DNA of 64,000 nt. Source: Streptomyces ambofaciens ATCC 23877 (GTDB taxonomy: Bacteria > Actinomycetota > Actinomycetes > Streptomycetales > Streptomycetaceae). Location: contig NZ_CP012382.1 in NCBI RefSeq assembly GCF_001267885.1, positions 4,823,001-4,887,000 of the forward strand. The letters are read 5' to 3'. Below are positions 1-64,000 of the stretch, piece after piece (within the stretch, counting starts at the first letter, position 1; each line of letters begins with the position of its first letter). The notes below the pieces were generated by a model. It did not search any database, was not told the origin of the DNA, and saw only the letters and a list, made by a program, of their open reading frames with translations. Made by a program: the position numbers and the translations under genes.

Positions 1-957
1 CTCATCCTCTTCGACGCCTTGGAGCACCTGCACCGGGTCCGTGCCCAGGCCGACCGTCTGGTGGGCGGCATCATGGAACTGGCGCTCGCCATGCGCCTCG
101 GGACCCGCAGCATCCGCTTCAAGGTCTTCATCCGCCCCGACATGTACGACGGCGCACTGCTCCACTTCCCGGACGCCTCCAAGCTGACCTCCAACGCGGC
201 GGCCCTGACGTGGTCCCGCGCCAACCTCTACGGCCTGCTCTTCCACACCCTGGGCAACCACGACAGCGAGCTGGCCGCCCGTTTCCGGCAGCTCACGGGC
301 GGCTGGCAGAGCGAGGCGTCCGGCAGGCGCCACGTCCCGCCACCGCTGCTCAGCGGCGACGAGCAGTTCCAGTCGGAGCAGTTCACGCAGCTCGCCGGTC
401 CCTACATGGGCTCGAACTTCCGCAAGGGCCACACCTTCACCTGGCTGCCCAACCACCTGATGGACGGCGTGGAGCAGGTCAGCCCGCGCAGCTTCCTCAG
501 CGCCTTGCAGAAGGCGCTGTCGGAGACCCGAGGCCAGTACGCCGGGCACGAGTACGCGCTGCACCACGAGGGCATCCGGCGTGGGGTCCAGAAGGCGTCG
601 GAGACCCGGGTGACGGAGGTCAGCGAGGACATGCCGTGGGTGGTGTCGGCCATCAGACCGCTGGCCGGGCACCAGGTACCCATCGAGCAGGCGAAGGTGG
701 AGGCCCTCTGGCAGGAGTTCCACCTCGCGGACGAGTTGCGCAAGCTGGCCGAACGCTACGAGCCCCAGAATGACGACGACGAGATCAAGGTTCGGACCGG
801 CCCCCGCTACCCGGAGGACCTGCAACTGCTGATCGAGGAACTGATCGCACTGGGCGTGATGCGCCGCCGCCGCGACGGCCGCATCGACCTGCCGGACGTC
901 TACCGCATCGCCTTCGGCGTGGGCCGCAAGGGCGGCGTGCCCCGGGTCGCCGGCTGA
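1..957 (+). CDS. P-loop NTPase, C-terminal part (5' end outside window)
   Basis: The reading frame is open from the first base, so the gene begins upstream of the window; the visible part is 318 residues. The first residues (LILFDAL) look like a Walker B strand, hydrophobic residues then Asp. The following stretch (FKVFIRPDMYDG, then FPDASKL and LYGLLFHTLGN) resembles the sensor region of STAND/KAP-like or MinD-related NTPases seen in actinobacterial accessory regions. A small basic, winged-helix-like tail follows (residues about 270-315). The Walker A region is not visible. The product could be a regulatory or defence ATPase; I do not recognise a named gene, and it does not look like PglY. 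It faces the Uma2 gene across 59 bases. Confidence 0.55.
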   Translation, partial: LILFDALEHLHRVRAQADRLVGGIMELALAMRLGTRSIRFKVFIRPDMYDGALLHFPDASKLTSNAAALTWSRANLYGLLFHTLGNHDSELAARFRQLTGGWQSEASGRRHVPPPLLSGDEQFQSEQFTQLAGPYMGSNFRKGHTFTWLPNHLMDGVEQVSPRSFLSALQKALSETRGQYAGHEYALHHEGIRRGVQKASETRVTEVSEDMPWVVSAIRPLAGHQVPIEQAKVEALWQEFHLADELRKLAERYEPQNDDDEIKVRTGPRYPEDLQLLIEELIALGVMRRRRDGRIDLPDVYRIAFGVGRKGGVPRVAG

Positions 958-1016
958 CCCCGCCGCCCTCAGCCGCAACGCGGGCGGTTCCCGCGCTGCC
1001 TCGTCTCCGCGGTGCT

Positions 1017-1580
1017 CTACTGCCGCGAGAGGTCAGCCGGATCGATCGCGAGCGGGAACGGGGCGTCCAGGTGGCTGGTCGTACCCGCGAGTGCCGTGGT
1101 TCGCTCTACGTAGCGACCGTCTTGCAGAACGTAGACGACAAGCATGGGGGCGGGGTCGAACTCCAGGCGCCAGAAGTGCGGGACGGCGGCCTCGGCGTAC
1201 AGCATGGGCTTGACCTTGCGGTCCATGGTGCTGTTGCCGGGGGAGACGAGTTCGACGACGAGCTGGACCGCGTCCATGTCGACGGAGACGGGGTCGTCGG
1301 CGGTCGCGCCGATGTCGGCCACGACCAGATCGGGCACGACCAGTCCGGACGGCAGCACTACGTTGACGCCCTCCAGGATCTCCACCGGCGCGCCGACGGC
1401 TCGGGCGGCCGCGTCCAGGGCGACGTGGAGGCGGAACGAGGCCCGCTGGTGGCGGACACCGGGGGCGGGGGACATGACGAGGGATTCCCCCAGCAGCTCG
1501 TAGCGGGTGTTGCGGTCTTCGGGCAGGGCCAGGACGTCGGCGACGGTCCAGGGCCCGGTGTGGTCGATGGCAACGCTCAT
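1017..1580 (-). CDS. Uma2 family (DUF820) endonuclease-like protein
   Basis: A 187-residue protein of the Uma2 family, which has a PD-(D/E)XK nuclease fold. Family landmarks are visible: a YELLGES start of the core, VPDLVVAD (the PD motif), then VVELVSPGN and a downstream DRKVKPMLYAEAAVPHFW segment. Streptomyces carry many copies, mostly of unknown function. The frame runs open further upstream, but I place the start at 1580 because a clear GAGGAGGTG ribosome binding site precedes that ATG. The gene lies downstream of, and in the same direction as, the HTH gene, with 158 bases between them. Confidence 0.8.
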   Translation of the reverse strand: MSVAIDHTGPWTVADVLALPEDRNTRYELLGESLVMSPAPGVRHQRASFRLHVALDAAARAVGAPVEILEGVNVVLPSGLVVPDLVVADIGATADDPVSVDMDAVQLVVELVSPGNSTMDRKVKPMLYAEAAVPHFWRLEFDPAPMLVVYVLQDGRYVERTTALAGTTSHLDAPFPLAIDPADLSRQ

Positions 1581-1738
1581 TCCCTTTTCACCTCCTCGTC
1601 CGACCGGCAGTCTCGGTGTGACCTCGGCAAGCGATACACGGCCAGCATACGGGCGCTCCCACCTGCTGGCACGAGGTCCCGTCGCCAGGATCGACACCTC
1701 GAACCGGTACGGGGCGGTTCACGGTCTCCGGGGGAAGC

Positions 1739-2716
1739 TCAGCGGCAACGCGGGCAGTGGGTCTCGTCTGCCACGGGCCTGAAGAGCAGCGGTTGCACGT
1801 GGTCGCCCGCGCACTCGCGGGTGCCTGCGAGGCGGCGGGAGAGGCGGGGGCCCGGGGATTGTTGCCGGGTGGGGCGGTCGTCGGGGTGCGTTGGCGCCGT
1901 GGTGGCGGGCCGGTCGGCCGGCGGGGGCGGTACGTCGCGGAGCAGGTGGCGCAGGAGGCCGCCGGGGCGGTGGACGGGGGTGCCGTCGTCGGGCAGGCCG
2001 CGCAGGATGTGCGTGCGGACGGCGGTGGGCGGGTGCCCGGCGGCCAGCCAGCGGGTGGTGAGGCGCGTCAGCTCGGGGCGCATGGCGCGGGGGATGTGGC
2101 GCAGGTCGGGGGAGAGGGCGGGGAAGGTGTCGACGAGGGTGCGGGCTGCGGCGAGGTGGGGCTCGGAGGGCGTGTTGTCGTCGTCCGGCTGCGGGGCTCG
2201 AGCTTCGGCCCCGGCCTCTGCGGGGGGCCTGGGGGGTTGGTTGGAGGTGTTCCCCTCAAGGTCTTGAGGTGGATAGCCGTCGGTGGGCGGGGTGGTCGGT
2301 TCACCGACGGCCGGTGAACGACGACCCGGTGCGAGCTGCGGCGGCGCCACGCGTTCGGTGGTGGTCGTCCCGGCCGGGCCCACGGGCATCTGCGCGAGCA
2401 GCTTGACGGCTTCGCCCTCGCTCAAGGGCACGCTGGAGACGAGCTGTTGGGTGACCCAGAGACCGCCGGGCCCCTGGAGCCGCCGCTCGTGCACGAATCC
2501 CTCGTCCTTGAGCTGACGCTTGGCCCGGGTGAAGGCGCATCCGCCGATGCGGGCGCGTTCAGCCGTACGGGACAGGGATTCTCGGGTGCCGGGAGGGAGC
2601 GAGAGCTGCCAGGTCAGGAGCCGAACGGCGTCGGAGGACAGCCGGGGATGCCGGATTAGGTCGTGGGAGAACTGGGTGAAGGCGCGCGGGGGCGCGATAA
2701 AGTGCCGGTAGATCAC
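1739..2716 (-). CDS. helix-turn-helix domain protein of actinobacterial accessory regions
   Basis: 325 residues, GTG start. The N-terminal 100 residues (LSSDAVRLLTWQLSLPPGT, then a segment with RTAERARIGGCAFTRAKRQL and KDEGFVHERR) look like a winged helix-turn-helix of the kind found in replication-initiator-like or GntR-like accessory proteins of Streptomyces. A low-complexity Pro/Glu-rich linker (about 140-190) leads to an all-helical domain, and the tail ends in a CPRC pair that could bind a metal. The gene is divergent from the XRE regulator across 264 bases. I infer DNA binding; the target is unknown. Confidence 0.6.
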   Translation of the reverse strand: MIYRHFIAPPRAFTQFSHDLIRHPRLSSDAVRLLTWQLSLPPGTRESLSRTAERARIGGCAFTRAKRQLKDEGFVHERRLQGPGGLWVTQQLVSSVPLSEGEAVKLLAQMPVGPAGTTTTERVAPPQLAPGRRSPAVGEPTTPPTDGYPPQDLEGNTSNQPPRPPAEAGAEARAPQPDDDNTPSEPHLAAARTLVDTFPALSPDLRHIPRAMRPELTRLTTRWLAAGHPPTAVRTHILRGLPDDGTPVHRPGGLLRHLLRDVPPPPADRPATTAPTHPDDRPTRQQSPGPRLSRRLAGTRECAGDHVQPLLFRPVADETHCPRCR

Positions 2717-2980
2717 GGTGGAGGCCTACTTCCACTGATGGTTCAAGCCCTTGCCGACGGGCCCTAATCCGTCGGTGAGGGCTGCTTTGTATGGTGATGC
2801 TGAGATGGACGGTAGCTCACTGATCGTGGCTGCGTCGAAGCGTTGAGTGAAGAAAGCTTTCGCTGGGCGGCGTTCACTCACACGAGGCAACTTGCCCGCT
2901 CGTGACCCCTGTTGACGCACGCGCGTCCTAGCCTCCGGTTACGGAGAGTGGCTGGACGACGCCGAGGGAGCGAGGCAGGA
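2717..2980. promoter_or_regulatory. divergent promoter region with an 8-bp inverted repeat
   Basis: This gap separates the divergent HTH gene and XRE gene. It contains TGAGTGAA at 2844-2851 and its exact reverse complement TTCACTCA at 2873-2880, with 21 bases between. The position just upstream of an XRE-family regulator suggests an autoregulatory operator. The region is visibly richer in A and T than the flanking genes. No promoter hexamers are convincing enough to place. Confidence 0.4.
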
Positions 2981-3817
2981 ATGGACGCGGGAGCGGATGC
3001 GGGCGGGGCTGAACCGGACTCCAGCGTGCAGTTCTTGCGCTGCTTCGGTCGCCAGATGAAGTTGCTGCGGGAGGTCGCGGGGCTGACGCAGGCGCAGTTG
3101 GGGGAGCGGGTCGGGTACGGGGAGGCGCAGATCGCGGCGGTGGAGCAGGGGCGGCGCATCCCGAAGCCGGAACTCGTCGACGCGGTGGACCGTGCGGTGG
3201 GCGCGCGCGGGGTGCTGGTGGCGATGAAGGAAGAGGTCGCGAAGGCTCGGTATCCGTCGTTCTTCCGGCGGTTTGTGAGCCTTGAGGGCGAGGCAGCGGA
3301 ACTGCACGCCTATGACACCCAGCTGATCAATGGGCTCTTGCAGTGCGAGGAGTACATGCGAGCGGTCTTTGGCATGTGGCGCCCTCTTCTGGACGCCGAG
3401 ACGGTAGAGCAGCGGGTGGCCGCACGTCGTGACCGCCAGAGGCTGTTGTGCCGCACGCCCATGCCGCTCATGAGCTTCGTCATCGACGAGCACGTGCTTC
3501 TCAGGCCCCTCGGGGGCAAGGACGTGCATCGTGCTCAGTTGGAACAACTGCTGGTCATCGGCCACGAACGGCACATCGAGATTCAGGTCATGCCGACCGA
3601 TCGTGAGGAGCACGCCGGAGTAGCGGGACCATTCACGTTGATCCTCGCTTCCGGAGGGCGCAGGATGGCTTACACGGAGGTGCAAAGCAACAGTGCCCTC
3701 CATACGGAGCCCACGAAGGTCCAGGGGTTCGAGTCCACGTACGGGGTTCTTCGAGCGCAGGCCATGACCCCGCGTGAGTCGCTGACCTGGGTCGAGAAGC
3801 GCTTGGGAGAGTTGTGA
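2981..3817 (+). CDS. XRE-family regulator with DUF5753 (Scr1-type) domain
   Basis: 278 residues from the ATG at 2981; the open frame starts at 2912, but AG-rich sequence (GAGGGAG, AGGCAGGA) sits right before 2981. An N-terminal XRE helix-turn-helix (residues about 25-80, GLTQAQLGERVGYGEAQ then EQGRRIP) is followed by the DUF5753 domain (about 95-275) with the typical QLINGLLQCEEYMRA and IEIQVMPTDREEHAG stretches. Such proteins are paired with small DUF397 proteins throughout Streptomyces. Family work on Scr1/Scr2 and BldB-like pairs suggests antitoxin-like behaviour. Here the stop overlaps the DUF397 start by four bases (GTGA), so the two are translationally coupled. Confidence 0.9.
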   Translation: MDAGADAGGAEPDSSVQFLRCFGRQMKLLREVAGLTQAQLGERVGYGEAQIAAVEQGRRIPKPELVDAVDRAVGARGVLVAMKEEVAKARYPSFFRRFVSLEGEAAELHAYDTQLINGLLQCEEYMRAVFGMWRPLLDAETVEQRVAARRDRQRLLCRTPMPLMSFVIDEHVLLRPLGGKDVHRAQLEQLLVIGHERHIEIQVMPTDREEHAGVAGPFTLILASGGRRMAYTEVQSNSALHTEPTKVQGFESTYGVLRAQAMTPRESLTWVEKRLGEL

Positions 3818-4011
3818 AGGACACGTATCAGGTAGCCGGGCTGACCTGGGTGAAGAGCAGTTACAGCGCGGGTGACGGTGGTCAGTGCGTCGAGGTCGCC
3901 GATGTAGGTCCGGCCATTTTCGTCAGGGACTCCAAGCAGCCGGGCGAGGGCAGGCTTACCGTTGGCGCCCGCTCCTGGGCGGCGTTCGTGCAGATGGCCG
4001 CGCGCGGCTGA
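3814..4011 (+). CDS. DUF397 domain protein
   Basis: 65 residues, nearly all DUF397: the TWVKSSYSAGDGGQCVEVAD core, the VRDSK motif and a C-terminal SWAAFVQ are visible. The GTG start lies inside the stop codon region of the upstream XRE gene. DUF397 proteins are small partners of DUF5753 regulators and may act as the toxin-like or co-regulatory half of the pair; their biochemistry is unsettled. The gene ends ten bases before a strong bidirectional hairpin. Confidence 0.92.
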   Translation: MKDTYQVAGLTWVKSSYSAGDGGQCVEVADVGPAIFVRDSKQPGEGRLTVGARSWAAFVQMAARG

Positions 4012-4020
4012 TACGACGAC

Positions 4021-4051
4021 GAGGGGCGGCCGTGCGTACCGGCCGCCCCTC
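4021..4051. terminator. bidirectional terminator hairpin
   Basis: Perfect 12-bp stem (4021-4032 with 4040-4051) and a 7-base loop, lying between the convergent DUF397 gene and pglX. No T-tract follows on either strand, which is usual in Streptomyces. Confidence 0.8.
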
Positions 4052-4058
4052 ACGCATG

Positions 4059-7000
4059 TCACTCGCTCTTCTTCCGCCCCCGCGTCTTCTTCTCGGGACG
4101 CCAGTTGGTCAGATCGGACTCGGACAGACCCCGTTCCGTGCGGCCGTTGTCCAGGGCGGCCTGGAACTCCTCGGCGGGGTTGCCGTCCCACTCCTCGTCG
4201 TGGCCGCCGTACCACTGGTGAACCCAGGGCATCACTTCCCGCAGCCCGGCGAGCAGCGGCACGAACCGCGGGTCTTCCTTCTCCCAGCCCCCGCTCTCGA
4301 CGCGGTTGCGGATGAGTCCGACGAGGGCGTCGGCCTGGTCGCGGTGGTTCCAGCCGGCCCAGCCGAGGAGGAGGGAGGTGTCGGAGTCGGTGGAGGCGCC
4401 GGGATAGGAGATGAACCGCTCCTTCGGCACGTCGAGCTTGCCGCGATTCGACCAGTAGGAGTGCTTGAGGAAGTCCGCACCGGTGTACTTGGGCGGCACC
4501 TTGATATCGAGCCGCTTTCCGGTCCGATCCTCCTCCCGCTGCTGCTCCCAGACCTGCTCCCACTGGGCCCGCTTGCGCAGCCCGCTGTCCTTGTAGCGAA
4601 GGGCTGCGATGTACGGCACGTGCTCGGCCTCGATGACGGCGGCGAAAACGGTGGCAAGGGAAGCGTCCCGCTTACCGAGGTGATCAGCGGCGTACAGAGC
4701 GGCGACGGCCTGCACGTCCGCGTCATGCCGGAGGGCATCAGCGAGCTGGTTCACGGTAAGCGGACGCGGCACGGTGTACCCGTCCTGCTCCTCGAACCAC
4801 AACTCCTCCCGCTCGGCGGCGTCCAGCAGCCAACCTCGCAGAGCAGCGGCCTCGCGCTTCTCCCACGGCTCGATGGACCAACGGCGCTTGTACTCGGGCC
4901 GCTCGATGAGCCGGATGTCCTTGTTGGCCTCGATGAGATCGAGGCGTGCCTGGACCACCTTGCGATAGGCCTCGGGCCAGTGAGCGGGAATTTGTGTGAT
5001 TGGAACAGACCCGTGTCGCTCGAACCAGACGGTGTCGGCGCCGCTCTGGGCAAGCGCGATTTCGAAAGACCGCTCCCCAAGGGTGATTTCGGGTACCTCG
5101 GTGGTTGTGGTTCGCGCTACTTCTTCGGGGGTGAGTAGCCCATATGCGCCGTACACGGTCCAATCTAGCTCTTCCTGCAGCGCGATCATCTGCCGGCGGA
5201 GGCGCTCCTGCGCGCGACGCGCCTCGTCGAGGTATGCGCGGGCCGGGACCTTGTCATGGCTGAGGGCGGAAGGTTCGTGCTTGGCTGACTCCTGGGCGAA
5301 GGCGTCAAGATCGCGACTCTGGGTGAAGGGAAGCTGCTGAGGAAGCGGAAACTCCTGCAACTTGGTGCCGGTGTACTCGTAGAACCTCTCCCACTCGTCG
5401 TGCATGAAGCCGCCGGTTCCTGACTGACTTCCCTTGTCGTGAGACACTTGCTTTAGCCAGAAACAGCCAGCTGACGAATTCAGAGCGGCCAACAACTTTA
5501 GATGCTGCTCCCCGCTGGCCCCTTTCGGCAACTTGATGACCGGTGAGTGCCTGTTAAACACGTGAGGGCCGTGGTCCAGCACAAAATGATTATGGGTGGC
5601 TACGCACGCGAACGAAAGTGTTTGACCGCCGTAGCGCCCACGGAAGAACATCGAGTATTCATACCAAGTCAGCCCTCGCTCGCTCTGCGTTTTTCCGAAC
5701 GCAACGCGCTCTCGCAAAATTACGCGGTTCGGCCACAGGAGTCGATCGATTTCGGGGCCACTCTTTGGTGCCAGATTGGCGTTTCGGTCATACGGCCACA
5801 CCGCCTGTTCGGCATGGCTGATTACCCAGTCGCGAGTGGTCTCACCGTCGGCCACAGGGGCTGTCAGTTCCTTGGGAACGCCAGCGCGCCTTAGTGGCCC
5901 CCCTCCCAGCAGGTAGGCGTCGTCCGATCGTGTGACTGCGCCAAAACCAATGGAATCAGTTGCATCGACGAGACGCGAGGCAGCCGCTTCCTCCATACGC
6001 CTCTGCACGACTTCTGCGCCACCACCTGCGAGGGACCAAGGGTGACCATTGAAGCGACCTTGGCTAGCGTCCTCAACGGACACCCAGTCCGACTCGCTCC
6101 CCGGCACTCCCGCCTGTGTCGTAATCGCCCGCCACACTAGCCCATTCTCCGGGTCCTCCGGCTGGCTCGGCTCACCACGCACTCCCAACACGGCCCGCAC
6201 GATCTCATGACGCCGAGCCACCTGATTCCGCCCCGCCAAAATAACAGTCGGCGTCCCATGCCCCGGAATATAAGCCCCGGATGTATCAATCACATGCGTA
6301 AGCTGAACCCTCGGAAAGAACTCCTCAATCAGCCTCTTCCCAAACTCCCGCTTCATAAAGGAGTTGGCAGTGATCTGCCCGGTGAACCCCCCATCCCGAT
6401 GGTCACCCCCCGCCCGAACCGCCAACTCGAAGATCCGCTGAGCGAACGGCACCGACAGCGCATACTGCCGATAACACGCGTCGTACGCGGCCTTGTAATT
6501 CTTGTTCTCGTTGGCGTCCTTGACGGTGATGTACGGCGGATTCCCCACCACCACGTGATACGACCCCCGCCCGAGAAGATCCACTCCCCGCGCGTACTCC
6601 TCCACATCCTCCGTGCGGTAGTAGAACGGCTCGTTCTCCGCGAACAGCGTGTCCAGCGACTCCGTCACCGTCTCCGCCCCCCGCCCGTGCAGCAACGAGT
6701 CCGCCACCGCAACGCGAATCGGAAGCCCAGGGGCCGCCCCCAACTCCCGCACACCCCCCGCCTTCAACGCGGCCACCAGCAACCGGAACCGCGCAATGGC
6801 CACGGCGAACGGGTTCTTGTCAGACCCGTGCACGGACTCCAGCGCCCGCCGCACCAGCGCCCACGGCTCAGTCCCGGGCTCCACCTCCCGCCACTTCCCC
6901 AGCAGTCGCTCGAAGAGCCCCAGCAGGAAGTGCCCGGACCCGCACGCGGGGTCGATGCACCGCAGCCCCCGGACGACCTCCTCACCACCGGGACCGTCGT

Positions 7001-7766
7001 CCCACAGCTCCCCGTCCCAGGCCACCGGCCGGTGCTTCCACGCCGGCGTGAGTCCGAACTCCTCCACCGCCGGTTCCAGCGTCAGGTCGAGGATGAACTC
7101 CTCGACGAACACCGGCGTCTGGAGCAGTGCGTACGTCTTCCGGGCATGCTCGGACAGGTCCTGATACAGGTCACCGAGGAACCGCGTGTTCAGCTCGGGG
7201 TCGGTGAAGTCGTGGACGATCTCGCCGTCCGCGCCCCGCTCCCGCCAGAACGCCAGCAGCGCGGACGCGGCCTCGTACGACGGCGTCACCTCGTACAGCG
7301 GATTGTGGCCACGGTCGAAGAGCCCGGCAGCCGTCGGATGTGAGGAACCCAGCGCGTCGAAGGCGTCGAGGAGCCAGTCGCGGTCGTTCTTCTCCGGGTG
7401 GGCACGGAAGTACGCGTCGTGCCGGTCCACGGCCTCCGCCAGCCGCTCACCCGGCCCGGAGAGCCAGGCGTCCGGGATCAGCCCGTTGTCCTCGCTGAAG
7501 CGGACGAAGACACACGCCAGCACCCACGCGGCGGCGATCTGGACGACCCGGTCGTCCCGCCAGGTCTCGTACATGGCCGCCGTACGTTCCGCGAGGACCG
7601 CCCGCTCGTACTCGGCGCGCAGCGCGGTACGGAACTCCGGCTCGTCGTCGGTCCGCGCCCGCAGGTCGTCCTCCAGCAGGCGGGCCCGCACCTGGAGATC
7701 CTTCAGCAGCCGTACGCGGTCCAGCGAGGCCCCCGACCCCACCCCCGGCGTCCCCTCAGCAGTCAC
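4059..7766 (-). CDS. pglX: BREX type 2 adenine-specific DNA methyltransferase PglX
   Basis: 1,235 residues, about the expected length for PglX. The N6-adenine methyltransferase motifs are intact: DPACGSG at about 272-278 (SAM binding) and GNPPY at about 408-412 (catalytic). In Pgl/BREX-2 systems PglX methylates host DNA at a non-palindromic site and is needed for phage resistance. The part between about residues 470 and 775 is coded by clearly less GC-rich DNA than the rest (see findings) and should include the target-recognition part. The basic tail is KKTRGRKK. The gene is divergent from the protease-toxin gene and lies on the same strand as pglW, 4 kb downstream of it. The ATG at 7766 is the first plausible start. 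Confidence 0.93.
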   Translation of the reverse strand: MTAEGTPGVGSGASLDRVRLLKDLQVRARLLEDDLRARTDDEPEFRTALRAEYERAVLAERTAAMYETWRDDRVVQIAAAWVLACVFVRFSEDNGLIPDAWLSGPGERLAEAVDRHDAYFRAHPEKNDRDWLLDAFDALGSSHPTAAGLFDRGHNPLYEVTPSYEAASALLAFWRERGADGEIVHDFTDPELNTRFLGDLYQDLSEHARKTYALLQTPVFVEEFILDLTLEPAVEEFGLTPAWKHRPVAWDGELWDDGPGGEEVVRGLRCIDPACGSGHFLLGLFERLLGKWREVEPGTEPWALVRRALESVHGSDKNPFAVAIARFRLLVAALKAGGVRELGAAPGLPIRVAVADSLLHGRGAETVTESLDTLFAENEPFYYRTEDVEEYARGVDLLGRGSYHVVVGNPPYITVKDANENKNYKAAYDACYRQYALSVPFAQRIFELAVRAGGDHRDGGFTGQITANSFMKREFGKRLIEEFFPRVQLTHVIDTSGAYIPGHGTPTVILAGRNQVARRHEIVRAVLGVRGEPSQPEDPENGLVWRAITTQAGVPGSESDWVSVEDASQGRFNGHPWSLAGGGAEVVQRRMEEAAASRLVDATDSIGFGAVTRSDDAYLLGGGPLRRAGVPKELTAPVADGETTRDWVISHAEQAVWPYDRNANLAPKSGPEIDRLLWPNRVILRERVAFGKTQSERGLTWYEYSMFFRGRYGGQTLSFACVATHNHFVLDHGPHVFNRHSPVIKLPKGASGEQHLKLLAALNSSAGCFWLKQVSHDKGSQSGTGGFMHDEWERFYEYTGTKLQEFPLPQQLPFTQSRDLDAFAQESAKHEPSALSHDKVPARAYLDEARRAQERLRRQMIALQEELDWTVYGAYGLLTPEEVARTTTTEVPEITLGERSFEIALAQSGADTVWFERHGSVPITQIPAHWPEAYRKVVQARLDLIEANKDIRLIERPEYKRRWSIEPWEKREAAALRGWLLDAAEREELWFEEQDGYTVPRPLTVNQLADALRHDADVQAVAALYAADHLGKRDASLATVFAAVIEAEHVPYIAALRYKDSGLRKRAQWEQVWEQQREEDRTGKRLDIKVPPKYTGADFLKHSYWSNRGKLDVPKERFISYPGASTDSDTSLLLGWAGWNHRDQADALVGLIRNRVESGGWEKEDPRFVPLLAGLREVMPWVHQWYGGHDEEWDGNPAEEFQAALDNGRTERGLSESDLTNWRPEKKTRGRKKSE

Positions 7767-7991
7767 TCCCGGCTCACTCCCTCACCACTTGCGCACCGGG
7801 CCCCACGGCCCGCGTCCCATCCTGCCAGCCGGTCCCCGTGACTCTCGGAGAGATCACTGCATCGGCGGCCTGTTGCTCTCCGGGCCGAGCGGGACGCAAT
7901 GTGTACCAAGTCGCTTGCTGTGGTGGCGGTTAACTCCATAGCATCGAGTTCACGATTGCGAATCAATGGTTGTTCCGGCGGGGGGCCTGGT

Positions 7992-10118
7992 GTGACGTTG
8001 ATGATGGCGGTGGCGGCTGTATGGGGCGTGTTACAGCTGTACGCCGTTTCGTGGCCGACCCGGTCGGTGCGGCTGTCGACCGTGCTGCTCGCTCTCGCGG
8101 TGGGGGCGTACGCGTGTGGAGTGACCACAGCGCTGGTGCAGCTGGCATACACCCGTCTCTACGCGGACCAGTCGGGGCAGTCACTGATCACGGTGGTGAA
8201 CACCACCAGCTACACGGTGGCGCCGTGGGTGGAGGAACTGATCAAGGTGACCCCGCTGCTGCTGGCGGGGTGCAGCCTCCGGATTCGCCGACAATGGGGG
8301 TTGACCGACTTCACCGTCCTGGGTGGGGCGCTGGGGGCCGGATTCGGGCTGCTGGAGGCGGTCCTCCGGTTCGGCCTGGACGCGGACCGGGCGATGGTGC
8401 GCGGCGAGGGCTGGATCATCCCCGACAGCCTGTCGCCACCCTACGTTCCGGGCCTTGGCCAGGTGCTCACGTCCTGGCTGCCCGCGCCGTTCAGCCAACT
8501 GGCCACGGCCGGTCCTCCGGCCACGGAGACCTTCGAGCACTTGGTGATGTCGACCCTGGCCGGCTTCGGGATCGGCGTGCTGTGGCGTGCACGCGGGTGG
8601 GCACGCCTGCTGTCGGTGGTCCCCGTCGCCGTGGCCGCCTTCCACCACACGGTGAACAACTACGCCGCGCGGGAACCGGGCAGCCAGGCCAAACAATGGC
8701 TCGACGACCTGGACGCGAAGGCATGGGCGGCACCACTGGTGTGCCTGGCCATCGCCCTGGTCGTCGACCTGCGCCGACTCCACCGGGGCAGGACGGCGGT
8801 GCCCGGCGTACTGCTCGCCTCCGAAAGCGCCGATGGGGACAGCGTGGCGGCCCTGCTGCGCTACACGGCCTGGCGACCGCCCTGGAGCCTGCTGATCGGG
8901 CTGCGCTACGTCAGGCTCCGACGCTCCCTGCTGTACGCCGCCACGTCGGCACCCGCCGACGACACCGAAGAACTCCGACGTGTGGTCGCCGTGATCACCG
9001 CTCGGATGGACGCGTCCGACAACCCGCGAGCCTGGCGAGAGGTCAACCTCAGGACGTGGTGGGAGGCAGCCCGAAGATCCCGTCGTCCCCGGGACCGGTG
9101 GCTCCTGCTCATCCCGTGCGTACTCGTGGTGCCCTCACTGCTGTACCTGGGCGTCGGCACGTTCAAGGCCACGGCCGGCCTCCAGGAGTTCTTCACCACC
9201 GGCCCGGGACCGAAGATCCTGATGGGCTTCGGCATCGCCGCCCTCGCCTGGATCGCCTACCAGCTCACCGTCCTGCTCCGCACATGGCGGGCCGTGACGG
9301 CGCAACCCGTGGCGGAACTGCTGGCCGCGCACCGCTTCCGCATCGGAACCGCACTGGGAGCGGCGGCCCTGGGCACCTTCCTGCTGTGGCACGGGTTCGG
9401 CGAGGCGGGGCCCGAAGGCAGGTCGATCCGGACGCTGCACCTGCTCGACGCGCTGGACACCTTCCTGGTCCATCTCGGCTTCGCACTCCTCCTGCTCTCC
9501 CTGCTGGCACTCTTTCCGCCCGGCGGGCTTGCGCTCGCGGGAGGTGGAGTGGCCGGCACCCTCACTGCCGAGGCCGCCCTCACCGCCGGTGTCCTGGGCT
9601 CGGCCGGTCTCGTCCTCATGGGTCTGGGGGCCACGAACGGCTCCGGCGGTGACTACAACGCGTGGCCCAGGAGCAAACGGAAGGGGCGCACGAAGCCCGA
9701 GCACCGTGCGGACGTCCGCGGCGACGAGGGCAAGAGCCTCGGAGGCAGGAGCAAGGCCCATACCATCGACAAACACGTCGACAAGACCATCGACGGCATG
9801 CGCAAGCGTCTGCGGAATGATGCCGACCTCGCCGCGGACTCACGCTACGTGGACGTCGACGCGGCACAGAAATTCACCGACAAGACTCTCACCCTCGCAA
9901 GCAATCAGCGGAAGATATCGGAGTGGCTGGCCAAGGGCGCCAAAGGGCCACTACGGCTGGAAGCGAAGTTCGACGAGTACACGGGGCTGCATCTCACCCG
10001 CTACGACTTCACTCACGGGCAGCCCACGCAATGGGTGAAGGGAGTCCGGGTGATCCTCAAGGCCGACCCGTCGGCACCGTCCGGCTACCGCGTCCTCACC
10101 TCGTTCCCCCAGCCGTAA
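7992..10118 (+). CDS. PrsW-like intramembrane protease fused to RNase A-like CdiA-CT toxin
   Basis: 708 residues if the GTG at 7992 is used; a GGCGGGG stretch sits just upstream, while the open frame back to 7899 is less GC-rich and looks non-coding. The N-terminal part is a multi-span membrane domain with the three PrsW glutamic protease motifs: EELIK (81-85), FGLLE (118-122) and FHHTVNN (217-223, the HxxxD/N motif). A middle region adds further membrane segments (about 360-560). After a charged linker, residues about 590-708 match the bacterial CdiA-CT RNase A-like toxin domain: HTIDKHVDKT, a helical part, then a beta-rich end with KGVRVILKADP and GYRVLTSFP. The immunity gene follows 21 bases later. 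I infer that protease activity or membrane topology controls toxin release; nothing shows how. Confidence 0.8.
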   Translation: MTLMMAVAAVWGVLQLYAVSWPTRSVRLSTVLLALAVGAYACGVTTALVQLAYTRLYADQSGQSLITVVNTTSYTVAPWVEELIKVTPLLLAGCSLRIRRQWGLTDFTVLGGALGAGFGLLEAVLRFGLDADRAMVRGEGWIIPDSLSPPYVPGLGQVLTSWLPAPFSQLATAGPPATETFEHLVMSTLAGFGIGVLWRARGWARLLSVVPVAVAAFHHTVNNYAAREPGSQAKQWLDDLDAKAWAAPLVCLAIALVVDLRRLHRGRTAVPGVLLASESADGDSVAALLRYTAWRPPWSLLIGLRYVRLRRSLLYAATSAPADDTEELRRVVAVITARMDASDNPRAWREVNLRTWWEAARRSRRPRDRWLLLIPCVLVVPSLLYLGVGTFKATAGLQEFFTTGPGPKILMGFGIAALAWIAYQLTVLLRTWRAVTAQPVAELLAAHRFRIGTALGAAALGTFLLWHGFGEAGPEGRSIRTLHLLDALDTFLVHLGFALLLLSLLALFPPGGLALAGGGVAGTLTAEAALTAGVLGSAGLVLMGLGATNGSGGDYNAWPRSKRKGRTKPEHRADVRGDEGKSLGGRSKAHTIDKHVDKTIDGMRKRLRNDADLAADSRYVDVDAAQKFTDKTLTLASNQRKISEWLAKGAKGPLRLEAKFDEYTGLHLTRYDFTHGQPTQWVKGVRVILKADPSAPSGYRVLTSFPQP

Positions 10119-10139
10119 CACGCATCCTTGGAGCAGTTG

Positions 10140-10796
10140 ATGAGTCAGGCACTTCCGCCAGGGCAACGATTCCACGAACTCAGCGACCTGCTGGCGGCCT
10201 ACGCCCACGTGGATTTCACGTTCTCCGACACCGCAGAAGCTCCGGGACCCGCCCTGTCCGCCTACCTCAGGATGGCCGCACGCGACCCCGGGCGCGCCGC
10301 GACGGCGGTTCGGCAGATCGACGACCTGCTCTCCGTCGGTCTGTTCTCCGAGGAGATCGCGGACGAGGTGGAACACCTCCCGCACATCCGTCCACCGATG
10401 GGTACGAGCGTTGAGGACTGTCTTCGCGTGGTGAAGGCCCACCTTCACCGCTTCCTGCGCGACCCCTCACACACCCCGCAGGCGAACCCGCAGAGCTCCT
10501 GGGAATGGAACGAGCGCTTCCCGTCCTTGGGTCAGCTGCTCGGCGCCTACTTCCACCGGGACTTCTCCTACATCTACGAGTCCCGCGAAGAGGCCCTCGA
10601 CGAGTACGTCGGCGAAGCCGATCCGCAGGACCGCGTACAGGCGGCCCAGGAGATCGGTGAGCTTCTGGAAATGGTGTCGTCGGACCAGGAACTCCGGACC
10701 GCGACCACGGCATTGGGGCTCGACCTCCTGCCGCCGCAAGGGATGTCCCTGCAAGGATGGCTCGAGTCGATTCGTCGCAGGATCACCGCAGCGTAG
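10140..10796 (+). CDS. tandem CdiI-family immunity protein
   Basis: 218 residues from the ATG at 10140, preceded by TTGGAGCAG; a TTG at 10128 is an alternative. Two homologous copies of the CdiI-type immunity fold are visible: residues about 6-100 (FHELSDLLAAYAHVDF) and about 122-215 (FPSLGQLLGAYFHRDF, with an EEALDEYV helix and the closing SLQGWLESI). The protein is acidic, as immunity proteins to basic RNases usually are. It follows the toxin gene closely, so it is presumably co-transcribed and neutralises the C-terminal RNase domain. The duplication may mean it protects against two toxin variants or binds a toxin dimer; that is inference. Confidence 0.8.
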   Translation: MSQALPPGQRFHELSDLLAAYAHVDFTFSDTAEAPGPALSAYLRMAARDPGRAATAVRQIDDLLSVGLFSEEIADEVEHLPHIRPPMGTSVEDCLRVVKAHLHRFLRDPSHTPQANPQSSWEWNERFPSLGQLLGAYFHRDFSYIYESREEALDEYVGEADPQDRVQAAQEIGELLEMVSSDQELRTATTALGLDLLPPQGMSLQGWLESIRRRITAA

Positions 10797-10914
10797 TCGC
10801 CCTCGTCGCCCAGCCTCGTCCCGTATCCGGCCACCGGGGACCGAGCGCTGCCTCGGGCGCGTGCGTCCCCCTGGCCTTCCCGCCGAGGAGCCTTTCACCG
10901 ACGTTCATCGGACG

Positions 10915-11604
10915 TCAGTCGTTCCACGACTCGGGAGGCGGGCCGAAAGCGCGCCGACCGGCCCTCACCGCCAGGGTGGCGAGGGTGGCGTTGGCGCCGC
11001 CACCGATTACGGCGCCGATGCCGAACGGCGCCACTCGACCGAGGACGATGATCCCCTGCTTGGTTCCGTACTTGGTGATGAAGTGCGGGCCCAGCACCTT
11101 GTTGATCTGACGCAACGTCTCGACAGGCACCTTGGCGACGATCTGACGTCCCCAGTGCTTGCCCGTGGTCCCGGCGACCTTGGTGATGGTGGAGTTGCCG
11201 CTCCCACCGAGCATGATCCCCATCACGATCGTCCGGCGGCGTTCGACCTCGGCGAGGGGGACTCCGTGGACTTCGGCGACGGAGAGCGCGAAGAGGACGC
11301 TCAGTTCGAGAGAGGAGAGAGTCTCACCCGCAGACAGTGCCAGGGCGACTCCCGTGCCGACGCCCGGCGCGGCCGCGGCCCCTCCGACCGCGGCCCCCGA
11401 CCCGGTCAGCGCGCTGACGTACATGCGCTCCAAGGTGCGGATCACGTCCGCGGGCGTCGCCTCATGGTTCCGCTGGCGGGCCCGGGTGATGTTCCTGCGC
11501 ACCAACGGACTCTGGAGGTCGATCGCCTTGTCCAGGAGGTCGAGGACTCGCTGCCCGCGCGGGGTTTCGTCCGGAACCTGCCCATCGGGGGCATCTGCTG
11601 CCAT
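10915..11604 (-). CDS. EcsC family protein
   Basis: 229 residues; the ATG at 11604 has an AAGGAG site seven bases upstream. The glycine-rich hydrophobic stretches (GSGAAVGGAAAAPGVGTGVA and a C-terminal FGIGAVIGGGANATLA) and the KHWGRQIVAKVPVETLRQIN core fit the EcsC protein family, a poorly characterised membrane-associated family. It lies 115 bases downstream of pglW on the same strand and so may be co-transcribed with it. It faces the immunity gene convergently. Its role in the cassette is unknown. Confidence 0.65.
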   Translation of the reverse strand: MAADAPDGQVPDETPRGQRVLDLLDKAIDLQSPLVRRNITRARQRNHEATPADVIRTLERMYVSALTGSGAAVGGAAAAPGVGTGVALALSAGETLSSLELSVLFALSVAEVHGVPLAEVERRRTIVMGIMLGGSGNSTITKVAGTTGKHWGRQIVAKVPVETLRQINKVLGPHFITKYGTKQGIIVLGRVAPFGIGAVIGGGANATLATLAVRAGRRAFGPPPESWND

Positions 11605-11719
11605 GTCCGATCTCCTTACGATCTTCACATCGCAACTCAGGTTATATAGACCGGACTTGGGCCACCAGCCCTTCCGTGAAACGGGTGTGCCTTCCGTGTG
11701 GGGCCCAAAGGGCGGTGCT

Positions 11720-14700
11720 TCACGAGGGTGAACCGGCCACCCGCAGACTCTTCAGGAACAACCCGTCCAACACCTCCCACTCCGTCACCCGGTCCACCAC
11801 CTCCACGGTCCGCCCGTCCAGCGTCGGCGTGGCCCGCGGGTCCTCCGCCGGCACCAGCAGCCACAGCCCGTGCGGCGTGTCGGCGGGGCGGCGCGCCGCC
11901 TGCTGGAGGGTGGCCATCAGTTCCCTGCCGCCCGCCTCCCAGTAGCGGGCGATCAGCCCCGCGTCATGGGCCAGCAGGACCGTCCGCGGACCGGAGCGCT
12001 CCGCCAGGTCGAGCAGCCGCCCGCGCAGGCGCTCCGACGCCAACCGGGTGTACGAGGAGAGCGCAGCGCCCAGCGTGCCGGTGGCCGTGTACTTGGTGTC
12101 CGCCTTCAGCAGGGCCTGCCAGCGCACCGACTGCTCCTCGGCCAGTTCCTTGAGTGCGCCCAGGAAGAGGCCGTTCAACGACACGGCGGTTGCCCCGTAC
12201 CGCTCGGCCAGGGACGCGGCGATGCCCGGCAGCTCCGCGCCCTTCAGCGTCAGCGCGAGGAACCCCCCTCGGCGGCGGGCGTCGGTGAGGCGTGCCGCCA
12301 GCACCTCCCGCGGGTCCCGGCCCTCGGCGATGCTGCCCTGAGCGGCGGCGTACAGGGAACTGGTGCTGGTCAGGACTGATGAGGACAGCACCGGCCGACT
12401 GCCGGCGCCGTCCCGCGGCTGCGGTACGAACCGGCGCCGGTCCTGGTCGTAGAGGAGGGGGAACCCCGCCTCGGCCAAGGCCTCGCCCAGCTCCACGTAC
12501 GTCGTCTCGGACAGCACGGCCAGACCGGGAAACCTCGCCCGGACACGGGACAGGAGATCCTCGGTGCCGATCCCGGTGTCGGGCCGCACACCCGCTGGAG
12601 CCTGTGAGACCCGCAGGGCACGCGCCAGGGTGAGCGAGAGCGGGAACAGCTCCAGCCGCGGGGAGACGGCGACGCCGCCCGCCATCGACGCGGCCAGTTC
12701 CACCAGCCGTGTGTCGGCGAGGGGGGACATCCCCTCCGGGGCAGGTACGCCCCGCAACTCCCTCAGCACCGTGGCACGTCCGGGCAGGGGGTCACGGCCG
12801 GCCAGGTCGACGGCGCACTCGCCCAGGGCAGCGGCGTAGTCCGCGAGTTCCGCCGGGGTCGGGTCGTCGGCGCCCGGCTGGTCCTCCAGCGCGATCACCA
12901 CGCGGCCGGCCCGCCGTTGGACGGCCAAGCGGGCAGGTGCCTCCCCGTCGGTCCCCGGTTGTTCCTCGTCGCGTCTGCGGATCTCCGTCTCGACCGCGGC
13001 CCGCACCACGGCCAGGGCCCGTGCCTGGGTCGCGTCCGCGTCGTCGGCACCCGCGCCGTGCCGGGCACGCAGCTCGGATGCCAGCTCCTCAGCCGTCGAC
13101 ACGCGGTCCCGGTCGGCCAGGACCGCGACGAGTTCGTCGCGGACCCTGCCGAGCCAGGGCAGCTCCGCCCACTGCTCGACCGCCACCTGGAAGTTCTGCG
13201 AGACGGTCGGCTGGCTGATGCCCAGTGACTGGGCGATCGAACTCTGTGCGGGCCACGGCTCCAGCGACTCACCGTCCTCCAGCACCGCCGGAAGCTGCAA
13301 GGCCGCCCGGACGACGTCGGGACGGGGCCGGGTACGGCGCTTCCCCGGAGGCGGGGTCAGCCGGGCAGCCAGTGTGTCGACGGACTCCAGCACCTCTTCC
13401 GGAGCGTCTGCGGCAACGGCCGACGGTTTGGCGGCCGACGCACGCCGGCGGTGGGCCTGCGTCCACTGCCGATGCCGGCGGTTCAGCTCCTTGCGGATCG
13501 CGTTGCCCGCGCCGCGTGCCCGCGAGATGTGGTGCGGCGGAATGTTCAGCAACTGCTCCACCGTGTGCGCCTTGAGGCTCTCGGCGACCGAAACGGCACG
13601 GGGAGACAGCCCCGCGGCGGCGAGCGGAGTGTCGAGCGAGGCCGCTTCGGCCGCCTGCTCCCGCGCGTCCTCCAGGTCGTCCGCGCTCATGCCGATCGTC
13701 GCCGGAGTGGTGGCCGGGCGAGCCGCGTCCGCGGTCCGGAAAACCTGCCGCCACGCCTCCTGCAACTGCCGCAGGCTGTCGTAGCGCTGCTCGGCGTCAC
13801 GGTGCAGTGCGCGCTCGAAGAACCGCCTCAGGCCCTCACTGAGCGCGGCGGGGAACAACTCCGCGGACACATGCAGCGCCGCGTCCGGAGCCATGCGCGG
13901 GTCCCCCTGGCCGTCTCCCCAGACCGGCCTCTCGCCTGCGGCCATCTCGTGGAGCGTGACGGCGGCGGCATACCACTCGGCGTGGTCGTCGTAGCGGGAA
14001 CGGCCGGCACTGCCGAGGAACGGGTCCAGGTAGCCGCGCGTCCCCGCGTGCAGATCCTGGTCGGGAGCGTCGGCCAGCGAGAAGTCGAACAGCATCAGCT
14101 GCCACGAACCGTCGCTGCGCTTGAACAGGCCGAGATTGTCGGGCTTGATGTCCCGATGCCGCACCCCGCGGGCGGCGAGCGCGTCCAAGGCGTCGAACAA
14201 GTCGTTGCCGAAGCGCTCCAACTGGTCGTAACCCAAGGGACCTTGGTCGCGCAGCCGTGATCCCAGGCTCACCGGATCACGATCGTCCACCCCCCGGTAC
14301 CCGCCTGCGTACTCGAGCTCCAGAACCGTGTGGCCCGCCAGTTCCTGTGGTTCGGCGAGCAGTTTCACGATGCGCCCGCCACCCACCTCCTTGAGGGCCT
14401 TGGCCTCCGCGAGCAGCCGAGCGTCCTTCTCCTGGTCCAGAGCGACCTTGAAGACCCGCAGGGAGTTCTCCGCCGGAGAACCCTCCGCCCCCTCATCAGC
14501 CGTGCCGCGCACCAGCAGGGCGCGGGCCGTCGCACCCGTACCGAGCACGCGCACCACCGACCAGGCGCGGTTCAGCCGCTGTCCGGGCTGGACCGTGAGG
14601 GGATCCGCCTCCGGCCCACCGGACACCTGCGGAGCCGCCGCGTCCACCTCGGCGGCGGCAAGGAGTTCGAGGAACTCGTCGACGGAGGCCAGACGGTCCT

Positions 14701-16144
14701 GCACGTCCGCCGCGGTGGCCCGGAACACGAGCGTGTCCAGGGCCGCAGAGACGGAGTCGGACACGGCGTAGGGACGCAGCCCCTTGTCGCTCTGCAGCCG
14801 TTCCAGCAACGCGCTGCGACGGTCCGCGGGCGGACGCCCCGTGAGCAGGAGGTACGTGAGAGCGCCGAGACCAAAGACGTCGAGGTCCACGGGATCGGCG
14901 AACTCCTGGTCCGTCTCCGGAGCCAGATACGTCTGCGCCGTGTCCGCGATCAGACCACCGTCCAGAGGCGTGTCACCCAGCGAGCGGTGCAGGGTGGTCT
15001 CGAAGTCGCGGGCCGCAGTCTGCCAGTCTGCGACCCGCAGAAGGGGATCGGAACCGTCCTCCCGCGCCGATACGTACACCGACCGCGCCGACAGCGCCCG
15101 GTGGTAGAGGGACCGGTGATGGGCGTAACGCACCGCCTCGGCGAGCTGGCGGACCAGATCAAGACGGACCACGGGCGAGAGGAGACCGCCGTACGCGTCG
15201 AGATAGGCGTCGAGCCGCAGATCCGACTCCCGGTGCCGGAAGAGGATCGCAGGCCCGCCCTGGTGCTCGCGGATCTGCACCGCCTGCACGATCCCGCGGT
15301 GGTTGATCCCCTGGAGCACCTGGTACTCGCGGCGGGCGGCGCGGTCCACCTTCGCCCGCTGCTCCTCCGACGCCGCGGCGCCGGCCAGGTATATACGGAC
15401 ACGGCCGCTCTCCTGGACGAGCCCGTCGTCCCGTACCGCCAGCCGGTCCTCCCAGTCGGGGCCCGCGTCGAGGGAACGGGGAGCGAGCTTCCAGTCGTCG
15501 CCGAAGCGCAGATGCGCCGTGGAGTGGCTGATGCCTATCCGCTGCATCAACTGCTCCAGCCGCTGGCTGACCAGCGGGGTGACCCGCCAGTTCTCCCGCT
15601 CCGGAGGACGGCTCAGCAGGTCGTCCCAGATCTTCGGCAGGCCGCTCGCCCCGTCGTTGCGGCCATAGACGGAGCTGCGCTGGAACTCGTCCAGTTCGCT
15701 CGCGAGCCCCGGGTCGTGGAGGAAGACGGCAGGCTTGACGAACGGCACCTGCCGCGGGTCCATGCCGAGAGCCCTCGCCGCCCGCTCGAGCTGGCTCTTC
15801 AGCTCCTTGGCCTTGAGATCGGTGAGATGGAGCGGGTTGCGGATGGTGCGGACCCGGTCCCCGTGGAACTGCCAGGTGTCACCGTGATTCACTACCCGGC
15901 CGGGATGCCCCTTCAGCTCCAACAGGTACAGGCCGCCCGGTACGGCGATCAACACATCGCACTCGTTGATACGGCCGGACGGCCCCGTGAACTGGAATGT
16001 GGCCCAGGCCCGGAAGGGCTCTGTCCTCGGCATCAGCGCCCGAAGATGATCGAGCCCTTCCTGCTCCCAGCGGAAACCGGACTTTCGCGGCTGGAACCAG
16101 CGTTCCCGGGTGACGGGAGCTGTTGGCTTGGGAGCGGCTGGCAC
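11720..16144 (-). CDS. pglW: BREX type 2 Ser/Thr kinase PglW
   Basis: 1,474 residues from the GTG at 16144, chosen because GGAGG lies six bases upstream; the frame is open to 16237. An N-terminal NERD domain is visible (about 45-120, GRINECDVLIAV and LYLLELKGHPG). Two kinase-like domains follow. The first (about 235-490) has HRALSARSV in place of HRDxKxxN and DWQ in place of DFG, so it is probably dead. The second (about 520-800) has HRDIKPDN with Asp665 and DFS in place of DFG, and looks active. A helix-turn-helix-like segment (SIAQSLGISQPTVSQNF) lies in the C-terminal half. PglW is the kinase of Pgl/BREX-2 phage defence. pglX lies 4 kb downstream on the same strand. Confidence 0.92.
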   Translation of the reverse strand: MPAAPKPTAPVTRERWFQPRKSGFRWEQEGLDHLRALMPRTEPFRAWATFQFTGPSGRINECDVLIAVPGGLYLLELKGHPGRVVNHGDTWQFHGDRVRTIRNPLHLTDLKAKELKSQLERAARALGMDPRQVPFVKPAVFLHDPGLASELDEFQRSSVYGRNDGASGLPKIWDDLLSRPPERENWRVTPLVSQRLEQLMQRIGISHSTAHLRFGDDWKLAPRSLDAGPDWEDRLAVRDDGLVQESGRVRIYLAGAAASEEQRAKVDRAARREYQVLQGINHRGIVQAVQIREHQGGPAILFRHRESDLRLDAYLDAYGGLLSPVVRLDLVRQLAEAVRYAHHRSLYHRALSARSVYVSAREDGSDPLLRVADWQTAARDFETTLHRSLGDTPLDGGLIADTAQTYLAPETDQEFADPVDLDVFGLGALTYLLLTGRPPADRRSALLERLQSDKGLRPYAVSDSVSAALDTLVFRATAADVQDRLASVDEFLELLAAAEVDAAAPQVSGGPEADPLTVQPGQRLNRAWSVVRVLGTGATARALLVRGTADEGAEGSPAENSLRVFKVALDQEKDARLLAEAKALKEVGGGRIVKLLAEPQELAGHTVLELEYAGGYRGVDDRDPVSLGSRLRDQGPLGYDQLERFGNDLFDALDALAARGVRHRDIKPDNLGLFKRSDGSWQLMLFDFSLADAPDQDLHAGTRGYLDPFLGSAGRSRYDDHAEWYAAAVTLHEMAAGERPVWGDGQGDPRMAPDAALHVSAELFPAALSEGLRRFFERALHRDAEQRYDSLRQLQEAWRQVFRTADAARPATTPATIGMSADDLEDAREQAAEAASLDTPLAAAGLSPRAVSVAESLKAHTVEQLLNIPPHHISRARGAGNAIRKELNRRHRQWTQAHRRRASAAKPSAVAADAPEEVLESVDTLAARLTPPPGKRRTRPRPDVVRAALQLPAVLEDGESLEPWPAQSSIAQSLGISQPTVSQNFQVAVEQWAELPWLGRVRDELVAVLADRDRVSTAEELASELRARHGAGADDADATQARALAVVRAAVETEIRRRDEEQPGTDGEAPARLAVQRRAGRVVIALEDQPGADDPTPAELADYAAALGECAVDLAGRDPLPGRATVLRELRGVPAPEGMSPLADTRLVELAASMAGGVAVSPRLELFPLSLTLARALRVSQAPAGVRPDTGIGTEDLLSRVRARFPGLAVLSETTYVELGEALAEAGFPLLYDQDRRRFVPQPRDGAGSRPVLSSSVLTSTSSLYAAAQGSIAEGRDPREVLAARLTDARRRGGFLALTLKGAELPGIAASLAERYGATAVSLNGLFLGALKELAEEQSVRWQALLKADTKYTATGTLGAALSSYTRLASERLRGRLLDLAERSGPRTVLLAHDAGLIARYWEAGGRELMATLQQAARRPADTPHGLWLLVPAEDPRATPTLDGRTVEVVDRVTEWEVLDGLFLKSLRVAGSPS

Positions 16145-16303
16145 CCAGCACCTCCGGGACGGCTGCAGCGAATGAGGAGAGCTCTGCGACAACTGCCCGA
16201 ACCCTCTCAATGACAGGAGAGGAATCCTAGTCCGCACCTACGACAGCCGGTCCGGAGCCGGCTGCCCGGCCGACGATGAGGAGGGGGCGTCGCTCGTCCC
16301 CTC
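16145..16303. other. junction between accessory region and conserved block
   Basis: Short non-coding stretch between pglW and the SDR gene. Its right end holds a hairpin (16279-16305: AGGAGGGG paired with CCCCTCCT) that overlaps the SDR stop and probably terminates that gene. I see no tRNA, integrase or obvious attachment repeat here. Conserved core synteny begins to the right. Confidence 0.45.
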
Positions 16304-17077
16304 CTACTGCGGCCCGTACTTCCGCCCCGTCCGGGACGAGAGGCCGCCCAGCATGCCCCGGGGGACCAGCTTCGCCGCGCCCATCAGGGTCTTGTAGCGG
16401 GGGTCGGGGATCGACAGGGACTTGCCGCGGGAGAGGTCGGCGAGGGCTGCCGCGACGACCTTGTCCGCGTCGAGCCACATCCAGTTCGGGATGTTGTCCG
16501 TGCCCATCCCGGCCCGTTCGTGGAACTCCGTGCGCACGAAGCCGGGGCACAGGGCCATCAGGCGTACGCCGCTGCCGGCCAGGTCCTTCGCCACGCCCTG
16601 GGTGAACTGCACGACCCACGCCTTGGACGCGCCGTAGGTGCCGCGCGGTACGAAGGCGGCGACCGAGGCCACGTTGACCACGCCCCCGCGGCCCCGCTCC
16701 CGCATCGCCGCCACCGCGGCCGAGGTCAGCCTGAGCACCGCCTCGCAGTGCACCTTGAGCATGGTCAGCTCGTCGGCCATGGAGACGTCGAGGAAGCGGC
16801 CCTTGTTGCCGAAGCCGGCGTTGTTGATCAGCAGGTCGACGGGCTTCCTGGGCTCGCCGAGCCGGGCGGCCACCGCGTCGATGCCGGCGTCCGTCGCCAG
16901 GTCGGCCGTCAGCACCTCCGCCTCGATGCCGTGCCGGTCGTGCAGTTCGGTCGCCTGTTCGCGCAGCCGCTTGGTGTCGCGGGCGACCAGCACCAGGTCA
17001 TGCCCGTCGGCCGCCAGCCGACGCGCGAACGCGGCGCCGATGCCCGCCGTCGAACCCGTAATCAATGCCGTTGTCAT
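16304..17077 (-). CDS. short-chain dehydrogenase/reductase (SDR)
   Basis: 257 residues, classical SDR length. The cofactor motif TGSTAGIG is at residues 7-14, NNAG at about 85-88, and the catalytic Ser-Tyr-Lys set is visible (VASVAAF, then YGASK). The Arg in VARDTKRL after the second strand suggests NADP(H) preference. The C-terminal segment (GFVRTEFHERAG and later SIPDPRYKTLMG) resembles the DltE-like or acyl-reductase subgroup common in actinobacteria. The substrate cannot be told from sequence. It is the leftmost gene of what looks like the conserved chromosomal block. Confidence 0.88.
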   Translation of the reverse strand: MTTALITGSTAGIGAAFARRLAADGHDLVLVARDTKRLREQATELHDRHGIEAEVLTADLATDAGIDAVAARLGEPRKPVDLLINNAGFGNKGRFLDVSMADELTMLKVHCEAVLRLTSAAVAAMRERGRGGVVNVASVAAFVPRGTYGASKAWVVQFTQGVAKDLAGSGVRLMALCPGFVRTEFHERAGMGTDNIPNWMWLDADKVVAAALADLSRGKSLSIPDPRYKTLMGAAKLVPRGMLGGLSSRTGRKYGPQ

Positions 17078-17172
17078 GGCGCAAGGTTAGGGGCCCCTGC
17101 CGCGCGGGTCCGCCTCGCTCACCAGGACCACCGCTCGTGAAGGAGCGGTGAGCACCTCCCGGTGAGGCCGGG

Positions 17173-17841
17173 TCAGGCCCCGTGGGTCTCCACGTACTTC
17201 CGGGCCGCCGCCAGCGACTCCGGGTGGAGCGCCTCGCCCGCCGCGAGCAGCCGCGGCAGCAGCTCCCGCCGGGTCGTCACCGCCCGGAACTGCAACGCCA
17301 CCGTCACCTCGTGGTCGGGCCGGTGCACGATCGCGACCGGATCGCCGACCCGTATCTCCCCGGGCTCGATCACCCGCAGGTAGGCGCCCGGCGCCCCCTT
17401 CTCCGTGAAGCGCCTCACCCACCGCCGCTCACCCAGATGGCCCTGGAAGGTACGACACGGGATACGGCCGCAGGTGACCTCCAGCACCAGGTCGGGGCCG
17501 ATCCGCCAGCGCTCGCCGATCCGCGCGCCCGAGACGTCCAGGCCCGTGGTGGTGAGGTTCTCGCCGAACGCGCCGTTGGGCAGCGTCCTGCCCAGCTCGC
17601 GCTCCCAGTCGTCCATGTCCTCCCGCGCCACCGCGTAGACCGCCTGCTCGTCGCCGCCGTGATGGCGCGTGTCGCACACCGCGTCCCCGGCCACCCCGCT
17701 CGCCCCGGCCCCCCTCGGGCCGGGCGCCGTCACCCGGACGGTCCCGTCGGTCGGCTGCTTGTCGATGCCGGTGACGCCGTCGGGGTGGTCGGTGTACGGC
17801 ACGGCCTTCGGGCGGCCCAGGTTGACAGAGAGAAGCTTCAT
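17173..17841 (-). CDS. MOSC domain-containing protein
   Basis: 222 residues from the ATG at 17841 (KLLSVNLGRPK start). The sequence fits the YiiM-like MOSC family: GRIPCRTFQGHLG contains the conserved cysteine, with NGAFGENLTTTGLDV before it and PGAYLRVIEPGEI after. MOSC domains bind molybdopterin or carry sulfur, and YiiM relatives act on N-hydroxylated bases. No strong ribosome binding site precedes the ATG, so the start is less certain. The gene is divergent from a LysR regulator across 81 bases that contain a 12-bp direct repeat. Confidence 0.85.
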   Translation of the reverse strand: MKLLSVNLGRPKAVPYTDHPDGVTGIDKQPTDGTVRVTAPGPRGAGASGVAGDAVCDTRHHGGDEQAVYAVAREDMDDWERELGRTLPNGAFGENLTTTGLDVSGARIGERWRIGPDLVLEVTCGRIPCRTFQGHLGERRWVRRFTEKGAPGAYLRVIEPGEIRVGDPVAIVHRPDHEVTVALQFRAVTTRRELLPRLLAAGEALHPESLAAARKYVETHGA

Positions 17842-17864
17842 GGCGGAACGGTAGAACACGGCTC

Positions 17865-17907
17865 GTCAAAGCGTCGACGCACTATTCGGCGTCCGGTCAA
17901 AGCGTCG
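17865..17907. promoter_or_regulatory. 12-bp direct repeat pair, probable LysR operator
   Basis: GTCAAAGCGTCG occurs at 17865-17876 and again, identically, at 17896-17907. The 31-base spacing places both copies on one helix face (about three turns). The pair lies between the divergent MOSC and lysR-type genes, where LysR regulators usually bind. A possible -10 (TATCCT, 17910-17915) lies close before the LysR start. Confidence 0.5.
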
Positions 17908-17922
17908 CTTATCCTCGGCGGT

Positions 17923-18843
17923 GTGATCGAGGCTCGTCATCTCCGCGTGCTGCGCGCCGTGGCATCCACCGGTTCCTTCTCCGCCGCGGGACGCGAACTG
18001 GGCTGCACCCAGCCCGCCGTCAGTCAGCAGATGAAGGCCCTGGAGGCCTCCGTCGGCACCCCCCTGCTCGTGCGCACCGGACGCGAGATGCGGCTGACCC
18101 AGGCCGGCGAGGCACTCGTGCGGCACGCCGCCGGGATCATCGCCGGGCTGACCGCGGCCGAGGAGGAGGTCGCCGCCATCGCCGGGCTGCGCGCCGGCCG
18201 GGTCCGCCTGGTCTCCTTCCCCAGCGGCAGCTCCACCCTCGTGCCGACCGCCCTGGCCGCGTTGCGCGCCGCGCACCCCGGCACCCGGGTCTCCCTGGAG
18301 GAGGCCGAGCCGCCGAAATCCGTCGAGCTGCTGCGCGAGGGCGACTGCGACGTGGCGCTCGCCTTCCGGTACGAGGGCGCCGCGGGCGCGGAGGAGTGGG
18401 ACGACCTCGTCGTACGGCCGCTGCTGACCGACCGCCTGGTGGCGCTGGTGCCCGAGGACCACCGGCTGGCACGCACGGAAGCGGCCGGCGCCGTGGCCAT
18501 CGGGGAACTCGCCCGGGAGTCCTGGATCGCGGGCTGTCCGCGCTGCCGGGGCCAGCTGGTCGAGGTCTGCGAGGGGGCCGGCTTCACGCCCCGCATCGAC
18601 TTCGCGACCGACGACTACCCGGCGGTCGTCGGCCTGGTGGGGGCCGGCCTCGGCGTGGCCGTCCTGCCCCAGCTCGCCGTCGAGTCCGTACGGCCCCGGG
18701 GAGCGCGCACCGTGGCGCTGGAACCGGCGGTGCGGCGGGAGATCGTCGCGCTCACCCTCCCCGACCTGGCCCAGGTGCCGGCGGTGTCGGCGACGCTCGA
18801 CGAGCTGGCCCGGGCAGGGGCACGCCAGCCGGCGGCGCGCTGA
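17923..18843 (+). CDS. LysR-family transcriptional regulator
   Basis: 306 residues, normal LysR length, from the GTG at 17923. The N-terminal winged helix is clear (HLRVLRAVASTGSFSAAG, then CTQPAVSQQMKALE, LLVR and LTQAGEAL, residues 5-65) and is followed by a substrate-binding domain (about 90-295). The domain contains CPRC, an unusual cysteine pair at about residue 206 that might sense redox state or metal. No effector can be named. Divergence from the MOSC gene suggests it regulates that gene. Confidence 0.9.
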   Translation: MIEARHLRVLRAVASTGSFSAAGRELGCTQPAVSQQMKALEASVGTPLLVRTGREMRLTQAGEALVRHAAGIIAGLTAAEEEVAAIAGLRAGRVRLVSFPSGSSTLVPTALAALRAAHPGTRVSLEEAEPPKSVELLREGDCDVALAFRYEGAAGAEEWDDLVVRPLLTDRLVALVPEDHRLARTEAAGAVAIGELARESWIAGCPRCRGQLVEVCEGAGFTPRIDFATDDYPAVVGLVGAGLGVAVLPQLAVESVRPRGARTVALEPAVRREIVALTLPDLAQVPAVSATLDELARAGARQPAAR

Positions 18844-18935
18844 GCGCCGGCCCCGTCGCCGCGCGCAGGCTCGCCGCGCGCCGGGTCGCCGGGCCGCGCG
18901 GGGCCGCTTCGCCGGAGCTCTAGAGAAACGTTCCT

Positions 18936-19268
18936 TCAGTGATGCGCGGCCGCCTCCCCGCCGCTCGACGCGGACGCCGCCACCAGGCGGTTGCGGGCGC
19001 GTCCCATGAGCTCCTCGCGCTCGTCCTCGGTCAGGCCGCCCCACACGCCGTACGGCTCACGCACCGCCAGCGCGTGCGCCGCGCACTCGGCGCGGACCGG
19101 GCACCTCATGCAGACCTCCTTGGCCGAGTTCTCGCGAGCACTCCGCGCCGCACCGCGTTCGCCCTCCGGATGGAAGAAGAGCGAACTGTCCACCCCGCGG
19201 CACGCGGCCAGGAGCTGCCAGTCCCACAGATCCGCGTTCGGTCCGGGAAGGCGGGAGAAATCTGCCAT
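18936..19268 (-). CDS. whiD: WhiB-family developmental regulator WhiD
   Basis: 110 residues from the ATG at 19268, preceded by AAGGGG. The four cluster-binding cysteines of the WhiB family are present (C23, C53, C56, C62), as is the GVWGG turn (74-78) and the basic tail. The N-terminus (MADFSRLPGPNADLWDWQ) matches the S. coelicolor WhiD sequence as I remember it. WhiD binds a 4Fe-4S cluster and is needed for spore maturation and septum placement. The position next to bldM supports the name. Confidence 0.93.
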   Translation of the reverse strand: MADFSRLPGPNADLWDWQLLAACRGVDSSLFFHPEGERGAARSARENSAKEVCMRCPVRAECAAHALAVREPYGVWGGLTEDEREELMGRARNRLVAASASSGGEAAAHH

Positions 19269-19667
19269 TGCGTGACCCCTTGTTGCCGCTATGGGTGGAT
19301 GTGGGAGATACGCCGACGCCGGCATCCACGACCGTACAACTACGATCTAAGGAGATGAAAATATGACTCATTGCGAATCTAGCCGCAGACACCAGCGAAG
19401 CGGAAGAAAAGCGGCTAAATGGGGCATCGGTTGTGATGAAACGGGGCGGGTCCGACGCGCATGTCTGCTGCGTGGCCGCCCCCTCACGTAGAGTGCCGAA
19501 GACGACACACAGCCCCGTAACTCTTTCGAGTGACCGTCGTTGAGAGTGCGGAGGCGGTTGAAGGAACAAGTGCTCGGGCGGGCGTCCGGGACGGTCGACC
19601 GCACAGGTGACGATTTCGTACCAGCCTGGAGGCTCAACGTGACGCGCATCAGCTGCGGAGGACGGCC
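19269..19667. promoter_or_regulatory. whiD-bldM divergent promoter region
   Basis: Non-coding stretch of 399 bases between two divergent developmental genes. The part near whiD is AT-richer (19340-19380). The bldM-proximal half contains a sigma-BldN type promoter, listed separately. I could not place the whiD promoters with confidence. Confidence 0.6.
19516..19543 (+). promoter_or_regulatory. sigma-BldN type promoter of bldM
   Basis: CGTAAC (19516-19521) and CGTTGA (19538-19543) are separated by 16 bases. This is the -35/-10 pair I remember for BldN-dependent promoters and for bldM p1 itself. It places the transcript start about 115 bases before the bldM ATG. Confidence 0.75.
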
Positions 19668-20279
19668 ATGACTTCCGTCCTCGTCTGCGACGACTCCCCG
19701 CTTGCCCGAGAGGCGCTCCGCCGCGCGGTCGCGACCGTGCCCGGCGTCGAGCGTGTGACGACGGCGGCCAACGGCGAGGAAGTCCTCCGCCGCTGGGGTG
19801 CCGACCGCTCGGACCTGATCCTGATGGACGTACGCATGCCCGGCCTGGGCGGCGTCGAGACGGTCCGGCGGCTGCTGTCCGCCGACCCCGGGGCGCGCAT
19901 CATCATGCTCACCGTCGCCGAGGACCTGGACGGCGTGGCCCTCGCGGTCGCCGCCGGTGCCCGTGGCTACCTGCACAAGGACGCCTCGCGCGCCGAGCTG
20001 AGGGCCACCGTCACGCAGGCCCTCGCCGACCCGACCTGGCGGCTCGCCCCGCGCCGGCTGCGCTCGGCCGAGATGGGCGCCGCGCCCACGCTCACCGCGC
20101 GTGAGATCCAGGTCCTGGAGGGCATGAGCCACGGCCGCTCCAACGCGGAGATCGGCCGTGAGCTGTTCCTCTCCGAGGACACCGTCAAGACGCACGCCCG
20201 GCGGCTCTTCAAGAAGCTCGGCGCCTCGGACCGGGCACACGCGGTGGCGCTCGGGTTCCGGTGGGGCCTGGTCCGCTAG
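19668..20279 (+). CDS. bldM: orphan response regulator BldM
   Basis: 203 residues, ATG preceded by GGAGG. The N-terminal receiver domain has the acidic pair at D8/D9 and the usual phospho-acceptor position D54 (ILMD54VRMPG). The C-terminal LuxR/FixJ helix-turn-helix (about 138-195) has LTAREIQVLEGMSHGRSNAEIG and TVKTHARRLFKKL. In Streptomyces BldM acts as a homodimer or as a heterodimer with WhiI to switch on aerial-growth and sporulation genes, without a cognate kinase. The neighbour whiD and the sigma-BldN type promoter fit this role. Confidence 0.95.
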   Translation: MTSVLVCDDSPLAREALRRAVATVPGVERVTTAANGEEVLRRWGADRSDLILMDVRMPGLGGVETVRRLLSADPGARIIMLTVAEDLDGVALAVAAGARGYLHKDASRAELRATVTQALADPTWRLAPRRLRSAEMGAAPTLTAREIQVLEGMSHGRSNAEIGRELFLSEDTVKTHARRLFKKLGASDRAHAVALGFRWGLVR

Positions 20280-20469
20280 GGGCACCCCGTGCGGTGGAGG
20301 CGGAGAGGGCCCGTCGGGGATGCCGCGATCCCCGCTTATCGCGAGGTGAGCGGGGCTGACAAGGCGACCCGCCGGACGCCCGATGCTTGTTTCGCCGCCG
20401 ATGACGCATCCTTGAGGTGTGGAGTTCCTCGGGGACGAGTCGGTCGAGCGGAAGGGGAGGGCGCAGGGG

Positions 20470-21147
20470 ATGAGTTCCGGCGCACCTGCTCATAACGCTT
20501 CGGTGCACAACAACGGACGCGAAGCCACGGATCGGACGGCCGCAAGGCACCATGGACCGATGCGTGACGACGAGGCGGCCCCCGACCAAGGGACGGTCGG
20601 TGGGCTCGTCCACCGCGCCGTCGACGGGGACGAGCAGGCCACGCACGACCTGCTCGCCCATGTCCATCCCTTGGCGCTGCGCTACTGCCGCACCCGTCTG
20701 TCCCGGCTGCCCGGCGACGCCCGGCACTTCGTCGAGGACCTCGCCCAGGAGGTCTGTGTCGCGGTGCTGCTGGCCCTGCCCCGCTACAAGGACACCGGAC
20801 GCCCCTTCGAGGCGTTCGTCTTCGCCATCGCCGCCCACAAGGTCGCCGACCTCCAGCGCGCGGCGATGCGGCACCCCGGCTCCACGGCCGTCCCGTCCGA
20901 CGAGATGCCCGAGCGGCCGGACGACTCGCTGGGCCCCGAGGAGCGCGCGCTGCTCAACAGCGACGCCGCCTGGGCCAAGAAACTGCTGGCCAACCTGCCC
21001 GAGAACCAGCGCGAGCTGCTCCTGCTGCGGATCGCGGTGGGGCTCACGGCCGAGGAGACCGGCCAGATGTTGGGAATGTCACCCGGTGCCGTGCGCGTCG
21101 CCCAGCACCGGGCCCTGAGCCGTCTGCGGGCCCTGGCGGAGCAGTAG
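20470..21147 (+). CDS. shbA: ECF sigma factor of the ShbA/SigD group
   Basis: 225 residues from the ATG at 20470, with GGAGGG a short way upstream; a later ATG at 20563 is possible. Sigma region 2 (about 50-120: [13 protein letters not shown], then [19 protein letters not shown] and [16 protein letters not shown]) and region 4 (about 165-225: [18 protein letters not shown] with [15 protein letters not shown]) are clear. The order whiB-type gene, sigma, guaB, guaB3 is shared with the mycobacterial sigD locus. In S. griseus the gene I remember at this place, shbA, drives the principal sigma gene hrdB. The name rests on that synteny. Confidence 0.75.
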
Positions 21148-21212
21148 TGCCGGGCGTGAACGCGCGGCGACCGGTGTCCGTACGAAGCTACGAATGCCGC
21201 GGCCGCCCTTGA

Positions 21213-22796
<1,584 letters not shown>

Positions 22797-22807
22797 GCAG
22801 CAGCCTC

Positions 22808-22844
22808 CTGAGGGCGGCCCCGGACCATCCGGGGCCGCCCTCAG
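22808..22844 (+). terminator. terminator after guaB
   Basis: Perfect 17-bp stem (CTGAGGGCGGCCCCGGA paired with its complement) and a 3-base loop, twelve bases after the guaB stop. Confidence 0.85.
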
Positions 22845-22911
22845 CAGTGCCCCGCCGGGTCCGTCGGGGATACTGGAAGGCGCTGCAACGCATCAGGGAA
22901 AGGCCACAGAC

Positions 22912-24036
22912 GTGACTGAGATCGAGATCGGGCGCGGCAAGCGCGGCCGGCGGGCGTACGCCTTCGACGACATCGCCGTCGTCCCCAGCCGCCGTACGCG
23001 GGACCCGAAGGAGGTCTCGATCGCCTGGCAGATCGACGCCTACCGCTTCGAGCTGCCGTTCCTGGCCGCTCCCATGGACTCGGTCGTCTCCCCGGCCACC
23101 GCCATCCGCATCGGCGAGCTGGGCGGCCTCGGCGTCCTCAACCTGGAAGGGCTGTGGACGCGGTACGAGGACCCGCAGCCGCTGCTCGACGAGATCGCCG
23201 AGCTGGACACGGACAACGCGACCCGCCGCCTCCAGGAGATCTACGCGGCTCCGATCAAGGAGGAGCTGATCGGGCAGCGCATCAAGGAGGTGCGCGACTC
23301 GGGCGTGGTCACCGCCGCCGCGCTCTCCCCGCAGCGCACCGCCCAGTTCTCCAAGGCCGTCGTGGACGCGGGCGTCGACATCTTCGTCATCCGCGGCACC
23401 ACGGTCTCGGCGGAGCACGTCTCCGGCTCGCACGAGCCGCTGAACCTGAAGCAGTTCATCTACGAGCTGGACGTCCCGGTGATCGTCGGCGGCTGCGCCA
23501 CCTACACCGCCGCCCTGCACCTGATGCGCACCGGCGCGGCGGGCGTCCTCGTCGGCTTCGGCGGCGGCGCCGCCCACACCACGCGCAACGTGCTGGGCAT
23601 CCAGGTCCCCATGGCGACCGCGGTCGCCGACGTGGCCGCCGCCCGCCGCGACTACATGGACGAGTCCGGCGGCCGGTACGTGCACGTCATCGCCGACGGC
23701 GGTGTCGGCTGGTCCGGCGACCTGCCCAAGGCCATCGCCTGCGGCGCCGACTCCGTGATGATGGGTTCGCCGCTGGCCCGCGCGACCGACGCGCCGGGCC
23801 GGGGCAACCACTGGGGCATGGAGGCCGTCAACGAGGAGCTGCCCCGTGGCAAGAAGGTGGACCTCGGCACGGTCGGCACCATCGAGGAGATCCTCACCGG
23901 CCCGGCCCGCAACCCCGACGGCTCGATGAACTTCTTCGGCGCGCTGCGCCGGGCGATGTCGACGACCGGCTACAGCGAGCTGAAGGAGTTCCAGCGCGTG
24001 GAGGTCACGGTCGGGGACTCGCAGCACCGGCGGTAG
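22912..24036 (+). CDS. guaB3: GuaB3 family IMP dehydrogenase-related protein
   Basis: 374 residues, GTG start. It has the IMPDH/GMPR barrel but no CBS domains, as usual for GuaB3. The active-site loop aligned with the GuaB GSICTTR segment reads GFGGGAAHTTRN (23551-23589), so the catalytic cysteine is not in its usual place. The conserved DGGVGWSGDLPKAIACGADSV segment for phosphate binding is present. Mycobacterial and streptomycete GuaB3 have no proven IMPDH activity; a cyanobacterial homologue has been reported as a GMP reductase. Function here is open. Confidence 0.93.
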   Translation: MTEIEIGRGKRGRRAYAFDDIAVVPSRRTRDPKEVSIAWQIDAYRFELPFLAAPMDSVVSPATAIRIGELGGLGVLNLEGLWTRYEDPQPLLDEIAELDTDNATRRLQEIYAAPIKEELIGQRIKEVRDSGVVTAAALSPQRTAQFSKAVVDAGVDIFVIRGTTVSAEHVSGSHEPLNLKQFIYELDVPVIVGGCATYTAALHLMRTGAAGVLVGFGGGAAHTTRNVLGIQVPMATAVADVAAARRDYMDESGGRYVHVIADGGVGWSGDLPKAIACGADSVMMGSPLARATDAPGRGNHWGMEAVNEELPRGKKVDLGTVGTIEEILTGPARNPDGSMNFFGALRRAMSTTGYSELKEFQRVEVTVGDSQHRR

Positions 24037-24052
24037 TCGCCCGCACGCCGTA

Positions 24053-24088
24053 CCGAAGGGCCCGCAGCGATCGCTGCGGGCCCTTCGG
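24053..24088. terminator. bidirectional terminator between guaB3 and nucleotide-sugar dehydrogenase
   Basis: Perfect 36-base palindrome (18-base arms meeting at 24070/24071) between the convergent genes. Confidence 0.88.
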
Positions 24089-24100
24089 CGTGTCTGCGGG

Positions 24101-25309
24101 TCAGAGCCGGTGGGCCGCCCCCGTGGGCGTGGCCCCCCGCGTGTCCAGCAGCAGCTGGGCCTTCACCGACAGGCCCTGGAGGTCGTACGTGCGGTGCTGC
24201 TGGAGGAGGATCGTCAGGTCGGCGTCGGCGGCGGCCTCGTAGAGGGAGTCGGCGCGGGGGACGGGGCGGTCGGCGACCTTCCAGGACGGGATGTGCGGGT
24301 CGTGGTAGCTGACGGCCGCGCCCAGCGACATCAGACGGGTCGCGATCTCCTCGGCCGGGGTGGCCTGCTGGTCGGCGAGGTCGGCCTTGTAGGTGACGCC
24401 GAGGAGCAGGACGCGGGCGCCGCGCGCGGACTTGCCGTGCTCGTTGAGGAGGGCGGCGGCGCGCTGGACGACGTAGCGGGGCATCTGGGCGTTGACCTGC
24501 TGGGCCAGCTCCACCATGCGCAGGCTGTGGGGGGCCTGTCCGGTCAGGTCCTGGGGGACGGAGTGGCCGCCGACGCCGGGTCCCGGGCGGAAGGCCTGGA
24601 AGCCGAACGGCTTGGTCTCCGCGCAGCGCAGCACGTCCCACAGGTCGACGCCGAGGTCGTCGCACAGGACGGCCATCTCGTTGACGAGGGCGATGTTGAC
24701 GTGCCGGAAGTTGGTCTCCAGCAGCTGGACCGTCTCCGCCTCGCGGGGGCCGCGCGCGCGGACCACCTTGTCGGTGAGGCGGCTGTAGAAGGCGGCGGCC
24801 GACTCGGTGCAGGCGGGGGTGACGCCGCCGATGACCTTCGGGGTGTTGGCCGGGGTGAAGTCGCGGTTGCCGGGGTCGGCGCGGCTGGGGGAGTAGGCGA
24901 GGTGGAAGTCGCGGCCGGCGCGCAGTCCGGAGCCCTGTTCCAGCAGCGGGCGCAGGAACTCCTCGGTCGTCCCCGGGCGCACGGGCGACTCCAGGATCAC
25001 GGTGGTGTGCGGGCGCATGTGCGCGGCCAGGGTGCGGGCCGCGGCCTCCACCTGGGTGAGGTCCAGGCCGCCGTCCGCGCCCGGTGGGGTCGGGGTGCAG
25101 ATGACGGCGGTGCGGACGCGCCCCAGCTCGGCCGGTCCCGCGGGGGTGCGGAAGCCCGTGGCGAGCATCCGGCGCACCTCGGCGGGGGTGAGCGGATCGG
25201 CCTCGGGGCCGGTGCGGTAGCCGAGGGTGGGGATGCCGGCGGCGACGGCGGCCTGGGCCAGGGGCAGGCCGTACGGGCCGAGTCCGATGACGGCGAGATC
25301 TGCGGGCAT
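24101..25309 (-). CDS. nucleotide-sugar dehydrogenase homologue lacking the catalytic Cys
   Basis: 402 residues from the ATG at 25309 (GGAAGGA upstream). All three domains of the UDP-glucose/UDP-ManNAc dehydrogenase family are present: an N-terminal NAD fold (IGLGPYGLPLA), the central helix with NFRHVNIALVNEMA, and the C-terminal domain with VLLLGVTYKAD. The active-site motif normally reads GGHCxPxD; here it is GGHSVPQD, with a Ser codon at 24560-24562. The first glycine motif is GLGPYG, where GLGYVG is usual. These changes suggest a non-standard or inactive dehydrogenase, though the frame is intact. It is divergent from glpD. Confidence 0.85.
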   Translation of the reverse strand: MPADLAVIGLGPYGLPLAQAAVAAGIPTLGYRTGPEADPLTPAEVRRMLATGFRTPAGPAELGRVRTAVICTPTPPGADGGLDLTQVEAAARTLAAHMRPHTTVILESPVRPGTTEEFLRPLLEQGSGLRAGRDFHLAYSPSRADPGNRDFTPANTPKVIGGVTPACTESAAAFYSRLTDKVVRARGPREAETVQLLETNFRHVNIALVNEMAVLCDDLGVDLWDVLRCAETKPFGFQAFRPGPGVGGHSVPQDLTGQAPHSLRMVELAQQVNAQMPRYVVQRAAALLNEHGKSARGARVLLLGVTYKADLADQQATPAEEIATRLMSLGAAVSYHDPHIPSWKVADRPVPRADSLYEAAADADLTILLQQHRTYDLQGLSVKAQLLLDTRGATPTGAAHRL

Positions 25310-25626
25310 GGCGTGGGCCGTCCTTCCCAGTAGCCGAAGCGGGACAGGTGCGCAAGCCCGGTGGACAGGATGGGCGAGCACAACGTCAGACTAGGAGTAA
25401 ATATGACCGATATGCGGGATTGGTCCGGCGCGTTTCGGTGAGTGTCGGGTGGCGGCCGTGAGCTGCGGGGGCGCGGCGGGACGGCGGCGGAGAAGTTGTC
25501 CACAGGCTGGGGGCCGTGAGGCGGCCGATGTCGGGCAGGCCGGTCAGAATCTGGGCATGGTGGGTACCAGGAACCGGGCCTCTCCCTGACGGGTGCGGCC
25601 GACGCGACCGACAGCGGGAGGCAGCA
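25310..25626. promoter_or_regulatory. divergent promoter region, nucleotide-sugar dehydrogenase and glpD
   Basis: 317 bases. An AT-rich core at about 25388-25415 probably holds the promoters. I see no clear operator. No small gene is convincing. Confidence 0.4.
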
Positions 25627-27333
25627 GTGAGGACAGCGACACTGGGGCCGGCACAGCGCGCCGAGGCGCTCGCGGCCATGGCCGAGCGCGAGCTGGACGT
25701 ACTGGTGGTGGGCGCGGGCGTGGTCGGTGCGGGCACCGCGCTCGACGCGGTGACGCGGGGCCTGTCCACCGGCCTGGTCGAGGCGCGGGACTGGGCCTCG
25801 GGCACCTCCAGCAGGTCCAGCAAACTGATCCACGGCGGCCTGCGCTATCTGGAGATGCTCGACTTCGGGCTCGTCCGGGAGGCGCTGAAGGAGCGCGGCC
25901 TGCTGCTGGAGCGGCTCGCGCCGCACCTGGTGAAGCCGGTGCCGTTCCTGTACCCGTTGCAGCACAAGGGCTGGGAGCGGCTCTACGCCGGCTCGGGCGT
26001 CGCGCTCTACGACGCCATGGCGATGGCCCGCGGCCACGGCCGGGGCCTGCCGGCGCACCGGCACCTGACCCGGCGTCACGCGCTGCGGGTGGCACCCGCC
26101 CTGAAGAAGGACGCGCTCGTCGGCGCGCTCCAGTACTACGACGCCCAGATGGACGACGCCCGGTTCGTGACGACGCTGGTGCGCACCGCGGCGGCGTACG
26201 GCGCCCAGGTCGCCAACCGCGCGCGGGTCACCTCCTTCCTGCGCGAGGGCGAGCGCGTGGTCGGCGCGCGCGTGCAGGACGTCGAGGCGGGCGGGGAGTA
26301 CGAGATCCGCGCCAAGCAGGTCGTGAACGCGACCGGTGTGTGGACCGACGACACCCAGTCGATGGTGGGCGAGCGCGGCCGGTTCCACGTCCGGGCCTCC
26401 AAGGGCATCCACCTGGTCGTGCCGAAGGACCGCATCCACTCCTCCACCGGTCTGATCCTGCGCACCGAGAAGTCCGTGCTGTTCGTCATCCCCTGGGGCC
26501 GGCACTGGATCATCGGCACCACGGACACCGACTGGGACCTGGACAAGGCCCACCCCGCCGCCTCCAGCGCGGACATCGACTACCTGCTGGAGCACATCAA
26601 CTCGGTGCTCTCGGTGCCGCTCACGCGCGACGACGTCGAGGGCGTGTACGCCGGGCTGCGCCCGCTGCTGGCGGGGGAGTCGGACGCCACCAGCAAGCTG
26701 TCGCGCGAGCACACGGTCGCCCATCCGGTGCCCGGCCTGGTCGTCGTGGCGGGCGGCAAGTACACGACGTACCGGGTGATGGCCAAGGACGCCGTGGACG
26801 CCGCGGTGCACGGCCTCGACCTGCGCGTCGCCGACTGCGTCACCGAGATCACGCCGCTGCTCGGCGCCGAGGGATACCGGGCGCTGTGGAACGCGCGGGC
26901 GCGGGTCGCCGCGCGCACCGGCCTGCACGTCGTACGGGTGGAGCACCTGCTGAACCGGTACGGGGCGATGGCCGAGGAGGTGCTGGAGCTCGTCGCCGCC
27001 GACCCCTCCCTCGGCGAACCGCTGCACGCCGCCGACGACTACCTGCGCGCCGAGGTCGTCTACGCCGCCTCGCACGAGGGCGCCCGTCACCTCGACGACG
27101 TACTCACCCGGCGCACCCGCATCTCCATCGAGACCTTCGACCGGGGCACCCGCAGCGCCCGCGAGGCCGCCGAGCTGATGGCCCCGGTCCTGGGCTGGGA
27201 CGAGGAACAGGTCGAACGGGAGGTCCAGCACTACGAGAAGCGGGTCGAGGCCGAGCGGGAGTCCCAGCGCCAGCCGGACGACCTGACGGCCGACGCGGCT
27301 CGCCTCGGGGCGCCGGACATCGTGCCCCGGTAG
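25627..27333 (+). CDS. glpD: aerobic glycerol-3-phosphate dehydrogenase
   Basis: 568 residues from the GTG at 25627 with GGGAGG six bases upstream. GlpD oxidises sn-glycerol-3-phosphate to dihydroxyacetone phosphate at the membrane and passes electrons to quinones. The FAD motif GAGVVGAGTALDA lies at about 27-40. The family segments SSKLIHGGLRYLE, YYDAQMDDARFV, GIHLVVPKDR and GGKYTTYR are all present, followed by the C-terminal helical domain (GAMAEEVLEL). It stands alone here, with no glycerol kinase or regulator next to it. Confidence 0.95.
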   Translation: MRTATLGPAQRAEALAAMAERELDVLVVGAGVVGAGTALDAVTRGLSTGLVEARDWASGTSSRSSKLIHGGLRYLEMLDFGLVREALKERGLLLERLAPHLVKPVPFLYPLQHKGWERLYAGSGVALYDAMAMARGHGRGLPAHRHLTRRHALRVAPALKKDALVGALQYYDAQMDDARFVTTLVRTAAAYGAQVANRARVTSFLREGERVVGARVQDVEAGGEYEIRAKQVVNATGVWTDDTQSMVGERGRFHVRASKGIHLVVPKDRIHSSTGLILRTEKSVLFVIPWGRHWIIGTTDTDWDLDKAHPAASSADIDYLLEHINSVLSVPLTRDDVEGVYAGLRPLLAGESDATSKLSREHTVAHPVPGLVVVAGGKYTTYRVMAKDAVDAAVHGLDLRVADCVTEITPLLGAEGYRALWNARARVAARTGLHVVRVEHLLNRYGAMAEEVLELVAADPSLGEPLHAADDYLRAEVVYAASHEGARHLDDVLTRRTRISIETFDRGTRSAREAAELMAPVLGWDEEQVEREVQHYEKRVEAERESQRQPDDLTADAARLGAPDIVPR

Positions 27334-27504
27334 CGCGGCGAGCGGACCGGCGCAAGGGGCCGGTGGGGCACGGGTGACGTGCGGTCAGCCGGTCACGGCG
27401 CCCGCCTCGGCGCCCGGCCGGCCCGTGAGGCACCCTGGGCGTCGAGCACTTGTCGGGTGAGAGACAATGAAGGCTCTGTCAGGGCGGGTTGCATGAGGGG
27501 ACGC

Positions 27505-29550
27505 ATGTCGGAGGCGGAGCGGGCGGGGACATCCCGTACGGACAAGAGCGCACGTCTCCTCGCCGGGCGGTACCGGCTGGGAGACGTGCTCGGCCGCGGC
27601 GGCATGGGGACGGTGTGGCGGGCCGAGGACGAGACCCTCGGACGCACGGTCGCCGTCAAGGAGCTGCGGTTTCCCGGGAACATCGACGAGGAGGAGAAGC
27701 GGCGCCTGATCACGCGCACGCTGCGCGAGGCCAAGGCGATCGCGCGGATCCGCAACAACAGCGCCGTGACGGTCTACGACGTGGTCGAGGAGGACGACCG
27801 GCCGTGGATCGTGATGGAACTCGTCGAGGGCAAGTCGCTCGCCGAGGCCATCCGTGAGGACGGCCTGCTGGAGCCGAGGCGCGCGGCGGAGGTCGGCCTC
27901 GCGGTCCTCGACGTCCTGCGCTCCGCACACCGCGAGGGCATCCTGCACCGCGACGTGAAGCCGTCGAACGTGCTGATCTCCGAGGACGGCCGGGTCGTGC
28001 TCACCGACTTCGGCATCGCCCAGGTGGAGGGCGACCCGTCCATCACCTCCACCGGCATGCTCGTCGGCGCCCCCTCCTACATCTCGCCCGAGCGCGCCCG
28101 CGGCCACAAGCCGGGCCCCGCGGCCGACCTGTGGTCGCTCGGCGGCCTGCTGTACGCGGCCGTGGAGGGCACCCCGCCCTACGACAAGGGCTCCGCGATC
28201 GCGACGCTCACCGCGGTGATGACCGAGAACCTGGAGGAGCCCAAGAACGCCGGGCCCCTGCGGGACGTCATCTACGGTCTGCTCACCAAGGACCCCGCGC
28301 AGCGGCTCGACGACGCGGGTGCCCGCGCGATGCTCAACAAGATCATCCACGCACCGGCCGGCCCGGCCGACACCGAGCCGGCCGACGCCACCAAGGTCGT
28401 GCCGCTGCCCGCGCAGCCGGACGAGCGGACCCGCCGGGGCGGCTCGGCGGGTGCCGGGGGCAAGCGGGCCGAGGAGGCCGGGGAGCGGTTGCGCGGCGCG
28501 CTGCGTTCCGTGCGCAAGGCCGCCGTCGGCGCCGGTGCGGCCGGTGCGGCGGCCGGTTCCCGGGCCAAGCCGGGCGGCGCCGACCGGGACACCCGGGGAG
28601 CCGCCGCAGCGGCCTCCGCCGCGGGTGCCGCCGGGACGGCCGCCGACGCGTCGCGCGGCCCGCGGGCGGCTACGGACCCGGGAGCCGGCTCGGCCCCCGG
28701 GGCGCCGAACGCCGCCGCGGGCAACCGCAGTTCCGGCTGGCCCGTCGTACCGCCGCCGGACCTGCCCGCGCGCTCCGCGCCCCGGGCGCCGCTCACCGAC
28801 GTGGTGCCGCGCCGGACGCTGGTGATCATCGCGGTGATCGTGGCGCTCGCCGTGCTCGGCACCGTGCTGGCCCTGACCCTCGGCGGCGGCGACGAAGGCG
28901 CCGCGGGCGGCAGCGGTGACAAGCCGGCCGTCTCCACCGGCGCGAGCGACGACACGAAGCAGGACGACGGGGGCGGGACCCGCACCGACGGCTCCGCCTC
29001 GGACGGGGCGTCGCAGGGCCCCTCGGACGGGGCGTCGGAGGGCGGCGCACCGGGCTCCGGCGCGTCCGGCGACGCCGGGACCGGGTCGGACGGTGCCGGG
29101 AAGTCCGGCGAGGACAAGGGCGCGGCGAGCACCCACAAGGGCGGCCAGGGCTACTCCATCGGACTGCCCAAGGGCTGGAAGCACCGTTCGCAGGACGCCG
29201 CGGGGGACCGGTTCACCGGTCCGCAGGGCCAGAAGCTGCTCGTCGCCTGGACGTCCACGCCCAAGGGCGACCCGGTCGCCGACTGGAAGGACCAGGAGCG
29301 GTACATGGTCCGCTCCCAGTACAAGAAGATCCGCATAGAGAAGGTGGACTACCGCGGCTGGAACACGGCCGACTGGGAGTTCACCTACGCGGACGGCGGC
29401 ACCCAGTACCGCACCGTGGACCGGGGCTTCGTCGTCAACGACCACCAGGGCTACGCGCTCATGTACACCGCGAAGGCCGCCGACTGGGACAGTGACCTGC
29501 GCCGTGACACCTGGCGCACGCTCACGAAGACCTTCGAGCCCAAGTCCTGA
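27505..29550 (+). CDS. membrane Ser/Thr protein kinase (PASTA-less, array member 1)
   Basis: 681 residues from the ATG at 27505 (GAGGGGA upstream). The Hanks-type kinase domain (about 22-285) is complete: GRGGMG loop at 30-35, Lys52 in VAVKEL, HRDVKPSN with Asp150, DFG and SPE. An Ala/Gly/Pro-rich linker (about 290-430) leads to a single membrane helix (about 437-460, LVIIAVIVALAVLGTVLA). A Ser/Gly/Asp-rich spacer follows, then an extracellular domain (about 545-681, YSIGLPKGWKH and later WNTADWEFTYADGG) related to those of array members 2 and 3 and more loosely 5. Ligand unknown. Confidence 0.92.
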   Translation: MSEAERAGTSRTDKSARLLAGRYRLGDVLGRGGMGTVWRAEDETLGRTVAVKELRFPGNIDEEEKRRLITRTLREAKAIARIRNNSAVTVYDVVEEDDRPWIVMELVEGKSLAEAIREDGLLEPRRAAEVGLAVLDVLRSAHREGILHRDVKPSNVLISEDGRVVLTDFGIAQVEGDPSITSTGMLVGAPSYISPERARGHKPGPAADLWSLGGLLYAAVEGTPPYDKGSAIATLTAVMTENLEEPKNAGPLRDVIYGLLTKDPAQRLDDAGARAMLNKIIHAPAGPADTEPADATKVVPLPAQPDERTRRGGSAGAGGKRAEEAGERLRGALRSVRKAAVGAGAAGAAAGSRAKPGGADRDTRGAAAAASAAGAAGTAADASRGPRAATDPGAGSAPGAPNAAAGNRSSGWPVVPPPDLPARSAPRAPLTDVVPRRTLVIIAVIVALAVLGTVLALTLGGGDEGAAGGSGDKPAVSTGASDDTKQDDGGGTRTDGSASDGASQGPSDGASEGGAPGSGASGDAGTGSDGAGKSGEDKGAASTHKGGQGYSIGLPKGWKHRSQDAAGDRFTGPQGQKLLVAWTSTPKGDPVADWKDQERYMVRSQYKKIRIEKVDYRGWNTADWEFTYADGGTQYRTVDRGFVVNDHQGYALMYTAKAADWDSDLRRDTWRTLTKTFEPKS

Positions 29551-29703
29551 ACCGACGCGGCCCGGGTTTGAGCGGCCCGATATCTGGCATCCCCTCTTTG
29601 TGGGTTGCCTCCGGCACGTATCGTGAGTGCTTGCGGACCGTACGCAGCCGGAACGGCCCGCCGGGCGAACGGAATTGACCGACGGGCTGCCGGGGGTGGC
29701 GAC

Positions 29704-32460
29704 GTGGACGACTATGCGGGACGGGTACTCGCCGACCGCTACCGCCTGCCCCTGCCGCCCTCCGACGAGTACGAACTCACCGAGACCCGGGCCTTCGACA
29801 CCTACAGCGGCCAGGAGGTCCTGGTCCGACAGGTGCCGTTGCCGGAGGTCGTCGAGGCGGAGGTGCTCGACGCCGACGGCCTGCCCGACGGCTTCACGGC
29901 CCGTGACGGCGTCCGGCGCCCCGGCCGGCGTGCGCCGTCCGCGCACGGCGGCACCCGGCGCCCCGCAGACCCGGTGGTACGCCGTGCCGTCGAGGCCGCG
30001 CAGGCCGCCGCCGCCGTCCCCGACCACCCGCGCCTGGACCAGGTCTTCGACGTCTTCGCGGAGGGCGGTTCGCTCTGGATCGTCAGCGAGCTGGTGGCCG
30101 CGCGACCGCTGGCCGCCCTCCTCGCCGAGGAGCCGCTGACGCCGTACCGGGCGGCCGAGGTGGCCGCCGACATCCTCTTGGCGCTGCGGGTGCTGCACGC
30201 CTACGGCTGGGTGCACCGCAACATCACCGCGCGCACCGTGCTCGTCTGCGACGACGGACGCGTGATGCTGACCGGCCTGGCGGTCGGGGCGGCGGAGGAG
30301 GCGCTGTGCGGGTACGACCCGGTGCCGGCCCCCGAGGGCGAGGACGACGGGGGCTCCCCGGTCGCCCCCGACGGGACCTTCGGCCGGGGCGGGGACGCGG
30401 CGGCCGGCGCCTTCGGGCCCGGCGGTGCCGGCCCGGGCTTCTCCGGCGCGGGGACGGCTCCCCCCGGCTCCGTCGGTGCCGGCCCCCGGAACGCCGGTGC
30501 CGCAGGGGTGCGGGCGGGGATGCCCGGTCCCGGTGGCCACGACCCCGAGGCCGCCCGGCGCGCCGCCATCGAGGCCAGGAGCGCCGGCGGGCTGCCGGGG
30601 CCCGGCGCGGTGCCGGGCGGAGCCGCCGGGCTCACCCCCGCCGCGCTCGACGCCGGCGGTGACGTCCGCGCCGCGCGCGCCGGGGCCATCGCCGCGTACC
30701 GCGCGGGAGCCCGGGCCGCGGCCCGCCTCCAGGAGGCGCAGAACGGCCGCGCCGCCCTGCCCGGCGCCCGCCCCGCCCCCGACTACGACACCGGCCCGCC
30801 TCCGCACGCGGCGGGCTCCGCACCCGGCCCGGGGCGGCTCCCGTACCCCGCCGGTACGCAGGAGTCCGCGCACGCCCCCGGCCCCGGCACGCCCTCCGCC
30901 GCCGACCGGCCCGCCGAGGCGAGCCGTCACGGCGGCCCGCCCGGCGCCTTCCCGCCCGGGCAGATCGCCGACCCCTACGGCGTACGCACGACCTCGTGGC
31001 ACGGCGCCGCACCCCGCACCGCGGGCGACCCGGCCCCCGCAGGCCCGACCCCCGCAGGTCCGACCCCCGCAGGCCCGGGCCGCTCCGAGGCGGCCTCCCC
31101 TCCGGCGGCCGGACGCGCCCTGCCCGCCGGTCCGCGGCAGGAGGGCGGCTCCGCGCCCGGCGGCCACTGGGACGACCCGGCCGCACGGACTTCGGCGCCG
31201 CGCGGCCCGGCCACCGCACTCGCCGCCGAACGGGCACGGCAGACCCGGATGGCCGTGGTCGGGCCGGTGACCGAGCGCTGGGCTCCGGAACAGGCCGGGC
31301 CGGTGCACGAGAACTGGCAGCTGGCCGCGCCCATCGGCCCCGCCACCGACCTGTGGGCGCTGGGCGCGCTGCTCTTCCGCGCCGTACAGGGGCACGCGCC
31401 CTACCCGGAGGACTCCACCGCCGAGCTGGTCCAGATCGTGTGCGCGGAGCCGCCGGCCTTCGCCGAGGAGTGCGGGCCGCTGCGGCCGGTCGTGGAGTCG
31501 CTGCTGCGTCAGGACCCCACCGAGCGCATCGACTTCGAGGAGCTGAGCGGCTGGCTGCGCTCGCTGGTGCGCTCGGCCCCCGAGCCGGAGGCAGGCCTGC
31601 ACGTCGTCTCGGCCCCGCCCGCCGAGACCAGCAGGCTGCCCATCGTGCGCCGCCGGGGCGAGCTGGTGCGCAGGCGGCGGGCCGGGCTGCCCGCACATCA
31701 CGGACGGCACAAGCGGGACCGGCGGGAGACGGACCGTTCCCCGCGCAGCCTCGGCCGGACACTGCTCCTGCTGATACTGCTCGCCCTGGCCGGAGCGGTC
31801 GCCTACGCCGTGTTCCTCATGCCGAAGGACGACCCGGACGGCACCGGCGCCACCGACCGCACGGGCGCCGCCGGCGAGGCGAGCCAGGCGCCGCCCGAGC
31901 GGTCCCCCGACGCCGGCGGCGAGCCCCGGCCGGAGCGGACGTCCCCGGAGGCCGGGCCCAGCGCCTCGGAGACGGGGGCCGGTTCCGCCGAGACGCAGAC
32001 CACCGACCCCGCCGAGGGGTTCACCCTGCGCAAGGACCCCGAGGGCTTCCGCGTCGCCGTCGCCGAGGGCTGGACCCGCACACCGCGCAACGGGAGCGGC
32101 CAGGTCGTCTACGGCAAGGGCGGCTTCGAGCTCATCGTCGTGCCGGGCCGGGACCGCGCCAGCGAGTTCGGCGACGACCCGATGACGTACCAGCGCGACA
32201 GCGAGCCCGAGTTGGCGTCCTACCGCGCCTCCAGCTGGGCGACCTCCAGTGGCCTGAAGACCATCGAGGTGGGCGGACGGACCATGGCGGAGGGGCAGTT
32301 CACCTGGACCGGCGCCGGTGGAGAGCTGTACGTGCGCAACGTCGCGATCCTCATGGACGGCCGCTACCACGTGGTGCAGGTCCGCGGCCCGGTGGCGGAG
32401 CGGGACGAGGTGAGCCGCCTGTTCGAACAGGCGTCGACGACCTACCAGTACACGCGCTGA
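29704..32460 (+). CDS. membrane pseudokinase with large insert (array member 2)
   Basis: 918 residues from the GTG at 29704 (GGGGGTGG upstream). The kinase fold is recognisable but the catalytic residues are gone: no glycine loop, VLVRQV in place of VAVKEL, HRNITART in place of HRDxKxxN (Asn173), and LTGLAVG in place of the DFG region. A Gly/Ala/Pro-rich insert of about 300 residues (about 205-520) splits the domain before WAPEQ and the C-lobe (ATDLWALGALLFRAVQG). A membrane helix lies at about 685-705, and an extracellular domain (about 760-918, RKDPEGFRVAVAEGWTR) resembles that of neighbouring kinases. It probably serves as a regulatory partner rather than an enzyme. Confidence 0.88.
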   Translation: MDDYAGRVLADRYRLPLPPSDEYELTETRAFDTYSGQEVLVRQVPLPEVVEAEVLDADGLPDGFTARDGVRRPGRRAPSAHGGTRRPADPVVRRAVEAAQAAAAVPDHPRLDQVFDVFAEGGSLWIVSELVAARPLAALLAEEPLTPYRAAEVAADILLALRVLHAYGWVHRNITARTVLVCDDGRVMLTGLAVGAAEEALCGYDPVPAPEGEDDGGSPVAPDGTFGRGGDAAAGAFGPGGAGPGFSGAGTAPPGSVGAGPRNAGAAGVRAGMPGPGGHDPEAARRAAIEARSAGGLPGPGAVPGGAAGLTPAALDAGGDVRAARAGAIAAYRAGARAAARLQEAQNGRAALPGARPAPDYDTGPPPHAAGSAPGPGRLPYPAGTQESAHAPGPGTPSAADRPAEASRHGGPPGAFPPGQIADPYGVRTTSWHGAAPRTAGDPAPAGPTPAGPTPAGPGRSEAASPPAAGRALPAGPRQEGGSAPGGHWDDPAARTSAPRGPATALAAERARQTRMAVVGPVTERWAPEQAGPVHENWQLAAPIGPATDLWALGALLFRAVQGHAPYPEDSTAELVQIVCAEPPAFAEECGPLRPVVESLLRQDPTERIDFEELSGWLRSLVRSAPEPEAGLHVVSAPPAETSRLPIVRRRGELVRRRRAGLPAHHGRHKRDRRETDRSPRSLGRTLLLLILLALAGAVAYAVFLMPKDDPDGTGATDRTGAAGEASQAPPERSPDAGGEPRPERTSPEAGPSASETGAGSAETQTTDPAEGFTLRKDPEGFRVAVAEGWTRTPRNGSGQVVYGKGGFELIVVPGRDRASEFGDDPMTYQRDSEPELASYRASSWATSSGLKTIEVGGRTMAEGQFTWTGAGGELYVRNVAILMDGRYHVVQVRGPVAERDEVSRLFEQASTTYQYTR

Positions 32461-32596
32461 CGGCAGTTCGGCCCGATGGTTGCCTCCCGTGACGGAAAGC
32501 GACAACCGTCACAGAGCGGTTTCCGTACCACCCCACCCGTTCCCCGGACCGGGCCCGGTCCCTAGTCTGACCCTGACAAGACCATTGCGGGGCAAC

Positions 32597-34366
32597 GTGA
32601 ATCAGATGCAGGGCCGGCTCGTGGCGGGCCGTTACCGGCTCGGAGACACCATCGGCAGCGGCGGCATGGGCCGGGTGTGGCGCGCGCACGACGAGGTGCT
32701 GCACCGGACCGTCGCCATCAAGGAGTTGACCGCCGCGCTCTACGTCTCGGAGAGCGACCAGGCGATCCTCCTGGCGCGCACCCGGGGCGAGGCGCGCGCG
32801 GCGGCGAGGATCAACCACTCGGCCGTCGTCACCGTGCACGACGTACTCGAACACGACGGCCGGCCGTGGATCGTGATGGAGATGGTCGAGGGCCGATCCC
32901 TGGCCGACGCCGTCAAGGACGAGGAGCGGGTCGACCCGCGCGAGGCGGCCCGCGTCGGCCTGTGGGTGCTCCGGGCCCTGCGCGCAGCGCACACCGCGGG
33001 CGTGCTGCACCGCGACGTCAAGCCCGGCAACGTCCTGCTCGCGGACGACGGACGGGTGCTGCTCACCGACTTCGGCATCGCGCAGATCGAGGGCGACAGC
33101 ACGATCACCCGGACCGGAGAGGTCGTCGGTTCCGTCGACTACCTCGCGCCCGAGCGCGTCCGGGGCCACGACCCCGGCCCGTCCTCCGACCTGTGGGCGC
33201 TCGGCGCGACGCTGTACACGGCGGTGGAGGGCAGGTCGCCGTTCCGCCGGACCTCGCCGCTCACCACCATGCAGGCGGTCGTCGAGGAGGAGGCCACCGA
33301 GCCGCGGCACGCCGGTCCGCTCGCGCCCGTCATCAGCGCGCTGCTCCGCAAGAACCCGGACGAGCGGCCCGACGTCACCGAGACCGAGCACATGCTCGCC
33401 CAGGCGGCGGAGGGACGGCGGCCGGACGCGGCCCAGGCGTACGTGCCGACCCGCTACGCGGGCTCGGCGCGGCAGGGCGACACGCTCCACCAGGGGGCCA
33501 CCGGGACGCCGGGGACGGCCGCGACGCCGTATCCGCCGGCGACCGGCCCGACGGCGTTCGGCCACCCGGCCGTCGGCCCCACGGCGAGCGGCCGTCAGGC
33601 GCCGGGGCACGCGCCGGGCGCCCTGCCGGCGGGGGCCGTGCCCACGGGCCCCACGGCGGCCGGGTACACGCCGCCCGGACCGGCGGGTGCGACCGGGGAC
33701 CGAGGTCCCCGGCGCCGCCGGCTGCGCACGCTCGCCCTGGTCGTCGCCGTCGCCGCGCTCATCGGCGCGGGCACCGCCGTGGTGCTGCAACAACGCGACG
33801 GAGACGGCTCGCAGGCCGGGCCGGGGCCCACCCACTCGGCGTCCTCCTCGCCCTCCGCGTCCGCCACCACCGGGAAGGGCCCCGGCGGGTCCGTCCCGGC
33901 CGACTGGGTGCGGCGCGACGACCCGTTGGGTTTCAGCCTCTACCTGCCCGAGGACTGGCAGCGCGAGTCCTTCGACGACGAGGGCGAACTCCGGCAGGCC
34001 GACTACACCCCCGACGGCGGCGAGCACTTCATCCGCATATCCGTCGACACCGCCCCCGACTACAACGACCCCTACGCACACCAGCTCGACCTGGAGGCGC
34101 AGCTCCAGCGGCTGGTCGACTACCGGCGCGTCACCCTGGAGCGCACCACCTACCGGGACCGCGACAGCGCGCGGTGGGAGTACACCTGGACCGCGCTGGC
34201 GAAGGACACCCCCTTCCCCGGACCGCGCCGCGGCGTCGTCCACACGTACCTGTCCCGGGACGGCGTCGAGTACGCCCTCAACATGTCGGGGCCCGCGAGC
34301 GACTGGCCGGCCACCCGGCAGCAGTTCGCGGCGGTGCTGCAGAGCTGGCAGGAGCGGACCGGCTGA
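32597..34366 (+). CDS. membrane Ser/Thr protein kinase (array member 3)
   Basis: 589 residues from the GTG at 32597, chosen for the GCGGGG five bases upstream; an ATG three codons later is possible. Complete kinase domain (about 10-270): GSGGMG, VAIKEL, HRDVKPGN, DFGIAQIEG, APERV. One membrane helix at about 376-397 follows a Pro/Thr/Gly-rich linker. The extracellular part (about 435-589) starts VRRDDPLGFSLYLPEDW and ends with the same type of fold as members 1 and 2. A -10-like TAGTCT lies about 30 bases upstream of the start. Confidence 0.9.
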   Translation: MNQMQGRLVAGRYRLGDTIGSGGMGRVWRAHDEVLHRTVAIKELTAALYVSESDQAILLARTRGEARAAARINHSAVVTVHDVLEHDGRPWIVMEMVEGRSLADAVKDEERVDPREAARVGLWVLRALRAAHTAGVLHRDVKPGNVLLADDGRVLLTDFGIAQIEGDSTITRTGEVVGSVDYLAPERVRGHDPGPSSDLWALGATLYTAVEGRSPFRRTSPLTTMQAVVEEEATEPRHAGPLAPVISALLRKNPDERPDVTETEHMLAQAAEGRRPDAAQAYVPTRYAGSARQGDTLHQGATGTPGTAATPYPPATGPTAFGHPAVGPTASGRQAPGHAPGALPAGAVPTGPTAAGYTPPGPAGATGDRGPRRRRLRTLALVVAVAALIGAGTAVVLQQRDGDGSQAGPGPTHSASSSPSASATTGKGPGGSVPADWVRRDDPLGFSLYLPEDWQRESFDDEGELRQADYTPDGGEHFIRISVDTAPDYNDPYAHQLDLEAQLQRLVDYRRVTLERTTYRDRDSARWEYTWTALAKDTPFPGPRRGVVHTYLSRDGVEYALNMSGPASDWPATRQQFAAVLQSWQERTG

Positions 34367-34484
34367 GGACCCGCCCGGACGCCCGTGGGGGCCGACGCAA
34401 CGACCCCCGGCCGCCCGTCGGTTGTCGGCCACCCGCGGGACGGCGGCACGGAGCCGCCGCGTCCGGTCGGGCATGATGGGACGC

Positions 34485-35561
34485 ATGATGACCGAGGGGG
34501 CGGGCGGGCGTGTCATCGCCGGCCGGTACCGGCTCCACGAGCGGCTCGGCCGCGGCGGCATGGGCATCGTGTGGCGGGCCACCGACCAACTGCTCGCCCG
34601 CGAGGTCGCCGTGAAGGTGCTCCCGCTCGACGAGACCCTCTCCGCGGCGGAGGCCAGGCGGCGCCGGGAGCGCACCCTGCGCGAGGCCCGCGCGGTCGCC
34701 CAACTGAGGCATCCGCACGTCATCGTCGTGCACGACGTCGTCGAGGACGACGAACGCGCGTACATGGTCATGGAACTGGTCGGCGGCGGCTCGCTCGCCG
34801 ACCGCGTCCTCGGCCACGGCCCGGTCGACGCCGCCGAGGCCGCCCGGATCGGCGTCGCCCTGCTCGACGCCCTGGGCACCGCGCACGCCGCCGGCATCCT
34901 GCACCGGGACGTGAAGCCGTCCAACGTGCTGATCGCCGAGGACGGCCGGGTCGTCCTCACCGACTTCGGCGTCGCCCAGGTCGCGGGCGCCACCACGCTC
35001 ACCGAGGGCGACTCCTTCGTCGGCTCCCCCGAGTACACCGCGCCGGAGCGGATGTCCGGTGCCGGGACCGGCCCGGAGTCCGACCTGTGGTCGCTCGGCG
35101 TGCTGCTCTGCGCGGTGCTCACCGGCGCCTCGCCCTTCCACCGGGACTCGCTGGGCGGCGTCCTGCACGCGGTGGTCACCGAGGAGATCCGGCCGCCCGC
35201 CCAGGCCGGGCCGATCCTGCCGGTCGTCCGGGGACTGCTGGAGCGCGACCCGCGACGGCGGCTGGACGCGGCCGAGGCGGAGCGGATGCTGCGCGCCTTC
35301 CTGGCCACGGGGCGCACGCCCGCGCCGCCCCGCCCCGGCGGGCCCCGGCAGGTGACGCGAGGGGTGCTCACGGCGGTGCTGCTGGTCGCCACGGCGGCGG
35401 GCGCGGGCGTCGCGGCGGCGGCTCTGCTGGCGGACGCCGACGGCGAGGGGGGCGGTGCGCCGACGAGTTCGGCGCCCGTGACGCCGACCGCGGAGCCGAC
35501 GCGGCCCTCCGCGTCCCCCTCCGGCACCGGGTCCCCCGCACCGCACCCAAACAGGAGATAA
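34485..35561 (+). CDS. membrane Ser/Thr protein kinase without sensor domain (array member 4)
   Basis: 358 residues if the ATG at 34485 is used; two ATGs at 34473 and 34476 are alternatives. Complete kinase domain (about 10-270): GRGGMG, VAVKVL, HRDVKPSN, DFGVAQVAG, APERM. A single membrane helix at about 290-315 is followed only by some 40 residues rich in Thr, Ser and Pro, so it lacks the folded extracellular domain of its neighbours and may depend on them for signal input. Confidence 0.9.
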   Translation: MMTEGAGGRVIAGRYRLHERLGRGGMGIVWRATDQLLAREVAVKVLPLDETLSAAEARRRRERTLREARAVAQLRHPHVIVVHDVVEDDERAYMVMELVGGGSLADRVLGHGPVDAAEAARIGVALLDALGTAHAAGILHRDVKPSNVLIAEDGRVVLTDFGVAQVAGATTLTEGDSFVGSPEYTAPERMSGAGTGPESDLWSLGVLLCAVLTGASPFHRDSLGGVLHAVVTEEIRPPAQAGPILPVVRGLLERDPRRRLDAAEAERMLRAFLATGRTPAPPRPGGPRQVTRGVLTAVLLVATAAGAGVAAAALLADADGEGGGAPTSSAPVTPTAEPTRPSASPSGTGSPAPHPNRR

Positions 35562-35642
35562 GCGGCACGGCGCGTCACGGGTCTGTGACCGAGGCGCACG
35601 GGTGGTGGATGCGGACGCGTCCGGCGCGATAAGGATGGAGCC

Positions 35643-37316
35643 ATGAGCAGCAACGGGGGACCGCGCAAGGGCTCGGACGAGCCGACGAGTTTTGGGCTGC
35701 AACCACCGAACCCGCCCGTCGCGGTACCGCATCCCGGCAATCCGTACGCGGCACCCACCCAGGTCGTGGCGCCGCGGGCCCCCGCCGGGCCCGCGGCGGC
35801 GGACGTACGGGAACCGGGCACCGGTCGGCTCATCGCGGGGCGCTACCGGCTGATCGCCAAGCTCGGACACGGCGGCATGGGCACGGTGTGGCGGGCGAAG
35901 GACGAGACGGTGGACCGTGAAGTCGCCGTCAAGGAGCCGCGCGTACCCGACCATCTTCCCGAGCGCGAACGGGACAACGCCTTCGAACGGATGCGCCGCG
36001 AGGCGCGTGCGGCGGCCCGGCTCGACCACCCCGCCGTGGTCAACGTGCACGACGTGGCGGTGGTGGACGACCAGCCGTGGATCGTGATGGAGCTGGTGCG
36101 GGGCCGTTCGCTGGGTGACGCGTTGCAGGAGGGCACGCTGGGCGCGCGCGAGGCGGCCAGGATCGGCCTGGAGGTGCTCGGCGCGCTGGAGGCCGCGCAC
36201 GCGGCCGGCATCCTGCACCGGGACGTGAAGCCGGACAACGTGCTGCTCGGCCGGCACGACCGGGTCGTCCTCACCGACTTCGGCATCGCCCAGATCGAGG
36301 GCGAGACCAACCTGACCGACACCGGCGGCTTCGTCGGCTCGCCCGAGTACATCGCCCCGGAGCGGGTGCTCGGGCAGCGCCCCGGCCCGGCGAGCGACCT
36401 GTGGTCGCTGGGCGTGGTGCTGTACGCGGCGACGGAGGGCGTCTCGCCGTTCCGCCGCAGCAACACCCCCGCCACGCTCCAGTCGGTGCTCAACGCCGCG
36501 CCCGCGCCGCCGGCCTCCGCGCAGGGACCGCTGGCCGAGGTGATCACCGGCCTGCTGGACAAGGACCCCGCGCGCCGCCCGGACGCCTCCCGGGTCCGCG
36601 CCCTGCTGGACGCCGCCGCCAACCCGCCCGCCCCGGCACCGACCCAGGCCGTGCGGGTCGACGGGCCGGGCGCGGCGCCCGTGTCCAGGTGGGGCGTCCG
36701 GCTGGGCCGCAACGCGTGGATCACCCTCGGCGCCGCGGTCGTCGCGGCCGCGGTGGCGTCGTACCTGGTGATCGCGGAGCCCTTCGCCGGGCCCCTGCCG
36801 GAGGGCTGGAAGAAGCAGGAGCTCGGCGCGAAGCTCGGCATGGACGTGGGGGTGCCGTCCGCGTTCGTGAAGCTGAAGCACGCGGACGACTGGGACGGCA
36901 CCACCGAGTCGTTCGCCGATCCCAGCGGCGCGGTCACCGTCCACGTGGACCGCGACATCAAGGCCGAGGACGAGGAGGGCGTGATCCCGGACTCCGCGAT
37001 GGCCACCGCGTGGGCGGACTGGGAACTCCTCAAGGACGGCGAGTACTCCCGGGACGTCGCCGACACACCCGCCCCCAAGGGGGAACCGGTCGCGACCGAG
37101 TACAAGGGCGGCAAGGCCGCGGAGAACACCATCGCCTACACGTCCGCGGACCCGCAGAACCCCCGTGAGCGTGAGATCCGCTACGTGTACTACATGGCCC
37201 GCAACGGCGACCTGTACAAGGTCTCGATCGACTACCCCCGCACGGGCCACTTCGCCGACGAGGGACGGGACATCGCCCGGACCGTCGTCGCCAACTGGGA
37301 GGTCGACCAGCTCTGA
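35643..37316 (+). CDS. membrane Ser/Thr protein kinase (array member 5)
   Basis: 557 residues, ATG with GGATGGAG upstream. A Pro-rich N-terminal extension of about 60 residues precedes the kinase domain (about 62-330): GHGGMG, VAVKEP, HRDVKPDN, DFGIAQIEG, APERV. Membrane helix at about 357-378, then an extracellular domain (about 385-557, PEGWKKQELGAKLGMDVGVP and REIRYVYYMARNGD). The stop overlaps the start of the next gene (TGATG), so the following pseudokinase is translationally coupled. Confidence 0.92.
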   Translation: MSSNGGPRKGSDEPTSFGLQPPNPPVAVPHPGNPYAAPTQVVAPRAPAGPAAADVREPGTGRLIAGRYRLIAKLGHGGMGTVWRAKDETVDREVAVKEPRVPDHLPERERDNAFERMRREARAAARLDHPAVVNVHDVAVVDDQPWIVMELVRGRSLGDALQEGTLGAREAARIGLEVLGALEAAHAAGILHRDVKPDNVLLGRHDRVVLTDFGIAQIEGETNLTDTGGFVGSPEYIAPERVLGQRPGPASDLWSLGVVLYAATEGVSPFRRSNTPATLQSVLNAAPAPPASAQGPLAEVITGLLDKDPARRPDASRVRALLDAAANPPAPAPTQAVRVDGPGAAPVSRWGVRLGRNAWITLGAAVVAAAVASYLVIAEPFAGPLPEGWKKQELGAKLGMDVGVPSAFVKLKHADDWDGTTESFADPSGAVTVHVDRDIKAEDEEGVIPDSAMATAWADWELLKDGEYSRDVADTPAPKGEPVATEYKGGKAAENTIAYTSADPQNPREREIRYVYYMARNGDLYKVSIDYPRTGHFADEGRDIARTVVANWEVDQL

Positions 37317-38065
37317 TGGAATCCGAGGGCCGCCTGGTCGGCGAACGGTACCGGCTGCTGCGGCGCGTCGGTTCGGGCGCCTCCGGCACCGTCTGGCGGG
37401 CGTTCGACGAGCACGCGGCGCACGAGGTCGCCGTCAAACGGCCGCGACTGCCCGGCGAACCGGCGGACGAGGCCTACCGCCGAGCCGCCCACCGCCTCTA
37501 CCGCGAGGCACGTGCCGCCGCCCGCGTCGACCATCCCGCGGCCGTCCGCATCCAGGACGTGGTCGTGGAGGAGGCCGGACTCGACGGACTGCCCTGGATC
37601 GTCATGGAGTGGGTCCCCGGCGAGTCGCTGCACGAGGTGCTCCGGCGCGGTCCGGTGGCGGCGCCCGAGGCGGCCCGCGTGGGACTCGCGGTCCTCGGCG
37701 CGCTGCGGGCGGCGCACGCCGTCGGCATCGTGCACCGCGCGGTCAGGCCCGCGAAGGTCCTGCTCGGCCCGCGGGACCGCGTCGTGCTCACCGACTTCGG
37801 CACCGCCCGCGTGCCGGGCGAGGACTCCCTGCGGGGTGCCGGACCCGCGGCGGACCTGCGCTCACTGGGCGACCTGCTGCGCACCGCCGTCGGTGACCGG
37901 TCGCCGGGCGGACCGCTCGGCCCGCTGATCGAACGGCTCGGGGACGAGGACGCCACGCGGCGACCGGACGCCGAGGAGGTCGAACGGCACCTGCGGACGG
38001 TGGCCGGCGCCTCGTGGCCCGCGCCGGACCGGCCGGCGGCGATCAGGACCGGCCCTTCCGTATGA
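37316..38065 (+). CDS. soluble pseudokinase coupled to array member 5 (array member 6)
   Basis: 249 residues. The ATP-binding half is retained (GSGASGTVWRA, VAVKRP, and TDFGTAR), but the catalytic motif reads HRAVRPAK in place of HRDxKxxN: Asp to Ala142, Lys to Arg, Asn to Lys. The activation segment is very short and no APE motif is visible. There is no membrane helix. Start and stop overlap with the upstream kinase (TGATG), which implies a fixed ratio of the two proteins. I infer a regulator or scaffold of the neighbouring membrane kinase. Confidence 0.88.
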   Translation: MESEGRLVGERYRLLRRVGSGASGTVWRAFDEHAAHEVAVKRPRLPGEPADEAYRRAAHRLYREARAAARVDHPAAVRIQDVVVEEAGLDGLPWIVMEWVPGESLHEVLRRGPVAAPEAARVGLAVLGALRAAHAVGIVHRAVRPAKVLLGPRDRVVLTDFGTARVPGEDSLRGAGPAADLRSLGDLLRTAVGDRSPGGPLGPLIERLGDEDATRRPDAEEVERHLRTVAGASWPAPDRPAAIRTGPSV

Positions 38066-38187
38066 CGCCGCACAACTCCCTGATCAGCGCGTTTGTTGCC
38101 AGCGATCACTGGCGGCGTGTGAGCACTCGGTGAATCCCTATTACCGACGGGTACACAAAGCGCGCGCGGCGGCATACCCTGCGGCTC

Positions 38188-39801
38188 ATGACGGATGCGC
38201 AGGCCCCGGAAATCACCGGCACGAACCCTCTCGCCCCCGCCCCCGCGGGCGCCCGCACCGCTGCCGACGTGGTGACGCCCGAGCTGGTCGCCCAGCTCAC
38301 CAAGGGCGTGGCCGGCTCCGGCCGCACCGCCAACCACTCGCCGTTCACCGGCGAGAAGCTGGCCGACCTGCCCGAGTCGACCCCCGAGGACGTGGCCCAC
38401 GCCTTCGAGCTGGCCCGCGCCGCCCAGGCCGTCTGGGCACGCACCCCGGTACGGGAGCGCGCCGCGGTCCTGCTGCGCTTCCACGACCTGGTGCTGGAGC
38501 GCCAGGCCGAGGTGCTCGACCTCATCCAGCTGGAGACCGGCAAGGCCCGTCTGCACGCCCACGAGGAGGTCCAGGCCGTCGCGGTCGCCGCCCGGCACTA
38601 CGGCCGCAAGGCCCCCGCCTACCTGCGGCCCAAGCGGCACACCGGCGCCGTACCGGCCCTGACCAAGGTCACGGAGCTGCGCCACCCGCGCGGTGTCGTC
38701 GGCCAGATCGTGCCGTGGAACTACCCCCTCGAGCTCTCCGTGGGCGACGCCCTGCCGGCCCTCGTCGCGGGCAACGCGGTCGTGATGAAGCCCGACACCG
38801 AGTCCTGCCTCACCGCGCTGTGGGCCCGTGACCTGCTGATCGAGGCCGGGCTGCCCGCCGACGTCCTCCAGGCCGTCATCGGGGTCGGCCCGGTCATCGG
38901 TCCCGAGGTCGTCAAGCACGGCGACTACGTCTCCTTCACCGGCTCCACCCGCACCGGCCGCGAGGTCGCCACCGTCGCCGCGGACCGCCTGGTCGGCGTC
39001 TCGCTGGAGCTGGGCGGCAAGAACGCCATGCTGGTCCTGGCGGACGCCGACATCGAGAAGGCGGCGGCGGGCGCCGTCCGCGCGTGCTTCTCCTCCGCCG
39101 GCCAGCTGTGCGTCTCCATCGAGCGGCTGTACGTCCACGAGTCGGTCGCCGACGCCTTCCTCGACCGCTTCGCCGCCCGCGCCCGCGCGATGCGGCTGGG
39201 CAGTTCCCTGGCGTACGGCGCGGACATGGGATCACTGGTCAGCGGACACCAGCTGGAGACCGTCAAGCGGCACGTGGAGGACGCCGTCGCCAAGGGCGCG
39301 CGCGTCGTCGCGGGCGGCGTGGCCCGCCCCGACATCGGCCCGTACTTCTACGAGCCGACCATCCTCGACGGCGTCACGGAGACCATGACCCTGTGCTGCG
39401 AGGAGACCTTCGGTCCGGTGGTCTCCGTGTACCGCTTCTCGGACGTGGACGAGGTCGTCGAGCGTGCCAACGCCACGCCGTACGGGCTGAACTCCTCGGT
39501 CTGGACGACCGACGCCCGTCTCGGCCGCGAGATCGCCGCCCGGCTGCGCACCGGCACCGTCAACATCAACGAGGGCTACGCCTCCGCGTACGGCAGCGTC
39601 CAGGCGCCCATGGGCGGCATGAAGGAGTCCGGCCTCGGCCGCCGGCACGGCTCCGAGGGCATCCTCAAGTACACCGAGTCGCAGACCGTGGCCCACCAGC
39701 GGCTGCTGCCGATGGCGCCCTCGCTGGGCATGGACGACGAGAAGTACGCGGCGTTCATGAGCCGGAGCCTGCGCCTGATGAAGGCGTTCCGCTTCCGCTA
39801 G
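38188..39801 (+). CDS. gabD2: succinic semialdehyde dehydrogenase (NADP+)
   Basis: 537 residues, ATG start. Aldehyde dehydrogenase superfamily with Glu274 (LELGGKN) and the catalytic Cys308 (AGQLC). The PWNYPLELSVGDALPALVAGN segment and FTGSTRTGR nucleotide loop are typical. The extended N-terminus and the SSGR-like C-terminal pattern match the succinate-semialdehyde dehydrogenase group annotated in actinobacteria (GabD2). The next gene, a GMC oxidoreductase, starts 62 bases later in the same direction and may use or make a related aldehyde; that is inference. Confidence 0.88.
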   Translation: MTDAQAPEITGTNPLAPAPAGARTAADVVTPELVAQLTKGVAGSGRTANHSPFTGEKLADLPESTPEDVAHAFELARAAQAVWARTPVRERAAVLLRFHDLVLERQAEVLDLIQLETGKARLHAHEEVQAVAVAARHYGRKAPAYLRPKRHTGAVPALTKVTELRHPRGVVGQIVPWNYPLELSVGDALPALVAGNAVVMKPDTESCLTALWARDLLIEAGLPADVLQAVIGVGPVIGPEVVKHGDYVSFTGSTRTGREVATVAADRLVGVSLELGGKNAMLVLADADIEKAAAGAVRACFSSAGQLCVSIERLYVHESVADAFLDRFAARARAMRLGSSLAYGADMGSLVSGHQLETVKRHVEDAVAKGARVVAGGVARPDIGPYFYEPTILDGVTETMTLCCEETFGPVVSVYRFSDVDEVVERANATPYGLNSSVWTTDARLGREIAARLRTGTVNINEGYASAYGSVQAPMGGMKESGLGRRHGSEGILKYTESQTVAHQRLLPMAPSLGMDDEKYAAFMSRSLRLMKAFRFR

Positions 39802-39863
39802 GCCACCCGACCACGAGGCCCCCGGGCCACCCCAGTCCACCCCGTTCTCAACGAGGAGAGCAC

Positions 39864-41681
39864 GTGTCGCAGGAGAAGACCGTCCAGACCCGGGACGAGA
39901 ACGGGTACGACTACGACGTGGTCGTCGTGGGCTCGGGGTTCGGCGGCTCCGTGTCCGCCCTGCGTCTCACCGAGAAGGGCTACCGCGTCGGCGTCCTGGA
40001 AGCCGGCCGCCGCTTCACCCGCGAGTCGCTGCCGAAGAACTCCTGGGACCTGAAGAACTACCTCTGGGCCCCCAAGCTCGGCATGTTCGGCATCCAGCGC
40101 ATCCACCTGCTCGGGAATGTCATGGTCCTGGCAGGCGCCGGGGTGGGGGGCGGTTCCCTGAACTACGCCAACACCCTCTACGTGCCGCCGAAGCCCTTCT
40201 TCGAGGACCCCCAGTGGCGCGACATCACCGACTGGCACGAGGAGCTGGCGCCGTACTACGACCAGGCCCGGCGCATGCTCGGGGTGCGGCTGAACCCGAC
40301 GATGACCCCGTCCGACGTGCACCTGAAGGCGGCGGCCGAGCGGATGGGCGTGGGCGACACCTTCCACATGGCGCCGGTCGGCGTCTTCTTCGGCGACGGC
40401 GAGGACGCCGACGGCACGGCGAAGGCGGAGCCCGGCGAGAAGATACCCGACCCCTACTTCGGCGGCGCGGGACCCGAGCGCCAGGCCTGCACCGAGTGCG
40501 GCTCGTGCATGACCGGCTGCCGCCTCGGCGCCAAGAACACCCTCAACGAGAACTACCTGTACCTCGCCGAGCGGGCCGGAGCGGTCGTGCACCCGATGAC
40601 GACGGTCCTCTCGGTCACCGAGGACTCACGCGGCGGGTTCGCCCTCGCCACCCTGCCCACCGACCGCCGGAAGAAGGGGGCGGGCCGCACCTTCACCGCC
40701 CGCCGGGTGGTCGTGGCCGCCGGCACCTACGGCACCCAGACGCTGCTGCACCGCATGAAGGCGGGCGGCCAGCTCCCCCACCTCTCCGACAAGCTCGGCG
40801 AGCTGACCCGCACCAACTCCGAGGCCCTGGTGGGCGCCCAGACCGACGACCGGCGCTACCGCAGGGCCACCGGCGAGGCACGGGCCGACTTCACCCGCGG
40901 CGTCGCCATCACGTCCTCCATCCACCCGGACCCCAACACCCACATCGAGCCGGTCCGTTACGGCAAGGGCTCCAACTCGATGGGCAGCCTGTCCATCCTC
41001 CAGGTCCCCTACGCCGGGCACACCGCGTCCGGCGCCTCCCGGGTCCTGGGCTTCCTGGGCCACGCGGCCAAGCACCCCCTGCTGGTGCTGCGCTCGCTGT
41101 CCAACCGCAAGTGGTCGGAGCGGACCATCATCGGTCTGGTCATGCAGTCCCTGGACAACTCGCTGACCACGCACCTGAAACCGAACGGCGTCGGCAAGGG
41201 CCTGCTCACCGCCCGCCAGGGGCACGGCTCGCCCAACCCGAAGCAGATCAAGGCGGCGACGGAGGGCGCCTCGGCGCTCGCCGCCGAGATCAACGGCTTC
41301 GCCGGCTCCAACGTCGGCGAACTGATGGGCACCCCGCTCACCGCCCACTTCCTGGGCGGCTGCCCGATCGGCGCCTCCCGCGAGACCGGGGTCATCGACC
41401 CGTACCACCGGCTCTACGGACACCCCGGGATCTCGGTCGTGGACGGCGCCGCGGTCTCCGCGAACCTGGGCGTCAACCCGTCGCTGACCATCACCGCGCA
41501 GGCCGAGCGGGCGATGTCCTACTGGCCGAACAAGGGCGAGAGCGACCCGCGGCCGGCCCAGGGCACGGCGTACGAGCGCCTGGCACCCGTCGAGCCCAAG
41601 GCCCCGGCGGTCCCGGCGGAGGCCTTCGGCGCGCTGCGGCTGCCGTTCCTGGGGATACCGGCGGTGCCGCCGAAGAAGTAG
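39864..41681 (+). CDS. GMC-family FAD oxidoreductase
   Basis: 605 residues from the GTG at 39864, with ACGAGGAGAG upstream. The FAD motif GSGFGGSVSALRLTEKG lies near residues 19-35, and GAGVGGGSLNYANTL is the second glycine-rich signature. A C-terminal HFLGGCPIG and PSLTITAQAERA close the FAD site. The cysteine cluster CTECGSCMTGC at about 209-219 resembles a ferredoxin-like motif and is found in a cholesterol oxidase/glucose-methanol-choline subgroup. The substrate is likely an alcohol or sterol. The last codons already belong to a 20-bp tandem repeat that continues past the stop. Confidence 0.88.
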   Translation: MSQEKTVQTRDENGYDYDVVVVGSGFGGSVSALRLTEKGYRVGVLEAGRRFTRESLPKNSWDLKNYLWAPKLGMFGIQRIHLLGNVMVLAGAGVGGGSLNYANTLYVPPKPFFEDPQWRDITDWHEELAPYYDQARRMLGVRLNPTMTPSDVHLKAAAERMGVGDTFHMAPVGVFFGDGEDADGTAKAEPGEKIPDPYFGGAGPERQACTECGSCMTGCRLGAKNTLNENYLYLAERAGAVVHPMTTVLSVTEDSRGGFALATLPTDRRKKGAGRTFTARRVVVAAGTYGTQTLLHRMKAGGQLPHLSDKLGELTRTNSEALVGAQTDDRRYRRATGEARADFTRGVAITSSIHPDPNTHIEPVRYGKGSNSMGSLSILQVPYAGHTASGASRVLGFLGHAAKHPLLVLRSLSNRKWSERTIIGLVMQSLDNSLTTHLKPNGVGKGLLTARQGHGSPNPKQIKAATEGASALAAEINGFAGSNVGELMGTPLTAHFLGGCPIGASRETGVIDPYHRLYGHPGISVVDGAAVSANLGVNPSLTITAQAERAMSYWPNKGESDPRPAQGTAYERLAPVEPKAPAVPAEAFGALRLPFLGIPAVPPKK

Positions 41682-41798
41682 CGGCGCCGTCGAGGAAGCG
41701 GCGGTGCCACCGGGCAAGCAGCGGTGCCGCCGGAGAAGCAGCGGTGCCGCCGGAGAAGTGGCGGTGCCACCGGGGAAGCGGCCGCGCCACCGGAGAAG
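41659..41798 (+). repeat. 20-bp degenerate tandem repeat spanning the GMC stop codon
   Basis: Seven consecutive 20-base units with consensus close to CRGCGGTGCCGCCGGAGAAG, from 41659 to 41798, with a decayed eighth copy after. Units at 41719 and 41739 are identical. Unit 1 is coding, unit 2 begins with the stop codon TAG. Because 20 is not a multiple of three, each unit would shift the frame. Confidence 0.85.
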
Positions 41799-41854
41799 TG
41801 GCGGAGCGTCAGCAGGGGCCGAGCGGCGGCGGCAGGGGCGGAGCGGACATGCGA

Positions 41855-41888
41855 AAGGACCTGCGCCCCCCTCCGAGCGCAGGTCCTT
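41855..41888. terminator. terminator between GMC oxidoreductase and LAxTG protein
   Basis: Perfect 12-bp stem (AAGGACCTGCGC at 41855-41866 paired with 41877-41888) and a 10-base loop between convergent genes. Confidence 0.8.
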
Positions 41889-41914
41889 CCCGTCCTGTGT
41901 GCCGGACCGCTGCC

Positions 41915-42913
41915 TTACGCCTCGGAGCCGGCCTTGCGGCGTCGCACCGCGAACACCGCTCCGCCGCCGACGACGAGGGCGAGTCCGCCGACGAGCCCGA
42001 TCATCGGCAGCGCCGAGCCGGCGCCGGTCTCGGCGAGACTGCCGGTGACCTCGGGCGTGCCGGCGGCCGGCTTCTCGACGGCCACCGGCGCCTTGCCGCC
42101 TTCCTGCGGTTCGGTGCCCTCCGTGTCCGTGCCGGCGGCCACGATCTGGAACTTGTAGGCGACGTCACCGAAGCCGGTGCACTCGCCGTCCGTGTCCCCG
42201 TAGATCGTCGCGCCCAGCGTGAAGCCGGCGCCGACCGGGGCGTCGGCCCGCACGTTGATCCGCATCGCGATGTCGACCTCGTAGCCGGGCGCCAGCTCGT
42301 CGGTGTAACCGATGTAGCCGACCGCGTACCCGAACTCGTCGAGGTTCTCCCAGGCCTTGTCCTCGGGGTTCCAGGCCTGAAGGCCGACCTTCTTGCTCTC
42401 GAACAGCTCCTCGCCGTCCAGGTCGGCGGAGGCGCCGGCCAGGTACTCGAGGTCCCGCAGCGTGGAGTCGGAGTTGTTGGCCACGTTCAGCGAGAACTCG
42501 TGCCAGCCGCTGCCCGCCGCGATGCTGCCGGGCAGACCGCTCATGCCGACGTCGACCTTGGTGTCCTCGCACACGGACGGCTCGGGGTCGGGGGTCTCCG
42601 ACTCCTCGGGCGCCGACGTGCTCGGGGAGGGCGAGGCGGGCGGCGTCGAGGTGCCGGGCGCCGTGGTCTCGGGGGCCGAGGTGCTCGGAGAGCCGCTCGG
42701 CGTGTCACTCGGGGTGTCGCTCGGCGTGGGAGCGGTCTCGCTCTGGGACGTGCCGGGGGACGGGGCGCCGGTCGTGGGCGTGCTCTCGGCACTGCTCGCG
42801 GGCGGGGACGACGGAGTGTCGCCGGTCGCGTGGGCGGCCGGGGCCGCGAGCAGCGCCACCGGGGCTATCACCGCGGTGACGGCCGCGGCTGCCACGGCGC
42901 GACGAAGCTTCAT
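41915..42913 (-). CDS. LAxTG-anchored cell-wall surface protein
   Basis: 332 residues from the ATG at 42913 (GAGGT upstream). An N-terminal signal peptide (KLRR followed by a hydrophobic stretch ending APAAHA), a Ser/Thr/Pro-rich stalk (about 32-115), a folded domain with two cysteines (about 115-275), and a sorting signal: LAETG, a hydrophobic helix and RRRKAGSEA. LAxTG is recognised by class E sortases in Streptomyces, so the protein is probably linked to peptidoglycan. The function of the folded domain is unknown to me. Confidence 0.88.
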   Translation of the reverse strand: MKLRRAVAAAAVTAVIAPVALLAAPAAHATGDTPSSPPASSAESTPTTGAPSPGTSQSETAPTPSDTPSDTPSGSPSTSAPETTAPGTSTPPASPSPSTSAPEESETPDPEPSVCEDTKVDVGMSGLPGSIAAGSGWHEFSLNVANNSDSTLRDLEYLAGASADLDGEELFESKKVGLQAWNPEDKAWENLDEFGYAVGYIGYTDELAPGYEVDIAMRINVRADAPVGAGFTLGATIYGDTDGECTGFGDVAYKFQIVAAGTDTEGTEPQEGGKAPVAVEKPAAGTPEVTGSLAETGAGSALPMIGLVGGLALVVGGGAVFAVRRRKAGSEA

Positions 42914-43539
42914 GAAGACCTCGGAGTGTCCGGCGTGCCGCGCGTGCGGCACGGGAGGGTCGGGAGGCCTCCGCGTGTGGGGCGCGGGTGTGGCCCTTGG
43001 TTCGGTCCGTGCGGCCTGTTTGATCTGTGAAAGCTGTGAATGGTTGTCCCGGAACTCACAGAACTTTTATGTAACGTGCGTCACCCGGACCGGAGGAGGG
43101 CATGGCGAAGGGCCCCGCTGGCTTGTGCCACGGGGCCCTTCCTCAGCCGGCACCGGCGTCAGGGCAGCGCCGGTACCCGGGGGCGGCGCCGGGGGGTTGC
43201 GCCGCCGGCCTCGGAGGCGGTGCGGTCGAGTGGGTCGCGCCGGGGGACTCGGGTGCGGACCTGTTCCGTCGGCCGGCCCCGGGCGTCCCCGGAGCCGGCC
43301 GTTCTCTGGGTGACCGGGCTGCTGTCCCCTGCCGTCCGGTCACTTCCCTGGAGCGAGGTCCCACGGCGTACGGCACGATCCGTACGCCTCATCGCTCCAG
43401 CGAGCCACGCGTGGTTCTTTCGGGCCCGCCCCTGGCTGACACGGACACCGGGACCAACGAAGCCGTCGGCGCCCGGTCACGCGCCGTACGGGTGAGTCGG
43501 TCTCCGAACGCGGATGCGACGCCCGGACGCGCGCGGGCC
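42914..43539. other. 626-base intergenic stretch without a convincing gene
   Basis: Holds a strong hairpin at 43108-43140 and otherwise GC-rich sequence. An open frame at 43376-43143 (-) ends two bases before that hairpin but has poor third-position GC and a Pro/Arg/Ala composition typical of random frames. The hairpin lies about 400 bases past the chorismate mutase stop on that strand, so the stretch may be a long 3' untranslated region or contain an unannotated RNA. Confidence 0.4.
43108..43140. terminator. strong hairpin, isolated
   Basis: AAGGGCCCCG (43108-43117) pairs perfectly with CGGGGCCCTT (43131-43140). It could terminate transcripts from chorismate mutase on the minus strand. Confidence 0.65.
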
Positions 43540-43857
43540 TCAGACGCGCCCGCGGCACAGCTCCAGCAGCGTCATCGCCAGCGACGTACCCGGCTTGCCC
43601 AGCGCCTCCCGGTAGTGGTCGAGGACCTCCATCTCGCGGGAGAGGTTCACGCGCCGGCCGCCGGAGGTGATCCGCGCCTCCTGGATGACGGCGGACACGG
43701 CCATCCGCTCCTGGATCAGCCCGATGATCCGGTCGTCCAGGGCGTCGATGCGCTCCCGGGCACCGGTGATCACGTCGGCGGCCTCTCTGGTGCGGGCGCC
43801 GGTCTTCTCGGCCGCGGTCATGTGTGCCGCGGTGACGTCTGCTGCGGTGACGGTCAT
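43540..43857 (-). CDS. chorismate mutase (AroQ class)
   Basis: 105 residues from the ATG at 43857, with GAGGAGA upstream. The all-helical AroQ fold is recognisable from [30 protein letters not shown], with the Arg and Lys/Arg positions that bind the substrate dicarboxylate, and a C-terminal helix ending ELCRGRV. It converts chorismate to prephenate, the branch point to Phe and Tyr. The first 30 residues are Ala/Thr-rich and may be a flexible lead-in. Upstream on the same strand are an attenuator-like hairpin and a short Phe/Tyr-containing reading frame. Confidence 0.88.
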
Positions 43858-43913
43858 GTCGGGGTCTCCTCGCCGAAGGGGCGGTGCCCCCGGCCGCCAG
43901 GACCCGGGAAACG

Positions 43914-43950
43914 CCAGACGCCCCGGGCCTTGTCGGCCCGGGGCGCCTGG
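43914..43950 (-). terminator. attenuator hairpin upstream of chorismate mutase
   Basis: 16-bp stem (43935-43950 with 43914-43929) interrupted only by one G-U pair, 5-base loop, followed on the minus strand by CGTTTCCC. It lies between the leader peptide stop and the chorismate mutase ribosome binding site, where it would stop transcription early. Confidence 0.65.
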
Positions 43951-43969
43951 GAAGTCGCTCGTCAGTTGC

Positions 43970-44041
43970 TCAAGCAGCACGACCATGGCAGCCGGTGGGC
44001 CGGTTGCCATAGGTAAACAGGAAGGTCTGGTGCGTGAGCAT
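43970..44041 (-). CDS. probable Phe/Tyr leader peptide of chorismate mutase
   Basis: 23 codons: [13 protein letters not shown] then [10 protein letters not shown]. Residues 7-11 (F-L-F-T-Y) hold two Phe and one Tyr codon, and two of these are the rare TTT and TAT, unlike normal Streptomyces usage. The ATG sits six bases after a -10-like hexamer, so the transcript probably starts at its A (leaderless). A terminator-like hairpin begins 19 bases after the stop. The arrangement fits ribosome-mediated attenuation responding to Phe or Tyr supply. Confidence 0.6.
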
Positions 44042-44047
44042 GGGCCC

Positions 44048-44076
44048 AGTATGCCCCGGCGACGGACGGTGTCCAA
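44048..44076 (-). promoter_or_regulatory. promoter of the chorismate mutase leader
   Basis: On the minus strand: -35 TTGGAC (44071-44076), 17-base spacer, -10 CATACT (44048-44053). Predicted start at or next to 44041, the first base of the leader ATG. Confidence 0.5.
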
Positions 44077-44153
44077 GCCGGTTCGGATGGTGAGACGCGG
44101 GGCCGCGGTCGCCCCCGGTGCCGTGGGCGGGACGGGCCGCCTGCCCGTCTCGG

Positions 44154-44159
44154 TAGAAT
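44154..44159 (+). promoter_or_regulatory. -10 element of guaA
   Basis: TAGAAT lies 41 bases before the guaA start. No good -35 is visible at the right distance. Confidence 0.35.
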
Positions 44160-44200
44160 CGGGAGCACAAGACCCCCGCCCGACCGCCGGAAGGCACCCC

Positions 44201-45781
44201 GTGTCATCAGCGACTCCCGCTGCCGCCGCCCCCGACACCGTCCTGGTCGTCGACTTCGGCGCGCAGTACGCCCAGCTCATCGCCCGTCGTGTCCGCGAGG
44301 CGCGGGTCTACAGCGAGATCGTGCCGAGCTCCACGCCGGTCGAGGAGATGCTCGCCAAGAACCCGGCGGCCATCATCCTCTCCGGCGGCCCCTCCTCGGT
44401 GTACGAGCCGGGTGCCCCGACCCTGGACCGGGCCCTGTTCGAGGCGGGCGTCCCCGTCTTCGGCATGTGCTACGGCTTCCAGCTGATGGCGCAGACCCTC
44501 GGCGGCACCGTCGACAACTCCGGCGCCCGCGAGTACGGCCGCACCGACCTCACGGTCTCCAAGCCCTCCTCCACCCTCTTCGAGGGCACCCCCGCCGAGC
44601 AGGCCGTGTGGATGTCGCACGGCGACGCCTGCTCCGCCGCCCCCGAGGGCTTCACCGTCACCGGCTCCACGAGCGTCGTCCCGGTCGCCGCCTTCGAGAA
44701 CGACGAGAAGAAGCTCTACGGCGTCCAGTACCACCCCGAGGTGATGCACTCCACCCACGGGCAGCAGGTGCTGGAGCACTTCCTGTACCGGGGTGCGGGC
44801 CTGCGCCCGGACTGGACCACGGGGAACGTCATCGAGGAGCAGGTCGCGGCCATCCGCGAGCAGGTCGGCGACAAGCGCGCCATCTGCGGCCTGTCCGGCG
44901 GCGTGGACTCCGCGGTCGCCGCCGCCCTCGTCCAGAAGGCCATCGGCTCCCAGCTGACCTGTGTCTACGTCGACCACGGCCTGATGCGCCAGGGCGAGAC
45001 CGAGCAGGTCGAGAAGGACTTCGTCGCCGCGACCGGCGTGCAGCTGAAGGTCGTGGACGCCCAGGAGCGGTTCCTCAAGGCGCTCGCCGGGGTCTCGGAC
45101 CCCGAGGAGAAGCGGAAGATCATCGGCCGCGAGTTCATCCGGGTCTTCGAGCAGGCGCAGCTGGAGATCATGCAGGAGGACGGCCCCGAGGTCGCCTTCC
45201 TCGTGCAGGGCACGCTCTACCCGGACGTCGTCGAGTCCGGCGGCGGCACCGGCACCGCCAACATCAAGTCCCACCACAACGTGGGCGGCCTCCCCGACGA
45301 CATCGAGTTCGAGCTGGTCGAGCCGCTGCGCAAGCTGTTCAAGGACGAGGTCCGGATGGTCGGCCAGGAGCTGGGCCTGCCCGACGAGATCGTCCAGCGC
45401 CAGCCCTTCCCGGGCCCGGGCCTGGGCATCCGCATCGTCGGCGAGGTCACCAAGGAGCGGCTCGACCTGCTCCGCGAGGCCGACGCCATCGCCCGCGAGG
45501 AGCTGACCGCGGCCGGCCTCGACCGCGAGATCTGGCAGTGCCCGGTGGTGCTGCTCGCCGACGTCCGCTCGGTCGGCGTCCAGGGCGACGGCCGCACCTA
45601 CGGTCACCCGATCGTGCTGCGCCCGGTCTCCTCCGAGGACGCGATGACGGCCGACTGGTCCCGGCTGCCGTACGACGTGCTGTCCAAGATCTCGACCCGG
45701 ATCACCAACGAGGTCAAGGACGTCAACCGGGTGGTCCTCGACGTGACGTCGAAGCCGCCGGGGACGATCGAGTGGGAGTGA
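44201..45781 (+). CDS. guaA: GMP synthase (glutamine-hydrolysing)
   Basis: 526 residues from the GTG at 44201 with GGAAGG six bases upstream. GuaA aminates XMP to GMP, the step after GuaB. The class I glutamine amidotransferase domain has Cys90 (GMCYGFQLM) and the YHPEV motif with its histidine. The ATP pyrophosphatase domain has SGGVDSAV, and the dimerisation domain ends KPPGTIEWE, the usual C-terminus. It converges with the PPOX gene, the stops being three bases apart. Confidence 0.97.
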
Positions 45782-45784
45782 CCC

Positions 45785-46282
45785 CTAGTCGCGCCTGAGG
45801 GTGCGCAGGGGCTTCCCGGGCTGCCAGACCTGGACGACCAGATACGCGTCGTCCTCCACGCGGGTCCGCACGACCTCCGTCAGCTCGGTTCGGAAGAGGT
45901 GGAACGGCTCCGGCGGTTCCACCTCTTTCACGTACCCGGACCGGGCCACGGGGTCCTCGACCTCGACCGCCCGGCCACCGATCCGCACGTCACCGCCGCC
46001 CATGCCGGTGCCGTCCCCCGGGTTCGCCTGCAACGCGAACCGCGGGTCGCGCCGCAGGTCCAGCGCCTTCAGCGAGCCCGGCATCATGCCGAGCCACAGC
46101 TCGCCGTTCAGGAAACGCACCTCCAGGCCGGTGGTCCGGGGTGAGCCGTCCTTGCGCAGGGTGGCGAGGGTGTGGTGGGTGAACGCGCCGAAGCGCGCCT
46201 CAACGGTTGCGGCCAGCGCGGGTTCGGCGCCGGCGAAGTCGGCCCACCTCGCGGCGGGGGGTGCGGCGGTGCTCGATGTCAT
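45785..46282 (-). CDS. pyridoxamine 5'-phosphate oxidase-fold (PPOX) protein
   Basis: 165 residues from the ATG at 46282; no ribosome binding site is obvious, so translation may be leaderless. A split-barrel flavin or F420-binding fold is suggested by FTHHTLATLRKDGSPRTTGLEVRFLNGELWLGMM and the ALDLRRDPRFALQANPG stretch. Proteins of this type in actinobacteria reduce or oxidise small molecules using FMN or F420; the substrate is not evident. It is divergent from a class II aldolase, with a palindrome between them. Confidence 0.8.
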   Translation of the reverse strand: MTSSTAAPPAARWADFAGAEPALAATVEARFGAFTHHTLATLRKDGSPRTTGLEVRFLNGELWLGMMPGSLKALDLRRDPRFALQANPGDGTGMGGGDVRIGGRAVEVEDPVARSGYVKEVEPPEPFHLFRTELTEVVRTRVEDDAYLVVQVWQPGKPLRTLRRD

Positions 46283-46304
46283 ACGACGAGTGTGCGGCCG
46301 AAAA

Positions 46305-46321
46305 CCGACACCCTGTGTCGG
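46305..46321. promoter_or_regulatory. palindrome between PPOX and aldolase genes
   Basis: CCGACAC-CCT-GTGTCGG: 7-bp perfect arms and 3-base centre, 23 bases before the PPOX start. A candidate operator for the divergent pair. Confidence 0.4.
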
Positions 46322-46467
46322 GTATTGCGCCGGGATCTGTCCTCCCGGCCGCACCGGCGGTAACTTCCGGCCCGTAAGGCACATCCGGTGCCGGATTCCG
46401 CGCAGTGTTCCGGCGCCGGTCTCCAGCGCGCGGAGATCGCGCACGCATGCCGAAGGACAGAGGACAC

Positions 46468-47271
46468 ATGGACGGGACGTCCGGGGCCGCTGGGCCCCCG
46501 CCGCTGCCCACCGGGAAACTGCGGTTCGCGATGCCGCCGATGCACGACTCGGTCGAGGCCGAACGCCGGCACCGCAAGGAACGTCTCGCGGGCGCGCTGC
46601 GGCTCTTCGGCCGGCACGGCTTCGAGGACGGGGTGTCGGGTCACATCACGGCCCGCGATCCCGAGTACAGCGACTGCTTCTGGGTCAACCCGTTCGGCAT
46701 GCCGTTCGGGCACATCACGGTGAGCGACCTGGTGCTGGCCAACTCCGACGGGCAGGTGATCGAGGGCCGCCACCACGTGAACCAGGCCGCCTTCACCGTG
46801 CACTCCCGGGTCCACGCCGCCCGCCCGGACGTCGTGGCGGTCGCCCACTGCCACTCGGTGCACGGGCGTGCCCTGTCGGCCCTCGGCGAGCTGCTCGACC
46901 CCATCACCCAGGAGAGCTGCGCCTTCTACGAGGACCACGCCCTCTACGACACCTACTCCGGTGTCACCGTCGACGCCGAGGAGGGGCGGCGCATCGCCGA
47001 GGTGCTGGGCTCCGGCAAGGCGCTCGTGCTGCGCAACCACGGGCTGCTGACGGTCGGCGACTCGGTGGACGCGGCGGCCTGGTGGTTCCTGTCCCTGGAA
47101 CGGTCCTGCCAGGTGCAGCTGACGGCCAGGGCGGCGGGCCGGCCGGTGCTGATCGGCCACCGGCAGGCGGTGGCGACCCGGGAGCAGCTCGGCGGCGACC
47201 TGGTGGCGTGGATCAACTACCAGCCGCTGTGGCAGGAGATCAGCCGGAGCGAGCCGGACCTGCTGGACTGA
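46468..47271 (+). CDS. class II aldolase/adducin family protein
   Basis: 267 residues from the ATG at 46468 (AGAGGACAC upstream); an ATG at 46447 is possible. The Zn-binding histidines of the FucA/AraD fold are visible (HCHSVHG and later LRNHGLLTVG), as is the GHITARD start of the core. The protein lacks markers for a particular sugar. The family includes fuculose-1-phosphate aldolase, ribulose-5-phosphate epimerase and decarboxylase-like enzymes. No sugar kinase or transporter is next to it. Confidence 0.85.
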   Translation: MDGTSGAAGPPPLPTGKLRFAMPPMHDSVEAERRHRKERLAGALRLFGRHGFEDGVSGHITARDPEYSDCFWVNPFGMPFGHITVSDLVLANSDGQVIEGRHHVNQAAFTVHSRVHAARPDVVAVAHCHSVHGRALSALGELLDPITQESCAFYEDHALYDTYSGVTVDAEEGRRIAEVLGSGKALVLRNHGLLTVGDSVDAAAWWFLSLERSCQVQLTARAAGRPVLIGHRQAVATREQLGGDLVAWINYQPLWQEISRSEPDLLD

Positions 47272-47304
47272 GCGCCGCCGGGCCGGGGCCGGTGACGGGC
47301 GGGT

Positions 47305-48261
47305 TCAGAAGCACCGCAGCACGGCGGCCTTCGTCCTCGCGAACTCCTCGTCCGTCAGGACGCCGCCGCGGTGCAGCTCGCCCAGTTCGCGCAGCCGGCG
47401 CAGCAGGACGTCGTGATGGCCGGCCGGCCGCCGTACGGCCGTCGGGAGCGGGCGCCGGGCCCCGGCCCGGGTGCGAGGTGCTTCCGCGGCGCCCGGCGTT
47501 TCCGTGGTGCCCGGTGCTTTCGCGGCGCTCGGTGCTTCCGGGTCGCCCGAACCGGCCGACGGGTGTGGCAGCCGGGCCGTGACCGCGGTGGCGATCAGCG
47601 CGGTGAGCAGATCGCGGCGGGCGCTGCCCCACAGGTCCAGGGCGTACGGGTCCTTCTCCGGAGGCGGCCCGCAGGACGGCGCCTCCCGGGTCACGAAGCG
47701 CAGGAAGCCGTCCCCGGAACCGGAGTTGGGCAGCCACTCGACCCGCGCCAGAGCGCCGAGGCCGACGATCCTCGGGCCGGTGGCGCGCTTGACCCGGTCG
47801 GAGGTGTCGGCCCAGTCGATCCGCACCTGGGCGCCGTCGAAGGAGACGGTGCCGTCCGAGGAGCGCACCGAGACCGGCACCGGCGGTCCGGGCAGCAGAT
47901 AGGTCCGGGTGGGCTCCCGCGGGATCCGGTCGAGGAGGAGGGCCCGGCGGATCTCCTCGGCGACGTACTCGGCGACGCCGCAGCGGTCGGCCGCCACCGA
48001 CAGCCGGTAGGGGTCCGCCGCGTCGGGCAGCCGCCCGCCGGTGGCGCGCAGGAGCGGGTCGGCGCCCTCGCGCAGGCGCAGACGCAGGCACCCGCGCCTG
48101 CGGTCCGGTGCCAGGGCGATGCCCGCGACGGCCTCCAGCGGCACGGAGACCTCTCCGTTCGTCTGCCGGAACAGTGACACCGAGCGGTGCCGACCCGGCG
48201 TGATCCGCAGCGTGCTGCCGTCGAACGCCCAGGTCCCGTCGCGCTGGATGATCTCGGCCAT
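47305..48261 (-). CDS. DUF4429 domain protein with C-terminal SHOCT motif
   Basis: 318 residues, ATG at 48261. Two DUF4429 repeats are visible (about 1-100, RDGTWAFDGSTLRI, and about 125-220, DGTVSFDGAQVRIDW). An Ala/Pro-rich linker follows, then a SHOCT segment (LGELHRGGVLTDEEFARTKAAVL, about 293-315), a short helix pair found at protein ends that may promote oligomerisation. Function unknown. The gene converges with the aldolase gene. Confidence 0.85.
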   Translation of the reverse strand: MAEIIQRDGTWAFDGSTLRITPGRHRSVSLFRQTNGEVSVPLEAVAGIALAPDRRRGCLRLRLREGADPLLRATGGRLPDAADPYRLSVAADRCGVAEYVAEEIRRALLLDRIPREPTRTYLLPGPPVPVSVRSSDGTVSFDGAQVRIDWADTSDRVKRATGPRIVGLGALARVEWLPNSGSGDGFLRFVTREAPSCGPPPEKDPYALDLWGSARRDLLTALIATAVTARLPHPSAGSGDPEAPSAAKAPGTTETPGAAEAPRTRAGARRPLPTAVRRPAGHHDVLLRRLRELGELHRGGVLTDEEFARTKAAVLRCF

Positions 48262-48474
48262 AAGGGAATTCTCGCAGCCGGGTCAACACGGCGGTCCGCG
48301 TGTCACTCGCCCTGAGCAGAGCGGACCGGGGCCGCCGGGCGCGCAGGGGGTCGGGTACGGCACAATTCGCGTGCGTCCCAAGGGACTTACGGGTACGGCC
48401 ACGGGCGGACGGCGGTGCCGCCGCGGACGTGGTTGCTGGGTTTTCGCAGGAGTTCGGGAAGGCGGGCGTCGGAC

Positions 48475-49770
48475 GTGGCGGTGCAGGAGGCGAGACGCGG
48501 GAGCGGCTCGGACAAGGGCGCGTACGAGGCGCCGCACGGGGGCGGCTGCACCTGCGGGGACTGCCCGCACGGCGCTCGCGAGGGCCACCGCAGGGCGGTG
48601 GCCGCGTTCCTGCTGCGGCGGGACGAGTTCGCGGCCGGACAGGGGCTGCCGGCCGCCGTGGCCCACTCGGCCTCCGCCTCCCGGCAGTGGGTCTCGGAGG
48701 AACTCACCCAGTCCGCGGAAGTCGTCGCCGAACGGGGGCGCGCCGAGGGCGAGGCGTGGCTGGGGGGCCTCGGGCGGCGCACGGCGGCCGTCGCGTGGGC
48801 CGCGGTCGTGCTGCTGCTCCTCGTGCAGGCGCTCACCGCGATCGGTGCCGGCTGGACGGCGGCGCGCACCGCCGGGCTCGCGGCGGCGCTGGTCGTGGCG
48901 GGCGCGCTGACCGCGGCGTCGTGGTTCCACCGGGCGCGGGGCGGGGCGCTGGCGCCGGTCATCGGCGAGGACAACCGCCTGTCCACGTCCCGGGCCGTGG
49001 CCGCGGTCTGGGTGCTGTTCGTCGCCTACGCGGTGCTCGTGCTGGCCGGGCAGCTGGCCGTGGCCTCGGACGGCGACCGGCGGGACGCGCTGATCTCCGG
49101 CCTGGAACTCGCCCGTGGCGCCGGTGCGGTGACGGTGCTCGCGGTGGTGTGCGGGATCGCGGTCCTGGTACGGCGGGTGGTCGGGCTGCGGGTGCTGGGG
49201 CAGCGGCTGCAGAAGGTACGGGCGGACCGGCCGCGCGCCGCCGACCTGCTGACCGACGACGCGGGACGCGGGACCTTCGCCGACATCCAGTACGTGGTCA
49301 TCAGCACCGTCGCCCTGGTGTTCGCGGCGGTACGGCTGGCCCGGCGCCCGGAACAGCTGCCCGATCTGCCGTGGGGGCTGGCGGTCGTGGTGCTGGTGTC
49401 GGCGGCGACCTATGTGGCCGGCAAGTACGCGGAGGGCGGCCGGCCCGTGATCCTCTCCGTGGTCCGGGCACGGGAGGCCGGCGACCTGGACGCGCCGATC
49501 CGCACCGGTGACGACATCGAGATCCGCGGCGCCGGATTCGTGCCGCCGGGCGCCCAGCGCGCGGACCGCCTGTCCCGCATGGTCGTCCGCATCGGGGCGG
49601 TCAACGTCCACGTGCCCCTCGTCCCGGTCACCGGTGGCTTCAGCAACCCCGCGGACGACCTGCTGACCGTCCCGGTCCCCGCGGACGTCGAGCCGGGCCG
49701 GGTCGACGTCCAGGTGGTCACCGGCGCGGGCGTGGAGACCAACCGGTACGCGATCGACGTGACGGACTGA
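48475..49770 (+). CDS. membrane protein with IPT/TIG-like C-terminal domain, function unknown
   Basis: 431 residues if the GTG at 48475 is used; the open frame goes back to 48415. A short N-terminal Cys-containing segment (GGCTCGDCPHG) could bind a metal. At least six membrane helices lie at about 105-340 (for example VAWAAVVLLLLVQALTAIG). The C-terminal 100 residues (IEIRGAGFVPPGAQ, VRIGAVNVHVPLVP, VDVQVVTGAGV) look like a beta-sandwich of the IPT/TIG kind. I do not recognise the family. Confidence 0.65.
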   Translation: MAVQEARRGSGSDKGAYEAPHGGGCTCGDCPHGAREGHRRAVAAFLLRRDEFAAGQGLPAAVAHSASASRQWVSEELTQSAEVVAERGRAEGEAWLGGLGRRTAAVAWAAVVLLLLVQALTAIGAGWTAARTAGLAAALVVAGALTAASWFHRARGGALAPVIGEDNRLSTSRAVAAVWVLFVAYAVLVLAGQLAVASDGDRRDALISGLELARGAGAVTVLAVVCGIAVLVRRVVGLRVLGQRLQKVRADRPRAADLLTDDAGRGTFADIQYVVISTVALVFAAVRLARRPEQLPDLPWGLAVVVLVSAATYVAGKYAEGGRPVILSVVRAREAGDLDAPIRTGDDIEIRGAGFVPPGAQRADRLSRMVVRIGAVNVHVPLVPVTGGFSNPADDLLTVPVPADVEPGRVDVQVVTGAGVETNRYAIDVTD

Positions 49771-49793
49771 GCACCGCCCCGCCGCGCCGGCCG

Positions 49794-49845
49794 CCTGTCG
49801 AAACCGACAGGAAGAAGCCCGTCGGCGGAGGATTGAGCCGGGCTT
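49794..49845. terminator. two consecutive small hairpins after the membrane protein gene
   Basis: CCTGTCG-AAAC-CGACAGG at 49794-49811 and AAGCCCG (49815-49821) pairing with CGGGCTT (49839-49845). The first could be a terminator; either could affect the downstream DoxX transcript. Confidence 0.45.
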
Positions 49846-49910
49846 GCGCGTCGTACGTATGAACTGTTGACGGAGTCTCGGCACGCGCGGGCGAGAGGCG
49901 GCTGGCAGTG

Positions 49911-50447
49911 ATGGCTCACGGCATGCGGACGGACGCGTACCCCTCGTCCCCGGGCGGGGGCGGGGACTGGCGCGACCACGCCACCCGGTATGCCCTGCTG
50001 CCCCTGCGGATCTTCCTGGGTGTCACCTTCATCTACGCGGGCCTGGACAAACTCACCGACAGCGCCTTCATGAAGGACGCGGGGGCCGGCTCCGTCGGCG
50101 ACATGATGCGTACGGTCCGCGACTCCTCGGCCCTCCCGTCCCTGGTCGACCTGGCCCTGAAGAGCCCCGCCGGCTTCGGCTACGCCATCGCCCTGGGCGA
50201 ACTGGCCGTCGGCATCGGCACCCTGCTCGGCCTGCTGACCCGGCTGGCGGCCCTCGGCGGCGCGCTGATCTCGCTGAGCCTGTGGCTGACCGTCAGCTGG
50301 GCCTCCGACCCGTACTACTACGGCAACGACCTCGCCTACCTCATGGCCTGGACGCCGCTCGTCCTCGCGGGTGCCCCGCTGCTGTCCCTGGACGCCGCCC
50401 TGCGCTCCCGGCGACGGCAGAGGGCGGGCGCCGGGCACCGCGGCTAG
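49911..50447 (+). CDS. DoxX-family membrane protein
   Basis: 178 residues from the ATG at 49911; the adjacent GTG at 49908 is equally possible. The DoxX pattern is clear: LPLRIFLGVTFIYAGLDKL near the start, then three more helices including GYAIALGELAVGIGTLLGLLTRLAALGG. Some relatives take part in thiol redox or quinone chemistry at the membrane. The stop overlaps the stop of the convergent small membrane gene. Confidence 0.88.
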   Translation: MAHGMRTDAYPSSPGGGGDWRDHATRYALLPLRIFLGVTFIYAGLDKLTDSAFMKDAGAGSVGDMMRTVRDSSALPSLVDLALKSPAGFGYAIALGELAVGIGTLLGLLTRLAALGGALISLSLWLTVSWASDPYYYGNDLAYLMAWTPLVLAGAPLLSLDAALRSRRRQRAGAGHRG

Positions 50448-50686
50448 CCGGAGAGGCCGGTCCGCGGCTCGTCGGCGTCCGTGCGGAGCGCCCCGCGGCG
50501 CCGGTGCGCGGACCGGGCCAGCACCCCGACCGCGCCCGCGACGCAGAGGCCGCCCACGACGAGGGGGATCACCACGAACCACGGCGTCTCCCAGAGGCCG
50601 CCCGCCTCACCGGCGTAGACGACGCCCGCCGCGGTCAGGAAGACTCCGGCGACCAGGCGCCCGGGCTGGAACCTATGACGCAGCAC
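50444..50686 (-). CDS. small two-helix membrane protein
   Basis: 80 residues from the GTG at 50686, which has a strong GGCGGAGGTG upstream. Two membrane helices (about 12-28 and 36-57) and a basic-to-acidic tail. The start lies inside the end of the PspC gene (14-base overlap), so the two are coupled and probably act together. No family recognised. Confidence 0.8.
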   Translation of the reverse strand: MLRHRFQPGRLVAGVFLTAAGVVYAGEAGGLWETPWFVVIPLVVGGLCVAGAVGVLARSAHRRRGALRTDADEPRTGLSG

Positions 50687-52208
50687 GGGACACCTCCGCC
50701 TGTCCGAGGCCGACCTGGAGGTCGAGGTCGAGCGTGCCGACGGCCTCGACGCCCGCGGTGGGGGCCAGGGTGATCTCCTTGTGCTTGCCGGGTGCCACGT
50801 CCACGTCCTTCTCGTCGTCGCCGGGCAGCTGGATGTCGCCCACGCCCACCTCGACGTTCAGCCGTACCGTCATGTCCCGCGGCACGACCACCCGTAGGCG
50901 GCCCAGGCCCACGTCGGCCCGCGTGGTCACCGTCTGCCCCGCGGCCAGGTCCAGCCCGGACAGGTCGAGGGTGCCGGTGCCGGCCCCGATGTCGTACTGC
51001 TCGCGCACACCGGCCGCCGTCGTGGGCTCCCAGGTGCGCCGGACCCAGTCGGTGCCGACGTCCTCGGGGACGGCCGCCGAACCGGCCAGCAGCGCGGCCG
51101 TCACGATCGCCAGGAAGATCGAACCGGCGCCCGTGCGCCCGAGGAAGGAGCTGACCGCGATACCGATGCCGAAGACGGCGAGCGCACCGGCGAGACCGGC
51201 CTGGAGACTCGTGCCGAGCGGGTGGTCGTCCCAGGTCAGCCGGGTGCCGAGGAAGCCGGCGAGCAGGGCGAGGAGGAAGACCCAGCCACCGATCCCGTGC
51301 GGGCCGCGCGGCTGCCGGGAGCGCGGGCGCCGGCCGCACCCGGTCGTGTGGCCGCCGCCCACGACGCCACGGCCGGGGCCGGCGTCCGCCGCGACGTCCG
51401 GGTCCCCGGAGCCCGGCGGGCCCCACAGGTACCCCGTCCCGCCGACGCGGGTGCCGTCCTTGACGATCGGGTCGCGCCACCAGGAGGGCCACGTGAACAT
51501 GATCGGCGGCGCCTGGGCCTCCGGCGGGGCGTCGGCGACGGCCTGGGCGGCGAGGGGGTCGGGGTCGGGCGTCTTACGGTGCCGCGACCAGTAACCGGCG
51601 CCCGCGAGGACGAGGGAGAGAACGACGGCGAAGGTCAGCACCCCGCCGTTGTTCAGCATGGTCAGCAGGACCCCGCAGCCGACCAGGGCGAACAGCACGG
51701 CCGCCAGCGCCTGGCCGTCGACCCGGCCGGTGAGCAGCTTGCGCACCTCGTTCTCGTCCTCGTCGTCGTAGGGGACGAAGAGCCAGGCGAAGCCGTAGAA
51801 GATGAGGCCGAGGCCGCCGGTGGCGGAGAGCACCGCGAGCGTGATGCGGAAGATCACCGGATCCATGTCGCACTGCCGCCCGAGACCGGCGCACACTCCG
51901 GCGAACGTCTTGTGCCGCCGGTCGCGCCGGAACGAGGGGGGCGGCTCGGGGGCTCCCGGGCCCGCCGGGGAGCCCGAACCGGCCGCGGGACCCGCGGCCC
52001 CTCTGGCACCCGTGGCCCCTCCGGTACCCGCCGATCCCGCGGCACCTCCGGTACCCGCCGGTCCCGTGGCCCCTCCGGTACCCGTGCGACCACCGCCGGC
52101 ACTCGCGGCATCCGCGGCGGGCGCGGCATCCTGCGGCCCGGCGCCCCGTGGAGGGCGCGGGCCGGAGCCGGGTCCCGGACCCGTCGCGGCGTGCTCGTGA
52201 TCTGTCAT
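50673..52208 (-). CDS. PspC domain membrane protein
   Basis: 511 residues, ATG at 52208. A Gly/Ala/Pro-rich N-terminus (about 1-90) precedes the PspC domain ([53 protein letters not shown], about 93-145). Several more membrane helices follow (about 160-205 and 290-370). The C-terminal part (about 400-505) is a beta-rich cell-wall-side or cytoplasmic domain with repeated hydrophobic strands ([23 protein letters not shown]), as in LiaF-like proteins. It is divergent from a PspC-histidine kinase, which suggests a shared envelope-stress circuit. Confidence 0.85.
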
Positions 52209-52253
52209 GGGTCCATGGTGACGGGCGCGGCGCCGTGGCGGCAGCCGGTTCGA

Positions 52254-52352
52254 CCCTGGTCGGACCCTGATATCGGCCCTGACACCTCGCCGGGGGAGGG
52301 CTCTGGACGGCCCCGGACCGAAGATCAGGGGAGTCTCGGGGACCGACCCTGA
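52254..52352. promoter_or_regulatory. phased CCCTGA repeats in the divergent PspC promoter
   Basis: CCCTG occurs at 52254, 52265 and 52277 (11 and 12 bases apart, roughly one helix turn each) and at 52347. An inverted copy ATCAGGG at 52324-52330 pairs with CCCTGAT at 52347-52353. This pattern suggests binding sites for the downstream LuxR-type regulator. Confidence 0.45.
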
Positions 52353-52388
52353 TGCCGGTGCTCCCGGGGCCGTGTGACCATCGGTGTC

Positions 52389-53681
52389 ATGCCGGAAGCC
52401 GCAACAGCACCAGTCGCCGAACCGCGGCCGCCGCGCAAGCTCTACCGCAGCGGCGACGGACGCTGGCTCGGTGGTGTGGCGCGGGGGCTCGCCGGGCACC
52501 TCGGCCTGCCCGTCATCTGGGTGCGGTTCGCCTTCGTGGGCCTGTTCATGGCCGACGGCCTCGGTGCGCTGCTGTACGCGGCCTTCTGGTTCTTCGTGCC
52601 GCTGGGCATCGGCGGTGTCGACGCCCAGCGGCCGCCGTCGCTCGTCACCTCCGAGACCTCGCCGGACGGCCGCCGCCGGCTCGTCGCCCGTAAGCCGGAC
52701 AAGGGCCAGATCGTCGCCCTGCTCCTCATGGTCGTCGTGGCCCTCGTCTTCGTGGGCAACGTCGACCTCGGCGGCGGAGCCAAGGCCTACCTCTGGCCGA
52801 CGGTGCTCGTCGGCGCGGGCGTCGCCCTGGTCTGGCGCCAGGCGGACAACGCCCGCCGGGCCCGCTGGGCCGAGGTGGGCCGCCACCGGCGCACCGTCAC
52901 CCTGCTGCGTTCGGTGGCCGGTGTCCTGCTGGTGACGGCCGGTGTCACGGGCATCTTCGTGCTCCAGGGTTCCGCCGCGCACCTCGGCTCCGTTCTCCAG
53001 GCGGCCCTCGCCGTCCTCGTCGGGATCACGCTCCTGGCCGGCCCCTACCTGGTGCGGATGACCCAGGACCTCTCCGAGGAGCGGCTGATGCGCATCCGCG
53101 CGCAGGAGCGCGCCGAGGTCGCCGCCCACGTCCACGACTCGGTGCTGCACACCCTGACCCTGATCCAGCGCAACGCCGAGAGCCCGGGCGAGGTGCGCCG
53201 GCTGGCCCGAGCCCAGGAGCGCGACCTGCGCGCCTGGCTCTACAAGCCGGAGGGCAACGGCAAGGACGAGGACGACGAACCCACCACCCTCGCCGAGGCC
53301 GTCAAGCGCAACGCCGCGGAGGTCGAGGACAAGCACGGCGTCCCCATCGAGGTCGTGGTCGTCGGCGACTGCCCGCTCGACGAGAAGATCAGCGCACAGA
53401 TGCAGGCCGGACGCGAGGCGATGGTGAACGCGGCCAAGTACGGTGGCGAGGGCGGCGCCGTTCAGGTCTTCGCCGAAGTCGAGGGCAGGACGGTCTTCGT
53501 GTCCGTCCGGGACCGGGGGCCCGGCTTCGACCTCGACTCGATCCCCGCGGACCGCATGGGCGTCAGAGAATCGATCATCGGCCGCATGGAGCGCAACGGC
53601 GGTACGGCGCGGCTGCGCGCGGTGCCGGACGGCGGCACGGAGGTCGAGCTGGAGATGGAGAGGGCGGAGAACACGTCATGA
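52389..53681 (+). CDS. PspC-domain sensor histidine kinase
   Basis: 430 residues from the ATG at 52389; a GTG at 52374 is an alternative. The N-terminal PspC domain (KLYRSGDGRWLGGVARGLAGH and following helices, about 15-80) is joined to further membrane helices (about 105-220). The kinase core has the HisKA_3 phosphorylation site HVHDSVLHTL (His about residue 246) and an HATPase domain (MVNAAKYG, DRGPGF, GVRESIIGRM). Its stop overlaps the regulator start (ATGA). It likely senses envelope stress. Confidence 0.92.
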   Translation: MPEAATAPVAEPRPPRKLYRSGDGRWLGGVARGLAGHLGLPVIWVRFAFVGLFMADGLGALLYAAFWFFVPLGIGGVDAQRPPSLVTSETSPDGRRRLVARKPDKGQIVALLLMVVVALVFVGNVDLGGGAKAYLWPTVLVGAGVALVWRQADNARRARWAEVGRHRRTVTLLRSVAGVLLVTAGVTGIFVLQGSAAHLGSVLQAALAVLVGITLLAGPYLVRMTQDLSEERLMRIRAQERAEVAAHVHDSVLHTLTLIQRNAESPGEVRRLARAQERDLRAWLYKPEGNGKDEDDEPTTLAEAVKRNAAEVEDKHGVPIEVVVVGDCPLDEKISAQMQAGREAMVNAAKYGGEGGAVQVFAEVEGRTVFVSVRDRGPGFDLDSIPADRMGVRESIIGRMERNGGTARLRAVPDGGTEVELEMERAENTS

Positions 53682-54424
53682 GCGACCCGACCGAAACGGA
53701 CGGTACGGCGGGAGCGGGCGAGGCGGCCGAGTCCGCACAGCCGGCGAGCGGCGGCCCGGGGGAGCGGCACGTGCGCGTGGTGCTCGTCGACGACCACCGC
53801 ATGTTCCGCACCGGCGTGCAGGCCGAGATCGGCCAGACCGCGCAGACGGGGGTCGAGGTCGTCGGCGAGGCCGCCGACGTCGACCAGGCCGTCACGGTGA
53901 TCACCGCGACCCGGCCCGAAGTCGTCCTCCTGGACGTCCACCTCCCGGGCGGCGGCGGGGTCGAGGTGCTGCGCCGCTGCGCCCCGCTGATGAGCGACGC
54001 CGAACAGCCCGTCCGCTTCCTCGCCCTGTCCGTCTCGGACGCGGCGGAGGACGTGATCGGGGTGATCCGGGGCGGCGCCCGGGGCTACGTGACCAAGACG
54101 ATCACGGGTACCGACCTGGTCGACTCCGTCTTCCGCGTCCAGGAGGGCGACGCCGTCTTCTCCCCGCGGCTGGCCGGGTTCGTCCTCGACGCGTTCGCCT
54201 CCACCGACGCCCCGCCGGTGGACGAGGACATGGACCGCCTCACCCAGCGCGAGCGCGAGGTGCTGCGCCTGATCGCCCGCGGCTACGCGTACAAGGAGAT
54301 CGCCAAGCAGCTGTACATCTCGGTGAAGACGGTCGAGTCCCACGTCTCGGCGGTCCTGCGCAAGCTCCAGCTGTCCAACCGGCACGAGCTGACCCGCTGG
54401 GCGACGGCGCGCCGGCTGGTGTGA
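53678..54424 (+). CDS. LuxR-family response regulator
   Basis: 248 residues, coupled to the kinase by a 4-base overlap. Receiver domain with the acidic pair in VLVDDH and the phospho-acceptor Asp86 (VVLLDVHLPG). C-terminal LuxR helix-turn-helix (LTQREREVLRLIARGYAYKEIAK, then VKTVESHVSAVLRKL). The first 30 residues are an acidic Gly/Ala-rich extension. It converges with an NlpC/P60 endopeptidase gene. Confidence 0.93.
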   Translation: MSDPTETDGTAGAGEAAESAQPASGGPGERHVRVVLVDDHRMFRTGVQAEIGQTAQTGVEVVGEAADVDQAVTVITATRPEVVLLDVHLPGGGGVEVLRRCAPLMSDAEQPVRFLALSVSDAAEDVIGVIRGGARGYVTKTITGTDLVDSVFRVQEGDAVFSPRLAGFVLDAFASTDAPPVDEDMDRLTQREREVLRLIARGYAYKEIAKQLYISVKTVESHVSAVLRKLQLSNRHELTRWATARRLV

Positions 54425-54445
54425 CCGCGGGCGCGGGGCCTCACC

Positions 54446-55504
54446 TCACACCACCCGCGTCGCCCCCGCGAACGGCATCTGGTCCACGGGGGCGAGGCGG
54501 ACCGGCGCCGCGGGGTTCGGGGCGTGGATCATCATGCCGTCGCCGACGTAGAGGCCGACGTGACTGATGCCGGAGTAGAAGAAGACCAGGTCGCCGGGGA
54601 GCAGTTGGGAGCGGGACACACGGCGGCCCGCGTCGATCTGGGCGTAGGTCGTGCGGGGCAGGGAGACGCCGGCGGCGCGGTAGGCGGCCTGGGTGAGGCC
54701 CGAGCAGTCGAAGGCGTTCGGGCCGGTCGCGCCCCACACGTAGGGGCTGCCGAGCTTCTGGTGGGCGTAGGCGACGGCCGCGGCGGAGCGGGAGTCGGGC
54801 GCCTGGGCCGCGGCGGCGAGGCCGGTCCGGGGGCCCGCCGAGGAGCGGCGGGAGGCGCGCTCGTCCGCGCCGTGTCCGACGCGGGCGCGCTCCTCGGCCG
54901 TCAGCCCGGACAGCAGGCGGCGGGCGGCCCCCAGCTTGCCGGTGACGGTCTCGCGGTGGCGTTTCAGCTCGGCCCGGCGCGAGGTCAGCGAGGCCACCTC
55001 GACGCGGGCGGCGCCGCGCAACTGCTCGATGTCCCGCAGCTCCTTGCGCACCCGGCTCACGGTGGCCGCCTGCCGGCTGCCCGCCCGTTCGACGAAGGCG
55101 GCTCCGTCGAGATACCCGTCGGGGTCGGCGGAGAGGGCGAGTTGCAGGGCCGGGGCGAGGCCGCCGCCGCGGTACTGGGCCGCGGCGGCCGAACCCAGCA
55201 CCTCCCGCGCCGCGTTCAGCCGGTCCTCCTTGCGGGCGACCTCGTCCCGCAGCTCCTCCAGGCGCCGTTCGGCGGCCTCGGCCTTCTCCTTGGCGCCGTT
55301 GTACTTCTCGGTGGCGACCTCGGCCTGCTGGTACAGCTTGTCCACCTTGGCCCTGACCTGCGCCGGTGTCGGCTGCGGAGCGGCGTGTCCGGTCCCGCCG
55401 CCCAGGCCGGTCGCGGTGGCCGCGCCCGCGAGGGTGAGGGTGGCGGCGGTGCGGGCCGCCCCGCCGCTCGCCGGACGCCGCCGTGGCCTGCGGTGCGCTG
55501 CCAC
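54446..55504 (-). CDS. NlpC/P60 peptidoglycan endopeptidase (copy 1)
   Basis: 352 residues from the GTG at 55504 (GGAAGG upstream at a long spacing). A signal peptide (basic start, then TLTLAGAATATG and an AAP cleavage region), a long coiled coil (about 50-215, Ala/Glu/Arg-rich), and a C-terminal NlpC/P60 domain with Cys267 (FDCSGL), the histidine in SHVGLYVG and the third polar residue in MIHAPNP. RipA-like enzymes cut gamma-D-Glu-mesoDAP or LL-DAP links during growth and division. A paralogue lies at 57212-58396. Confidence 0.9.
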   Translation of the reverse strand: MAAHRRPRRRPASGGAARTAATLTLAGAATATGLGGGTGHAAPQPTPAQVRAKVDKLYQQAEVATEKYNGAKEKAEAAERRLEELRDEVARKEDRLNAAREVLGSAAAAQYRGGGLAPALQLALSADPDGYLDGAAFVERAGSRQAATVSRVRKELRDIEQLRGAARVEVASLTSRRAELKRHRETVTGKLGAARRLLSGLTAEERARVGHGADERASRRSSAGPRTGLAAAAQAPDSRSAAAVAYAHQKLGSPYVWGATGPNAFDCSGLTQAAYRAAGVSLPRTTYAQIDAGRRVSRSQLLPGDLVFFYSGISHVGLYVGDGMMIHAPNPAAPVRLAPVDQMPFAGATRVV

Positions 55505-55833
55505 CTGGATCCACGTCCTTCCGTACTCGGAGCCTGCTCGTGCCGGTCGGTTCCGGTCACTCGGCAAGGACGCTAGGCGGGGACGCGACGCCCTGGTGAC
55601 GGGTTGCGCGGAACTGGCGGTACCGGATCGCGGGGTGACCGCATGTGACCGTGGAGCCGTCGTACGGCCGCCCCCTTCACGGAGGGTGATGACCGAGATA
55701 CCCATCCGGGGGGCGGGTGAGGGGCCTGAGGTGTTATGGGGCGCATATATGCACCCGCACCGGTCGGGCACCCTCCCGCATCCGCCGGGCCGGTGTCGGA
55801 CGACGCCAAGGCCCCTGATTAGGCTCCAGCCCC
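55505..55833. promoter_or_regulatory. divergent region between NlpC/P60 copy 1 and a small membrane gene
   Basis: 329 bases. I checked for the ydaO riboswitch pattern found before copy 2 and did not find it here. An AT-rich point with TTATGGGGCGCATATATG (55734-55751) may hold a promoter. Nothing else is recognisable. Confidence 0.35.
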
Positions 55834-56187
55834 ATGGACGTACTCATCCACCTCTTCGTCGGTCTGCACATCATCGGTATCGCGGCGCTCCTCGGGGGCT
55901 TCCTCACCCAGATGAAGGCGATGGGCCAGGGCACGGCCCGTTTCACCCCCGCGATGCTGCACGGGGCGCTGACGATGCTGGTGACCGGAGTGGCCCTGGT
56001 CGGCCTCAACCAGGCCCAGGACTACTCCGTCGACAACATCAAGATCGGCGTGAAGCTCGCCGTGCTGATCGTGGTCCTCGGCCTGGTCTACGTGAAGCGC
56101 GACGACGAGACGGTGGAGAAGCCGCTGTTCGGCCTGGTGGGCCTGCTGACCGTCGTGAACGTCTTCATCGCGGTGCTGTGGACCTGA
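55834..56187 (+). CDS. small four-helix membrane protein
   Basis: 117 residues, ATG. Four hydrophobic helices (about 3-25, 45-62, 72-90, 98-116) with few charged residues between. It resembles a widespread uncharacterised actinobacterial integral membrane family. The last 23 bases overlap the 3' end of the convergent TDT transporter gene. Function unknown. Confidence 0.85.
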   Translation: MDVLIHLFVGLHIIGIAALLGGFLTQMKAMGQGTARFTPAMLHGALTMLVTGVALVGLNQAQDYSVDNIKIGVKLAVLIVVLGLVYVKRDDETVEKPLFGLVGLLTVVNVFIAVLWT

Positions 56188-57184
56188 GTCCCTCCGCCCC
56201 CGCGTCCGCACCACCGGACCGCAGCCCGGCCCGGGCCTGGACGACCGCCCCGGCCGCGACCGCCAGCCAGGCGGCCACCGCGATCCACAGCAGCACCTGA
56301 CCCGGAGCGTCCAGCCACGGGACGTCGACGACGGCGGCGACGGACAGCGTCGCCGCCGCCGTCATGCCGAGGGGGAAGACCGTCGACCAGCGGCGGACGT
56401 CGTAGCGGATCCGGGGCCACGCGATCTCCGCGGCCAGGAGCACGGCGTACCAGGCCAGGTCGAGGGCGAGCAGGAAGACGGTCAGATCGTGCAGGACGGC
56501 GCTGTCGTCCTCGTTCCACAGGTACATGCCCGTCCCGGCCGCCGCGAGCAGCTTGGCGCCGGCGAGGGCCGAGATGGCCAGGGCGCCGCCCGCCACCCAG
56601 TGGTCGCCGGACCCCCGGGCCACCTGCCGCAGATCGAAGCGGAACAGCGCGATCAGGTACAGCACGATCCCCAGGAGGAACGGCACCAGGGACGCGTGCG
56701 CCAGCCAGGGCGTCGAGGTGGCGGCGGACAGGGTGGCGCCCAGCACGGCGAGCCCCTCCGTGGCCACGCAGCCCAGGAACACCGCCCCCGGCATGCGGCG
56801 CCCCCAGTGCGTGACGACCAGGAACAGCAGCGCCGGCCACAGCAGCGCCGCCAGTGCCAGCAGCGCCGCGGCCAGCGTGGGCCGGCCGGACAGGGAGATC
56901 CGGGTGCCGAGCACCGTCGTCGCGGCGACCGCGGTCAGCGCGCCCGGCGTCCCCGCCCGCGTCACCCACTGCGCCCGCTCGACCAGCAGCAGATAGACGA
57001 AGTTCGCCGCCAGGGTCAGCCAGGCCGCGCAGGCCAGGACCAGGGCGATGCGGGAGAGGAACTCGTGGCCCGTCAGGTGCAGGCCGACCGACAGGATGCC
57101 GGTCGCCATCACCGCGGCCCCGGCCGCCGGCGGACGCTGCGCCCACCAGGCGCGCAGAGGGTAGGGGGAGGTGGCCGATGACAT
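56165..57184 (-). CDS. TDT-family (TehA/SLAC1-like) transporter
   Basis: 339 residues, ATG. About ten hydrophobic helices. The N-terminus (PPAAGAAVMATGILSVGLHL) and the pattern of five helical hairpins fit the tellurite resistance/C4-dicarboxylate transporter family, which includes anion channels. The gene starts 27 bases after the stop of NlpC/P60 copy 2 on the same strand, so it may share its riboswitch-controlled transcript; c-di-AMP regulates ion transport in many bacteria, which makes this pairing sensible. Confidence 0.8.
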   Translation of the reverse strand: MSSATSPYPLRAWWAQRPPAAGAAVMATGILSVGLHLTGHEFLSRIALVLACAAWLTLAANFVYLLLVERAQWVTRAGTPGALTAVAATTVLGTRISLSGRPTLAAALLALAALLWPALLFLVVTHWGRRMPGAVFLGCVATEGLAVLGATLSAATSTPWLAHASLVPFLLGIVLYLIALFRFDLRQVARGSGDHWVAGGALAISALAGAKLLAAAGTGMYLWNEDDSAVLHDLTVFLLALDLAWYAVLLAAEIAWPRIRYDVRRWSTVFPLGMTAAATLSVAAVVDVPWLDAPGQVLLWIAVAAWLAVAAGAVVQARAGLRSGGADAGAEGLRSTAPR

Positions 57185-57211
57185 GCGCCCGATGCTAGAG
57201 AGCCGTGCGGC

Positions 57212-58396
57212 TCAGGCCGGGCGCACCACGCTGTGGATCGACGACTCGCCGTCGTAGAAGATCGACTCCTCACGGACGTACGCCCCCGGCTTCGGGGCGT
57301 GGATCATCATGCCGTTGCCGATGTAGAGGCCGACGTGGCTGAGGTCGTCGTAGAAGAAGACCAGGTCACCGGGTTGCGCCTGGGAGACCGGGACCGTCGT
57401 GCCGGCGTTCACCTGGTCGTAGGTGGTGCGCGGCAGCGTGAAGCTCGCGGCCTTCCAGGCGGCCTGGGTGAGGCCCGAGCAGTCGTAGGAGCCGGGGCCG
57501 GTGGCGCCCCACACGTACGGCTTGCCGATCTGCGCGCGGGCGAAGGCGAGCGCCTTCTCGGCCTTGGTGCCGTACGAGGCGTCGGGCGTGGTGGAACCCG
57601 AGGAGGCGCCGGTGCCGTCCGAGGGCTGCGAGGAACCGGCGGACGCGTCGCTCTCCTGCCGGGCGGCCCGCTCCTGCCGCTCCCGCTCCTCGGCCTGCCG
57701 CTTCGCGAGCTCCGCGGCCTTGCGGGCGGCCTCCTCCTGCTTCTTCCTCTCGATCGCGGCCAGCCGGGCCTTCTCCTCGGCGGTCAGCTCCGAGAGCAGC
57801 TCGCGCGCGGTGGAGAGCTTCCTCTGGACGGTGGCCTTGGCCGTCTTCAGGTCGCTCTGCGACTCGGTGAGCGTCGCGAGGCTCTCGGTGGCCTCGCGGC
57901 GCTTGTGCATGGTCTCGGACTGCTGGGTGACGTAGTCGTCGACCGCGTCCTTCTGGCGGCCGGTGAGCCGGCTCAGCAGGTGGTTCCGGTCGACGTAGTC
58001 CTGCGGCGAGTCCGCGAGCAGGAAGGTCGCGGTCTCCGGGATCGCGGAGCCGGTGCGGTACTGCGCGGAGGCGTAGGAGCCCAGCTCCTCGCGCGCCTCG
58101 TTGAGCCGCTGGGTGCGCTTGGCCACGTCGTCGAGGAGCGTGTCGACGCGCTTGCGCTGCTTGGTCGTCTTCTCCTTGGCCGCGTTGTACTTCTCCGTCG
58201 CCGACCCCGCCTGGCGGTAGAGGTCGTCGACCTTCTTCTCGACCTCTTCCAGGCTCGGCCGGTCGTCGTCCGACGGTGCGGCGGTGGCCGTCTGGGACAG
58301 CAGGGCCACGGAGGTGAGGGCCGCCGTGGCGAGGGCGGGGGTCCGTATGCCTGCTACGCGCGGACCGGTGGGACGCGACTTGCGGTGCGACGCCAA
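57212..58396 (-). CDS. NlpC/P60 peptidoglycan endopeptidase (copy 2)
   Basis: 394 residues from the TTG at 58396, with GGAAGGAG upstream at about eleven bases. Signal peptide (ATAALTSVALLSQTATAAP), coiled coil (about 45-235, including a Lys/Glu/Arg-rich AERERQE-like stretch), a Ser/Gly linker, and the NlpC/P60 domain with Cys306 (YDCSGL), SHVGLYIG and MIHAPKP. The long leader carries a c-di-AMP type riboswitch, so synthesis of this wall hydrolase is probably tuned to the second messenger, as known for rpfA in S. coelicolor. Confidence 0.92.
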   Translation of the reverse strand: MASHRKSRPTGPRVAGIRTPALATAALTSVALLSQTATAAPSDDDRPSLEEVEKKVDDLYRQAGSATEKYNAAKEKTTKQRKRVDTLLDDVAKRTQRLNEAREELGSYASAQYRTGSAIPETATFLLADSPQDYVDRNHLLSRLTGRQKDAVDDYVTQQSETMHKRREATESLATLTESQSDLKTAKATVQRKLSTARELLSELTAEEKARLAAIERKKQEEAARKAAELAKRQAEERERQERAARQESDASAGSSQPSDGTGASSGSTTPDASYGTKAEKALAFARAQIGKPYVWGATGPGSYDCSGLTQAAWKAASFTLPRTTYDQVNAGTTVPVSQAQPGDLVFFYDDLSHVGLYIGNGMMIHAPKPGAYVREESIFYDGESSIHSVVRPA

Positions 58397-58417
58397 GGGA
58401 GGCGACTCCTTCCAACG

Positions 58418-58605
58418 CTCCGCCTACCGGGTCAGCGATGGGGGTACCCCCAGGCTTCAGCCCCTGGGGGAGGGTTCGGGCGGTGGTTGGAAGGGTTGCC
58501 CTACGGCGGATCCGCCCCGGTGGGCGCGGTGAGCCGATTCACCCCAGTGGTTCTCGGTGGGTCCCCGGCTCCGGGCGCCGTGCGGGCACACCGGACTCGG
58601 CGGAG
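58418..58605 (-). promoter_or_regulatory. ydaO-type (c-di-AMP) riboswitch
   Basis: On the minus strand the conserved blocks appear in order: CTCCGCCGAGTCCGG, GGAGCCGGGGACCCA (about 58559-58573), GGGGTGAATC (58536-58545), AACCCTTCC, CCCGAACCC, and CTGACCCGGTAGGCG. Helix P1 is CTCCGCC (58599-58605) with GGCGGAG (58418-58424). These match the consensus I remember for the ydaO/yuaA aptamer. Binding of c-di-AMP usually turns such leaders off. Confidence 0.75.
58440..58470. repeat. palindromic element inserted in the riboswitch
   Basis: CCCCCAGG (58447-58454) pairs with CCTGGGGG (58463-58470), and GGGGGTACCCCC (58440-58451) is a palindrome by itself. I remember near-identical palindromes as dispersed intergenic repeats in Streptomyces. 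It sits between the CCGAACCC and CTGACC blocks, which are normally almost adjacent. Confidence 0.65.
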
Positions 58606-58874
58606 GCCGCGCGGTCCGGCGACGTTCGCCGGTGGGGGTCGTGCGGCCTGCCCGCACCGTAGCCAACTCGTGTGGCCGCTGTGAAGGTTGGTGGGTGATA
58701 TGCCCGATACATTTTCGTGACCTTCGGGGCGGACCCCTCAGGGCGTCACTCTTCGTGTCATGCCTGCCAGCAGGGTGTGCCCGGCCGCCGGGCGGGCGAG
58801 CCCGGCTCCGGAACGTCGGCCGTTTTCCGGGGCGGCACCGGGTTGTCGGTGGGGCACCCTAGACTCGGAGAGCG

Positions 58875-61355
58875 ATGAGCAGCCTCTTTGACGACAGCTT
58901 CCTGGCGAGCCTCCAGCCCCCGCGCGGGCACGACGAGGAACCTCCGCCGCCGCCCGAGGACGAGCACGGACCGGAGTCGGTCCCGCACGATCTGTTCGGC
59001 GGGAAGTTCGACGCGCCCCCGGACCGGGACACCCACTACCGGGACGGCGCCCCGCGCCCCGCCCTGGACGCGGCCGCCCTCCTGGAGGGGCTGAACGAGA
59101 ACCAGCGCGCCGCCGTCGTCCACTCCGGCACCCCGCTGCTCATCGTGGCCGGCGCCGGATCCGGCAAGACCCGCGTCCTCACCCACCGCATCGCCCATCT
59201 GCTGGCCGAGCGGAGCGTCCACCCCGGCCAGATCCTCGCGATCACCTTCACCAACAAGGCCGCCGGCGAGATGAAGGAGCGCGTCGAGCAGCTCGTCGGC
59301 CCGCGCGCGAACGCGATGTGGGTGATGACCTTCCACAGCGCCTGCGTCCGCATCCTGCGCCGCGAGTCGAAGCGGCTCGGCTTCACCTCGTCGTTCTCGA
59401 TCTACGACGCCGCCGACTCCAAGCGCCTCATGGCGCTGGTCTGCCGCGACCTCGACCTGGACCCGAAGAAGTTCCCGCCGAAGTCCTTCAGCGCCAAGAT
59501 CTCGAACCTGAAGAACGAGCTGGTCGACGAGGAGGACTTCGCCGCCCAGGCGAACGACGGCTTCGAGAAGACCCTGGCGCAGGCGTACGCCATGTACCAG
59601 TCGCGGCTGCGCGAGGCCAACGCCCTCGACTTCGACGACCTGATCATGACGACCGTCAACCTGCTCCGCGCCTTCCCGGACGTCGCCGAGCACTACCGCC
59701 GCCGCTTCCGGCACGTCCTGGTCGACGAGTACCAGGACACCAACCACGCCCAGTACGCCCTGGTGCGCGAGCTGGTCGGCACCAGCGAGCACCCCGTCGA
59801 CGTACCGCCCGAGGCCGAGGTCCCGCCCGCCGAGCTGTGCGTGGTGGGCGACGCCGACCAGTCGATCTACGCGTTCCGCGGCGCCACCATCCGCAACATC
59901 CTCCAGTTCGAGGAGGACTACCCGGACGCCACGACGATCCTGCTGGAGCAGAACTACCGCTCCACCCAGACCATCCTCAGCGCCGCCAACGCGGTCATCG
60001 AGCGCAACGAGTCCCGCCGCCCCAAGAACCTGTGGACCAACCAGGGCGCGGGCTCGCAGATCACCGGGTACGTCGCCGACACCGAGCACGACGAGGCCCA
60101 GTTCGTCGCCGACGAGATAGACCGCCTCACGGACGCCGGCGAGGCCAAGGCCGGCGACGTCGCCGTCTTCTACCGCACCAACGCCCAGTCCCGCGTCTTC
60201 GAAGAGGTCTTCATCCGGGTCGGCCTGCCCTACAAGGTCGTCGGCGGCGTCCGCTTCTACGAGCGCAAGGAGGTCCGGGACGTCCTGGCCTACCTGCGGG
60301 TGCTGGCCAACCCCGAGGACTCGGTGCCGCTGCGCCGCATCCTCAACGTCCCCAAGCGGGGCATCGGCGACCGCGCCGAGGCCATGATCGACGCCCTCGC
60401 CCAGCGCGAGAAGATCAGCTTCCCGCAGGCGCTCAGGCGCGTCGACGAGGCGTACGGCATGGCCGCGCGCTCCAGCAACGCCGTGAAGCGCTTCAACACG
60501 CTGATGGAGGACCTCCGTACGATCGTCGAGTCCGGAGCCGGACCGGCGACCGTGCTGGAGGCGATCCTCGAACGCACCGGCTACCTCGCCGAGTTGCAGG
60601 CCTCCACCGACCCGCAGGACGAGACCCGCATCGAGAACCTCCAGGAACTCGCCGCCGTCGCCCTGGAGTTCGAGCAGGAGCGGGCCGAGGGCGAGGAGAC
60701 CGGAACCCTGGCCGACTTCCTGGAGAAGGTGGCGCTGGTCGCGGACTCCGACCAGATCCCGGACGACGAGGACGGCGACGGTGTCGTCACCCTGATGACC
60801 CTGCACACCGCCAAGGGCCTGGAGTTCCCCGTCGTCTTCCTCACCGGCATGGAGGACGGCGTCTTCCCGCACATGCGCGCCCTCGGCCAGGCCAAGGAGC
60901 TGGAGGAGGAGCGGCGCCTGGCGTACGTCGGCATCACGCGCGCCCGGGAGCGGCTGTACCTGACCCGGTCGACGCTGCGCAGCGCCTGGGGCCAGCCGTC
61001 GTACAACCCGCCCTCCCGCTTCCTGGAGGAGATCCCGGCCCCCCACCTGGAGTGGAAGCGCACCGGGGCGACCGGGCCCGCCTCCTCCGCGCCCGTCTCG
61101 GCGGTGGCGGCCTCGCTGTCCTCCTCGCGCTCCCGCTCCTCGGCGTCGGGCGCCTCCGGCTTCGCCACGCGCCGCACCGCGGAGAAGCCGACGGTCTCGC
61201 TGTCCGTGGGCGACCGCGTCACGCACGACCAGTTCGGACTCGGCACGGTGGTCGCGGTCAAGGGCACGGGGGCGAACGCCGAGGCGACGGTCGACTTCGG
61301 GGAGCCCAAGCCCAAGCGGCTGCTCCTGCGGTACGCGCCGGTGGAGAAGCTCTGA
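58875..61355 (+). CDS. pcrA: ATP-dependent DNA helicase PcrA/UvrD
   Basis: 826 residues, ATG with GGAGAGCG upstream. Superfamily 1A helicase motifs are all there: NENQRAAVVHSG (Q motif), AGAGSGKT (Walker A), TFTNKAAGEMKERV, VDEYQDTN (Walker B), GDADQSIYAFRGA, QNYRST, and VTLMTLHTAKGLEFPVVF. The C-terminal tail contains the PcrA/UvrD C-terminal fold (VGDRVTHDQFGLGTVVAVKG). An acidic/Pro-rich N-terminal extension of about 70 residues is common in actinobacterial forms. PcrA unwinds DNA in repair and removes RecA and RNA polymerase. Confidence 0.96.
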   Translation: MSSLFDDSFLASLQPPRGHDEEPPPPPEDEHGPESVPHDLFGGKFDAPPDRDTHYRDGAPRPALDAAALLEGLNENQRAAVVHSGTPLLIVAGAGSGKTRVLTHRIAHLLAERSVHPGQILAITFTNKAAGEMKERVEQLVGPRANAMWVMTFHSACVRILRRESKRLGFTSSFSIYDAADSKRLMALVCRDLDLDPKKFPPKSFSAKISNLKNELVDEEDFAAQANDGFEKTLAQAYAMYQSRLREANALDFDDLIMTTVNLLRAFPDVAEHYRRRFRHVLVDEYQDTNHAQYALVRELVGTSEHPVDVPPEAEVPPAELCVVGDADQSIYAFRGATIRNILQFEEDYPDATTILLEQNYRSTQTILSAANAVIERNESRRPKNLWTNQGAGSQITGYVADTEHDEAQFVADEIDRLTDAGEAKAGDVAVFYRTNAQSRVFEEVFIRVGLPYKVVGGVRFYERKEVRDVLAYLRVLANPEDSVPLRRILNVPKRGIGDRAEAMIDALAQREKISFPQALRRVDEAYGMAARSSNAVKRFNTLMEDLRTIVESGAGPATVLEAILERTGYLAELQASTDPQDETRIENLQELAAVALEFEQERAEGEETGTLADFLEKVALVADSDQIPDDEDGDGVVTLMTLHTAKGLEFPVVFLTGMEDGVFPHMRALGQAKELEEERRLAYVGITRARERLYLTRSTLRSAWGQPSYNPPSRFLEEIPAPHLEWKRTGATGPASSAPVSAVAASLSSSRSRSSASGASGFATRRTAEKPTVSLSVGDRVTHDQFGLGTVVAVKGTGANAEATVDFGEPKPKRLLLRYAPVEKL

Positions 61356-61380
61356 CGGCGCGTCCGGGGCACGCGACGGA

Positions 61381-61408
61381 GTGAGCCCCGTCGGTCGACG
61401 GGGCTCAC
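61381..61408. terminator. bidirectional terminator between pcrA and M23 gene
   Basis: Perfect 13-bp stem (61381-61393 with 61396-61408) and a 2-base loop between convergent genes. Confidence 0.85.
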
Positions 61409-61434
61409 CGCGGACTTGCTGAGACGTTACTCCG

Positions 61435-63048
61435 TCACTGCGGATCGAGGCCGTGGCTGCGCAGCCACGAGAGCGGGTCGATCGCCGAGCCGCCCGCGGG
61501 CCGCACCTCGAAGTGCAGATGCGGTCCGGTCGAGTTGCCCGAGTCGCCGGAGGACGCGATCGCGTCGCCGGCCTTGACCGTCGTGCCGGAGGGTACCTGG
61601 TAACCGGAGAGGTGGCAGTACCACGTCTCCGTGCCGTCCTTCGCGGTCAGGATCATCATGTTCCCGTACGCGGCGTTGTACTGCGTACGGACCGTGCCGT
61701 CGGTCGAGGCCATCACCGTCGTGCCGTAGGACACGGGGAAGTCGATGCCGCTGTGCACGGACATCCAGTTGATGCCGGCCTGCCCGTAGTACGCGCTGAG
61801 GCCGTGCTGCGCGACGGGGAGCGCGAACTTGGGGCGCAGCCGCTCCTTGCGGGCCGCCTCCTCCGCCGCCCGCCTCCTCTCGAGGGCCTGCTCGGCCTTG
61901 AGGTCGATGCGCTCCTGCGTACGGCTGGCCCGGTCGGCGAAGTCGTCGGCTCCGGCGGCGAGGCTGGTGAGCTGGGTGTCCAGCTTGTTGTTGGCGGTGG
62001 ACGGCTTCACCGGCGCGGCGGCGGGATCGTCCGCGTCCGCCGCGGACGCCGTGGTCTCCGCGTCGCCTCCGGTCATGCCGACGGAGGCGGCGGCGATGCC
62101 GGCGACGCTCATCACGCAGGCCGACGGTACGGCGATGGTCATGAGCGCCGAGCGCTTGGCGGGCTGGCGGCGACGGGAGCGGGACCCGCTGCGGGAGGCG
62201 GCGCGTGCGGCCGGGATCCGGGGGGCGGGGGTGACCTCTTCCTGGCCCTCCAGGAGGGCGGGCACGGTGGGGAGTTCCCCGGTGGCCGCCGCGTCCTCGT
62301 ACGGGCCGGGTTCCTCGGAAGCCGACCGGTCGTCCGCCGTGCCGTTCTCCGGAGACGGTGACGGGTCCTGCGGGGAGCCGTCCGAGTTCCACTGCGTGGC
62401 GTCGTAGGCCCCGGTGTCCAGGGTGCCGCCGTCGAAGGCTCCGGTGTGGAACGTGCCGGTCGCGAACGTGCCGGTGTCGAAGGTTTGGGTGCCCCAGTCC
62501 CACTGCTGGGTCCGGTCGGCCGGGTTCCCGGACTGGTCCGGCGGGGACCAGGCGCCGGTGTCCCACTGGCCGGTGGCCCCGGTGTCCGTCGCCCGCGGCG
62601 GCTCGGCCGGGGACTGCTCCTGGCCGGCCGCGGACCGCTGGTGGTCCGCCGTCCACGCGGTCGTGTCGTAGCCACCGGTGTCGTAGCTGCCGGTGCCGTA
62701 GGCGCCGGTGCCGTAGCCGGTGTGCTGCGGGGCCGCGTACGCGTCGTGGTCCACGATCGGACCGCCACCGGTGGACCACTGGGTGGTGTCGTAGGCGCCC
62801 GTGTCGTACGCGCCCGTGACGTCGTAGCCGCCGGTGTCCTGGCCCGGGAGGCTGCCGAAGAGGGGATCCGCGGCGAAGGTCGCCGTGGCGGTGCCGCCGG
62901 TCGGAAAACCGGTGGCGTCGTAGCCGCCGTACGTGGTGAGGTCGCCGTACTGGGCCTCCCCTGTGCCGTACGACGCGTAAGGCGCCGCAGCGGCTTCGGA
63001 AGCCGAGGCCGGGGTGGTCATGGCCCCCGACGGGTGACGGTCGTTCAC
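61435..63048 (-). CDS. M23 family metallopeptidase with repetitive N-terminus
   Basis: 537 residues from the GTG at 63048 (AAAGAGAAG upstream). The C-terminal lysostaphin-like M23 domain (about 410-530) has the zinc ligands HSGID (HxxxD) and HLHFEV (HxH). A single membrane helix (about 300-325, TIAVPSACVMSVAGIAAASVG) makes it a type II membrane protein, followed by a short coiled coil. The first 290 residues are a Gly/Thr/Tyr/Asp-rich region with a five-residue periodicity of the form [FY]xTG[AT]. It likely cuts peptidoglycan cross-links. Confidence 0.9.
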   Translation of the reverse strand: MNDRHPSGAMTTPASASEAAAAPYASYGTGEAQYGDLTTYGGYDATGFPTGGTATATFAADPLFGSLPGQDTGGYDVTGAYDTGAYDTTQWSTGGGPIVDHDAYAAPQHTGYGTGAYGTGSYDTGGYDTTAWTADHQRSAAGQEQSPAEPPRATDTGATGQWDTGAWSPPDQSGNPADRTQQWDWGTQTFDTGTFATGTFHTGAFDGGTLDTGAYDATQWNSDGSPQDPSPSPENGTADDRSASEEPGPYEDAAATGELPTVPALLEGQEEVTPAPRIPAARAASRSGSRSRRRQPAKRSALMTIAVPSACVMSVAGIAAASVGMTGGDAETTASAADADDPAAAPVKPSTANNKLDTQLTSLAAGADDFADRASRTQERIDLKAEQALERRRAAEEAARKERLRPKFALPVAQHGLSAYYGQAGINWMSVHSGIDFPVSYGTTVMASTDGTVRTQYNAAYGNMMILTAKDGTETWYCHLSGYQVPSGTTVKAGDAIASSGDSGNSTGPHLHFEVRPAGGSAIDPLSWLRSHGLDPQ

Positions 63049-63287
63049 CAACTTCTCTTTCGCCTCGACAACAGGGGCTGCCAGAGCAGTGCGGCGACTG
63101 TACCCGTCGGTATACGGGCGCGACAATCTTCCCCAGGTTTCGTGCCCGAAGGAAACGGGCAATCGGCCGTGTTTTGGGGGACGGCGGGCACGAGTTTGGC
63201 TTTGTGTTCGACGTTTGTTCGAAGCTGAACGGGTTGTGTCCGCCTGGTTCCGGACGCGTCAGGGCTTCGGGCGGCCGTCGGAAGGCG
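63049..63287. other. intergenic region upstream of the M23 gene
   Basis: 239 bases between two minus-strand genes. A short direct repeat, TTTGTGTTCGA at 63201-63211 and TTTGTTCGA at 63214-63222, is visible. No riboswitch pattern or gene was found. Confidence 0.35.
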
Positions 63288-64000
63288 TCAGGCGACCGTC
63301 AGTCCGCCGGCCTGCCTGCCGGTTCCGGACTCCGGCTCCGCGGCGACGGCGTCGAGAGCCTGGCGAATGCCGGTGGCCACGGCGGGGTGCACGGGCAGGG
63401 CGAGGTGGCCGATGCCGCTCACCCGTACGTTCTGCACGGTCAGGTCGGGGTGGACGAGGCAGGCCGTCTCCAGCGGGTCCATCACGCGGTCCAGATCGCT
63501 CCAGAAGCTGACGAACTGTGTGCGGCAGCCCGGCGCGGGCAGGGTGAGCTCCTCCAGCACCGCCGATCCGGGGCGCATCTGGCGCACGATGGGGTGGGCG
63601 TTGGCCAGGGGGACCACCCGGGTGCCGGTGTGCGGGGTACCGAGCGTCACGAGCGTCCGGACGCGGAGGTCGCCGCCGAGGCGCTGCACGTAGTACCGCG
63701 CGATGAGGCCGCCCAGGCTGTGCCCGACGACGTCGACCCGTTCGCTGCCCGTCCGCTCGCAGATCTCCTCGATGTGCCGGCCGAGCAGCTCGGCCGCGGT
63801 ACGGATGTCGCAGGTCAGGGGGGAGTAGTTGAGCGACTCGATCTGGTGCCTGCCGTGCTGGGTGAGGCTGCGGCGCAGAAGCAGGAAGACCGAACGGTTG
63901 TCGATGAAACCGTGCAGCAGGACGACGGGAGGGCTGGTGGGGGCCGGGAGGCGGCAGGTGGGCGGGGCGGGCCGCGGGTCCTGGGAGTCCTGCGTCGGCA
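63288..64000 (-). CDS. lipase/esterase-like alpha/beta hydrolase (5' end outside window)
   Basis: About 237 residues are visible; the frame is open to the last base. An oxyanion-hole segment (PVVLLHGFIDN), the nucleophile elbow GHSLGG with the catalytic Ser, and LVTLGTPHTGT are typical of the class 2 lipase/triacylglycerol hydrolase-like family. The catalytic Asp (SDLDRVMDP region) and His (GIGHLALPVHP) are also visible, so the catalytic end of the enzyme is complete. Confidence 0.88.
   Translation of the reverse strand, partial: PTQDSQDPRPAPPTCRLPAPTSPPVVLLHGFIDNRSVFLLLRRSLTQHGRHQIESLNYSPLTCDIRTAAELLGRHIEEICERTGSERVDVVGHSLGGLIARYYVQRLGGDLRVRTLVTLGTPHTGTRVVPLANAHPIVRQMRPGSAVLEELTLPAPGCRTQFVSFWSDLDRVMDPLETACLVHPDLTVQNVRVSGIGHLALPVHPAVATGIRQALDAVAAEPESGTGRQAGGLTVA

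Follow-up and report, generated by a model that had tools for sequence, protein, structure and literature searches.

Organization of the locus and of the encoded protein

The window, the whole stretch of 64,000 nucleotides of Streptomyces ambofaciens ATCC 23877 that was analyzed (contig NZ_CP012382.1, positions 4,823,001 to 4,887,000), contains a 708-codon gene and a small downstream gene enclosed by a BREX-2 locus. The features are as follows:

4059..7766, minus strand: pglX of the enclosing BREX-2 locus (PDLC02529); context, outside the toxin unit
7992..10118, plus strand: predicted PrsW-carrier / RNase A polymorphic toxin, 708 aa; start GTG at 7992 or ATG at 8001
7992..8807, plus strand: PrsW-type core, residues 1-272, seven long helices
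8766..9629, plus strand: carrier middle region, residues 259-546, delimited by conservation profile, hydropathy, and loop charge
9630..9755, plus strand: linker, residues 547-588; conservation break and toxin exchange point
9756..10109, plus strand: RNase A-like toxin domain, residues 589-706
10140..10796, plus strand: immunity gene, tandem CdiI_2, 218 aa, 21 bases 3' of the toxin gene
10915..11628, minus strand: EcsC-like gene (weak Pfam match), PADLOC candidate PDC-S29; cargo between pglX and pglW
11720..16237, minus strand: pglW of the enclosing BREX-2 locus (PDLC02512); context

A sequence-only reading had joined a PrsW protease and an RNase A-like CdiA-CT toxin in one frame, followed within 21 bases by a CdiI-type immunity gene. 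Both points were confirmed, the first by the conserved motif residues of the PrsW core (E81, E82, K85, E122, H183, H219, and N223), a match to PF18431, and the residues H595, R606, and T703 of the toxin domain, and the second by the tandem CdiI_2 gene. A frameshift or an assembly join of two genes was considered and rejected, because the coding phase runs unbroken through the frame and the same architecture recurs in many relatives. The profile searches that had been proposed gave a divided result: the C-terminal domain matched PF18431, the only Pfam family found in the window protein, but PF13367 (PrsW) missed this protein, yet matched 42 of 58 aligned members of the carrier family. A search for sigma-70-type promoters gave no match, and such a search is uninformative for Streptomyces.

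The three toxin residues correspond to H175, R186, and T276 of the CdiA-CT of Yersinia kristensenii, whose catalytic residues were taken from excerpts of PMC9086364. They were present in 73/73 tails of the BLAST cluster and in 26/26 after thinning at 85% identity. The catalytic Tyr278 is replaced by F705 in the window; among RNase-type tails, this position is Phe in 54/73 and Tyr in 19/73. Conservation of H595, R606, and T703 supports the putative RNase step. In line with the structure check suggested earlier, Foldseek with the model of all 708 residues confidently returned the RNase domain, which was the only confident return.

For the core folded alone, Foldseek found no match at E 0.001, with APH-1B at the top of the list, and VIA-align of the core model also ranked APH-1 first, although helical bundles easily give middling Z scores; these rankings are therefore supportive only. 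A profile search of the core against PDB sequences found no relative, and Rce1/CPBP structures were absent among the matches listed in the core structure search.

Residues 1-590 used as query retrieved 263 proteins, and every organism name among the best 120 of the 263 was Streptomyces. Residues 1 to ~546 form a constant carrier, whereas the tails differ among relatives. In 66 non-redundant sequences, agreement with the most frequent residue, averaged by block, was 0.60-0.92 for residues 1-540, 0.52-0.55 at residues 541-580, and 0.37-0.42 past 580. The middle region consists of a positively charged cytoplasmic-type loop and then four to five further hydrophobic segments, where the conserved part ends. 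The loop charges (mean of 66 carriers) alternate according to the positive-inside rule through helix 11, which would put the N-terminus on the outer side of the membrane and bring the protease residues close to its outer face. The last hydrophobic segment, residues 509-546, is half glycine and alanine. The loop after helix 11 is almost uncharged and the RNase linker is strongly positive, so the topology of this last stretch is ambiguous: one more crossing would put the toxin outside, and a hairpin would put it inside. Taken alone, the charge of the RNase linker favors the inside. The first 25 residues past 509-546 are neutral or acidic in 10 of 12 type representatives and basic in the RNase A type and the RHS giant. 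Overall, a toxin on the outer side of the membrane is weakly favored.

Clustering of the neighbors of 39 carrier loci yielded no dedicated export partner. The commonest neighbor cluster, present in 17 of the 39, presumably belongs with the regulator sets common in Streptomyces and was therefore not taken as an export partner.

Toxin cassettes on a constant carrier

We next tallied the tails of 169 sequences (120 database proteins, the window protein, and 48 ORFs from fetched loci, fragments included), a sample biased to close relatives. Each tail was taken as the part that follows the carrier match; 8 of the 169 were shorter than 50 residues, and the other 161 were clustered. The type letters B-L are our own labels. 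The RNase A type accounted for 73 tails and type B for 42, followed by C (REase-like, a label that reflects a weak match with E 0.21) with 7, D with 7, RHS giants with 6, F and G with 5 each, H with 3, I and J with 2 each, and K and L with 1 each. The rest comprised one broken-looking pair (2) and five singles that looked broken, masked, or decayed. In all, about 12 tail types occur on one carrier.

Among 58 aligned members, Pfam assigned PF18431 to 32 and PF18451 to 4. The CdiA_C type was named by Pfam in one member each of G and I (4/58 aligned members), and one RHS giant was matched by Pfam/NCBIfam. The tails of types B, C, D, F, H, J, K, and L had no above-cut-off match in Pfam or NCBIfam. 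Type B (P0041 and its cluster, 42 tails) with its 162-aa partner is the second commonest cassette on the carrier; the partner (L005 12120-12608) had no above-cut-off Pfam match. In six loci (L071-L076), the carrier is joined to RHS repeats in giants of ~1740 aa, which resemble an RHS-PrsW protein mentioned in passages of PMC3482391. L071 (G165:C1:8420001-8440000) also encodes a short carrier-toxin, adjacent to the RHS giant and divergently oriented from it. A Clostridiaceae locus (L017; 45% over 47 residues) was excluded from all counts.

A CdiI gene lies 3' of the RNase A toxin in RNase-type loci. For types B, F, G, H, and L, a same-strand ORF starts no more than 60 bases past the toxin end, and the same was found for K and two RHS giants when the GC filter was omitted, a recheck covering seven loci of types C, D, RHS giants, J, and K. 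The D locus examined had 686 bases of contig left past the toxin. Types C (one locus) and J (two loci) had no same-strand ORF of at least 70 aa starting within 120 bases of the toxin end, indicating that pairing is not universal. The downstream ORFs of the non-RNase types are candidate immunity genes, an ORF by itself being no proof of that function.

Several loci retain traces of exchange. In S. anandii (L012), the RNase A toxin and CdiI adjoin the same downstream gene as the unit of S. naganishii (L015), where the order is toxin B, the 162-aa partner, and a leftover CdiI 73% identical to that of the window. L059 has the same order of toxin B, partner, and CdiI. L057 is the reverse case: its toxin is of the RNase A type and is accompanied by CdiI and by a shortened remnant of the B partner. 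Such an arrangement would be expected if the old toxin gave way to a new toxin-immunity cassette but its immunity gene stayed. A constant carrier, swapped tails, and leftover immunity genes together point to a polymorphic toxin.

The BREX-2 surroundings

The location between pglX and pglW of a BREX-2 locus, as first read, was correct, and the set is complete: BrxHI, BrxD, PglZ, and BrxC/PglY upstream (L077), PDC-M28B/C, PglX, the toxin unit, PDC-S29, and PglW. PDC-M28B and PDC-M28C match a gene pair inside this locus (L077 18103-19485; window 19-957, plus strand), and the second PDC-M28 gene has relatives in the pglW-pglX interval of 10 of the 20 Streptomyces pglW loci that were fetched. A putative restriction endonuclease of the Uma2 family (PF05685; window 1017-1697, minus strand) is encoded between the PDC-M28 pair and pglX.

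This placement had been taken to support a defense role, in which a tethered RNase silenced by CdiI would be freed by PrsW upon membrane disturbance by phage or damage and would act as a suicidal back-up of BREX-2. The completeness of the BREX-2 set and the presence of other defense candidates (PDC-M28B/C and PDC-S29) fit such a role, but the distribution of the carrier does not. The carrier was detected in 28 of 246 Streptomyces genomes (E 1e-20, fragments included, and some genomes holding fragments only) and PglW in 56 (E 1e-60; a few partial or weak, as in G057 and G143); these counts are lower bounds, as 5 candidates per genome were scored for the carrier and 2 for PglW. Both occurred in 8 genomes (8/28 against 48/218; Fisher p 0.47), which is chance level. 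Only in the window genome, among the 28, did an intact carrier adjoin an intact pglW. In the other seven co-occurring genomes, the two were on separate contigs in five, where draft contig borders can hide linkage, and 0.6 and 2.7 Mb apart in G031 and G193. Remnants below the search threshold were present in G195.

The survey of other Streptomyces recovered the same fusion of carrier and toxin in relatives, but the BREX neighbors were not conserved: relatives of pglX and pglW flank the carrier in 2 of 41 loci fetched from other genomes, a set that includes truncated loci, draws more than once on two genomes, and contains L051, in which that search showed no carrier. These two, L003 with full genes and L002 with remnants, hold the carriers nearest to that of the window (92-93% identical). 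They favor the defense role in that L003 shares the placement and L002 shows BREX remnants; conversely, the toxin frame in L002 stays open although pglX and pglW are remnants (395/1235 and 140/1505 residues aligned, respectively). The carrier was absent from 20/20 pglW loci of other genomes, a non-random set hand-picked from the 56 PglW genomes, six of them from genomes that carry the module elsewhere. In these 20 loci, pglX and pglW are separated by 41-103 bases in six, 409 bases in one, and 2.9-8.0 kb in thirteen. The interval is a variable cargo spot, a property that would also suit a defense function.

The chromosomal site was then compared by blastn. In L013, the clearest case of a site free of BREX genes, groEL (recognized by eye) is followed by a short segment in common, then by the toxin unit with its carrier split into two frames, an SDR gene, and MOSC and response-regulator-like genes. 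In L002, this site holds the remnants of pglX and pglW on either side of the open toxin frame. The right flank is the same in L078 and L079, where it borders pglW, and the interval between pglX and pglW contains other genes and no toxin. These arrangements indicate that the toxin unit and BREX use the same groEL-SDR hotspot independently. An unnamed protein pair (~400 and 520 aa) is recurring pglX-pglW cargo at this site (L003 12892-15574; L078 6143-8825), and two large ORFs of the hotspot, L002 12848-16018 (1056 aa) and L079 9363-12371 (1002 aa), share MNRWVGIVSLRET near their starts.

Presence of the toxin unit in BREX-2 loci is not conserved, and the toxin appears to owe its position next to an anti-phage system to chance. 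Since L003 shares the placement, the unit is possibly cargo of a defense island in the window lineage. Furthermore, exchange of toxins with leftover immunity genes would be typical of competition systems. The proposed defense role is therefore weakly supported and improbable, competition is more likely, and phage-triggered release of the toxin is conceivable but unsupported.

Proposed function and relation to known systems

We interpret the protein as a PrsW-led polymorphic toxin, most likely directed against other bacteria such as rival, closely related Streptomyces (probability roughly 0.68). In the proposed mechanism, the constant membrane carrier, made up of the PrsW core and a second membrane module, would anchor the exchangeable C-terminal RNase A-like toxin. 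Cleavage by the conserved PrsW active site probably falls within or close to the Gly/Ala-rich residues 509-546, and the toxin freed by this self-cleavage would enter target cells and degrade RNA in those that lack the doubled CdiI protein. A toxin lying outside and released by the protease would act on neighbors, and cytosolic CdiI would shield the producer and its kin. More tentatively, and with considerable doubt, the carrier may be a complete one-protein export and release machine, in which the PrsW core and the second membrane module would thread the toxin across the membrane of the producer and cleave it off at the glycine-rich final segment. If so, any cassette behind residue 546 could be sent without another secretion system. 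Both self-cleavage and export by the carrier are inferences.

Even less probable than the defense role is a selfish passenger resembling a toxin-antitoxin system, in which post-segregational killing would let the pair stabilize the part of the chromosome that carries it, with the protease as ancestral baggage. Other carriers have different neighbors at several different chromosomal sites, and broken carriers are common among the sequences compared, both of which agree with a passenger. However, the protease residues are at least 97% kept across carriers bearing different toxins, which baggage would not need, and neither the 72,556 plasmid records searched (E 1e-20) nor the 50,697 phage records (E 1e-10) contained a match. 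Finally, a signaling or stress protease with a regulatory, non-toxic RNase domain, suggested by the signaling role of PrsW in B. subtilis, is very unlikely given that the C-terminal domain has a CdiI immunity gene as its partner and gives way to unrelated domains in other carriers.

As a PrsW-led polymorphic toxin, the carrier family offers a chromosomal test case that is convenient for laboratory work: the protease site is intact, the fold of the toxin is known, its activity lends itself to a simple RNA-cleavage assay, and it has a cognate immunity protein. In addition, there are natural pairs of loci that differ in the toxin cassette. These features make toxin release or export by an intramembrane protease directly testable. 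The window case also illustrates how location within a BREX locus can suggest the wrong function.

Auxiliary and back-up effectors in BREX neighborhoods are reported in parts of a 2026 survey (PMC12839542), the main text of which contains zero occurrences of PrsW or RNase A. The window toxin, physically inside a BREX type 2/Pgl locus, differs from such systems in not being a conserved component. APH-1 of gamma-secretase, at 11% identity, is not a self-contained toxin carrier. Compared with CdiB/CdiA contact-dependent inhibition, the window protein has no TPS or hemagglutinin repeats, PF18431 being its only match. One of its closest counterparts, the CdiA-CT/CdiI of Y. kristensenii (PDB 5e3e; Batot et al. 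2017, as given in excerpts of PMC9086364), is borne by CdiA, whereas the window carrier is a polytopic PrsW-type protein; in addition, Tyr278 is Phe and CdiI is duplicated in the window.

A polytopic protease had been considered an unusual carrier, but PrsW-led polymorphic toxins, including RHS forms, were already described in 2012. In the passages available from Zhang et al. (PMC3482391), PrsW is predicted to be the processing peptidase and conduit of polymorphic toxins that come in short-linker and RHS versions, with an RHS example in a Streptomyces. Among the open-access papers searched, none was recognizable by title or abstract start as an experimental study of PrsW-linked polymorphic toxins. 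The window protein shares with the PrsW-dependent toxins, as those passages describe them, an N-terminal PrsW, a variable C-terminal toxin, and mainly Gram-positive hosts, and with polymorphic toxins generally an adjacent immunity gene. It differs in a second membrane module of ~280 residues between the PrsW core and the toxin, in an immunity gene that is a doubled CdiI_2, and in its RNase A domain, which those passages do not name among PrsW toxins. The window protein therefore belongs to a known kind, the PrsW polymorphic toxins, and is distinguished by its RNase A cassette, its doubled immunity, and clear cases of cassette exchange.
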